Positions 1 to 42,510 of a stretch of DNA of 42,510 bases are shown in pieces (position 1 is the first letter of the stretch; every line of letters starts with the position of its first letter). The translations under genes were made by a program, and so were the position numbers. The stretch spans positions 1 to 42,510 of the forward strand of contig JAFGHB010000083.1 of NCBI GenBank assembly GCA_016930255.1. The letters run 5' to 3'. This stretch comes from Methanomicrobia archaeon. Its GTDB lineage: Archaea; Halobacteriota; Syntropharchaeia; Alkanophagales; Methanospirareceae. Below the pieces are notes generated by a model, which had not been told where the DNA came from, ran no database searches, and saw only the letters and a program-made list of their open reading frames with translations.

Positions 1-51
1 CCCGGCTTAGTTTCGCACATGGCTGGATCGAGCGGTTTCTAGGCGAGGGTG

Positions 52-368
52 TTAAGTATGAATTGTTTGGTTTTTGACTATAATTGAACGAAGAAAACTG
101 GCTATATACAATCCACGGTAATAACAAGTATAGGCTTGGTAAGCAAATTCTTCTATTAATTTTCTGATATTATACCAATCTTGTGGGTCCTCATACAAAT
201 CAGTTATTATTACATGGGGTTCAGCAAGTGGAACAAATGCAATATCGGGTTCGTAAATATCCTTAGGATAAAATCCGCCTCTGTCTCTTTCAATTTGAAT
301 TTTTTGGGAGAATCATATTCATAATGTTCAAAGAGCCTGTCAAGCCTATCTTTTTTTTCTGGGTCCAT
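52..368 (-). pseudogene. AT-rich hypothetical gene, frameshifted
   Basis: Reading the minus strand from ATG at 368 gives MDPEKKDRLDRLFEHYEYDS and then hits a stop early. One frame over, an open stretch of about 79 codons (starting ERDRGGFYPK, containing DIYEPDIAF and EDPQDWYNIR) runs to TAA at 52-54. The two frames join if one A is added to the A6 run near 301-306, which gives PKKIQIERDRGG across the join. The reading frame also extends upstream of 368 (VIKHLRKKILN), so the true start may be a little further out. I do not recognise the family. Base composition is much AT-richer than the genes to its right, which suggests acquired DNA. The defect is either real decay or a homopolymer base-calling error. 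Confidence 0.5.
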
Positions 369-588
369 GTTTAATATTTTCTTTCTCAAATGTTTTATAA
401 CTTTCCCTTCCTTGATTCACAAGGAGATCAAGCAATCCTTGTAAGCAAGGAAAAAATCATTCTTGTTATTTTTGTGTCAGCACCTAGCTTAGATCCTAAC
501 GTGACATAATCACACCGGCGAAGCAACGACGAAAGGCCCACGCGAATTTCACTTACGATTTGTAATCTCACCGAGCCAGAACAAAATG

Positions 589-626
589 CTTTATTCCTTT
601 TGCCTGCATATATAACCACGGAGGTG
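589..626 (+). promoter_or_regulatory. Promoter and ribosome binding site of the cDPGS-family gene
   Basis: TATA-like boxes (CTTTATT near 590-596 and CATATATAA near 606-614) precede a strong Shine-Dalgarno GGAGGTG at 620-626. That site lies ten bases before ATG 637 and decides the start. Confidence 0.5.
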
Positions 627-636
627 TTAATTAGCT

Positions 637-1980
637 ATGACTGAGACCATGAACGACCCTAAAAGAATTATCATTATGGGCGCAGCCGGCAGGGATTTTC
701 ACAACTTCAACGTTTATTTTAGGGATAATCCCGCGTATCGTGTCGTCGCATTCACCGCGACCCAGATACCGGATATAGAAGGCAGAACGTATCCTGCAGA
801 ACTGGCCGGCGGCTCATACCCGGACGGTATCCCCATTTTCGCTGAAGAAGACCTGATCAGCTTGATAACAGAGCATGCGATCGATCGTGTTGTATTCGCG
901 TACAGCGACGTACCTTATGGATATGTGATGACAAAAGGCGCGGAAGTAAATGCCGCGGGTGCGGATTTTATCATGCTGGGCCCGCATGCGACCATGCTGC
1001 GAAGCGGTGTGCCCGTGATCTCCGTCTGTGCGGTGCGTACCGGCAGTGGCAAGACCTCGGTAAGTAAACGGCTCTGCCAGCTTCTGCTCGCGCGCGAAAA
1101 GACCGTGGTCGTCGTACGGCATCCCATGCCCTACGGCAATCTTGCACAGCAAGCGGTACAACGGTTCTCATCCTATGAGGACATCGAGCGTATGGGGTGC
1201 ACGATAGAGGAGCGGGAAGAGTATGAGACGCATATCGATGTGGGCTGTATCGTCTATGCCGGTGTGGACTACGAGAAGATCCTGCGGCAGGCAGAGACCG
1301 AAGCGGATATTATCATCTGGGACGGCGGCAATAACGATTTCTCGTTCTTCAAGCCTGATCTGAACATCGTGGTGGCAGACCCGCACCGTGCCGGCGATGA
1401 ATTGACGTACTACCCGGGTGAGATCAACGCACGCATGGCCGATGTGGTCGTGATCAATAAGCAGGATACCGCGGAACTGGAGAAGATCGAGCAGGTACGC
1501 CGGAATATAATGAAAGTAAACCCGGATGCGAAGATTATCGATTCAGCATCGCCGATCACCGTCGAGCACCCTGAGCTTATCAAGGGCAAGCGGGTACTGG
1601 TGGTCGAGGACGGGCCCACCTTAACACATGGCGGCATGAAGTACGGTGCCGGGCTCATTGCGGCTCGTAAAGCAGGTGCAAAAGAGATCGTTGACCCACG
1701 GCCGTTTATTACCGGCACGATCACGAAAACCTTCACCGAGTATCCTGAGATCGGGCCGCTGCTGCCTGCTATGGGCTACAGTGCGGAGCAGATCAACGAC
1801 CTAGAGCAGACAATCAACGCAGCCGAGTGCGATGCGGTCGTCATCGGCACGCCGATCGACCTGACGCGTGTTATTACGATCAACAAGCCCGCAACACGGG
1901 TGCGGTACGGCATTAAGGAGATTGGGGATTCGAATCTGGAAGAGGTGGTTGATGCGTTCTTAGAGCAGGTGAACGTTTGA
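637..1980 (+). CDS. Cyclic 2,3-diphosphoglycerate synthetase family protein
   Basis: This 447-residue protein belongs to the cDPGS/COG2403 family of P-loop NTPases. The named activity is ATP-driven intramolecular cyclisation of 2,3-diphosphoglycerate, a compatible solute of some methanogens. The N-terminal part looks Rossmann-like (IIIMGAAGRDFHNFN near residues 11-25). A P-loop TGSGKTS lies at about 135-141, followed by IIWDGGNND and VVINKQDT, a GTPase-like NKxD. ATG 637 is fixed by a strong Shine-Dalgarno GGAGGTG at 620-626. Its stop abuts the ATG of carbamate kinase, so the two are co-transcribed and probably translationally coupled. The pairing raises the possibility that this branch acts on a carbamoyl-phosphate-related substrate instead of diphosphoglycerate. 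The family call is firm; the exact substrate is not. Confidence 0.8.
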   Translation: MTETMNDPKRIIIMGAAGRDFHNFNVYFRDNPAYRVVAFTATQIPDIEGRTYPAELAGGSYPDGIPIFAEEDLISLITEHAIDRVVFAYSDVPYGYVMTKGAEVNAAGADFIMLGPHATMLRSGVPVISVCAVRTGSGKTSVSKRLCQLLLAREKTVVVVRHPMPYGNLAQQAVQRFSSYEDIERMGCTIEEREEYETHIDVGCIVYAGVDYEKILRQAETEADIIIWDGGNNDFSFFKPDLNIVVADPHRAGDELTYYPGEINARMADVVVINKQDTAELEKIEQVRRNIMKVNPDAKIIDSASPITVEHPELIKGKRVLVVEDGPTLTHGGMKYGAGLIAARKAGAKEIVDPRPFITGTITKTFTEYPEIGPLLPAMGYSAEQINDLEQTINAAECDAVVIGTPIDLTRVITINKPATRVRYGIKEIGDSNLEEVVDAFLEQVNV

Positions 1981-2910
1981 ATGGCTCTGATAGTGGCCGC
2001 GCTTGGCGGCAATGCAATCATCAAAAAGGGCGAGCAGGGCACCTTCGAGCAGCAGTTCCGCAACACCTATGAGAGTATGGGCTATATCGCGCATCTGATT
2101 AGAGCAGGGCATCAGGTGGTGCTGACCCACGGGAACGGGCCCCAGGTGGGGTTTATCATGATCCAGGTAGAAGCAGCCGCAGGGAAGGTCCCGACTGCAC
2201 CGTTACATGTGGATGTTGCCCAGTCACAGGGCAGTATGGGGTATATGATCGCCCAGAGCCTCATCAACCAGTTAAAGGAGCATAGCATTGATACCTGCGT
2301 GGCTGCTGTGATGACGCAGGTTCTTGTGAATACTGATGACCCGGCCATGACGCATCCGACCAAACCGGTCGGGGCTTTTTATACCAGAGAACGGGCCACT
2401 GAGCTGGAACGCCTCGGGCATACCGTCATCGAGGACAGTGGTCGCGGCTGGCGGCGTGTCGTGCCCTCACCACGACCGATCAGGATCATCGAGACCGATA
2501 TCATTAAAGAGCTCGTACAGGCAGGTACAATTGTTGTCGCGTGTGGCGGCGGCGGCGTACCGGTCGCAGAAGAGAACGGTGCGCTGAAGGGTGTGGATGC
2601 GGTGATCGATAAAGACCTGGCGTCCAGCCTGCTGGCGGTCGAGATAAAGGCCGAGGTGCTCATGTTCCTGACGACTGTGAAGCGGGTCGCGCTGAACTAT
2701 AATACGCCGCAGCAGGTCGACCTGGAACGGTTGAGCCTGGCTGAAGCCCAACAGTACTTGAACGAAGGGCAGTTTCCGCCCGGGAGCATGGGGCCCAAGA
2801 TCGGGGCGGCGGTCGAGTTCGTGGAAAACGGCGGTAAGAGAGCTGTGGTATGCAGGCCCGAGTATGTCGTTGAGGCGCTTGCGGGGGAGGCAGGGACGGT
2901 GATCGAGTGA
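1981..2910 (+). CDS. arcC: Carbamate kinase
   Basis: This 309-residue protein has the family's usual length. It reversibly transfers phosphate between carbamoyl phosphate and ADP, giving ATP, ammonia and CO2. Amino-acid-kinase motifs are in order: LGGNAIIKKGEQG at residues 8-20, HGNGPQVG at 50-57, ACGGGGVPV near 188 and DKDLASSLLA near 212. The ATG directly follows the TGA of the upstream cDPGS-family gene with no spacer, a typical coupled pair. No arginine deiminase or ornithine carbamoyltransferase gene lies nearby, so the source of carbamoyl phosphate is not shown here. Cytoplasmic. Confidence 0.92.
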   Translation: MALIVAALGGNAIIKKGEQGTFEQQFRNTYESMGYIAHLIRAGHQVVLTHGNGPQVGFIMIQVEAAAGKVPTAPLHVDVAQSQGSMGYMIAQSLINQLKEHSIDTCVAAVMTQVLVNTDDPAMTHPTKPVGAFYTRERATELERLGHTVIEDSGRGWRRVVPSPRPIRIIETDIIKELVQAGTIVVACGGGGVPVAEENGALKGVDAVIDKDLASSLLAVEIKAEVLMFLTTVKRVALNYNTPQQVDLERLSLAEAQQYLNEGQFPPGSMGPKIGAAVEFVENGGKRAVVCRPEYVVEALAGEAGTVIE

Positions 2911-2945
2911 AAGTAAATTTTGCGGTAAAAAGAAAAGTGAAGAGA

Positions 2946-2962
2946 GAGGTTTCTAAAACCTC
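2946..2962 (+). other. Short hairpin after arcC
   Basis: GAGGTTT-CTA-AAACCTC forms a perfect 7-bp stem with a 3-nt loop, 36 nt after the arcC stop. It marks the transition into the AT-rich island. It could help end transcription, but no clear T run follows. Confidence 0.3.
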
Positions 2963-3062
2963 AAAAACGTCGGAAAACACTAAAAATATAAGAATCTATG
3001 AATCATAGTTCTAATATGCCAAAGTTATCTAAAATGGTGGTTCAATCATAATGGAGATAACC

Positions 3063-3567
3063 ATGAGGAAAAACTATGTGTATCGTATGGACCATGATGC
3101 AGGGTTTGCCAAACACCAACTTTGGGATATGTTCGCTGACCGGCTGTAAGAATAGTAAAAGTGGAAAGAAAAGGAATGTTGAAGAATTAGCAGAACCGGG
3201 AAGTTGGGTAATCGGAATAGGTGGAAAAGGAACTAATCGGCCAGACAAGCTAATATACGCAATGGAAGTTGAAAGCAACCTGTCACTTGACCAGTTCCGA
3301 GAGAAATATCCTGGCAAGAGTGAATATCTCAAAAGTCACACGCCAGGCTCCAATGTTCTGGTTTCTCGCAAGTTTTACTATTTCGGAGAAAACGCTATAG
3401 ACGTTCCTAATGAGCTAAACCACATAATCAAAAGGATAGAAGGATTTTGGTATATTTCAGATGAAGACATCAAGAGACTGAAAAATCATTTGTCGAAGGA
3501 ATACAACTATGGCGTACATGGAAATACAAATAATCCAGAAGCAAAGGAAACCTGTGAGAAGTGCTAA
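3063..3567 (+). CDS. Nmad2 domain protein, frameshifted near its N terminus
   Basis: From 3076 an open frame gives NFGICSLTGC, GSWVIGIGGKG and KLIYAMEVE. This matches Nmad2 (nucleotide modification associated domain 2), a family described among DNA-base-modification neighbourhoods. The first residues of that frame (MCIVWTMMQGL) do not fit. The expected N terminus, MRKNYVYRMDHDAGFA, is read from ATG 3063, which has a GGAG site at 3053-3056, but this frame shifts near 3107 and ends at TAA within 30 codons. Family members usually have GFAPN at this point, and PNTNFG is in the second frame. So the gene has lost its frame by a small indel in the GCCAAAC region, or the base call is wrong. The Nmad3 gene follows 12 nt downstream. 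The biochemical activity is unknown. Composition is AT-rich. Confidence 0.6.
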
Positions 3568-3579
3568 TTGAGGCTACAA

Positions 3580-4407
3580 ATGAAGAAAGTCATACTCAGC
3601 AGAAAAGGATTTGATTCGAGTGCTGGAGGATATCCAAGTCCAATACTTCCAGATGGAAGATTGATATCACTGCCAATACCCGTCGTTAAAGGCTCACGGA
3701 AGTATGACCCGGATGCGCCCAAATATTCCAACTTAGTGTTCAATGGAAATATGACATATCTTGATCTACTTAGAAAATTGAGATTGACGAGATTAAAGGG
3801 AGCCAATGAATTAAACTGTAAATGCCACCCAGATCCTGACATTTATAAGAATTTGCGGGAGAGACCAAAGAATTTGAGGGGTGCATTTGGACAAATTGAG
3901 ATTGCCCAAAAGCATTTAGAAAATCAAAATGTTGGTAAAGATGACATTTTCCTCTTTTTTGGACGGTTCAGAAAAATTGACGAGGATTTTGCTTATATTG
4001 GTGAAGATTTGCACGTAATCTTTGGTTACCTACAAATAGAGGAAAAAATACTAGTTCAAAAAGATACAAAAGTTCCAGACTGGCTTGAGAGTCACCCACA
4101 TTGCACTACAAAAAGAAGAGGTTGTTACAACAACACAGTGTATATTTCCAAAGATAGACTGTCATTCAATAACTCTTTACCGGGGTATGGGGTCCTCAAC
4201 TACAACGAAAATCTTGTATTAACAAAAAGAGGACACCGCAAATCACAATGGAATCTACCGCCATTTTTTAAAAACCTAATAAGTTACCACTCTGAAAAGA
4301 GCTGGAAGAATGGTTATTTCCAATCGGCTGGTAGAGGTCAGGAGTTTGTAATTCAGTGTAACAAGAAAATTGAAAACTGGGTTAAAGACATACTAAAGAA
4401 GGATTGA
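3580..4407 (+). CDS. Nmad3 domain protein (putative DNA or nucleotide modification)
   Basis: This 275-residue protein opens with the Nmad3 signature: VILSRKGFDSSAGGYPSP followed by PDGRLISLPIP. Nmad3 was named by others for its association with DNA-modifying genes; its chemistry has not been established to my knowledge. A zone with CHPDPD, then IFLFFGRFRK near the middle, follows. I chose ATG 3580 over the TTG at 3568 because homologues begin MKxVLSRKGFD. The gene lies 12 nt after the Nmad2 gene, so the two form an operon. Both are clearly AT-richer than arcC upstream, consistent with transfer from phage or another mobile source. No modifying enzyme such as a methyltransferase or glycosyltransferase accompanies them here. 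Confidence 0.72.
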   Translation: MKKVILSRKGFDSSAGGYPSPILPDGRLISLPIPVVKGSRKYDPDAPKYSNLVFNGNMTYLDLLRKLRLTRLKGANELNCKCHPDPDIYKNLRERPKNLRGAFGQIEIAQKHLENQNVGKDDIFLFFGRFRKIDEDFAYIGEDLHVIFGYLQIEEKILVQKDTKVPDWLESHPHCTTKRRGCYNNTVYISKDRLSFNNSLPGYGVLNYNENLVLTKRGHRKSQWNLPPFFKNLISYHSEKSWKNGYFQSAGRGQEFVIQCNKKIENWVKDILKKD

Positions 4408-4555
4408 TATGATTACACCGCCACATCAGATAACACATTATATATGTTTCGGGTTTGAACCAAACCCTTCTGGGCATTACCTTCGGCAACCTTGTTGTAT
4501 ATCCGTCAGCCGTTAACTTAAAAATCCCAAGTCAACGTGAGGATAACCAATAATC

Positions 4556-4612
4556 TAGGGTCTGGTCTCTTACTGGACTGGGGGGGGGTTATAAGGGGGT
4601 CTGGCCCCTTAT
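4556..4612. repeat. Degenerate direct repeat, G9 tract and hairpin
   Basis: GGGTCTGGTCTCTTA (from about 4558) recurs as GGGTCTGGCCCCTTA (from about 4597) with two differences. Between them lies a run of nine Gs at 4580-4588. The second copy sits in a perfect inverted repeat, ATAAGGGG at 4591-4598 and CCCCTTAT at 4605-4612 with a 6-nt loop. The stretch 4408-4638 has no other recognisable feature. It borders the AT-rich island on its right side and could be the scar of an element or a bidirectional terminator. Confidence 0.45.
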
Positions 4613-4638
4613 TAAGAACGTTTGATGGGCCTAGCCGA

Positions 4639-4775
4639 TTATTCTGATAATTCAACTCCTTCCTCAATCGCCTGCTTCACGATCCCGATCTGCCACTTCT
4701 TCTTCTCGAACTCCGCGGGAGTGTAGCAGAGCGGCTCCAACATTTGCTGCTTGTCCCGGTCACTAAAAGCGGCCC
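4639..4775 (-). pseudogene. Nucleotidyltransferase C-terminal remnant
   Basis: The minus strand reads SDRDKQQMLEPLCYTPAEF then KKKWQIGIVKQAIEEGVEL before TAA at 4639-4641. LEPLCYTPEEFE followed by IGIV and an acidic tail is the usual C terminus of small archaeal nucleotidyltransferase-domain proteins (MNT type). The catalytic N-terminal domain with GSRARG is absent, because a stop lies about 10 codons upstream. It is therefore a gene stump, not a small gene. It sits at the edge of the disturbed island. Confidence 0.6.
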
Positions 4776-4792
4776 CTTTGCCAGATCACAAA

Positions 4793-4990
4793 CTACATCC
4801 CCAAATATTTAAACAATCCATAGACCAAAAAGGCGGGCCAAACGAGCGCTTTCAAAAAGCCGAGCACGCCCATCCAGACTGTCGTTGCCTCGCCGATAAA
4901 ATACACTGCCGCACCGATAAACCCCAAGCCGTAGATGGCGCCTGCCGGACTACCTTCGTGCATTTTACGCTCACACTTTTCGTCTTTCAT
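4793..4990 (-). CDS. Small conserved two-helix membrane protein
   Basis: This 65-residue protein has a charged N terminus (MKDEKCERK). A hydrophobic helix follows (GAIYGLGFIGAAVYFIG, residues about 17-33), then a second (WMGVLGFLKALVWPAFLVYGL, about 39-59). Short proteins of this pattern, with GAIYG and FLKxxVWPAFLVY, recur in bacteria and archaea without an assigned function. Of the two overlapping ORFs this strand is chosen because the opposite frame looks like random coding. No strong Shine-Dalgarno is visible. Confidence 0.6.
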   Translation of the reverse strand: MKDEKCERKMHEGSPAGAIYGLGFIGAAVYFIGEATTVWMGVLGFLKALVWPAFLVYGLFKYLGM

Positions 4991-5192
4991 GATAGATGGA
5001 TCGAGTAACGACGAGCGAGTAAATAAGCTTTTCGGTCATTGACGGTGTTTGCGAGCGCTGTGCCTGAACACCATCACGGCCCAAGCTAAAGTAGTTGAGG
5101 TATTCTTCAGAGAAGAAAATATTACCTTCCCGCATTTCTTTATCCTTCCTTCTTCCGCCTTGACATGAAGCCGAAGATTATCAAAATTCTAT

Positions 5193-6557
5193 CTAGAATA
5201 CGTGAACTAACTCTGAATCCCCCTCACCACATCGGTTGTATGTATTATTAGAACCGCTAAGCACACAGGCAAAAACCTTTTTTAAAGCCGCTTCGAACCT
5301 CTCCAGACCCGTATCCGCTTCCTCCTTCGTGATGACGAGCGGTGGGCAGAACCGTATGACCGAGTCGCCGCAGGGCAATAGTACGACACCCGCCTTGAAC
5401 CCTTCAACTACAATCCGGTCCCTCGTATCCGGGTCTATAGAGCCATCCGGCTTCACGATCTCGACCCCGATCATCAGTCCCAAACCCCGGACATCACCAA
5501 TCGCAGCAGGATACCACGATTGCAGCTCTCGAAGTCGCGTCATAACATGATCGCCCAGCTGTTTCGCCCGCGTTCCAAGCTCTTCCTTCTCCATGAACTG
5601 CAAAGCAGCAAGCGCTGCCGCCGATGCGAGCAGGTTGCCACCGAAGGTGTTGGAATGGGTGCCCGGCGGCCAGTCCATGATCGAGCTGCTGGAAAGGGTT
5701 GCGCCCAGCGGAAGACCTGCTCCCAGAGCCTTCGCCATGCACACAATATCAGCACGCACGCCGAAGTGCTCCATGGCCATGAACGTACCAGTCCGATAGC
5801 AGCCTGACTGCACCTCATCAGCCACCATTAAAATGCCATTCTCGTCACAGATCCGCCTGATCTCACGGTGGAATTCCGGTGGCGGGACGATATAGCCGCC
5901 TTCGCCCTGGATTGGTTCCACAACGATCGCCGCCGTATCGTTCGGGCTCAATTCTTTCTTGAAAATCAGCGTCTCGATCTGTCGGGCACATGCAATACCA
6001 CAGTCTGGATATTCCAGGTGGAGTGGACACCGGTAGCAATACCCGTAATGGGCGTGTACGACCCGAATAGTGGGATAGTGCACCTTATGCTTGATCTTCG
6101 AGCATGTCAGGGAGAGTGCCCCGAGTGTCCTGCCGTGAAAGGCACCGTAAAAGCCTATCAAACTCTGCCGGTCGAGTTTCCACATTGCCAGTTTGATCGC
6201 GGCCTCTACCGACTCGGTACCGCTATTACTGAAGAACACGCGGTCATAGCCAGTCAACTGCCCGAGTCTTTCAGCGAGTCTGACCGGCGGGTCAGCGAAG
6301 AAGGTTGAGAAATCACCGTGCGTTATCTTTTCCAGCTGCGCCGTGATGGCGGCCGAAACCTCCGGATTCGAATACCCGACGTTCATCACCGCGGTGCCCG
6401 CGCCTAAATCGATGTACGTCTTCCCGTCCACATCGGTAATGGTCGCTCCTCTGGCGCGCTCGATTACCAGCGGATACGGGCGTGATAAACACGGAGAAAT
6501 GATGCTGCAGTCACGCTGAATAATCCCCTCTGCTCGGGGGCCGTGTGGTTCTATCAT
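5193..6557 (-). CDS. Class III PLP-dependent aminotransferase (4-aminobutyrate aminotransferase-like)
   Basis: This 454-residue fold-type-I, class III aminotransferase resembles GABA/ornithine-type enzymes. They move an omega-amino group to 2-oxoglutarate and leave an aldehyde. Visible motifs are SGTES at 112-116, the pyruvoyl-stacking YGAFHGRT near 137-144, DEVQSG with PLP-binding Asp247, and the Schiff-base Lys276 in MAKALG. A cysteine-rich insert (CYRCPLHLEYPDCGIAC, about 174-190) is typical of archaeal members. The last 25 or so residues (after KKVFACVL) extend beyond usual homologues. Its ATG lies 25 nt after the aldehyde dehydrogenase gene, so the two form an operon in which the aldehyde product could be oxidised at once. 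The substrate could be 4-aminobutyrate, putrescine or a lysine-derived amine. Confidence 0.85.
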   Translation of the reverse strand: MIEPHGPRAEGIIQRDCSIISPCLSRPYPLVIERARGATITDVDGKTYIDLGAGTAVMNVGYSNPEVSAAITAQLEKITHGDFSTFFADPPVRLAERLGQLTGYDRVFFSNSGTESVEAAIKLAMWKLDRQSLIGFYGAFHGRTLGALSLTCSKIKHKVHYPTIRVVHAHYGYCYRCPLHLEYPDCGIACARQIETLIFKKELSPNDTAAIVVEPIQGEGGYIVPPPEFHREIRRICDENGILMVADEVQSGCYRTGTFMAMEHFGVRADIVCMAKALGAGLPLGATLSSSSIMDWPPGTHSNTFGGNLLASAAALAALQFMEKEELGTRAKQLGDHVMTRLRELQSWYPAAIGDVRGLGLMIGVEIVKPDGSIDPDTRDRIVVEGFKAGVVLLPCGDSVIRFCPPLVITKEEADTGLERFEAALKKVFACVLSGSNNTYNRCGEGDSELVHVF

Positions 6558-6582
6558 CTTCTTTTCTCTCTCACGCTCCTCT

Positions 6583-8052
6583 TCATTCTATCTGCGCTTT
6601 CTGGAGCTTACCGCTATAATCAACATATACGGCCTTTACTTCCGTGAACTCTTTGATGGCGTCAGTGCCCGCTTCTCTAAAACCGTTGCCCGTACCCTTC
6701 ACGCCGCCAAACGAGAGATGCACCTCAGCTCCGATAGTGGAAGAATTGACATAGGTGATACCGGCTTCGATCTTCTTAATGGCCCTGAATGCACTGGTGA
6801 TATCCCTGGTATAGATCGAAGACGAGAGGCCGTAGCTGGTACTGTTCGCCACGTCGATGGCGTCATCAAATCCCGGTACCTGGATCAGAGAAACCATCGG
6901 CCCGAAGATCTCTTCCTGGGCTATGCGCATGTCCGATCCAACGTCCGTGAAGATGGTGGGTTCGAAGAAAAAGCCGGGAAGATCTGGACTGGTCACGTTA
7001 CCGCCGGTCAGCAGCGTTGCTCCTTCATCCTGGCCTATTCGGCTATAGTTCTCGATCTTATTAAGCTGGCTCTTGTTAATCACCGGACCGACATCCGTGT
7101 TCGGGTCCAGTCCGTCACCAAGCCGGAGGGCCTGTGTCCTGGCCAGAAGTTTCCTGGTGAACTCATCCTTCACCTTCTCATGCACGATGACCCTGCTGGC
7201 TGCAGTGCAGCGCTGTCCCGTAGTGCCGAAGGCGCCCCATATCACGCCGTCCACGGCGAGATCAAGATCAGCATCGTCCATGATAATAATGGGATTCTTG
7301 CCGCCCAATTCCAGTGACACTCGTTTCATGGCTTTTGCACATTCGCCCATGATCCATTTGCCGGTCTCCAGGCTGCCGGTAAATGATATCGCTCGGATAT
7401 CCAGCTGATGGACAACTGCCGCTCCGACGGTCCCGCCGGGTCCGAACACTAAATTGATCACACCAGGGGGCAGGCCTGCTCCTATCAACACCTCCACCAG
7501 CTTGATGGTCAACAACGGCGTATCACTCGCCGGTTTCATGACAATGCCATTGCCGGCAACAAGCGCCGGCATGAGTTTCCAGGCCGGGATTGCCATGGGA
7601 AAGTTCCAGGGGGTGATCATACCGACCACACCGATGGGCTGTAGCACGGTCATACAGAACTTGTCCTTCAATTCCGAGGTGGTGGTCTCCCCCAACATCC
7701 GCCGTCCTTCTCCGGCAGCATACAACGTGATATCGATAGCTTCCTGGACGTCGCCTCTGGTCTCAGGAAGCACTTTACCCATCTCCTGCGTCATCAGAAC
7801 CGCCAGCTCTTCTTTCCGCTCTTCTAATAGCCGAGCGGCCCGAAAGAGCACCATGGCGCGTTTGGGCGCCGGTGTCTCGCTCCAGACCTTGAAAGCGTCC
7901 CATGCAGCCTCCACCGCACGATCCACATCATCCTCACCTGCAACCTGGAATGATGCGAGCTTATCCAGTGTTGCCGGGTTGATATCATCAAAAGTTTCAT
8001 CTGTGGATGAATCGGTCCACGCTCCACCGATAAGCAGGTTATATTCTTTCAT
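6583..8052 (-). CDS. NAD(P)-dependent aldehyde dehydrogenase (succinate-semialdehyde dehydrogenase-like)
   Basis: This 489-residue ALDH superfamily enzyme oxidises an aldehyde to an acid. Seen: TPWNFP near 148-153, cofactor site FTGSLETG near 224-231, general base Glu248 in LELGGKNP and catalytic Cys282 in GQRCTAAS. The frame is open upstream to 8130, but ATG 8052 is preferred. It begins the normal ALDH N terminus ([12 protein letters not shown]), and a TATA box lies about 28 nt before it, the spacing of a leaderless archaeal transcript. The aminotransferase gene follows at 25 nt. Together they suggest omega-amino-acid or diamine breakdown (GABA-shunt-like). The actual aldehyde is not determined. 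Confidence 0.87.
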
Positions 8053-8074
8053 TACTGATACATCAAGCATAAAA

Positions 8075-8085
8075 GCATATAAGAA
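8075..8085 (-). promoter_or_regulatory. TATA box of the aldehyde dehydrogenase/aminotransferase operon
   Basis: TTCTTATATGC on the minus strand is centred about 28 nt before ATG 8052. No Shine-Dalgarno lies between, which supports a leaderless or very short-leader transcript and this start codon. Confidence 0.55.
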
Positions 8086-8159
8086 CTTTTCACTTTTTAC
8101 ATGAAAGAATAGGTGATCTGATAGTGCCATTTTGGGAACTATACAGTAAGCATAAAAAT

Positions 8160-8450
8160 TTATTCTGCGGCAATGTTGACGGGGATTCTACTCCCCCGCT
8201 GCCACATCCCTTTCTCCTTAAGTGTTTCAATTACCTCGCTTTTTCGCTCAAACTCCCTGGTTCTGAGCTCTTTACGCTTGATTTTACCACTGATCGTTTT
8301 TGGGAGCTCGTTAACAAATTAGATCTTGCGTTTCCCGCACCGAAAAAGAAGAGAGCTTCGAGTGTAATTTTATCGTAAATCACATTGATCAATTCATCGG
8401 CAACAGTGGAATCACCTGTAATCACGATTTGGAGTGGAAAGACCTCACTC
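8160..8450 (-). pseudogene. Collapsed acyl-CoA synthetase copy with large internal deletion
   Basis: The minus strand first gives QIVITGDSTVADELINV and ITLEALFFFG. This matches residues about 125-165 of the intact acyl-CoA synthetase at 9143-10831 (ALITSDATVADEV, ISLDNLFFVG). After a junction near 8337-8342 and a change of frame it gives RKI-stop-FVNELPKTISGKIK and EKGMWQRG, matching the extreme C terminus of the same enzyme. About 345 codons between the two are missing, and GAA has become TAA in the FV region. It ends at TAA 8160-8162. It is a decayed duplicate. Confidence 0.85.
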
Positions 8451-8456
8451 AGCCAA

Positions 8457-8467
8457 ACATTTAAATA
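8457..8467 (+). promoter_or_regulatory. TATA box of the RelB-like antitoxin gene
   Basis: CATTTAAATAA lies about 35 nt before ATG 8498, giving a predicted leader of only a few bases. Confidence 0.45.
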
Positions 8468-8497
8468 AGGTTCCGCGTAATAATTGTTAGTGGAAAC

Positions 8498-8701
8498 ATG
8501 GATGAGATAAAAGCATCCGGAGAGCATAAGGCGCATTGGATAACCATATCCTCAGATGAATACGAGTCCATGAAATCAACACTTGAAGTTCTTTCGGACC
8601 CCGAATTGATGGAACAGATAAAAGAGAGCAGAGATGATTTCAAAGCAGGGCGATTCAAAAAGCTCCAGGACTTATTTAAAGAAGGCGAAAGCAAGGATTA
8701 A
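8498..8701 (+). CDS. RelB/Phd-like antitoxin
   Basis: The protein has 67 residues. The middle segment MKSTLEVLSDPELMEQI followed by acidic and basic helices (SRDDFKAGRFKKLQDL) is the pattern of short archaeal RelB-like antitoxins, whose C terminus wraps the RelE toxin. The N-terminal part (HWITISSDEYESM) has the Phd-like start of a DNA-binding strand-helix. It ends directly against the stop of the RelE-like gene on the opposite strand, so the pair is tail-to-tail. A second protein of the same family is at 32982-33152. Likely autoregulated together with the toxin, but the arrangement makes two promoters necessary. Confidence 0.7.
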   Translation: MDEIKASGEHKAHWITISSDEYESMKSTLEVLSDPELMEQIKESRDDFKAGRFKKLQDLFKEGESKD

Positions 8702-8989
8702 CTAACGAATTTCGTTTTTATGCTTAAATCCGACAACTACGATTATATGTTCGCTTTCATCTATCTCAAAAAGCACTCTCCATCTTTTCTCAAAATAGAC
8801 TTCCCATATGCCCCCTAGAGGCTGCCGTAATGGCTTGGCATAAGAATGCGGCGTAGTTTCAAGTTTTACAAGCTTCTTATACAGTCTCCCCTTCAGGTGC
8901 TTGTCCAGCTTCTTATCTATGATGCGGTGGATTTTATCAGGGATGACAATTTCGTAGGTCATAGGTAGTTTTCTGTAATCTCCGATCAT
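8702..8989 (-). CDS. RelE/ParE-family toxin
   Basis: This 95-residue protein of the RelE superfamily would be a ribosome-dependent mRNA endonuclease or gyrase poison. Seen: basic helices (KIHRIIDKKLDKHLKGRLYKKL), then the family's core strands PLRQPLGGIWEVYFEKRWRV, LFEID and VVGFKHKNEI. The second methionine (MTYEIVIPDK, 8962) matches the usual N terminus and may be the real start. The gene is convergent with its presumed antitoxin, whereas most relBE loci are co-directional operons. A palindrome lies just upstream at 8994-9013. Confidence 0.72.
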   Translation of the reverse strand: MIGDYRKLPMTYEIVIPDKIHRIIDKKLDKHLKGRLYKKLVKLETTPHSYAKPLRQPLGGIWEVYFEKRWRVLFEIDESEHIIVVVGFKHKNEIR

Positions 8990-8993
8990 TCAT

Positions 8994-9013
8994 AAAATGA
9001 ACGTTTTCATTTT
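8994..9013. promoter_or_regulatory. Inverted repeat upstream of the RelE-like gene, possible operator
   Basis: AAAATGAA-CGTT-TTCATTTT is a perfect 8-bp inverted repeat with a 4-nt spacer. It begins five bases before the first possible toxin start codon. The position fits an operator bound by the antitoxin. It is too AT-rich to be a strong terminator for the acyl-CoA synthetase gene. Confidence 0.4.
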
Positions 9014-9142
9014 AACCCCCTATATTGGTTTTCCGAATATCATTTATGCCACACGAGGACAGAGATGCAGAAATCCGTACAACCTTGAATTATAATCTAA
9101 GCAAGGAATGACCCAGAAGTTCATTTAGAGAGGAGAGGTTGT

Positions 9143-10831
9143 CTACTCTCCCCGCTGCCACATCCCTCTCTCTTTAAGTTCTTCAATAACGTCTCTCTTT
9201 CGCTCGAACTCCCTGGTTCTGAGCTCTTTACGCCTGATTTTACCACTGATCGTTTTGGGTAGCTCTTTTACGAACTCAATCTCGCGCGGATACTTGTAGG
9301 GTGCCGTTATACGTTTGACATGCTGCTGAATATCCTTGGCAAGTTCCTCGGACGGCTCGTACCCCTCTCTCAGGACGACAAAAACCTTCACAATCTCGCC
9401 GCGTAACAGGTCAGGGCTTGGTATCATCGCGCACTCGAGCACTGCCGGATGCGAATCAACGGCGCTTTCTACCTCAAACGGGCCAATCCGGTAGCCGGAA
9501 CTGATGCTAACGTCATCAGCCCGCGAGTTGAACCATATGTAGCCATCCTCGTCCATCAGTGCGAGATCACCGGTTAGATACCACTTGCCAACGAAGCATT
9601 CAGCCGTTTTTTCCGGCTTGTTATGATAGCCCTTGAAGAGCATCGGATGATCTCTCACAACTGCAATCATGCCCTTCTCACCCGCGGGCACTTCTCGTCC
9701 TGTATCGGAATCCACAATTGCGCCCTCCACACCTGGAGTGAACCTGCCCATCGATCCCGGCTTTATCGCCATTCCCGGTATAGTGCAGGCAACCACACAC
9801 GTCTCCGTCTGGCCATACCCTTCTCGAACCGCTATGCCAAATTTATCGTCGAAGTAGCGAATAATACCCGGCGTGCAGGGCTCGCCAGCAGTTAAAATCA
9901 CCTTCAAGTCCGTCAAATCGTATCGCTCGTTCGCGTCGTCAATCGCCGTCATAGTCCTGAGTTCCGTGGCGGTCATACAGGCCCGGTTTATCTGCCATTT
10001 CGCAAGTAGCGCAAAGAATTTCTCGGGCTCGAATCGGCCTGCGTAATGGAAGTTCGTAGCGCCCGCATTGACAACAGCCCCAAAGGGCGCCCAATACCAT
10101 TTCGTCCAGCCCGGTTCGGTTGTTCCCCAGCAGAGCTCGCCCGATCGGGTATCCCACCAGTAATAGCGATTCAGCCGATCATAGCAGTACATCACCGAAT
10201 GGGTGTGTACCACTCCTTTTGGTGCGCCCGTTGTCCCTGAGGTGTAGTTGATGGTTAACCAATCAGTTGCTTTGATTCTTTCAAGCGTCAGATCGCGTGA
10301 TGCCGCATCGACCTCCTGCCGGAAGTCCCGCCAGCCCTCCCGCTGACCGACAAAGAAGAGGTTGTCAAGTGAAATTTTGCCTTTAACCGCATCGACCTCA
10401 TCAGCAACGGTGGCGTCACTGGTGATCAACGCCTTGACCCTGGCATCTAAAACGCGATATTCGATATCTGCTCGCCTGAGCATGATGGTACAGGGAACGA
10501 CAACGCCGCCGATTGCCCAAATGCCGATGTTTACCGTATAAACGTCCGTGCCCCGCGGCAGCAGTACCAAAACCCGGTCACCTTTTTGGATGCCCAAATC
10601 TCTCAAGACGTTGCCGAATCGCATGGCTCTGTCCCAGACCTCTCCGTAGCCTGCTTTCTCGACCGTCCCATCGGGGTGCTCAGTAATCGCCATCAATTTC
10701 GTTCTATCCTCGGCCCATCTTCTAATAACCTCAACAAAATTGTAGTCCTCAGGAATATTCCATCTGAACTTCGTTCTTTCCGCTTCGTAATCGAATGCGG
10801 TTATTTCTTTACCCATTTCTTCAATCATCAC
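9143..10831 (-). CDS. AMP-forming acyl-CoA synthetase (medium-chain acyl/propionyl type)
   Basis: This adenylate-forming enzyme of up to 562 residues activates a carboxylic acid as acyl-AMP and then acyl-CoA. Seen: the P-loop YTSGTTGAPKG (about 194-204), the GYGQTET adenine motif, YLTGDLALMDEDGY with the hinge region after it, and the C-terminal catalytic lysine in PKTISGKIRRKEL. The short N terminus and WYWAPFG resemble acyl-CoA synthetases of anaerobic fatty-acid and propionate users more than acetyl-CoA synthetase. The start may be GTG 10831, ATG 10828 or ATG 10816; a GGAAGG sits just before them. A gutted second copy lies downstream at 8160-8450 with a toxin-antitoxin pair between. The acid used is unknown. 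Confidence 0.85.
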   Translation of the reverse strand: MMIEEMGKEITAFDYEAERTKFRWNIPEDYNFVEVIRRWAEDRTKLMAITEHPDGTVEKAGYGEVWDRAMRFGNVLRDLGIQKGDRVLVLLPRGTDVYTVNIGIWAIGGVVVPCTIMLRRADIEYRVLDARVKALITSDATVADEVDAVKGKISLDNLFFVGQREGWRDFRQEVDAASRDLTLERIKATDWLTINYTSGTTGAPKGVVHTHSVMYCYDRLNRYYWWDTRSGELCWGTTEPGWTKWYWAPFGAVVNAGATNFHYAGRFEPEKFFALLAKWQINRACMTATELRTMTAIDDANERYDLTDLKVILTAGEPCTPGIIRYFDDKFGIAVREGYGQTETCVVACTIPGMAIKPGSMGRFTPGVEGAIVDSDTGREVPAGEKGMIAVVRDHPMLFKGYHNKPEKTAECFVGKWYLTGDLALMDEDGYIWFNSRADDVSISSGYRIGPFEVESAVDSHPAVLECAMIPSPDLLRGEIVKVFVVLREGYEPSEELAKDIQQHVKRITAPYKYPREIEFVKELPKTISGKIRRKELRTREFERKRDVIEELKERGMWQRGE

Positions 10832-11047
10832 CTTCCTTATAGCAGCGTATCAGCGTCCACGCTTAGCCGAAGGCTGGTTTGATGCCTCAAAGCGCTCCCG
10901 CTGCGTGAGCGGTAGGTAAGTTGACACCAGAGTTAGCATGTATACATTGGCACCTACTAGTTAGAAAAGATGACGGGTCGACTCTGGTTACTTTGCATCC
11001 CTACGAAGCTCGACAGCATTTTCCTAGGCAGACAATTAGTTCATCCA
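10832..11047. other. Intergenic region without recognised content
   Basis: This is the 5' flank of the acyl-CoA synthetase gene and the 3' flank of trmY. A weak open frame (TTG 10921 onward) crosses it and runs into trmY antisense. No RNA gene, hairpin or repeat is convincing. Confidence 0.3.
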
Positions 11048-11641
11048 TTAAACCGTCAAAGGTGACACGGTCCCTTTCTTATCCAACTCGTAGTGCACCA
11101 CGGTTATGCATTGCGATGCAAGATACGAAGTCGTTCCAAGCGATAGCTTCTTGTGCTCAAATCGCTCGACAAACTCCGCCTCGCTCTGTGGCAAACCTGA
11201 ATGGTCGCCAAGAACAAATACCGAGTCCGCTTTGAGCTCTACAGTGTTTATTACTTTCCCTTCCTCATGTAATACGTAAAAGAATGCCCCTTCTGACGCC
11301 AACTCCTCTATCAACTGCTGAAAGCTGATTTTGCGTATACGTATCCCGGGATTCCGCCGCTTATTCGCCAGCGCTAGCTTTATCCACGACGCTATATTCC
11401 GCTCATCCGGCGAGACGCCCCGCAATAAGTCCCCGTAAAATGAGATAACAACCGGCGGAGGCTGACTACCGCATGCGACCACATGAATGCAGGAGTCCCG
11501 TCTCAACGCGTGACTTATCCAGAGCGCATTAGAAATGCAGCGTGCCACGAGGTCCATTCTGCCGCCGCTGCCCGGTAGGTCGTCCAGCCTAAAATCAGGA
11601 CTGGTAACCGCCTTCCCAGCATAAAGGATGAATTGTCTCAT
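11048..11641 (-). CDS. trmY: tRNA (pseudouridine(54)-N(1))-methyltransferase TrmY
   Basis: This 197-residue SPOUT-class methyltransferase makes N1-methylpseudouridine at position 54 of archaeal tRNAs, where bacteria have ribothymidine. The signature N terminus is MRQFILYAGKAVTSPDFRLD followed by LPGSGGRMDLVARCI. The knotted SAM site includes LRGVSPDERNIASWIKLAL and the C-terminal SVFVLGDHSGLP loop. The length is that of the family. It is the last gene of a minus-strand series after dadD (49-nt gap), possibly co-transcribed. Cytoplasmic. Confidence 0.93.
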   Translation of the reverse strand: MRQFILYAGKAVTSPDFRLDDLPGSGGRMDLVARCISNALWISHALRRDSCIHVVACGSQPPPVVISFYGDLLRGVSPDERNIASWIKLALANKRRNPGIRIRKISFQQLIEELASEGAFFYVLHEEGKVINTVELKADSVFVLGDHSGLPQSEAEFVERFEHKKLSLGTTSYLASQCITVVHYELDKKGTVSPLTV

Positions 11642-11690
11642 CGTACGGTCTGTTCAACGTATACTTTTTGAGTGGTAAACGGAATCTATT

Positions 11691-12974
11691 TCAGTTTGCA
11701 TCTCTGCTCACAAGGTTATAGGCAACCTCTTGCGCCTTCTCCATTATCTCCTCCTCGCCCTCTACTTTTCCCCCCTCCATCAAAATCTTGCCATCGCATA
11801 TCACCGTATCAACGCAACTACCGTTGGCAGCATAAACGAGATTCGAAATCAAATTGTGGTTGGGCACAAGCGCCTCATTCTGTAAGTCCAGCAGCGCAAT
11901 ATCCGCCAGTTTCCCTTTCGCGATTACTCCGGCATTCAACCGGAACATCTTTGCGGCGTTCCGTGTTGCGAGCTCGAACGCTTCGTGCGCCGGCATACTC
12001 GTCGGATCGCCGGAGAACGCCTTATGAACCAACGATGCGATCTTTATCTCTTCGAACATGTCAAGGTTATTGTTCGACGCACATCCATCGGTTCCCAGTG
12101 CGATGGCGGAGTATAAGCCTGCATTCTTCAACGCATCGTATGGCAGCGTGCCTGAGGACAGCTTCATATTCGATACAGGGTTATGCACGATCTTCACATC
12201 ATGCCGCTTCAGCAACACCATCTCTGCCCTGCTCAAATGGACGCAATGGCAAGCAATGACGCGCGGACTTAACAACCCGATTTCATCCAGGAATTCCACC
12301 GGACGCACCCCATACTTTTTTTTACACTCCTCTACCTCTTCCTCGGTCTCCGATACGTGGGTGTGAATCAGAACATCGTGCGTCTCTGAGAATTCCTTAA
12401 CCCACTGGAGGCTCTCTCTCGATACGGTATAGATCGCATGCGGGCCGAGCGCAAATAGAACCCTATCGGACAGGTTTTGACTCGCCGTGTACAGCGCTTC
12501 GTTCCGCTTTATCTGCTCCTGCGCCTTCTCCTCGTCAAACCCGTCGATAAAGACCGCAGACAGCATCGCGCGTATGCCACTCTCCGCTACCGCCTTCGCA
12601 CTGCCTTCCCAGTGCCAGTACATATCATTAAAGAAGGTCGTGCCCGATTTGATCATTTCCAGGCACGCGAGTTTCGTGCCCCAGTACACGTCTTCCTCCG
12701 TCATCTGCGCCTCTACCGGCCAGATCTTCGTTGAAAGCCATTCGTGCAGCGGCATGTCATCGGCATAGCCCCGGAGGAGCGTCATTGCCGCATGCGTATG
12801 CCCGTTGAAGAGACCAGGAATCGCAGCTTTTCGGCTGCCATCAATCACAAATTCCGCCTCGCTTACTTCGCTCTTACCACTGCCAGCGTCAGTAATCGCT
12901 GCTATCTCATTCCCCTCGATGTAAATGTTCTTCTCCTTTCCTTCCACCAACACGTTCTGTATTAGAATTGACAT
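11691..12974 (-). CDS. dadD: 5'-deoxyadenosine / SAH / MTA deaminase (amidohydrolase)
   Basis: This 427-residue metal-dependent amidohydrolase belongs to the MTA/SAH deaminase group. In methanogens DadD deaminates 5'-deoxyadenosine (a radical-SAM by-product), SAH and MTA to inosine forms for recycling. Metal ligands are visible: NGHTHAAM (His59, His61), HTHVSETEEE, ACHCVHLS and LGTDGCASNN. The N terminus (QNVLVEGKEKNIYIEGNEI) and C terminus (NLVYAANGSCVDTVICDGK) form the flanking beta-sandwich. It starts 13 nt after the DUF92 gene, an operon arrangement. A guanine- or other nucleoside-deaminase role is less likely but not excluded. Confidence 0.87.
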   Translation of the reverse strand: MSILIQNVLVEGKEKNIYIEGNEIAAITDAGSGKSEVSEAEFVIDGSRKAAIPGLFNGHTHAAMTLLRGYADDMPLHEWLSTKIWPVEAQMTEEDVYWGTKLACLEMIKSGTTFFNDMYWHWEGSAKAVAESGIRAMLSAVFIDGFDEEKAQEQIKRNEALYTASQNLSDRVLFALGPHAIYTVSRESLQWVKEFSETHDVLIHTHVSETEEEVEECKKKYGVRPVEFLDEIGLLSPRVIACHCVHLSRAEMVLLKRHDVKIVHNPVSNMKLSSGTLPYDALKNAGLYSAIALGTDGCASNNNLDMFEEIKIASLVHKAFSGDPTSMPAHEAFELATRNAAKMFRLNAGVIAKGKLADIALLDLQNEALVPNHNLISNLVYAANGSCVDTVICDGKILMEGGKVEGEEEIMEKAQEVAYNLVSRDAN

Positions 12975-12987
12975 GGGTTTACATCAT

Positions 12988-13755
12988 TCACGCTCCCAAG
13001 GAATAGCCTAATCCTGTTGCAAGGATCCCCCCTGACAGTGTGGCCACGATATTCACGTGATGCTTAGTTAACCTGAACGGTTTTCGGTCCTCCACCGTTG
13101 CGCCGAGAACGCTGTCAATAACGCAGCCTAAAAACCCTGCTACGAGGCAAATGAGAAAGAAGAATAGCTCCCTATGCATTAAAGCACCGGAAATAACGAA
13201 TGTGAGACCAACAAGCGAAATCAAAGCAGATCCGAGCACTGCAGCGCCGAAACCGGGCAAACTCACGCCGCCATTGGTGCCCACGGGCACTTTTTCAAGC
13301 GTCGTGATTAATCTCGGATTCCCCTCTGCTTGTCCGATTTCCGTTGAGAACGTGTCTGCACAGGCTGTAGCGACTGCACCGGAGAACCCGAGCAAAAACA
13401 GCGTGTTCTGACTGGAAACGGCATAGAGCACGGCGAAGATGAGTGGTGATAAACCGTTGCCCAGTACGTTATTAATGTCTCGCATGCCCCTGTTACCTTC
13501 CGCAACACCGAGTGCCGCCTTCTTCTCGTACTTATAGCGCGTTACCAAGTTTCCGAACAGAAAGAACGTGAAAAGCGTAAGCAGCCCGGCATAACCAAAT
13601 TCAGGTCCAAAAAGTAGTAGAATGAGCACGCCGAGTGTGAGCGTCCCTGCGACTGCAGAGCGGTTTATTTTACGCTTCGCGTACGCATAAAGCACGGCTG
13701 AAAAGGCTATTAATACCGTAATCGCGGTAATCACGAGGTGCTCACTGACTGTCAT
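12988..13755 (-). CDS. DUF92 family membrane protein
   Basis: This is a polytopic protein of about 255 residues with seven or so hydrophobic stretches. Conserved features of DUF92 are GNRGMRDINNVLGNG and DTFSTEIGQ, then TNGGVSLPGFGAAVLGS and GCVIDSVLGATVEDR near the C terminus. Plant VTE6 of this family is a phytyl-phosphate kinase, so an archaeal role with isoprenoid phosphates (lipid or quinone side chains) is plausible but unproven. ATG 13755 is chosen over TTG 13758. It lies 37 nt after lonB and 13 nt before dadD. Confidence 0.82.
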   Translation of the reverse strand: MTVSEHLVITAITVLIAFSAVLYAYAKRKINRSAVAGTLTLGVLILLLFGPEFGYAGLLTLFTFFLFGNLVTRYKYEKKAALGVAEGNRGMRDINNVLGNGLSPLIFAVLYAVSSQNTLFLLGFSGAVATACADTFSTEIGQAEGNPRLITTLEKVPVGTNGGVSLPGFGAAVLGSALISLVGLTFVISGALMHRELFFFLICLVAGFLGCVIDSVLGATVEDRKPFRLTKHHVNIVATLSGGILATGLGYSLGA

Positions 13756-13795
13756 CAAATTAGAAGAGTGTTTCTTGCTGCTTATTAAACCTTCT

Positions 13796-15739
13796 CTATT
13801 GCGCTATCTGCTTATCCACAACGCTCTCGGGAATGATCTTACCCATCATAGTGAAGCTCTTTATCTTCTCTATGAACTTCGTCTTCATTTTACCCTCTAA
13901 CGCATGCTCGAGCACATCCTCTATCGTTACCACTGGGGTGATCTTCACCTTATCCTTATATTTCTCCTCGATGAGCACGTCATTCAGGTTGGACTGAGGA
14001 ATCAGAACCTCTTTGATGCCCGCCTGTACTGCTGCCTCTATCTTCGGCGTTATTCCGCCCACTGGCAGAACGTCACCTCGCACGGAGAGAGAACCCGTCA
14101 TCGCTACACGCTGATTCACTGGAATGTTCTCCAATGACGATATAACCGCAGTAGCAACGGAAATGCTGGCTGAATCGCCCTCTACGCCTTCATACGTGCC
14201 CACAAACTGAATGTGAATGTCCTTTCGGGATATGTCCTTCCCCGTGAATTTCTTGAATACCGCAGAGACGTTCTGCACCGCTTCCTGTGCGATCTCCTGC
14301 AACCGACCGGTTGCTATTACCCGCCCTTCCTCGCGCGACTGTGCAGGCGTAACCTCGGCAATTATGGGCAGCATCACCCCGGAATCGCCCACTACCGCAA
14401 GTCCGTTCACCCGGCCGACCTCGAACCCTTCGGTTTTGAATAATTTATAGTCCTTCCTGTGCTCGAGATACTCATCAGCCAATTGCTGCTCCACCGACCG
14501 TGCCATCATCTTTGCATTAACCACGTGCTCGCCCGTTGTGTATTTCGCGCCCTCTGCACGGGCGATATCACCTGCTACACGTACCAATCCGCCGAGATCC
14601 CGTAAAATGAGCGTGAGATGCCCTTTTCTACCTGATCTTCGCATCGACTCCCTTATTATCTCTTCCACGCCACTTCTATCGAAGTGCGGGATCTTTTTAT
14701 CCTTCCGTACCTCCTGAGAGACGAATCTGACTAGTTTCTTTCTGTTCTCTGGAGTGTCGTCCATCGAATCTTTCATATAGATCTCGTATCCATAGCCCTT
14801 TATTCGAGAACGGAGTGCAGGATGCATACCCGCGATGGCATCCAGATTGCCGGCCGCAACCATAATGAAATCACACGGAACCGGATCGGTCTTTACCATA
14901 GCGCCAGCGCTTCGCTCTGACTGCCCGGTTATTGCATATTCCTTCTCCTGTAGCGCCGTGAGCAGGTTCTGCTGCGCTTCTATCCGCAGCGTGTTTATCT
15001 CATCGATGAAGAGAATGCCTTTATGCGCCTTGTGAATCGCACCTGCTTCCACCCGGTCGTGTGCTGGCGTCTCCAATCCGCCGGACTGGTACGGATCGTG
15101 CCTTACATCGCCGAGTAACGCGCCAGAATGCGCACCCGTTGCATCCACGAATGGTGCAGTATCTCGTCCTGCATTAGAGACGAGCAGCTTCGGCATCATC
15201 GCTTCCTCCTTCGGCATCATCCAGCGAAACACTAAAAGCACAACCGCAGCAGCAATGATTGACCAAAAGATATACTCGAAGCGTCCGGTTTGGAGCGAGT
15301 AGATCAAACCCATAGCCATGATGAGGAAGAAGGTGAACATGAAGAACGCATTGCGCATCTGAATGCGCTTTCTCACTTCCAGCCGCTGTGCATCGACTAT
15401 CTCCTTCCCTTTGCCGTGCGGCACAACCCGTATCTTCGGATTGTTTTTATCTTCTATATTAGGATACGCCAGAGTGTCCTGTAACTCCTCCTTGGGCAGT
15501 AATTCCGCCATGCTGCTCGCCAGCATCGACTTTCCGGTACCCGGCGTGCCGATAAGCATCACGTGTCTTCTCTGCTGCGCCGCTTTCTTCACCACTTCCA
15601 CGCCATGCTCCTGGCCGATGACCTGATCAATCAGCAACTTCGGAACCTCTATATCCTCCGTTGTCTTCAGCTCAATACCTGCTAACAGATCACCATCGAT
15701 CTGCATATCCTCGGCACGTGCCCCTTCCGATTCGCTCAT
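13796..15739 (-). CDS. lonB: Archaeal membrane-bound ATP-dependent protease LonB
   Basis: This 647-residue enzyme degrades unfolded and regulatory proteins at the cytoplasmic face of the membrane. Order of parts: AAA+ domain with Walker A GTPGTGKS at 64-71, two membrane helices inserted in the AAA module (about 131-148 and 156-173), Walker B ILFIDEIN near 242-249, and sensor/arginine-finger segments. The C-terminal Lon protease domain has catalytic Ser523 (EGDSAS) and Lys566 (GGITPKIEAA). The insertion of membrane helices is diagnostic of archaeal LonB. TATA-like sequence lies at about 15786-15800. DUF92, dadD and trmY follow in the same direction. Confidence 0.95.
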   Translation of the reverse strand: MSESEGARAEDMQIDGDLLAGIELKTTEDIEVPKLLIDQVIGQEHGVEVVKKAAQQRRHVMLIGTPGTGKSMLASSMAELLPKEELQDTLAYPNIEDKNNPKIRVVPHGKGKEIVDAQRLEVRKRIQMRNAFFMFTFFLIMAMGLIYSLQTGRFEYIFWSIIAAAVVLLVFRWMMPKEEAMMPKLLVSNAGRDTAPFVDATGAHSGALLGDVRHDPYQSGGLETPAHDRVEAGAIHKAHKGILFIDEINTLRIEAQQNLLTALQEKEYAITGQSERSAGAMVKTDPVPCDFIMVAAGNLDAIAGMHPALRSRIKGYGYEIYMKDSMDDTPENRKKLVRFVSQEVRKDKKIPHFDRSGVEEIIRESMRRSGRKGHLTLILRDLGGLVRVAGDIARAEGAKYTTGEHVVNAKMMARSVEQQLADEYLEHRKDYKLFKTEGFEVGRVNGLAVVGDSGVMLPIIAEVTPAQSREEGRVIATGRLQEIAQEAVQNVSAVFKKFTGKDISRKDIHIQFVGTYEGVEGDSASISVATAVISSLENIPVNQRVAMTGSLSVRGDVLPVGGITPKIEAAVQAGIKEVLIPQSNLNDVLIEEKYKDKVKITPVVTIEDVLEHALEGKMKTKFIEKIKSFTMMGKIIPESVVDKQIAQ

Positions 15740-15874
15740 TCGCTCTATTTTAATTCACCCTCTCGTTAGTTACATCCTTACGCTTTATAAGATAAATAAG
15801 TTTCATTCTTTGTTGTTCTTATACGTATGCACGGCATTACGCCCCTACCACGCAGTAGTTCGTCTTTTGGAGGA

Positions 15875-17302
15875 TCACGACCCGCTCCCCATCTCGAACA
15901 CATCGTGTATTGCTTGCGCTGCTCGGTACGCCTCGTCCTTCGTCACAACAATGGAGATATTGAACTCCGAACTGCCCTGAGAGATCATTATCACGCTTAT
16001 GCCCTCTTTACCGAGTGCAGAGAAGATCTTCCCTGCAACTCCCGGCGTTCCTGCCATACCGGCACCGACAATGCCCATTGCGCACACGTTACTATCAGAC
16101 GTGAAATCGCGTATCACCGTACCGCCGGTATTTATGCTCTGTATCGCCCCTGTTGCTCGACCTAATTGCGCGCTATCGATAACGAACGAGATCGTCATTT
16201 CAGACGAGCCCTGACTTATCATGATGATGTCCACATTCTGAGCGGCTAAGACCGAGAATAGACGCGCTGCAACGTCAGATATGCTCCGCACACCAGTACC
16301 CGTGATATTAATAATAGAGGTGTTTTCGATGATGGTAATGGCTTTAACGGCTTTTTCCGTCTTCTCCGCCTCTTTTCCTATCAGTGTGCCTTCGTCCTCC
16401 GGTTTGAACACATTCTTCACTCGTATCGGTATTTGTTTCGCCATTACGGGCTCTATCGCTCGCGGATGGAGTACCGAAGCACCGAAGTAGGATAACTCCA
16501 TCGCTTCCCGGTATGAAATGTACGGTATCTTCCGCGCATCCGGTATTATTTTGGGATCCGCACTCATTATGCCCTCCGTCTCTTTCCAGAGCCAGATCTC
16601 GTCGGCATCGATCGCCGAGCCGATTATGGTGGCGGTGTAGTCCGAGCCGCCTCTGCCGAGCGTTGTGATTATCCCTTTCCGCGTCTCGCCGATGAAGCCC
16701 GTTACAACGGGTATCGTAGTGCCCAGTAACGGTGTAATTCGCGCCCGTATCTCCTGTTCCGCACGCCCGATCAATTGTGCGTTGCCGTATTCTTCATTTG
16801 TTAGTATCCCTACTTCACCACCGGTGCAGGATACCGCGTCCAGACCCAACGATTGGAGCGTGCCCGCCAGTATGGGCGCTGCCAGTCGTTCGCCGAACGA
16901 GCTAATATAATCCAATGATCGTGGCGTTAATTCGCCTAAGAGGCAGATACCGACCAACGCTTTCTCCAGTTCCGAGAAACGATCGTTTATCGTCCCTTTT
17001 ACACTTTTCAACACTTTTCCGTCTGATATAGCCTCGGAAGCCGTTATTTCATGCTTCTTTCTGAGCGCCTCGGCGAATTCTTTCACCTTCTCCGTGTTCC
17101 CTTCCTGAGCTACCTTTTTAGCGTTATCCAAGAGCGCGTCGGTAACCGTAGAAAGTGCGGACGTTACTGTGACGATCTCAGCTCTTTCTGCCTCTTTGCG
17201 CTCTTCTTCCGCCGCCTTGAAGCGCTTGATCAGTTGTGCTACGGTCTTTATCCTCTCCCCGTCTGCAACCGCTCTACCTCCAAATTTCATTACCACTCGC
17301 AT
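15875..17302 (-). CDS. Aspartate kinase
   Basis: This 475-residue enzyme makes 4-phosphoaspartate, the entry to the lysine, threonine and methionine branches. The amino-acid-kinase domain begins VMKFGGRAVADGERI (KFGGTSV in most homologues, so Thr-Ser are replaced) and contains GRGGSDYTATIIG and EGIMSADPKI. Two ACT regulatory domains follow (IINITGTGVRSISDVAARLF and CAMGIVGAGMAGTPGVAGKIF), each ending MISQGSSE. This suggests allosteric feedback by an amino acid. It is divergent from the thermosome gene and separated from it by 164 nt. Confidence 0.93.
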   Translation of the reverse strand: MRVVMKFGGRAVADGERIKTVAQLIKRFKAAEEERKEAERAEIVTVTSALSTVTDALLDNAKKVAQEGNTEKVKEFAEALRKKHEITASEAISDGKVLKSVKGTINDRFSELEKALVGICLLGELTPRSLDYISSFGERLAAPILAGTLQSLGLDAVSCTGGEVGILTNEEYGNAQLIGRAEQEIRARITPLLGTTIPVVTGFIGETRKGIITTLGRGGSDYTATIIGSAIDADEIWLWKETEGIMSADPKIIPDARKIPYISYREAMELSYFGASVLHPRAIEPVMAKQIPIRVKNVFKPEDEGTLIGKEAEKTEKAVKAITIIENTSIINITGTGVRSISDVAARLFSVLAAQNVDIIMISQGSSEMTISFVIDSAQLGRATGAIQSINTGGTVIRDFTSDSNVCAMGIVGAGMAGTPGVAGKIFSALGKEGISVIMISQGSSEFNISIVVTKDEAYRAAQAIHDVFEMGSGS

Positions 17303-17382
17303 TCTCTTCTTACTGCCCCCTCTTCTCCCTCAAATTTCGCCTCGTGCTCTTCCGTATTCTACTTAGCTCCCGTTCCAAAAAG

Positions 17383-17392
17383 ATTTATATGC
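17383..17392 (+). promoter_or_regulatory. Thermosome promoter (TATA box)
   Basis: ATTTATATGC preceded by an A-rich BRE (AAAAAG). It lies about 80 nt before ATG 17467, so the transcript should carry a leader of roughly 50 nt. GAGGT lies about 13-15 nt before the ATG. Confidence 0.55.
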
Positions 17393-17466
17393 GGTGATTT
17401 AAAAGTTACGTAAAGGTTGGTAGTAGCTTATAGTCCAACGAGTAAATAGCGAGGTACGTATAAAAA

Positions 17467-19119
17467 ATGGCAGGACAATTGGGTGGAACCCCTATAATAT
17501 TATTGCGAGAAGGGAGCGAAAGAGCAAGAGGAAGAGAGGCACAGAGTGCGAATATAAGCGCGGCGAAAGCAGTTGCTGCTGCCGTTCGTACGACGTTAGG
17601 ACCGAAGGGAATGGATAAAATGCTTGTGGATTCCCTTGGTGACGTGGTTATCACAAATGATGGCGTGACGATCCTCAAGGAGATGGACATAGAGAGCCCA
17701 GCAGCGAAGATGATGGTCGAAGTGGCAAAGACCGTGGATTCCGAAGCGGGCGACGGCACGACCACATCCGTAGTTCTCGGTGGCGAACTGCTGAAGAAGG
17801 CAGAAGATCTTTTGGAGCAGGAATTACACCCCGCGGTCATCGCATTGGGCTACCGACTTGCTGCTGAGAAGGCGAGAGAGGTGCTGAATGAGATCGCAAT
17901 TGATGTCGCGATAGACGATGACGAGGAACTGAAGAAAGTGGCGCAAACGGCAATAACAGGAAAATCAGCAGAAGCTTCCCGTGATTTCCTCGCTGACATT
18001 GCGATTAAAGCGGTTAAAGCGGTAACAGAAGAGACCACCACGGGCAAGAAAGTGGTTGACGTGGATAACATCAACGTCGAGAAGAAAGTGGGCGGCCGAA
18101 TGGGTGAGACCGAGCTGGTGCAGGGTATGGCCTTGGATAAGGAAATCGTGCATCCAGGAATGCCGCGGAAGATAAAGAACGCGAAGATAGCACTGATTAA
18201 TGCCTCTTTAGAGGTGAAGAAGACCGAAACGAGTGCAGAGGTGAAGATACGATCGGCAGATCAGCTCAAGAGCTTCCTCGCGGAAGAGGAGCAGATGATG
18301 CGGCGACTCGCGGAGCGCATAAAGGAAAGCGGCGCGAACGTTGTGATATGCCAGAAAGGAATAGACGATCTGGTGCAGCACTATCTGGCGAAGGACGGCA
18401 TTATGGCGGTGCGACGGGCGAAGAAGAGCGATTTGGAGATGTTAGAGAAAGCAACGGGCGGTAACGTCGTGAGTACGGTGGAGGACCTGGCGAAGAGCGA
18501 TTTAGGACACGCGGGACTGGTCGAGGAGCGCAAAATCTCAGGGGATAAGATGCTCTTCATCGAGCAGTGTAAGAATCCTCATGCCGTGTCTATCGTGATA
18601 CGGGGCGGAACGGAGCATGTGGTGGATGAAGTTGATCGATCGCTGCACGATACGCTTCGGGTGCTCGGGAGCATAATCGAGGATGGCAAAGCGGTCGCCG
18701 GCGGTGGCTCGGTCGAGACAGAGTTAGCGTTAAAGCTACGGGATTACAGCGCGTCACTCAAAGGCCGGGAACAATTGGCCGTGGAGAAATTCGCAGAGGC
18801 GATGGAGATCATACCGCGAACTCTGGCAGAGAATTCTGGGCTCGATCCCATCGACAAGCTGGTCGCGTTGAAAGCCGCGCACGAGCGTGGCGAGAAGTAC
18901 GCGGGCTTGGACGTTTATACCGGCAAGATCGTGGACATGCGTGCGAGTAACGTGATCGAGCCGTTGAGGACCAAGCGACAGGCAGTGCAATCGGCAGCCG
19001 AAGCAGCAATAATGATCCTCAAGATCGATGATGTCATCGCGTCGAAGAAGGGCATGCCAGCACCTCCAGGCGGCGCAGGCGGGATGCCTCCAGGTGGAAT
19101 GCCCGAAGGAATGTACTGA
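17467..19119 (+). CDS. thsA: Thermosome subunit (group II chaperonin)
   Basis: This 550-residue protein forms the double-ring ATP-dependent folding chamber of archaea. ATPase motifs are intact: [10 protein letters not shown] near 45-53, TNDGVTI with Asp65, GDGTTTS at 95-101 and [11 protein letters not shown] for the third catalytic region. The apical protrusion segment follows DIEVKKT-like sequence near 250. The tail is Gly-Met-rich ([12 protein letters not shown]), typical of subunits projecting into the central cavity. It is a single gene, divergent from aspartate kinase. A second, aberrant paralogue lies about 1.1 kb downstream on the other strand. Confidence 0.95.
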
Positions 19120-19387
19120 TCACTCTTACGATTGTACATTCGTTCATTCACACACAACACATAATCGCGCAGGAACACTCGGAGAGCAGCATTTCTGTTC
19201 TCTGAGGTGTATTTTTATTTCATGGCCGTCTTGAGTATTTTGGTTTGGTTCTAGTTATACACATAGACTTTCATACACTACCAAATTTTCGTTTTACCTA
19301 TGATTTCTCATATTATATCACATCCACTCATAGATCTAGAGAAGATAATTCGTATATAGTGTTATAATTCATATTCTTTGAGGGCAT
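19120..19387. other. Intergenic region after the thermosome gene
   Basis: AT-rich spacer. TATA-like sequences (CGTATATAG near 19352 and GTTATAATTC near 19361) may have served the CheC-like pseudogene. Nothing else recognised. Confidence 0.3.
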
Positions 19388-20048
19388 ATGGGTAAACCTG
19401 AGGAAAACGGTGGAAATGGCGCATTCGAACTAAATCATTTCCAGAAGGATGCACTAAATGAACTTTGTAACATCGCGTCATCTCATGCGGTAACGTCTCT
19501 GGCTGAGATGACCGGTAGAACGTTCGATATGAAGTACCGAGTTTGAACGTGGTACCGCTAAGAGATGTGAAATACCGTATAGGGCTGAAGAGATCGTTGC
19601 AGGAATTTTAATTGGGTTCGAAGGCAGTTTCTCAGGGTATATTTATATCCTCTTCCCAGAGCACAGTGCGTTCCAGCTTGCTGATCTTCTACGTTGTAGA
19701 ATGATCGGGGAGACAAAAAGCATCGAAACCGAGATGGAAGAATCGGCATTGATGGAAACGGGTAACATACTCGCTTCGGCGTTCTGTGATGCCACTGCGG
19801 ACTTCCTTCACTTTTCTCTGGTGCCCTCTCCGCCATCCTTTGCGTTTGATATGGTGGGTGCAATGATAGAATATGCACTTATAGAACCATTCCGACCACG
19901 AGAAACTGAGCACGTAATTCTCTTCGAATGCGCGTTCCAGGATTCAGAAGAGAGAGATTTTTTCGGCTATCTCCTGTTCTTTCCACATCCGAGCACTCTA
20001 CAGTGGATTTTATCGCTGCTCGAGAAGAAACTTTCTGAAATACGATAG
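19388..20048 (+). pseudogene. CheC-like chemotaxis phosphatase pseudogene (two frameshifts)
   Basis: Frame one, from ATG 19388, gives FQKDALNELCNIASSHAV and TSLAEMTGRTFDMK, the first CheC phosphatase helix with its ELCN (ExxN) motif, then TGA. Frame two carries PSLNVVPLRDVKYRIG. Frame three carries AEEIVAGILIGFEGSFSG, then the second helix SALMETGNILASAF with ETGN, and runs open to 20048. All parts align in order to a CheC protein of about 215 residues. Two one-base shifts in the same direction (near 19543 and near 19590) break it. CheC dephosphorylates CheY-P in archaeal and bacterial taxis. No other che or archaellum gene is in the window. An ATG at 19701 opens only the last 115 codons. Confidence 0.75.
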
Positions 20049-20255
20049 AATCGTTGATTGTATGAAGGACTGGCGAAAACAACGAGCTGAACAAAATGCA
20101 GTATCTTATTGAAAGTATCTTATGAATTCCGTGTGTGCCCGAACTCTCAACAAAAAGAAGCTAAACCGGGGACAGAGGGAGAAAGAAGCACTTGAAACGT
20201 AAGAGAAGTGATTCGCTCCCACAGGTACCGGTACGCCGACTTGTATACGGGCTGG

Positions 20256-22022
20256 CTATTCAGTTCCGGTGTATTTCAACCGACCACCCTTAAATTTAAA
20301 GTCCGGCGGCCTCTGCTCCGTTTCGATCAGTTCGCGTGTCCTGCCAGATATTCGTGATTCGATATCCTCTGCCTCTTCTTTTACTGCGCTCTTCGCTATG
20401 TGCAGATCATCAATCTTCAGCATCCCGGTAGCGGCATACGCGGCCGAGATAACCGCCTGTAACTTCACTGCTAACGGATCTACAATCCCTTCTTCCCGCA
20501 TGTCTTTCAAGGTCTTATCCTTCCCTGAGATCCCGACGGTTTTATTGCCCGCATAATGCGCCGCTCTGAGCTGTGTGAGCGTATCGATCTGATCCATGCC
20601 GCTGTTCTTCGCTAATGCCTTGGGTATACATTCCAAAGCGTCGGCAAAGACGTTCACCGCCAATTGCTCCTTGCTCGGGATCGTTCTCGCGAAGTTCCTT
20701 AATTCCGCCGCGCATTCCGTCTCTACTGCACCGCCTCCTGGCACGATTCGAGCATCCTCGCATAAGCACGCAACCGCATGCAACGCACTCTTTATGTCGC
20801 CCACCATACCCTCTAAAATCCTGAGATGCGCGCCGCGAATAATGATCGTAGAAGCCTCCTTATGCGGGCAGTCCTCGAAGAATACGTGGTTCACTCCGCC
20901 TATCTCGTGTTGCACTACCCGGCCAGCGAAGCCAAATTTGTCCTCCGTAAGGTCACTGACGTCCTGCACTATCTTTCCCGCGGTGGTTTTCTCCAACCGC
21001 CTCAAATCCGTCATTTTCACGCGCTTCATCAGCATGATTCCGGCTCTTCGGAACTTGTCCAGCGCATCTTCATCCACGCCCCACCGACAACAGATCACGT
21101 TTGCACCCGAAGTTATGACCGCATCAATAAGTTCATTGAAGATCCGCGCTCTGACATCCCGGAACTCCCGGAAATGCGAGGCTTGTGAGAACTTGACATG
21201 GAAATCGAACGCTCCAAGGGTTTCACCCGCTTTGCTCCGCTCCCTTGCCGCTGTTCCGGTTTTCAATTCCTTTCTGCCTTTTATTTTTGGCTCTTTATGT
21301 TCCAGCGGGAAATCGAGCAGCGCTATCCTCGCGTTCTTCACGTCTGTTGGGAGATCATCCAGAACGTCCCGGTCAACGACGACGCCTTCGAAGAATCGGG
21401 TCTCACTTACCCGCCCTCCACTTTTCGCCTCTATTATCACTTCATCCACATCGATCGGCAACTCGCCGCTTTTGCTTATCCTTCTTATGCTCTGCACGAT
21501 CGCATCGACCAATCGATCCTCCTCGCAATACTCGCCCCTCTTCAATGCGGTCTTCGCCACGTGCCTCAAATATTCATCGCTTTCTTCTATCTCAACCGGC
21601 GATGCTAACTCATCTAAAACCTCTTTTGCACGTTTCAGGGCCTTTTCATAACCGCTGACAATCACATTCTGATGGAGGCCCAACTTCTTCAGCTCAAATC
21701 CTCGCCCCACCAGCTCACCGGTGAGAATCATTACGGTAGCTATGCCATCTCCCACTCGTTCACCCTGTGTCAGGCCGGCATTTAGCAATATATCCGCAGC
21801 AGGATGCATATATGCCAATTCCCGCGCGATACTGTACCCGTTACTGGTGACGAGGTCCTCTGTTTCCAACTTCGTGGCACCACTGGTTATCATCTTCTTC
21901 GCGCCCAGAGGTCCGATGGTGGATTTGAAGATATTGGAAAAGGTAAGGGATATTTGAGCATTTGCCTCCTGGATCTCCTCGGGCGGCACTTCACCCGGCG
22001 GTAACTCATCCTTTATTGTCAT
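20256..22022 (-). CDS. Divergent thermosome paralogue with altered ATPase motifs
   Basis: This 588-residue group II chaperonin homologue is full length but unusual. LGPKGMDKM becomes IGPLGAKKM, TNDG becomes TSNG (Asn61 in place of the metal-binding Asp) and GDGTTT becomes GDGIAT (91-96). DARIVPGGGAVETE is kept. The apical region contains an extra basic stretch (about residues 245-275, KIKGRKELKTGTAARERSK) absent from the canonical gene at 17467. The C terminus is charged and ends KFKGGRLKYTG, not Gly-Met-rich. The GAGGAGAA Shine-Dalgarno and a TATA box (about 22057-22068) suggest it is expressed. It may be a slow or regulatory subunit of a mixed ring, or a separate chaperonin. Confidence 0.85.
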   Translation of the reverse strand: MTIKDELPPGEVPPEEIQEANAQISLTFSNIFKSTIGPLGAKKMITSGATKLETEDLVTSNGYSIARELAYMHPAADILLNAGLTQGERVGDGIATVMILTGELVGRGFELKKLGLHQNVIVSGYEKALKRAKEVLDELASPVEIEESDEYLRHVAKTALKRGEYCEEDRLVDAIVQSIRRISKSGELPIDVDEVIIEAKSGGRVSETRFFEGVVVDRDVLDDLPTDVKNARIALLDFPLEHKEPKIKGRKELKTGTAARERSKAGETLGAFDFHVKFSQASHFREFRDVRARIFNELIDAVITSGANVICCRWGVDEDALDKFRRAGIMLMKRVKMTDLRRLEKTTAGKIVQDVSDLTEDKFGFAGRVVQHEIGGVNHVFFEDCPHKEASTIIIRGAHLRILEGMVGDIKSALHAVACLCEDARIVPGGGAVETECAAELRNFARTIPSKEQLAVNVFADALECIPKALAKNSGMDQIDTLTQLRAAHYAGNKTVGISGKDKTLKDMREEGIVDPLAVKLQAVISAAYAATGMLKIDDLHIAKSAVKEEAEDIESRISGRTRELIETEQRPPDFKFKGGRLKYTGTE

Positions 22023-22230
22023 CTTTTCTCGTTCTCCTCGCTATCCTCCCTATAACGAATATATCATCAGCTACAAATAACTTTTAGCTTTTAGATCTGC
22101 TAGGATAAACGACGGATTTTTGCAAACTCAAAGGAGAGCAAGACAACCATGAAGCAATTGAGCGTTTGCCATAGATGGTGGCAAAGGAATGAGTTAAAGC
22201 AGAAGAGTCACTTCTAAATCATAATGCAGC

Positions 22231-24087
22231 TTAACCCCCTTTGAGATAGGCCCATTTACGGAAGTGCTCCCGTATTATATCCGACCTGCCTACTATTCCA
22301 ACCAGCTCTTTCTCCCCTTCTTCACTCCCGCCCTTCACCACGGGCAATCTCCCCACGTGATACTGGTCCATCTTAAGTAAAGCATCCTCTAAAGGCTCTT
22401 CTACATAGGTTGCTATTACCTCCTCCACGCACATCAGCTTCACCTTCTTGTACGCTGCTTCCTCTTCTCTTTCCCGCTCTAAATCCACTACGGTCGTTAT
22501 TCCTATCATCTTCCCGTGGTCATCCACGACAGGGAAGGTGATATGTCCGGTTTTCTCGGCGAAATACAGCGCCTCTATCACCGTTGTGTCGCCATGAATG
22601 GTGAGCACATCCTTCGTATACGCATCTTTCACTTTCAAGCCCTCGAGGATATCCACCATGAACTCCCTCCGGTGTGCTGGGGAATCCTTCCTTATCTCGT
22701 ACTGGCCCGGGTAAACCGTCCGTTTCCGTACGAGGGAATAAGCGGGCACGATCGCGAGTAACGCCGGAACGAAGAGCTCATAGGAGCCGGATATTTCAGA
22801 AACGATGAAGAGAGCGGTAAGCGGCGTGTTAGCAGCCGCTCCGAAGAACGCCGCAGCCCCTATGAGTGAAAAAACCCACGGGTTGCCGACCGTCCCAGGG
22901 AATAAATAGTTAAGACCCTGTCCAATAGCGCCACCTATCGCGCCTCCAATGGTCAAGGAGGGTATAAACGAGCCACCACTACCGCCTGAGCCCAATGTTA
23001 ACGCCGTTCCTACTATTTTGGCAAGAGCAACAAAGGCCAACACACTCAAAGTAAGCTCGCCGTAAAAGGCCAGTTGCAAAAATCCATAACCGCCACCAAA
23101 TAATCCACTCGCTATCCCTATTCCTCCATCGCTTTGCGGGTTAAGTGCTCGTATAAGGAAATAGCCGATGAGAAACAGCATACCGAGCAAAAATCCACCT
23201 ATACCGGGTTTAAGATAGTCAGGAATGGTTAATTTTTCAAAGAAGAACGAGCGTGAGATTTCCAGCAGCTTAATAAATAAGAAAACAAACGGGACACAAA
23301 CGAGTCCCAGAGCCAGAAAGAGAAGGAGAGAAAATGGTTTCAAAAGAGTTGCAAGGTCATATTTTCCTATCTCATACAGAGGCCCCACACCAAAGAAGGA
23401 ACTGGAAACAATGTATGCGGTGATAGAACAGATAATTGCCGGAACCAACGCTTCTATTTCCATATCTCGCTTATATAACGTCTCAATGCCAAAGAAGGCG
23501 CCGCCAAGGGGGGATTTAAAAATCGCGGCGATTCCCGCTCCTGCAGTAGCCGCTACGATTTTCCTCCTTTCTCTTTCCCCTACTTTCAAAAATCTGCTGC
23601 ATACCGAGCCTATCGTCGCACCCAGCATTGCACTAGGGCCTTCTCTCCCCGCACTCCCACCTGAGCCAATTGTCAGCACCGAACAGATTCCTCTCACCAG
23701 ACCGTCCTTGCCCGGTATTATGCCACCCCTGTTGTGAAAGCCGTCTATGAAAACGTCGGTCTCGTGCAGTTCTGGGTTGTTAACGGGAACCAGTTTGTAC
23801 TTGATTAGTCCGCATAGCAAACCGCCGACGGCGGGAATAAGAGCCAGGAGAACCAATAGATAGGGATTGGAAAAAGCATCGCCTAAGAGTGGGCTGAAAA
23901 CGAAGAAATGCGGTTCATTCTTGGGTGACGGTGGATGATACCCCCCGAGATATTCCAGGAAGAACGGCTGGGCGAAATTTAACGCTACAAAGAACGCGGC
24001 GATGGCCAGACCAACTAAAACGCCTATGAGTGCATAATAGAACGTCTGTTTAGCCCACGTTTCGACATATCGCATTTCTAATGCCAC
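22231..24087 (-). CDS. ClC-family chloride channel/transporter with C-terminal CBS pair
   Basis: This 618-residue membrane protein combines about 10-12 hydrophobic segments (residues 1-460) with a cytosolic CBS pair (about 480-612, DVLTIHGDTTVIEAL and GRLPVVKGG). The selectivity loop is GSGGSAGREGP at 141-151, with Glu149 in the gating-glutamate position. A second filter loop is GSGGSGGSFIPSLTIGG. The glutamate favours a proton-coupled exchanger or gated channel, and the CBS pair suggests regulation by adenine nucleotides. The start is GTG 24087, with GGGGAAG a few bases upstream. Divergent from the tRNA thiolase gene. Confidence 0.9.
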   Translation of the reverse strand: MALEMRYVETWAKQTFYYALIGVLVGLAIAAFFVALNFAQPFFLEYLGGYHPPSPKNEPHFFVFSPLLGDAFSNPYLLVLLALIPAVGGLLCGLIKYKLVPVNNPELHETDVFIDGFHNRGGIIPGKDGLVRGICSVLTIGSGGSAGREGPSAMLGATIGSVCSRFLKVGERERRKIVAATAGAGIAAIFKSPLGGAFFGIETLYKRDMEIEALVPAIICSITAYIVSSSFFGVGPLYEIGKYDLATLLKPFSLLLFLALGLVCVPFVFLFIKLLEISRSFFFEKLTIPDYLKPGIGGFLLGMLFLIGYFLIRALNPQSDGGIGIASGLFGGGYGFLQLAFYGELTLSVLAFVALAKIVGTALTLGSGGSGGSFIPSLTIGGAIGGAIGQGLNYLFPGTVGNPWVFSLIGAAAFFGAAANTPLTALFIVSEISGSYELFVPALLAIVPAYSLVRKRTVYPGQYEIRKDSPAHRREFMVDILEGLKVKDAYTKDVLTIHGDTTVIEALYFAEKTGHITFPVVDDHGKMIGITTVVDLEREREEEAAYKKVKLMCVEEVIATYVEEPLEDALLKMDQYHVGRLPVVKGGSEEGEKELVGIVGRSDIIREHFRKWAYLKGG

Positions 24088-24121
24088 TTTTTCTTCCCCT
24101 TCCCTTTAAAAATCCCGCTAG

Positions 24122-24132
24122 TACTTTATATC
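24122..24132 (+). promoter_or_regulatory. TATA box of the TtuA/NcsA gene
   Basis: TACTTTATATC is centred about 24 nt before ATG 24152 with no Shine-Dalgarno between, consistent with a leaderless message and with this start codon. Confidence 0.5.
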
Positions 24133-24151
24133 CTCACCCTCATCTAATAAA

Positions 24152-25069
24152 ATGTTTGCACATATGAGATGCAGTAAAGGCAAATGCACTTACCCCGCAA
24201 TCATCCATCAGAGATATTCAGGACTGCACCTCTGCGAAGCCCATTTCGTCGAGGACGTCGAACGGAAGGTAAAGAGGGAGATGCGGAAGCAGTTAATGGT
24301 GGAGCGCGGAGATAGAATCGCAGTGGCCGTGAGCGGCGGAAAGGACAGCTCTGCGCTGCTCTACATGTTCAAAAAGATTTTTCAAGATCGAAAAGATCTG
24401 GAATTCTTCGTGCTCTCCGTGGATGAGGGGATAAACGGCTATCGATCGATAACGCTCAGCAATGCGGAAAAGATGGCAGAGCGGTTTGGGGTGGATTTTT
24501 TCCGCGTTTCCTTTGAAGAGGAGTTTGGTTTTACGGTCGACGAAATCGCAGCGCGAGGTTTCGAGCAGGCGCCGTGCACGTTTTGTGGCGTTCTGCGTCG
24601 GAAGTTGATGGATAAGAAAGCGAAGGAGTTGGGTGCAACGAAGGTTGCCACTGCGCATAACCTGGACGACGAAGTGCAAACGATCATGATCAATTATATA
24701 CGGGGCGATATCGAGCGATTAAGACGGCTGCGAGGCCGGCGTGAAGAGTTCGTTCCACGGATAAAGCCGTTAAAAGACGTTCCGGAGAAGGAGGTTGCAC
24801 TGTATGCGATTTTAGCGGATATCCCGATAATCACCGCTAATTGCCCTTACGCTGCGCGTTCTTTCCGGTTCACGGTGAAAAAGATGCTGAACGAGCTTGA
24901 ACGGAAGCATTCGGGGACGAAATATTCGTTGATGCGCGGCTACGAGCGGCTTTCCGGATTGTTGCCAAAAGCGCCACTGGGAATGAAGCTTTTGCCGTGT
25001 GAGCGCTGCGGCGACGCGTCAGCATCACGTATCTGCAAGGCGTGCGAGATATTGGAACGGATGAAGTGA
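24152..25069 (+). CDS. tRNA 2-thiolation enzyme, TtuA/NcsA (Ncs6/Ctu1) family
   Basis: This 305-residue adenylating sulfurtransferase puts sulfur at C2 of a tRNA uridine (U54 for TtuA, U34 for NcsA). The N-terminal zinc site uses CSKGKC and LCEAHF. The PP-loop is SGGKDSS at 61-67. Three cysteines that hold the catalytic 4Fe-4S cluster are seen: Cys142 and Cys145 (PCTFC) and Cys231 (ANCPYA). A C-terminal zinc ribbon uses CERC and CKAC (283, 286, 295, 298). All catalytic residues are present. Whether it modifies U34 or U54 cannot be told from sequence alone. Confidence 0.9.
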   Translation: MFAHMRCSKGKCTYPAIIHQRYSGLHLCEAHFVEDVERKVKREMRKQLMVERGDRIAVAVSGGKDSSALLYMFKKIFQDRKDLEFFVLSVDEGINGYRSITLSNAEKMAERFGVDFFRVSFEEEFGFTVDEIAARGFEQAPCTFCGVLRRKLMDKKAKELGATKVATAHNLDDEVQTIMINYIRGDIERLRRLRGRREEFVPRIKPLKDVPEKEVALYAILADIPIITANCPYAARSFRFTVKKMLNELERKHSGTKYSLMRGYERLSGLLPKAPLGMKLLPCERCGDASASRICKACEILERMK

Positions 25070-25130
25070 ACGCATGCGGAAGATTTAAGACAACAGAAAA
25101 CCCTTTTAGTTAGAGGAGTGGTGAGAGAAA

Positions 25131-25508
25131 ATGAGTGAGGAATTAAATGCAATTTTAAAGGACTTTTGGGAAGAATTTCGGAAGACGGTTAAGGTCGAAA
25201 CGGCAATTGGTGAACCCATAGAGATGGGTGATAAGACCCTGATCCCCATCTTCGCGATTGGCTTCGGCATCGGCAGTGGCGGCGGCAGGGGAAAAGAGAA
25301 GGAAGGGCAAGGATACGGCGTGGGAGGCGGCGGTGGAATAAGTCCCGTGGCTCTTGTAACGGTGTTCAAGGATATACCAGGGCCTGAAGGGCTGAAAGTG
25401 CTCTCGCTGAAGCCGTCAGGGACACTTGAGAAGATCGTCGGAGAGGCATTGCCCATGGTGATGGAGAAGGTACAAGAGACGAAAGAGGGCAAGAAAGGGG
25501 AAGAATAG
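25131..25508 (+). CDS. GerW/YtfJ family protein
   Basis: This 125-residue protein of the GerW (YtfJ) family is known from Bacillus spore germination but is widespread in non-sporulating archaea, where the role is unknown. Typical pattern: an N-terminal helix (LNAILKDFWEEFRKTVKVETAIGEPIEMGD), strands TLIPIFAIGFGIGSGGG, a Gly-rich loop (GYGVGGGGGISPVALV), and a C-terminal amphipathic helix. A DUF2953 gene follows at 61 nt, as ytfI accompanies ytfJ in Firmicutes. SD-like GGAG lies near 25115. Confidence 0.85.
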   Translation: MSEELNAILKDFWEEFRKTVKVETAIGEPIEMGDKTLIPIFAIGFGIGSGGGRGKEKEGQGYGVGGGGGISPVALVTVFKDIPGPEGLKVLSLKPSGTLEKIVGEALPMVMEKVQETKEGKKGEE

Positions 25509-25531
25509 ACGTTAATCTTGTAGGTTCCTAC

Positions 25532-25566
25532 GGAGAGGGGGCTCTTAGAGGAGCTCTCCCTTTTTT
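25532..25566 (+). terminator. Terminator-like hairpin between the ytfJ- and ytfI-like genes
   Basis: GGAGAG (25532-25537) pairs with CTCTCC (25554-25559) around an inner CTC-TTA-GAG stem, and TTTTTT follows at 25561-25566. It lies directly before ATG 25570, so it could attenuate the downstream gene. Its GAGGAG also might act as a distant ribosome site. Confidence 0.35.
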
Positions 25567-25569
25567 AGT

Positions 25570-26181
25570 ATGATACCAATCATCCTGGCCGTTTTAGTGG
25601 TTTTTGCCGTGTTGATAGCTGCTGCGCTTATCATTCCCGTTGAGATCGCCATAAAACTCATTAAAGAGAGATCGATTGCAGAAGGGCGAGTGTCGTTTGG
25701 TTTTCTAAAGGGCACTGCTTCCGGGCACGTTGACTTCAGTCCCGAGAAACAGGAATTCCGGTTACAAGCCTTAGGCTTCACCCTTCTCAGGAGACCGCTT
25801 GAGAAGCGGGCTGAGGAGAAGAAAGCAAAGGCTGAGAAGCCACCTACCGATTGGAAGAAGGTTGCGGGGCATGCGGATGAGCTCTATGCTGCCGGGAAGG
25901 AATTAGCAAGAGCACTCGTCAAGAACACGTCCCTCAAAAGTGTTGAGGGCACGGTGAAAATAGGACTACCCTATCCGGCTCAGACGGGCATGCTGATTGG
26001 GTGTCTTTATGCAGGTAGCGGCATAGCGAAGGCGTTTCTACCTGAAATCCACCTCGAAATCGAACCTTTTTTTGCAGAGGAAAAATTGGATGCTGATGTA
26101 GAACTGGAACTTAGCCTGCCGCTCTTTAAAATGATCATACCCCTAATCCGATTCTTCCGCAGCACGAGGAAGATTTTCTGA
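25570..26181 (+). CDS. DUF2953 (YtfI-like) protein
   Basis: This 203-residue protein has one N-terminal membrane helix (IILAVLVVFAVLIAAALII, about 3-21). A soluble part follows that begins with strands (AEGRVSFGFLKGTASGHVDF) and has a charged linker near 80-95 (EKRAEEKKAKAEKPP). The distal DUF2953 region has GTVKIGLPYPAQTGMLIG and IHLEIEPFFAEEKLDADVEL. Function is unknown. Its conserved partner is the GerW/YtfJ protein encoded just upstream, which suggests a membrane-anchored complex. Convergent with the ATPase subunit I gene (17 nt apart). Confidence 0.8.
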   Translation: MIPIILAVLVVFAVLIAAALIIPVEIAIKLIKERSIAEGRVSFGFLKGTASGHVDFSPEKQEFRLQALGFTLLRRPLEKRAEEKKAKAEKPPTDWKKVAGHADELYAAGKELARALVKNTSLKSVEGTVKIGLPYPAQTGMLIGCLYAGSGIAKAFLPEIHLEIEPFFAEEKLDADVELELSLPLFKMIIPLIRFFRSTRKIF

Positions 26182-26198
26182 CGTTGTGTTCCAAGTTT

Positions 26199-28340
26199 TT
26201 ATCGTGCAAACGTCCTGCGGAACTTAAACGGCGAGAACTCAACGCCGCCGCCCTCGTAAAACTTCGTGAACCACTCGTAGTAATGCAGCCTGACCGCGTG
26301 GATTCCGGACATTATCGCCTCTAATACTACGACGACCGCGGTTCCGAGTATGAACACCACCACAGCCAAGCCGATATTTACCTGCGAACTCATGAACGTC
26401 AACAGAATGAAGACTTCGATCAACGCTGCGTGCGCCAACGCCAGCGCGAGAATACGGCCGTACGAGATGGTATTCGCGAGGAATCGGAAGAAGTTCTCCA
26501 GTACCGCTTCGATCACACCCGTAATGGCAATGATGAAGAGGTCGATGATGGACGGCTTCCCGTGCGCGCTTTCGTGCTTCAACTCATGAATGAAGCTGAG
26601 CAAAAAGAGCAAGAGTATGGGGAGCGCGACGAGTACCGCAAAGCCCTGCATGACGTTGATACTCTCGATTACACTCACAACAGCGACAACAAGGCCAATC
26701 TCCGCATCTGCTACAGAAGAGCTGAGGAGCACGAGTAAGAAATAGAGCGCACCCACTAATGTCCAAACCTTGACGATCCCCATTACGGTCCCTAACGTGT
26801 CTTTATCGGACAGCTTATTCGTCACACCCAGTACCACGCCGAGGCCCATGTGCAGTGCACCGATTAACAGTGTAATGACAAACATCCCAGTTACGTTCGG
26901 AATCGGCTCGAACCATAACGGCTCATGGATAAATAGCGCATGAAGCACATGCGGGACCTCCATCTCCATCGACGAATGAACTAAGTGTGCAGCATATTCA
27001 CTGAATCCGAAGAATTCGCCAAACAGGAGGCCGCCAAGTATAGAACAACCGCCGCATAACGAGATGATCATGCCCATGTCTTTCATACCTTTCAAGCCCT
27101 TAATTCCGAAAAACATTGCCAATCCGAGCAGAAGCAGTAAGAGCCCATGTCCGATATCGGGGAACATAAGACCGAACAGAACAGGGAACATGACCGCGGT
27201 GATCAGTGTTGGATCTATATCATGATAAGAAGGAAGGCTGTACATTCTGATGATCGATTCAAAAGGCTTGACGATCTTGGGATTCTTCAGTAACGAGGGC
27301 ACGCGCACGTCCGTTCTTTTCGGCTCCCGCACCTCGATCACGCACAGGCCGCCTACCTCGCCGTTTATACCTTCGATGACGGTATTCACCTCTTCCTGAG
27401 GCGTCCAGCCTTCGATCACCCGCACCCGCTCACTCGCGCCGAAGAGGATCTTCACCCGTGCCTTGCTCTCCTCTATCTGCACGAGATCTTGCATCGTCAG
27501 CAGGTCTTGAAGCCGCGTTTGCCTGAGTTCGTCAATTTCGCGTTCCTTATCCGTGATCTCTACCTCAAGCTCGCGTATCCGCGCCTCGACATCCCCGATC
27601 GCGTCCTTTACCGTCGCGGGCAGCTCACGTAGTGGCAGCTGGTACGGCTCGAAGTCGACCATCCGCAGCGCACGCTCCACTTCCGTCTTGTCCTTCTTTA
27701 AGGCAACCACAACGGCGAACGCATGCGAGGAATCAGTCGCTTCTTCTGCCTCCGTTATACCCTTTGAGACAATAACGTGGTTTCCGCCGACTGCTTCATC
27801 CAGCGTTGTCCCTAACTCGTCCAGATTCTTGCTTGGCACTTTACCCACGTACACCGAGGTAAAGTCCTTCTCACCGACGAAATCCAGATCAATGCCAAAA
27901 TCATCTAACGCCTTTAATATCCGCAGCAGCGCCTTGGGACGTGATAGTTCTCCTCGCAACCGTTCATTAGCGGTAGTTAACGCCGTTACGGTCTCCTCCA
28001 AGCTGCGGAACTCGCTCTCTATCTCCTCTAAGTCTATCTCTTCTACCGTGATCTTCGCCGCTTTTACCGCTGCTGGCTGTTCAGCACTGCCCTCCTCGTC
28101 ACCTTCAGCCGCAGGGGTTAGCAGAGCCCTCAGGTTCTCTATTCGAGTCAAGAGTTCAGAAGCTTTCATTATCGTCTCTTCTGCCTTAGATGGCTCTATC
28201 AGCCCGCCCCATTCATCCAGGAATTCCTTTATATCCGTGATATGAACATTACCCAAAACGTCGAGTCGCTTGATTATGCCGTCGATATCCTTTTCCAACG
28301 CGACAACACGCAGTTCCCTCATCTCCGCAGGTCTCAGCAT
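26199..28340 (-). CDS. atpI: A/V-type ATP synthase subunit I
   Basis: This is a protein of about 713 residues, the stator/proton-path subunit (subunit a analogue) of archaeal ATP synthase. A long cytosolic coiled-coil half (to about residue 365) is followed by a membrane half with about eight helices, including MFPDIGHGLLLLLLGLAMF and the helix ending SYGRILALALAHAALIE that bears the essential arginine. I start it at ATG 28340 (MLRPAEMRELRVV), because the longer frame to 28418 runs into a TATA box (GTATATAAG near 28403-28411). No other ATPase subunit gene is adjacent, although atpI is normally within the operon. Confidence 0.9.
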   Translation of the reverse strand: MLRPAEMRELRVVALEKDIDGIIKRLDVLGNVHITDIKEFLDEWGGLIEPSKAEETIMKASELLTRIENLRALLTPAAEGDEEGSAEQPAAVKAAKITVEEIDLEEIESEFRSLEETVTALTTANERLRGELSRPKALLRILKALDDFGIDLDFVGEKDFTSVYVGKVPSKNLDELGTTLDEAVGGNHVIVSKGITEAEEATDSSHAFAVVVALKKDKTEVERALRMVDFEPYQLPLRELPATVKDAIGDVEARIRELEVEITDKEREIDELRQTRLQDLLTMQDLVQIEESKARVKILFGASERVRVIEGWTPQEEVNTVIEGINGEVGGLCVIEVREPKRTDVRVPSLLKNPKIVKPFESIIRMYSLPSYHDIDPTLITAVMFPVLFGLMFPDIGHGLLLLLLGLAMFFGIKGLKGMKDMGMIISLCGGCSILGGLLFGEFFGFSEYAAHLVHSSMEMEVPHVLHALFIHEPLWFEPIPNVTGMFVITLLIGALHMGLGVVLGVTNKLSDKDTLGTVMGIVKVWTLVGALYFLLVLLSSSVADAEIGLVVAVVSVIESINVMQGFAVLVALPILLLFLLSFIHELKHESAHGKPSIIDLFIIAITGVIEAVLENFFRFLANTISYGRILALALAHAALIEVFILLTFMSSQVNIGLAVVVFILGTAVVVVLEAIMSGIHAVRLHYYEWFTKFYEGGGVEFSPFKFRRTFAR

Positions 28341-28401
28341 CGTATGTATGTATCCTATCTTGTTTGTCCTTACCCTATCCGCACCCTTACACTTTGGGTT
28401 T

Positions 28402-28412
28402 CTGTACTTATA
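28402..28412 (-). promoter_or_regulatory. TATA box of atpI
   Basis: GGTATATAAGT on the minus strand lies about 65 nt before ATG 28340. It implies a leader of about 40 nt and excludes the upstream start codon at 28418. Confidence 0.5.
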
Positions 28413-28475
28413 TACCAAACGAAATATTATGCCTTTTAAAACTTTTGCTTTTACGCGCGGGCGGGGGAATGAAAC

Positions 28476-28496
28476 TTTTTATATGCCGAGCGGCAT
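28476..28496 (+). promoter_or_regulatory. FrhB-like gene promoter with overlapping palindrome
   Basis: The TATA box TTTTTATATG (28476-28485) is immediately followed by, and overlaps, the inverted repeat ATGCCG-AG-CGGCAT (28483-28496). A palindrome between TATA box and transcription start is a natural repressor site. GGAGAG precedes ATG 28556. Confidence 0.45.
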
Positions 28497-28555
28497 GGTT
28501 ATGGTAGGTAGTAACCAAACGAAAGAATAGAGAGAGAATAGGGAAGGAGAGAAAA

Positions 28556-29671
28556 ATGGAAGAGAGGAAGAAATTCAGCGATTTGAAGCGAGAAGTGATA
28601 GATGCAGGTAAATGTACACTGTGCGGTGAGTGCGTTGCTACGTGCAGGTTGCTCGATCTCGATTATCTACGTATGGACTTTTCGGAGGGTCGACCAGTGC
28701 TCGGAGAAGGGCAGCAGCACCCGCCAACGTGCGGATCGTGCTACGCACCCCACGGGAGACCGGTGAAGAGCGGCGACCAGCAATGCCCGATCGATTGCGG
28801 CTACTGCTACTATCAATGTCCGCGGGTAGAGGAACCCGAGTTGAGAGAGGGTTTGGAGGAGTTTTACGAAGTTGTGAGTAAGGATGATGCGATACGAGGC
28901 GTGTGCCATAATGGTGGCGCGCTTATTTCGCTGCTCGCCTCGGCGCTTGAAGATGCGATGGTTGAAGGCTGCATAACCGTTGCGAATCGTGGTGATGCAA
29001 CGCCGGAAGTACGTGTGGCGATGAATAAGGCCATGTTGATGGAGAATGCAGGTGGCAGTTATGGCTATTCCGCGGCACTGACCGGCATAGCGGATGCGAT
29101 TTTGAACTACGGCCTCTGGAGCGTGGCTCTGGTAGGAACGCCGTGCCAGATGGCTGCGTATGAGAAGATGCTCGCTGTTGGACGCGGCACACACAATGCC
29201 CATGATTTCTCGTCCAATGTGCGGTTACGAATCAGCCTGCTTTGCCAGGGTGCGTATTCGTATGACGCTTTATTGAAGGACTTTATCGAAGGCAAGCGAG
29301 GTATACCGGCTGATACGATAACGAATTTTGAAATTCAGGACGATGGTCTGCACGTGTATGCGGGCGATAAGGAGCTGTTGCATGCAGGGCTCGACGAGAT
29401 CGCGAATTACAAGCGCGAGGGCTGTAAGATCTGCGAGGATTTCATCGGGCAGTTTGCGGACATCAGCGTCGGGCATATCGGCTCGCCTGCGGGTAAGTCA
29501 ACCGTGATCGTGCACACTGAGATTGGTAAGGACGCATTTGAAAACGCACGGCAGTGGGACTTTATAGAAGCGACGCCGATGGATGAACGGGGCGTGAAGC
29601 TGATACAGCTGCTCCAAGAAGATAAGAAGAAGGCCGGAATGGCCGAGAAGGCGCGAAGGCAAGCGCAATAG
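28556..29671 (+). CDS. FrhB/FpoF-family coenzyme F420-dependent oxidoreductase subunit
   Basis: This 371-residue protein carries FAD, Fe-S and F420-binding parts and passes electrons to or from F420. The N terminus has a ferredoxin-type CxxCxxCxxxC at Cys20, 23, 26 and 30, an extra CGSC pair (59, 62), then CPIDCGYCYYQC (77-88). The FrhB core follows with GALISLLASAL, KAMLMENAGGSYGYSAAL, ALVGTPCQMAA and the late GCKICEDF. It stands alone, without hydrogenase, Fpo or formate dehydrogenase genes, so its electron partner must be encoded elsewhere. GGAGAG lies 6-10 nt before the ATG. Confidence 0.88.
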   Translation: MEERKKFSDLKREVIDAGKCTLCGECVATCRLLDLDYLRMDFSEGRPVLGEGQQHPPTCGSCYAPHGRPVKSGDQQCPIDCGYCYYQCPRVEEPELREGLEEFYEVVSKDDAIRGVCHNGGALISLLASALEDAMVEGCITVANRGDATPEVRVAMNKAMLMENAGGSYGYSAALTGIADAILNYGLWSVALVGTPCQMAAYEKMLAVGRGTHNAHDFSSNVRLRISLLCQGAYSYDALLKDFIEGKRGIPADTITNFEIQDDGLHVYAGDKELLHAGLDEIANYKREGCKICEDFIGQFADISVGHIGSPAGKSTVIVHTEIGKDAFENARQWDFIEATPMDERGVKLIQLLQEDKKKAGMAEKARRQAQ

Positions 29672-29700
29672 CCTCGATAGATTTATAGGCTGGTACCACA

Positions 29701-30516
29701 ATGGAAATCGAAGACCTGTTAGATATTTCAGCGGAGATACGAGAATCTCTACGAACCTACCTTGCGGAGACTGCAGACCATGGCGAGGTGGTCAAGAGGC
29801 GGGCGCAGGACGTAACGAGAAGAGTAGACCTTTTCGCGGAAGAAGCGTTAGAAAATGCGTTACAGAACCGTGACCTCTGTGCACGGATAATTTCAGAGGA
29901 ATTGGGCGATCATGTATACCCAGAAGGCGGTGAGCCGGAATTCACGCTCAGCTTTGACCCTATAGACGGATCTACCAACGCTACCCTGGGAATTCCGTTC
30001 TTCTGCTCTTCGATCGCGTACTCGCCGAACGTGGCGCACATTGCGTTTGAGGATATTCAGGCGAGTGTGGTTGCGACTATCTATGGCAAGACCTACTACG
30101 CGGTGAAGGGCGACCACGCATGGGTGGATGGTACGCAGCTTCCTCGTGAGATAATGGGTAAGACGAAACGCGCGTTCTCCATCTACACCTACGGTGCAAG
30201 TTCGATACCTGAGCCGCTGCTGCAGTTCTTTACAGGCAATAGGACGAAGGTCATTCGCGTCCTGGGCAGTATCGCGCTGGAGATCTGCCTGGTTGCCGAG
30301 GGTGCTCTGGACGCGGTAATCGACGTCCGCGACCTGGTAAATGGCTATGACATTGCCGGTGCCGCCTTGATTTTAAAAGAGGCTGGAGGAGTGATAACGG
30401 ATTTAGAGGGCGACGAGCTAAGGACCGAAGTAGGAGAAACGCACAATCTTTCTCTTATTGCTGCTTTGAAGTCTGAGGTTCATGCGGAGATGCGTGAGAT
30501 GGTGTTGTCAAAATAA
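29701..30516 (+). CDS. suhB: Inositol-monophosphatase / fructose-1,6-bisphosphatase family phosphatase
   Basis: This 271-residue Mg-dependent phosphatase is of the archaeal bifunctional IMPase/FBPase type. Metal ligands: Glu66-Glu67 (SEELGDH), DPIDGSTN at 86-93, and the distal Asp in VNGYDIAGAALILKEAGG. Possible roles are the last step of gluconeogenesis or synthesis of inositol phosphate lipids and solutes. It starts 29 nt after the FrhB-like gene and is probably co-transcribed. It is convergent with hicA. Confidence 0.87.
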   Translation: MEIEDLLDISAEIRESLRTYLAETADHGEVVKRRAQDVTRRVDLFAEEALENALQNRDLCARIISEELGDHVYPEGGEPEFTLSFDPIDGSTNATLGIPFFCSSIAYSPNVAHIAFEDIQASVVATIYGKTYYAVKGDHAWVDGTQLPREIMGKTKRAFSIYTYGASSIPEPLLQFFTGNRTKVIRVLGSIALEICLVAEGALDAVIDVRDLVNGYDIAGAALILKEAGGVITDLEGDELRTEVGETHNLSLIAALKSEVHAEMREMVLSK

Positions 30517-30525
30517 ATCGAAAAC

Positions 30526-30759
30526 CTAAAGGCTTTCAAGTAGTTCAAGCCATTCTTCTCTTGTTAGCTTAGCGTCGTGTATTATCTTTCGAATCATCCC
30601 TTTTCCAATATCTTCGCCGGTATGAACGGTAATGAGCGTGGTTCTCCCGTCGGGATGGCGCATGAATAGATGACTGCCTTTTTGTCTAAGTTGTTTGAAT
30701 CCTCTCTTTTCAAGTGCCTTTATTACAGTTTTAGCGGGAAGTGGTTTGATCTTTTGCAT
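30526..30759 (-). CDS. hicA: HicA-family mRNA interferase toxin
   Basis: This 77-residue dsRBD-fold toxin cleaves mRNA. It has the family pattern: LPAKTVIKALEKRGF, the catalytic His30 in QKGSHLFMRHPDGR, and TLITVHTGEDIGKGMIRKIIHDAKLTREEW. The length is normal. The antitoxin hicB lies upstream on the same strand, 80 nt away. Convergent with the phosphatase gene, 9 nt apart. Confidence 0.9.
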   Translation of the reverse strand: MQKIKPLPAKTVIKALEKRGFKQLRQKGSHLFMRHPDGRTTLITVHTGEDIGKGMIRKIIHDAKLTREEWLELLESL

Positions 30760-30839
30760 CTCTTTTGACGTTCTGATCGAACGCGCTTATATTACTTTAT
30801 TCGAAGCTCCTTACAAAATGATGATATAAAGCTCAAGAA

Positions 30840-31061
30840 TTAAACAGTAACTTCAACCTTCTGAATGCCCACAAATGCTAAAGGAACCTCCTCTGCGATT
30901 CCCGATTCAACCTCTAAGTAGAGCTGTATAGCTTCTTTTATCCGCTTTTGCAACTCATCTAAGGTTTTAGCTTGTGTATGGCAGCCTTCCAGTTCAGGTA
31001 CCGATGCGACGTATATCCCATCTTCATCCTGCTCGATAACGATGGTGAATTCCTTCTTCAT
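30840..31061 (-). CDS. hicB: HicB-family antitoxin
   Basis: This 73-residue protein has a partial RNase-H-like HicB fold: FTIVIEQDEDGIYVASVPELEGCHTQAKTLDEL-type sequence followed by an acidic helix. It lacks the C-terminal HTH or RHH domain found in long HicB proteins, so DNA binding must be indirect or absent. The order hicB-hicA is one of the two usual ones. TATA-like CTTTTAAATC lies about 30 nt upstream (near 31086-31095). Confidence 0.88.
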   Translation of the reverse strand: MKKEFTIVIEQDEDGIYVASVPELEGCHTQAKTLDELQKRIKEAIQLYLEVESGIAEEVPLAFVGIQKVEVTV

Positions 31062-31187
31062 CCTAGTTTTCCCTTATCTTTGAAGATTTAAAAGGTTTTT
31101 CATAAAGGTCGCTTATATTCTTTTTTAGCAGCCGTGTGCTGAACCAGCCGGGAACCACAACCACAGGAAAGTGAAGACAAAAGTAAA

Positions 31188-32960
31188 ATGCGGATAGCGA
31201 TAGTGAAGAAGGACAAGTGCCAGCCGAAGAAGTGCACGTACGAATGCATCAAGTACTGCCCGATGGTTCGTACCGGGGAGGAGACGGTCGTCCAGGGAGA
31301 AGATAGCAAGCCGATCATATCAGAGGAGTTGTGTGAAGGCTGCGGGATCTGCATAAAGAAATGCCCGTTCTCTGCTATTTCTATCATAGGCTTGCCCGAA
31401 GAGCTGGAGGGTGAAGAGGCGCATCGTTACGGCGAAAACGGGTTTGTCCTGTACGGTATGCCGATCCCGAAAGCGGGGAAGATAACCGGGCTGTTAGGCC
31501 AGAACGGGATCGGGAAGAGCACGGCGATTAACATATTGTCAGGACTGCAAGTGCCGAACCTCGGCAACGTCGATGCTGAGGTTCAATGGAGCGAGATAAT
31601 CAAGCGCTATGCGGGCTCAGAACTACAGAATTACTTTGATAAACTCTCTAAAGGCAAAATTAATGTTTCTTACAAGCCGCAATATGTGGATGCAATACCG
31701 AAATACTTCGATGGCACGGTATCCGAGCTGCTAGCAAGCACGGACGAGACCGGTGAGTCGGAAGGGCTGATAAAGGCGTTTGAACTCGCATCGGCACTGA
31801 ATACTGATATAAAGGCACTCAGTGGCGGCGAACTGCAACGAGTTGCGGTAATCGGCTGTCTGATACGTGATGCGGATTTCTACTTCCTGGATGAGATAAC
31901 GCCGTATCTGGACATTTATCAGCGTGTGCAGGTGGCGAAGGGGATACGAACCGTTTTGGAGGCGAAGCCGGTGGTTGTGGTGGAGCACGACCTCGCGATC
32001 CTGGATATGGTCGCGGATTACGTGCATCTTCTGTATGGCGCGCCGGGCGAGTACGGCGTGGTGACCCTGCCGAAGAGCACGAGCAGAGGAATAAACGAAT
32101 ATCTGAGCGGTTTCTTACAGGCGGAGAACGTGCGGATACGGGATAAGCCGATCGAGTTCACTGCGCATCCGCCGCGTGAGAAGCTAGAAGTACGTAACGT
32201 TTCCATCGAATACGACGACTTTGAGAAGAGCTATGGTGAGGACGGCTTCGTCTTGGAGGCGCAGCCGGGTACTATCGAGGAAGGCGAGGTGCTGGGCGGC
32301 GTTGGGCGCAATGCAATTGGTAAAAGTACGTTCGTGAAGGTTCTGGTAGGCGATATCAAGCCAACAGTAGGGCGCGTAGCGTCTAACATTACCGTTTCGT
32401 ACAAGCCGCAGTACATAAAGGGCACGTTGGATATGAAGGTCAAGGATTTCATCTATTCACTCAAAGAGGGCGGATTAACCGATTCCGATGAGATTGATGT
32501 GATACGCCCGCTAGGGATACCGGAGATCGAGGAGAAGTGCATAAGCGATCTCAGCGGCGGCGAATTGCAGAGCGTGGCGATCGCTGCGTGTCTTTGCCGG
32601 GATACTTCGTTCTACGTGCTGGACGAGCCGTCGGCGCATCTTGATGTGGAGCAGAAGGTGCGGTTGATCAAGACCTTACGGCGGTATGCGGAACGAAGGG
32701 CGGTAGCAATGCTGATCGTTGACCACGACATCTATGTGATCGATCTGTTGAGCGATCGGCTGATGGTCTTCGAGGGCGTGCCGGGCGTCCGCGGCGAGAT
32801 AAAAGGCTGCTTTGAGATGCGAGAGGGCATGAACCTGTTCTTGAAAGAGTTAGGTGTGACCTTCAGGCGCGACGAGAGCACGCTCCGGCCACGGATAAAT
32901 AAAATTGGGTCGGCGAAGGACCGAGAACAGAAGGCGAAGGGGAAGTATTATTATTTGTGA
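31188..32960 (+). CDS. ABCE1 / Rli1 ribosome-recycling ATPase
   Basis: This 590-residue twin-ABC Fe-S protein splits ribosomes after termination together with aRF1/Pelota. Two 4Fe-4S clusters use Cys11, 16, 20, 24 and Cys49, 52, 55, 59. NBD1: Walker A GQNGIGKS (104-111), signature LSGGELQRVAV and Walker B FYFLDEITPYLD. NBD2: GRNAIGKST, LSGGELQSVAI and VLDEPSAHLD. In NBD1 the usual DEPSSYLD reads DEITPYLD, a change next to the catalytic Glu that is worth noting. The rest is standard. Divergent from hicBA across a 126-nt gap with TATA-like CTTATATTC near 31111. Confidence 0.93.
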   Translation: MRIAIVKKDKCQPKKCTYECIKYCPMVRTGEETVVQGEDSKPIISEELCEGCGICIKKCPFSAISIIGLPEELEGEEAHRYGENGFVLYGMPIPKAGKITGLLGQNGIGKSTAINILSGLQVPNLGNVDAEVQWSEIIKRYAGSELQNYFDKLSKGKINVSYKPQYVDAIPKYFDGTVSELLASTDETGESEGLIKAFELASALNTDIKALSGGELQRVAVIGCLIRDADFYFLDEITPYLDIYQRVQVAKGIRTVLEAKPVVVVEHDLAILDMVADYVHLLYGAPGEYGVVTLPKSTSRGINEYLSGFLQAENVRIRDKPIEFTAHPPREKLEVRNVSIEYDDFEKSYGEDGFVLEAQPGTIEEGEVLGGVGRNAIGKSTFVKVLVGDIKPTVGRVASNITVSYKPQYIKGTLDMKVKDFIYSLKEGGLTDSDEIDVIRPLGIPEIEEKCISDLSGGELQSVAIAACLCRDTSFYVLDEPSAHLDVEQKVRLIKTLRRYAERRAVAMLIVDHDIYVIDLLSDRLMVFEGVPGVRGEIKGCFEMREGMNLFLKELGVTFRRDESTLRPRINKIGSAKDREQKAKGKYYYL

Positions 32961-32981
32961 GGGTTGTTTTACGAAATACAG

Positions 32982-33152
32982 TCATTCAGTTAATAGCTCA
33001 GCAAGTAAGTCATCAACAGACGTAACTTCCTTAACTTTTCCTGCTTTTATATCCTGGTCACTTTTACGGAGTGCTTCCATCGTTTTTTGATTGTTTAGAA
33101 TCTCTACTGAATCAACGAGTGCGTCGAGATCTTTTCGAGTGATAATCATCAT
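32982..33152 (-). CDS. RelB-like antitoxin, no toxin adjacent
   Basis: This 56-residue protein (MMIITRKDLDALVDSVEIL) is followed by MEALRKSDQDIKAGKVKEV and an acidic helix ending LLAELLTE. The KSDQDIKAGK segment parallels ESRDDFKAGR in the antitoxin at 8498-8701, so both belong to one RelB-like family. GGAG about 4 nt before ATG 33152 supports this start over the upstream GTG. Downstream lies the end of ABCE1, upstream the glycosylase gene; no toxin ORF is seen. It may neutralise the RelE at 8702 or be a relic. Confidence 0.6.
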   Translation of the reverse strand: MMIITRKDLDALVDSVEILNNQKTMEALRKSDQDIKAGKVKEVTSVDDLLAELLTE

Positions 33153-33204
33153 ATCTCCGCTCTCCACCTTTTATCCTATCTGTTGATTAGTTGATCTTTA
33201 AACC

Positions 33205-34107
33205 TTATATCTCCAAACTCAATCGACTCGCGAGTATCAAGTAATAACCAGCCAGGCCTTTCCAGCGTCCCCACTTCTCGGCGATTTCACGTGCCTCGGC
33301 GCCGGAGATTTTGCGATCGTTACAGTAATAGTGCGCGATATGGCGTCGCAGCCCGAGGTCATCCGCCGGTATGGCTTCTAATTTGTGCATGCCGCGCAGC
33401 ATCGTCAGCTCTGCGGTCCACACGCCAATGCCTCTTATCTTAACCAGTTCCTTGATAATTTTCTCTGCATTCTCGTAGGTTTGGAAGTGCTCTAAATCCA
33501 GCTCGCCTTTAACAATAGCAGTAACGATGCCGTGAATATACTCCGCTTTGCGCATACTCAAGCCGCAGTTGCGGAGCTGTTCCATCGTTCCAGCAGCTAT
33601 GTTTTCTGGCGTCGGATATGCGTAATAAACTTTCTCATTTAGCGTTAATTGGTCGCCAAACGTTTTGATCACGTTGCGTTCTAACACATGCGCCACGTTG
33701 AGTGAGATCTGCTGCTCTATGATCGAGTCAACCAGCGCTTCAAAGACGGTAGGCGTGGTCGGGCTTTTTAAGCCTCTTAATCTTTGGGTCAACGTTGCCA
33801 TAGTCGTATCGGTTTTAACCGCGTCATAAAACGCAGTGAGGTTAAGTGGCAAATTGAAAAGTGAGGTGACCAAATCTTCGATTTGCTTCTTGTCGTTCGT
33901 GGAGATTCCTTCGGTTAGTTCGATAGCTAACTCAGGAGTATCCACCGTTCCCGACGAGGTTATCGTAGCAAGCATGAGCTTCTTGGTTCTGAGAACCTGC
34001 CAGTACTTACCGTTCTCGTAGGTGCGGATTTGAGGATCGCCGCCCGCAAAAATGGTTGCGCTGAGATGGAAATCGAAGGGTGGTACGGGTTTTAGCGTGA
34101 GGTTCAT
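33205..34107 (-). CDS. AlkA/OGG1-type DNA glycosylase
   Basis: This 300-residue HhH-GPD base-excision repair enzyme has an N-terminal TBP-like beta domain (LTLKPVPPFDFHLSATIF), the helical bundle with EALVDSIIEQQISL, and the helix-hairpin-helix LVKIRGIGVWTAELTML. Catalytic Asp is in PADDLGLRR. It removes alkylated or oxidised bases; which one cannot be settled by sequence, since a lysine of the OGG type is not obvious while the Asp is. The length is close to E. coli AlkA. Confidence 0.85.
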   Translation of the reverse strand: MNLTLKPVPPFDFHLSATIFAGGDPQIRTYENGKYWQVLRTKKLMLATITSSGTVDTPELAIELTEGISTNDKKQIEDLVTSLFNLPLNLTAFYDAVKTDTTMATLTQRLRGLKSPTTPTVFEALVDSIIEQQISLNVAHVLERNVIKTFGDQLTLNEKVYYAYPTPENIAAGTMEQLRNCGLSMRKAEYIHGIVTAIVKGELDLEHFQTYENAEKIIKELVKIRGIGVWTAELTMLRGMHKLEAIPADDLGLRRHIAHYYCNDRKISGAEAREIAEKWGRWKGLAGYYLILASRLSLEI

Positions 34108-34262
34108 ATCTCATTTCAGTACAAACGGTGAAGCGTTATAAATGTTTTTTTGATGAGACCGATAGCGGAAGAAAAAAGAAAGTTTTATTAGTTATGAGTG
34201 TATCTTTATCCCTATTTCAGCGCTCTAAAGTGTTGAGAGTATTGAAGTAGCTTGTTGGACTA

Positions 34263-34511
34263 ATGGTAAAAGAGGCGCTTATAGAGGTTGATGCGAACGA
34301 AGTAGCGGAACACATTAAAGCCGCTGCAGAAGATGCCGATAACGAGCAAGAACTATTGATGAATGCGGCACCCACATTGACCTCAGTTCTTGGCAAGCTC
34401 GGCATAGCGAACTACGATGTCCACTATGAATTCAGGACTGGGCGGGGCACGCTGGTAGGAGGGGGCGAAGGGATAATTGATGCGCTTTATGGCCGTGTGG
34501 TCGTGGAGTAA
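34263..34511 (+). pseudogene. Restriction-modification protein, N-terminal part (ended by in-frame TAA)
   Basis: The first 82 codons of a large restriction-modification gene: helices rich in Ala and Glu, then LYGRVVVE, which resembles the core of a PD-(D/E)xK nuclease (E-x-K strand). TAA at 34509-34511 interrupts the frame. Reading through it gives ERPGALKSPAGFNHAKEQVI and so joins the next segment in the same frame. The TAA probably replaces a Tyr codon (VEYERPG). Confidence 0.7.
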
Positions 34512-35252
34512 GAGCGCCCCGGTGCGCTTAAATCCCCTGCGGGGTTTAATCACGCAAAAGAGCAGGTGATAGGCTATATTCAGCAACTGGCACCCGCAGC
34601 TGAAGATTGGCAGAGATATTTTGGGGTGGTGTTAGACGGTCATCAGGTAGGTTTTGTTCGGTTCCGGGAGCGTTGGTTGTCTGATGGTCCGTATCCCGTC
34701 AATGGACACACGATACTCACGTTTCTGGAAGCGCTCAGAGGGTTGAGAAGGTGGCCGCTTAGGGTAGAATTGTTGAACAAATACCTCGGTGCGGGGAGCC
34801 CCGTAGCTGAGACGCTTATACGGGTGCTTTACGAGACGTTAGCCACTAATAGAGTGCATAAACGGGTGAAGGTGCTGTTTAACGATTGGAAGCGAGTATT
34901 CGGGCAGGTTTGCGGCTATTCGCCGGAGAAGATCAAAGGATTAGAGAAAGCTTACGGCATTGGTAAGGATGAAATCGATTATGAAGGGCTGCTTTTCGCT
35001 GTTCACACGTACTACGCTCTTTTAATGAAATTGCTGGCGGCGGAAGTCGCCGTTTCTCTGGGCGACGGTTACCTTCAGTCTTATTTGAAGAAGTTTGAGG
35101 AGGCTTATTATCAGGGCCATGACGAGCTGAAGGATATGCTGCGGGACGTGGAGGAGGGCGCCATCTTTGCAAGTGCGATAGGAATAAAGAACTTCTTAGA
35201 GGGCGATTATTTCGGCTGGTATCTTGATGTATGGGATGAGCAATTAGGATAA
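34512..35252 (+). pseudogene. Restriction-modification protein, second segment (ended by in-frame TAA)
   Basis: Open frame continuous with the previous segment: AGFNHAKEQVIGYIQQLAP, YFGVVLDGHQVGFVRFRERW, then a long helical zone to DVWDEQLG. TAA at 35250-35252 again stops it in frame, just before AVSKLASALSNFEPATLE. An internal GTG (34566) gives a 228-codon ORF, but the homology begins before it. Nothing suggests a separate gene. Confidence 0.7.
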
Positions 35253-35510
35253 GCGGTGAGCAAACTTGCCAGCGCACTTTCGAACTTTGAACCGGCAACA
35301 CTGGAGCACGAGCCGGATGAGGCAAAAGATCTGCTCAAGCGGTTGTATCAATATCTCGTTCCGAAGAAGATACGGCACGATTTAGGCGAGTATTACACCC
35401 CGATTGGCTTGCTGAACTCGTCATTTCGGAAGTCGGGTACGATGGCAACGTGGATAAACGGTTCCTTGATCCTGCGTGTGGCAGTGGCACTTTTTTGGTA
35501 CTTGCAATAA
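35253..35510 (+). pseudogene. Restriction-modification protein, third segment (1-nt frameshift)
   Basis: Same frame again: AVSKLASALSNFEP, DLLKRLYQYLVPKKIRHDLG and EYYTP, the linker that precedes the methyltransferase domain. After EYYTP the frame becomes nonsense (IGLLNSSFRK). Adding one G near 35403 restores PDWLAELVISEVGYDGNVD and joins the next segment. So a single-base deletion separates it from the catalytic part. Confidence 0.75.
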
Positions 35511-37300
35511 AGAGAGCACGGCGATATGCACTTGACCATTTTAGGGACGAAACAGAAACGTTGGAAGGGATATTGAAGAACGTCGTGGGTTTCGACTTGA
35601 ATCCCTTAGCGGTGCTGGCCGCGAGAACGAATTACCTCATTGCGTTGGGCAAGCTGATAAAATACAAGCGAGGCGAAATTGAAATCCCGGTTTATTTTGC
35701 GGATTCCATTCTCGTGGACCGAAAGCCAACGGTCTATGGAGTTACGCAACGGCTCATAACAGAAGCAGGAGAGTTCCAGATACCGACAAGCGTCGTGAGA
35801 AAAGGGCTCTTACCGAAAATACTCGCAGTGGTAGAGGATTGTGTGAAGACGCCGGAGTGCACAGAGGAGATCTTTGAGGAACGGGTGAAGCGCGAGGCAT
35901 CGAGGGCTGGAGCAACACTGAACAAGAACGAGCTCTATGTTTTGGACGGACTTTTCCACCAAATCGCAGATCTGGAGAAAGATGGAAAGAACAGAATATG
36001 GACTAGAATCTTGAAGAATTCTTTTGCTCCCTTGCTCCAAGATAAGTTCGATTTTGTTGTTGGGAATCCCCCGTGGGTGAACTGGGAGAGTTTGCCTAAA
36101 AATTACAGAAATGGAACAAAAGACCTGTGGGAAGATTATAAGCTCTTCACGTTGAGTGGCATGGAGGCACGACTTGGCGGCGGTAAGAAAGATATTGCTA
36201 TACTCTTTACATATCGATGTCTGGACCGTTATTTGAAAGAGCGGGGCAATTTTGCCTTTTTAATAACACAGACAGTATTCAAGACGAAAGGCGCGGAGGA
36301 AGGATTTAGAAGGTTCAAAATAAAAAATGAGCCGATTAATGTGGTAAAAGTCCACGATCTGGTGGAACTCAATCCATTTGAAGGTGCGAGCAACAGAACA
36401 GCGGCAATTTTCATCAAGAAGAAAGGAGAGACTACCTATCCCGTAAAGTATGAATTATGGAAGCGCAAGAAGAAAGCGAGAATAGACCTGAAGGATAGCC
36501 TGGAGGGGGCGTCTGAGAAGAGTTATAGGATAGAACTTTGTGCTTATCCGTCGGATGAAGAGAATATACTTTCTCCGTGGTTAACGCTGCCGGAAGATAC
36601 TTTTGATGCCGTAAATAAAATGAAAGGCTCGTGCCCCTATCGGGCATATGAAGGAATTAACACCGGAGGTGCAAATGCGGTTTATCGGCTGAATATTTTA
36701 GGTGTTGCGTCTCAGAGGAAAGATGAAATAGAGATTCCTGCTTATTTAAGGAATATTCTAGGATTTAAAGGAGAGGATGTTGAGATAAAAGATATTGTAA
36801 TTGAAAATCTAATCACAAACAAATTAAAGAAAGAGGTGGAATCGGTTAAAACCGCTATAGAGGACTTCTTCATTTATCCACTGATATCAAAACAACATCT
36901 CAGAAAATGGAAAATACAGGGTTATATTTATACTTTGCAGATGCAAGATCCAAAGAAGAGAGTCGGTTATGACGTAAGCTGGGTAAAGGTCAATTTTCCA
37001 AAGACGTACCGGTATCTCAAGGGGTTTGAGAAAATACTCAAAGAGCGTGCTGCTTACATGAAATATCTAGAAAAAGCACCAGTTTATAGCATGTTTAACC
37101 TTGGCGAATACACATTTAGCCCCTACAAAGTCGTATGGAATCGGATAGGAAACAAATTGGAAGCTTGTGTGATAAGCTCAATGAATGACGAAATTTTGGG
37201 TGAAAAATTGGTATTACCAGAAGAACATCTAATATTTATTCCTACAGAAAAGGAAGTAGAAGCACATTTCCTTTGCGCGCTCATGAATTGCACGATTTTC
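35450..37300 (+). pseudogene. Restriction-modification N6-adenine methyltransferase domain, C-terminally truncated
   Basis: Catalytic part of an Eco57I-like (type IIG) restriction-methylation protein. Motif I is FLDPACGSGTFL near 35465-35500. Motif IV is GNPPWVNW near 36063, a gamma-class N6-adenine signature. A target-recognition-like region with YEGINTGGANAVYRL follows. Homology continues to EVEAHFLCALMNCTI (to about 37297) and then stops. The formal ORF runs on to 37435 only because it reads the antisense of a RecQ fragment. With two in-frame stops, a frameshift upstream and a missing C terminus, the enzyme cannot be made as one chain, though this domain alone has over 600 open codons. Confidence 0.8.
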
Positions 37301-37590
37301 TTCTTTTGTTGCTCGCTATTAACACACTCGGCAGAAATACCCAAAGATTTGAGCTGCTGGATTTGGTCACGCATTAAGGCAATAAGGGGAGAAAATACCA
37401 CGGTTAAACCGTCGAATACGATTGCGGGAAATTGATAACAAAGCGACTTCCCAAAACCGGTTCGGTGTATTAGCAGTATCCGTTGCCCGTTAAGTAGACT
37501 CGCAACTGTTTCCCATTGTTCATCATAAAACCGATTTAACCTGAAACGTATTCGCAATAAATCCTCAGCCTGATTTCGCGTTAGAGCCAT
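37300..37590 (-). pseudogene. RecQ-like helicase N-terminal fragment
   Basis: From ATG 37590 (with AAGGAG eight bases upstream and a TATA box ATTTATAAG near 37643-37651) it reads RFYDEQWETVASLLNG, the Walker A region HRTGFGKSLCYQFPA, then VVFSPLIALMRDQIQQL and LGISAECVNSE. This is the start of a RecQ-family superfamily 2 helicase. Motif I has TGFGKS where TGGGKS is usual. Homology ends after about 95 codons at the junction near 37300. The rest of the ORF to 37123 is antisense of the methyltransferase gene. The DEAH box and helicase C domain are missing. Confidence 0.78.
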
Positions 37591-37810
37591 TGGATACTCC
37601 TTGCCAGTTCAGTGCAGCATTTTACCTAATTATTGGTTCTATTCTTATAAATAGGTGTTACATATGGATGTATTTAACAAGATAACAAAAGTGGCGCATA
37701 TCTCGAAAAAATAAGATTATAATTCATAACCGAACTTTTGGGCAAACATCTCTACGATTTACCGTCTATCCGCCATTGGTAGGATGATCTGGTCTTGGGG
37801 GTGAGAGATA

Positions 37811-37851
37811 AGTATTAAAACTTAGGTGCCAAACTATACTAAAACAGTATA
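37811..37851 (+). promoter_or_regulatory. NifU-like gene promoter with inverted repeat at the start site
   Basis: TATA-like AGTATTAAAAC at 37811-37821 lies about 35 nt before ATG 37853. The inverted repeat TATACT-AAAAC-AGTATA (37835-37851) fills the space up to the start codon. A protein bound here would cover the transcription start, so it is a candidate repressor site. Confidence 0.45.
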
Positions 37852-37852
37852 A

Positions 37853-38311
37853 ATGAGCAAAAGACGGAAACCGAAGACGTTCGAAGAGATGGTAACGGAG
37901 CTGGAGGAGAAGATACGAGAGGAAGAGCGAGGGTATTACGGCGAACGGATGGTTGAAGAAGCGTTAAAGCCGAAGAACGTTGGCGAGCTGGAGCAGCCCG
38001 ACGGCGCTGCCAGCATAACGGACTCCGAGGGGGATACCATGCAGATACACCTGCGCATTGACGGAAATATGATCACGGATAGCAAATTCATCACCGAAGC
38101 TCACGGTCCCGTCATTGCGTTTGGCAGCGTGGTCACGGAACTGGTAAAGGGCAAGACTGTTGACGAGGCTGCTGAACTAGGAGAGGATGCAGTTGTGGCG
38201 GTTCTCGGCGGTTTACCGGAGGATGACCCGCATACACCGGAGCTTGCCGTTCGTACGCTCAGAGCAGCGCTGGACGATTACAAGAAGAAGCAAGAGGGGC
38301 ATCAGAAATAG
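37853..38311 (+). CDS. NifU/IscU-like protein lacking the three cluster-ligand cysteines
   Basis: This 152-residue protein has an N-terminal extension of about 27 charged residues followed by the NifU-N/IscU fold: GERMVEEALKPKNVGELEQPDG, then a GD-TMQIHLRIDG strand, ITDSKF, and TELVKGKTVDEA. In true scaffolds the ligands are NPxCGD, GCGAA and HCS. Here these read TDSEGD (Glu59), EAHGPV (His84) and PHTPEL (Thr128). The chain contains no cysteine at all. It therefore cannot hold a cluster in the usual way and may bind another metal or act as a partner or regulator. No iscS is near. Length and frame are intact. Confidence 0.8.
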   Translation: MSKRRKPKTFEEMVTELEEKIREEERGYYGERMVEEALKPKNVGELEQPDGAASITDSEGDTMQIHLRIDGNMITDSKFITEAHGPVIAFGSVVTELVKGKTVDEAAELGEDAVVAVLGGLPEDDPHTPELAVRTLRAALDDYKKKQEGHQK

Positions 38312-38403
38312 AATTAACAGACGAGGTCTTTGAAATTAGCAATCGAGGATACAGAAAGCTCTAACGAAGTTTTTAAATACCGATAAAAACAAAAGGATGA
38401 TTT

Positions 38404-39123
38404 ATGCCCTTATCTAAAAAGACATTCATTCTAGGCTTGACACTCGTTTTAGTGGTTGCTAGCGCAGCTGCGTACACACAAACACCCGACGACAACACCA
38501 CAAAACAGAAAGTAAAAGCGGGGGCCTCATCAATCTTATCTGGAATACCTGGTATTGGCAAGTATTTTGGAGACACCGACGGCGACGGAATCGTTGATGC
38601 CAAAGACCCACACCCGTACGACCACGAGTTCCCAGCCACAGCCTACGCCGAAGAAAAGGGTCTTCCCCAAGATATAGTTGACCAGTTATCCCCCCTAAAC
38701 AGCGGTCCCGATGGAGTGTCCCTGTTAGACACCAACGAGAAGTCCTTCATAAATTGCCTTTCGGGATTGGATTATACCCAGCAAATAGAACTTGTCAAAT
38801 TGGCAAGTGATGGGAAAATAACAAATAATGACCTTGTTCTCCCAGATTATATTAAATCCTTAGATCCGGTTTTAGCCAATAAAATTCTGTCAGCATTTTC
38901 GACATATATATCGACAGGAGATATCCCCGGAGAAGCCGCAGACCAAATACAGTTCTTAAAGGGCCTCCCCGCAGAGAAACAATTGGAATTAATTGAAATT
39001 GGATTGGCAACAAACTATGATTTAGACGGTGACGGGATGAATAATTATTTTGAGGCAAATTACGGTTTTTATAATCCTCTCGTTTATAACGGCAGATATG
39101 TTATTTTATTACATGAATGGTAA
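38404..39123 (+). CDS. Secreted clan-CD peptidase-like protein, N-terminal part (ended by in-frame TAA)
   Basis: 239 codons. A signal peptide is evident (KKTFILGLTLVLVVASAAAY, residues about 5-24). Then a calcium-binding thrombospondin-3/EF-type repeat DTDGDGIVDAKDPHPYDHEF (58-77), a helical middle, and a second DLDGDGMNNYFEANYG (about 212-227). It ends YNGRYVILLHEW then TAA at 39121-39123, exactly where the peptidase domain should begin. The same frame then stays open for 229 more codons. A TATA-like TTTTTAAATACC about 29 nt and AAGGATGA about 5 nt before ATG 38404 support expression. AT-rich compared with its neighbours. Confidence 0.7.
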   Translation: MPLSKKTFILGLTLVLVVASAAAYTQTPDDNTTKQKVKAGASSILSGIPGIGKYFGDTDGDGIVDAKDPHPYDHEFPATAYAEEKGLPQDIVDQLSPLNSGPDGVSLLDTNEKSFINCLSGLDYTQQIELVKLASDGKITNNDLVLPDYIKSLDPVLANKILSAFSTYISTGDIPGEAADQIQFLKGLPAEKQLELIEIGLATNYDLDGDGMNNYFEANYGFYNPLVYNGRYVILLHEW

Positions 39124-39810
39124 GAAGATATCAATACAAAAATACATGCGGACATGTACAACTTTTTTGCTGTAAAACAAAAAATTCCACCTGAAAATGT
39201 GATAGAATTGTATGATGAGGAAGCTACTTCACAGAATTTACAAAACGCAGTTCAGAAAATCGCCGGAAAGGCTGACGATAATTCTCTGGTTTATGTTTAT
39301 CTTGATGGTCATAGTGGAACAGGATATATAAAACTGGCTGACAGAAGAACACCTTATGAAGAAATTGACGGAGGGCTGGATGAAATTAATGCGGGTCTGG
39401 TAATTGTGAATCCGGATGGTTGTAAAAGTGGTAGTGCAATTGAACCAATGAAAGAAGGACCCTGCCCGAGAATTGTTATAACTATGACAGATGCAGAAAC
39501 AAACACTGGGGGTTGTGTTACCAGCAATATTGCTCATTTAGTGGGTTGTGATATTGAAGAGAGAAGACAGCATTTTTATAATTTCCCTAAGGGACCGGAC
39601 TATCATCTTAAACAGGAGCTGAGATTCATTAAAGATTATGATACTAATCACGACGGCTATTTTTCTTTAGGAGAAGCCAGAGGTTTTGTATTATACCAAA
39701 ATCCTGATTCCCAGCTAAGCGACCCCCTAAATTTAGCTCCAGAGGTATATATCGGTGACTGGAGAGTTTATAGGCCAGAAACAATTGAAAACTTATTATA
39801 TACAGAATAA
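39124..39810 (+). CDS. Legumain/caspase-like (clan CD, C13-like) peptidase domain, in frame after TAA
   Basis: Continuous in frame with the upstream part. If translated separately it would start at ATG 39154 and have no signal peptide. The clan-CD dyad is visible: His in LVYVYLDGHSGTG and Cys in IVNPDGCKSGSAIEP. KIPPENVIELYDEEAT precedes it, as in C13 peptidases. A third calcium loop, DTNHDGYFSLGEARGFVLY, follows near the C terminus. The domain is intact. Either the TAA is a recent mutation or sequencing error, or the two halves are made apart. Likely extracellular or cell-surface. Confidence 0.7.
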   Translation, partial: EDINTKIHADMYNFFAVKQKIPPENVIELYDEEATSQNLQNAVQKIAGKADDNSLVYVYLDGHSGTGYIKLADRRTPYEEIDGGLDEINAGLVIVNPDGCKSGSAIEPMKEGPCPRIVITMTDAETNTGGCVTSNIAHLVGCDIEERRQHFYNFPKGPDYHLKQELRFIKDYDTNHDGYFSLGEARGFVLYQNPDSQLSDPLNLAPEVYIGDWRVYRPETIENLLYTE

Positions 39811-39816
39811 ATATTT

Positions 39817-39990
39817 ATGGACACCATTGAGAAATGGATTAGAAAACAGTTGGAAGAAGGCTACGCTCCTGAACAAATCAAAATCTCGCTTCAGAAATCC
39901 GGTTACGACCCTGCAATCGTTGATAAAATTTTAAATATAGCCACTCGCAGAATGAAGGTTAGACTTTCACCCGCATCCAGTGACCTTTAA
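39817..39990 (+). CDS. Short helical protein with UBA-like repeat
   Basis: This 57-codon ORF, MDTIEKWIRKQLEEGYAPEQ then KISLQKSGYDPAIVDKIL, shows a motif common at the ends of archaeal membrane or regulatory proteins (EEGYxxEQIKxSLxKxGYDPxxVDKIL). It starts 6 nt after the peptidase stop. Its last 11 or so codons overlap the end of the MATE gene on the other strand and look unrelated, so the true C terminus may have been lost. Function unknown. Confidence 0.5.
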   Translation: MDTIEKWIRKQLEEGYAPEQIKISLQKSGYDPAIVDKILNIATRRMKVRLSPASSDL

Positions 39991-41296
39991 GGAACACGAC
40001 GTAGATGACGATCGCCCTCAAGAATGTCTCAACGGCCATGCCCAGCCAGATGCCGAAGAGGCCCATACCCAACCAAAACCCGAACGCATAGGCGAGCGAT
40101 AGTCGAATGACGATGAGGCTGATGAAATTGACGTACATTGGCACTTTGGTGTAGCCCGCGCCGCGCATACCGCCGGCGAGCGTGAAGAATGCACCTAACG
40201 CGGGCTCGGAGAAGCCGATAATGAAGAGGTAGAGCGCTGCCAGGCTCATAACCTCCTTATTACCCGTAAATACCAGTGCGATATAGTCAGGCAGGAGTAT
40301 GAAGAGTAAACCCGCAAGGGTCATGAAGATCAGACAAAGGTAGGTAGAAGCGAGCACGACCTTCTTCGCCTGCGCCTCGTCCTTTGCGCCCAGGCACTGA
40401 CCGGCAAGCGTGGTAGCCGCGATGCCAAAGGCAAACGCAGGCATATATGCAACACTCTCCGCACGCAGCCCGATCTGGAATGCGGAGTAGCCAACCGTCC
40501 CAAAGGAGAGTATCATCACGGTGAAGATGATGGACGCAACGCTCCACATCGCCATGTCAATACCCGCAGGGATGCCGATCTTGAACATCTTCTTTACGGT
40601 ATCGAGCCGGTAAGTGATGTCCCTGCGGTAAACCGGATGCGTTATCAGCTTGTGGCTGGCTTGGAGCACCAGATAGACCGCAAAGGCGACGACGTATGAC
40701 GTGCCAGTGGCGATGCCCGCGCCGAGCACGCCGAGTTCCGGGAAGCCGAACTTGCCGAAGATGAGCACGTAATTCATCACGACATTGTAGACGTTTGCAA
40801 CGATATCAACGTACATCGGCGTTTTCGTATCGCCCGCAGCCCGTAAGATACCGTGATACACGATAATGAGCGCGACGAAGGGGTAAAAGGCGAAGATAGC
40901 CCGTATGTATCGCGTGCCTTCGGTTATGACGGCGCCGCGAGCACCGAGATAGTAGATCGCGGAGGGACCGGCGAAGATGCCGAATAGCGTTATCGGTATC
41001 GAGATCAAAATGAGCGTGATCACCGAATCGGTTGCCACACGCTGGGCTTCTGCATAATCCGACTCGCCCCAGCGTCGTGCTATTATTGCGATCGTGCCGG
41101 TAACGAGCCCCATGGTAAGCGGGAAGAACATGTGATACAGCGTGAAACCGAGCCCAACCGCACTCAAACTGATATCCGCCGGCGGATACCGGCCAAGCAT
41201 AATGGTATCCGCAATGATCTGAAAGGTCATGAGGATATTGGATACGAGCGCAGGCAGTGCAAGGGTCATCACCCGCTTGTAGATCGCCCTGTCCAT
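39959..41296 (-). CDS. MATE-family multidrug/Na+ efflux transporter
   Basis: This 445-residue membrane protein has twelve predicted helices in two homologous halves. MATE features: VMTLALPALVSNILMTFQIIADTIMLGRY at the start, GTIAIIARRWGESDYAEAQ after helix 3, YHGILRAAGDTKTPMYVDI in the first half and LAGGMRGAGYTKVPMYVN in the second. Such proteins export cationic or hydrophobic compounds using Na+ or H+. GGAAAGAC just before ATG 41296 acts as ribosome site. The substrate is not predictable. Confidence 0.92.
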   Translation of the reverse strand: MDRAIYKRVMTLALPALVSNILMTFQIIADTIMLGRYPPADISLSAVGLGFTLYHMFFPLTMGLVTGTIAIIARRWGESDYAEAQRVATDSVITLILISIPITLFGIFAGPSAIYYLGARGAVITEGTRYIRAIFAFYPFVALIIVYHGILRAAGDTKTPMYVDIVANVYNVVMNYVLIFGKFGFPELGVLGAGIATGTSYVVAFAVYLVLQASHKLITHPVYRRDITYRLDTVKKMFKIGIPAGIDMAMWSVASIIFTVMILSFGTVGYSAFQIGLRAESVAYMPAFAFGIAATTLAGQCLGAKDEAQAKKVVLASTYLCLIFMTLAGLLFILLPDYIALVFTGNKEVMSLAALYLFIIGFSEPALGAFFTLAGGMRGAGYTKVPMYVNFISLIVIRLSLAYAFGFWLGMGLFGIWLGMAVETFLRAIVIYVVFLKGHWMRVKV

Positions 41297-41468
41297 GTCT
41301 TTCCTATACTATACGGGTTTATCTTCGTTTTTCGTAGGAGTAGGTAGGGTAGGTTGTGTACGATATTCAAAAAGCAGGATAATTCAGAAAGTCCGCTATT
41401 TCGGGTGGTTTGGATTTGGTTTTTACAAAGAAACTCCGATGGCTTGGTTTTGTTCGGCTCAAACCGTT

Positions 41469-42197
41469 TTAAAAGTTGTGTTTGATATGCGGCCGTCTGA
41501 CAAAGAACGACGCGATCGCCTTGTTGTCCGTGTAGACGGCAAGCGGGATTCTCTTCGCGGCTTGGACAAGCTCAAAGTCTTCGATCTGACCTGTTAGAAA
41601 CGGTGAGACAATAATCTCAAAATATTCCGCTAAATCCTTGATGAAGAACTCTTCGAAGCCCAACTCGCGCGCTAAGGTGAATAAAATGGAAGTTACCGTC
41701 TTGTACGTATCGCCGGTGCAGGTATCGTCATCGACGAGGAGCAGTTTGCGGCCTTTTAATTTCTCTTTCGCCGCTCTGATCGTTGCCTCAATCTCTGCAG
41801 TATCTCCGGTTGGTAATCTGAGCACGGCAGGGTTCCGACCCTTAACGACCGCTAAATAGCGCGCCAGATGTTCCGCATACAAGCAGCCACCAGGCTCCAA
41901 TCCGATAACGCATAACGGTTGGTTTTCTAACAGACCGTCTAACTGCTCTCCGATTCGGTCAACAAATGCGCCCTGCGGGGTGGCCCAGTACGCGCGATAA
42001 TCACGCTGTTTCACCTCGTCGAGCTCTTGCCTCATCAAGCGGAACGCGTCGAGATCTTTGCGTTTAATGAAGTAGAGAATGCCTTGCTTTTCGGCGTGCA
42101 ACTCACCGTAGCGAATCCAGCGCTTCACGCTCTCGGGATGCACACCCACGATCCTGGCGGCTTCCAAGACGGTTACCTCTGGTTCCATGGTGCTCAT
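41469..42197 (-). CDS. Excisionase/MerR-like HTH fused to phosphoribosyltransferase domain
   Basis: 242 residues. An N-terminal helix-turn-helix of excisionase/MerR-like type is at about 8-50 (TVLEAARIVGVHPESVKRWI, then YFIKRKDLDAF). A linker is followed by a type I phosphoribosyltransferase-like domain from about 75. The PRPP signature is KLLLVDDDTCTGDTY at 151-165, in place of the usual VDDVxxTGxT. An earlier strand is LCVIGLEPGGCLYAEHLAR. The layout recalls PurR of Bacillus (winged HTH plus PRTase sensing PRPP), but the HTH class differs. It is likely a PRPP- or nucleotide-responsive regulator. The start could be M1 (42197) or M4 (42188). A palindrome lies at 42214-42231. Confidence 0.75.
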   Translation of the reverse strand: MSTMEPEVTVLEAARIVGVHPESVKRWIRYGELHAEKQGILYFIKRKDLDAFRLMRQELDEVKQRDYRAYWATPQGAFVDRIGEQLDGLLENQPLCVIGLEPGGCLYAEHLARYLAVVKGRNPAVLRLPTGDTAEIEATIRAAKEKLKGRKLLLVDDDTCTGDTYKTVTSILFTLARELGFEEFFIKDLAEYFEIIVSPFLTGQIEDFELVQAAKRIPLAVYTDNKAIASFFVRRPHIKHNF

Positions 42198-42213
42198 CTA
42201 ATTGTAAATAAGC

Positions 42214-42231
42214 AACAACAGTTAAGTTGTT
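42214..42231. promoter_or_regulatory. Inverted repeat upstream of the HTH-PRTase gene, possible autoregulatory operator
   Basis: AACAAC-AGTTAA-GTTGTT has perfect 6-bp arms and a 6-nt spacer. It lies between a TATA-like stretch (TTTTTATC on the minus strand, about 42235-42242) and the start codon at 42197. That placement suits self-repression by the HTH protein. Confidence 0.4.
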
Positions 42232-42510
42232 TTGATAAAAAAAGAAGCTAAACTAGCCGTTGTTCGGAAACCTACGTATCTCTAGCTTTGAAAGTTCATG
42301 CTCCTATTCAACCACCATCTCAGGAATTCATCAGCAGGAGGGGATAGTTTAATATTTCTCAATCCTATATGAAGTGTTATGAGGTACTGTATCCCGCGAT
42401 AGAACCTTAAGTAAGCACAGCAAGTCACTTCCCACCACTAAAAAATGATAGCGGGGCTTTAACCAAAGCTCCCAGGGAAAAATCGTAGAGGGTTGTGAAA
42501 TCCAACAAAA
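42232..42510. other. Non-coding right end with a hairpin
   Basis: No supported gene. GGGGCTTT-AACC-AAAGCTCC (42453-42472) can form an 8-bp stem with one G-U pair. Nothing else recognised. Confidence 0.35.

Follow-up and report, generated by a model that had tools for sequence, protein, structure and literature searches.

A gene in the window (the whole stretch of 42,510 nucleotides that was analysed) encodes a protein of the NifU/IscU fold that lacks all three cysteine ligands and appears to be a real, selected, cluster-less paralog within this known fold family. Its orthologs form a clade in two genera which, judged from substitutions and alignment columns, is under purifying selection, with most conserved non-ligand residues kept and the metal site abandoned. 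We favor, with a probability of roughly 0.55, the reading that these proteins are cluster-less “pseudo-scaffolds” derived from the archaeal NifU/IscU scaffold and retained for protein-protein contacts. IscU/NifU proteins are among the most conserved cofactor-assembly proteins, and their three cysteines are regarded as essential. A lineage that has lost the site yet retains the IscU fold offers a naturally occurring uncoupling of “cluster holding” from “partner binding.” Annotation by NifU_N alone will mislabel such proteins as Fe-S scaffolds, and searches of the open-access literature yielded no description of a Cys-less IscU/NifU paralog. Hereafter, A-type denotes the Cys-less orthologs and B-type the Cys-bearing NifU paralogs that share their N-terminal helix.

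The window frame is unbroken from its ATG start to its TAG stop, and the product contains no Cys (Table 1). The absence of Cys from 152 residues is unremarkable alone; the significant point is the loss at three otherwise invariant ligand positions. In an alignment with 37 Cys-bearing relatives, Glu59, His84, and Thr128 fall exactly on the three invariant Cys columns, which confirms the substitutions proposed in the initial annotation. In E. coli IscU, the [2Fe-2S] cluster is held by C37, C63, and C106, with D39 and possibly also H105 as the fourth ligand (PMC13423590). The window protein has the scaffold Asp of the CGD motif (D61) and the His before Cys-3 (H127), which are present in six and four of the nine full-length A-type proteins, respectively, and it retains the PKNVG and LP motifs. 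Pfam NifU_N matches residues 29-148 (E=3.9e-22) with 79.2 bits, above the curated cut-off of 22. The scores lie far below the cut-offs of the NCBIfam equivalogs NifU_clost (98.7 bits; cut-off 187.9) and IscU (58.7 bits; cut-off 192.4), and the SufU model TIGR01994 is matched weakly (34 bits; cut-off 92.5).

Table 1 Features of the A-type locus in the window
Feature	Position	Strand	Basis
Palindrome TATACT-AAAAC-AGTATA just before ATG	37835..37851	+	Chance level
NifU_N/IscU-fold protein without Cys (A-type), 152 aa	37853..38311	+	ORF, Pfam, structure
N-terminal helix, residues 10-29	37880..37939	+	Alignment; AlphaFold model helix H10-29
Ex-Cys-1 loop, residues 57-61, D-S-E-G-D (relatives G-P-C-G-D)	38021..38035	+	Alignment
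Ex-Cys-2 loop, residues 82-86, E-A-H-G-P (relatives D-G-C-G-A/P)	38096..38110	+	Alignment
Ex-His-Cys-3 site, residues 127-129, H-T-P (relatives H-C-x)	38231..38239	+	Alignment
MATE transporter, convergent, downstream of A-type	39959..41296	-	Pfam MatE; synteny

An AlphaFold model based on a 27-row alignment has a mean pLDDT of 89 and consists of the N-terminal helix followed by the IscU fold. Its best PDB matches are all IscU, namely that of Methanothrix thermoacetophila (7c8m; E=1.2e-12, TM 0.90 by target length, rmsd 1.5) and that of A. fulgidus from the IscS-IscU complex (4eb5). These two archaeal proteins are the closest solved structures, with TM 0.85-0.90 by target length and 35-37% identity by structural alignment; unlike them, A-type lacks the three Cys ligands and, variably, the Asp and His, and has the extra N-terminal helix. 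Frame, Pfam match, and model together bear out the initial description of an intact gene for an IscU/NifU-fold protein without Cys, whose fold is kept despite the ligand changes. The helix is common to A-type and B-type proteins and absent from canonical IscU in the alignment, and its residues F10, L17, E18, I21, and E25 are invariant in A-type.

Within one archaeal family (51 genomes), two genera carry nine full-length A-type orthologs between them, six in genus g1 (G000, which is the window's own genome and 95% complete, G001, G002, G004, G005, and G006) and three in genus g4 (G010, G022, and G059). Another A-type copy, the tenth, lies on a contig of G019 (genus g13) and has lost 40 residues in frame; this contig may be misbinned, since the hisS that it carries shares 92% identity with the G002 gene. 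Every one of the nine proteins has none of the three Cys ligands of a functional scaffold; a single Cys occurs at position 90 in five of them. Profile searches across the class (58 genomes) and the phylum (394 genomes) returned no further A-type protein, and in both the scores are separated by a gap (241-274 bits for A-type, at most 220 bits for all others). Among the best remaining or fragmentary matches, 15 regions were inspected and the Cys are kept wherever the ligand sites are covered, truncated or broken copies excepted; the best matches inspected from other families have all three. A single-protein query of genome contigs returned canonical NifU only.

In the tree, A-type proteins form one clade (support 100/99). 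The clade survives removal of the ligand and neighboring columns (support 99/91, in 100% of bootstrap trees), which rules out that the grouping is an artefact of the shared ligand changes. A-type and B-type are nearest relatives (support 85/77). As reconstructed from these sequences, A-type is shown to derive by a single event from the B-type family, whose members bear the Cys and the N-terminal helix. The initial annotation had regarded close relatives that keep the cysteines as the mark of a single degenerate gene; such relatives exist as paralogs only, and no full-length ortholog carries any ligand Cys, so that a lone degenerate gene is ruled out by the orthologous clade.

To describe the residue loss, the 30 columns that are at least 95% invariant among 37 B-type proteins were taken as reference; the Cys at all three ligand sites are present in 37 of 37. 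A-type gives up eight of the 30 (C59, D61, C84, H127, and C128, together with N39, G57, and G83). All five cluster-site columns are thus among the losses, 22 of the 25 other columns are kept (hypergeometric p=4e-4), and two of the three non-cluster losses adjoin ligands. Residues newly fixed in A-type are G30, D57 (8/9), P86 (8/9), and P129 (9/9), the last three of which flank the former cluster site. Pairwise dN/dS (NG86) is 0.13-0.34 within A-type for the pairs compared, overlapping the range of 0.12-0.56 in Cys-bearing pairs, and the nine full-length frames persist over pairs with dS up to about 1.9. The pattern reads as one function lost and the remainder retained, not as general decay; the fold by itself might account for the conserved non-ligand residues. 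The claim that the gene is selected and not decayed is upheld by the two-genus clade, the low dN/dS, the kept fold residues, and the confinement of the loss to the cluster site.

In seven genomes (G001, G002, G004, G010, G019, G022, and G059), the A-type gene is the next gene after hisS, with both on one strand of a single contig, and in an eighth, G005, the ends of two contigs are compatible with that arrangement. The spacing ranges from an ATGA start-stop overlap (G002 and G019) through a gap of ~8 bp (G004) up to ~60 bp. The link is broken in the window genome and in G006, where hisS is found on a different contig and is followed by other genes, and a recQ-like gene stands upstream of A-type. 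Since A-type is kept in the window genome though hisS is elsewhere, the gene has survived the loss of its operon. A convergent MATE gene follows A-type in most genomes, including the window, and marks the orthologous locus. G000 and G006 share an unrelated hisS follower (METGDYPNW... in L149 of G000:C67; MEMRDYPYW... in L150 of G006:C2); their A-type proteins are not nearest relatives, which suggests an insertion or exchange in common at the hisS spot. The promoter palindrome, which had been taken as a sign of selection, does not bear that reading: when sequence is shuffled, 13% of 60-bp stretches and 48% of 200-bp stretches contain an inverted repeat of this length or more, and A-type orthologs, most of which directly follow hisS, have no counterpart. 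A palindromic operator was accordingly rejected as chance-level and lineage-specific.

The window genome holds two more NifU copies. The B-type gene (L076, G000:C5:6964-7395) encodes a protein 55-56% identical to the window protein with all Cys, and it is grouped with NifX-like and MinD/Mrp-like genes; the canonical NifU is on C76, with a NifS-type desulfurase ~2 kb away, and C64 carries another desulfurase, of SufS type (the NifX-like, MinD/Mrp, and desulfurase names come from sequence reading and a PF00266 search, not from a per-gene family scan). Therefore, possible partners of A-type exist in this genome. As the nearest clade, B-type has the same N-terminal helix; unlike A-type, it keeps C59, D61, C84, H127, and C128 (37/37 sampled) and stands in the NifX-like/MinD/Mrp group, not after hisS. 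Two damaged copies were also seen. L066 (3593-3985, G065:C83) is a B-type copy in which a 34-residue in-frame deletion removes Cys-1 and Cys-2; “GAS” stands at both edges, and recombination across this short repeat is a possible origin. In a sister family, L173 (G036:C43:7161-7307) is a NifU-like fragment broken by in-frame stops, with GH-T and VH-P in place of the usual ligand-site residues; it may be a degenerate copy.

These data bear on several other explanations. A slowly decaying duplicate, whose function went with its cysteines and which persists by chance or by operon position, would fit the G019 deletion and the long window and G004 branches, because of which constraint on A-type cannot be called uniformly tight; A-type was also not found in two of the eight genomes of one genus and one of the four of the other, all incomplete assemblies. 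Nevertheless, long-lived frames with low dN/dS, loss confined to the cluster site, newly fixed residues including Pro129, and survival of the window copy apart from hisS make decay decidedly unlikely. A scaffold for another metal, with Glu/His/Asp/Thr ligands, is suggested by Glu59, Asp61, His84, and His127 of the window copy, by Asp57 in eight of the nine A-type proteins, and by Ser/Thr at position 128 in all nine, the sole consistent replacement. Yet the other positions vary even among close orthologs, which have no ligand set in common: 59 is E/H/K, 84 is R/H/G/Y, 61 is D/N/H, and 127 is H/Y/S, so that Lys, Arg, Gly, and Tyr all occur. B-type shows no variation at columns 59, 84, and 127, yet in A-type they stand 23rd, 9th, and 18th in variability among 117 core columns, which makes a Glu/His/Asp metal site common to the clade unlikely. 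Of the Glu/His/Thr set whose conservation the initial annotation proposed as a check, only the last position holds, as Ser/Thr, and 59 and 84 vary; its suggestion of a different metal is accordingly not supported, alternative ligands were rejected, and we consider this the least probable explanation.

The position after hisS, with overlapping or closely spaced frames in some genomes, raises the question whether the protein serves histidyl-tRNA synthetase or its operon in a way unrelated to Fe-S, e.g., as a stability or regulatory subunit for which the IscU fold is a frame only. We regard this as unlikely, since the window genome and G006 keep A-type with hisS on another contig, hisS has no A-type-like follower in the inspected genomes of other genera, and operon mates are often functionally unrelated; the hisS coupling would speak to how A-type is expressed, not to its mechanism. 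Permanent pairing with Cys-bearing B-type, as one half of an asymmetric oligomer, would fit the common helix, the nearest-relative placement, and the co-occurrence of both types in six genomes (G000, G001, G002, G005, G006, and G010). However, B-type is absent as assembled from the A-type genomes G022 (93% complete), G059 (85%), and G004 (75%), which argues against an obligate complex; joining B-type in a mixed oligomer can therefore not be all that A-type does, and we find such pairing about as improbable as decay.

We thus return to the pseudo-scaffold reading. With the fold intact and the whole cluster-holding site lost, A-type probably binds other proteins rather than building clusters. 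It would be unable to build or hold a [2Fe-2S] cluster as IscU does, and the reason for its retention would be that its remaining surface binds protein partners, most likely those of its Cys-bearing relatives: the cysteine desulfurase, a carrier ATPase of Mrp/MinD type, or, in a mixed oligomer, the scaffold itself. Such binding to the Fe-S machinery, which we infer, could tune or compete with cluster assembly, and the regulatory decoy for the desulfurase first proposed is a plausible form of it. More doubtful, though possible, is the wider proposal that A-type, co-translated with histidyl-tRNA synthetase in most carriers, regulates Fe-S assembly as an undescribed pseudo-scaffold arm of biogenesis. 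Pseudoenzymes and pseudo-scaffolds generally conserve fold and surface, lose catalytic or ligand residues, and originate from an active paralog, as A-type does. SufU, in the zinc-dependent sulfurtransferase branch of the same superfamily, is likewise related to IscU without being a classic scaffold, although it retains its Cys and zinc site. By hand alignment, we take T62 and D/E82, next to the ligands, to be the equivalents of Val72 and Phe94 of yeast Isu1; A-type keeps both columns, which makes it feasible for partners to bind when the cluster ligands are missing. In Isu1, the desulfurase and the J-protein bind overlapping surface sites that include Val72 and Phe94 (PMC6006194).

Several observations concern the host lineage and the surroundings of the gene. 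MCR was found in 32 of the 51 genomes of the family, across all 14 genera, and the family is consistent with an ANME-1-like lineage, a name we infer. MCR alpha had no match in the window genome and is also missing from its congeners G001 and G004; its absence from the former may be an assembly gap or a real loss. Upstream of A-type in the window, overlapping frames at 35256-35510 and 35450-37435 make up a split Eco57I/MmeI-type methylase, which abuts a recQ-like fragment (37123-37590, minus strand) cut by this methylase region, whereas the recQ-like gene is full length (619 aa) in G006; an insertion probably cut recQ at 35256-37590. Downstream, the reading frames 38404-39123 and 39154-39810 (plus strand) are one frame split by a single TAA at 39121-39123. 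With its signal peptide-like start and its DGH and C-SG motifs, 38404-39810 looks like one secreted or peptidase-like gene with a nonsense codon.
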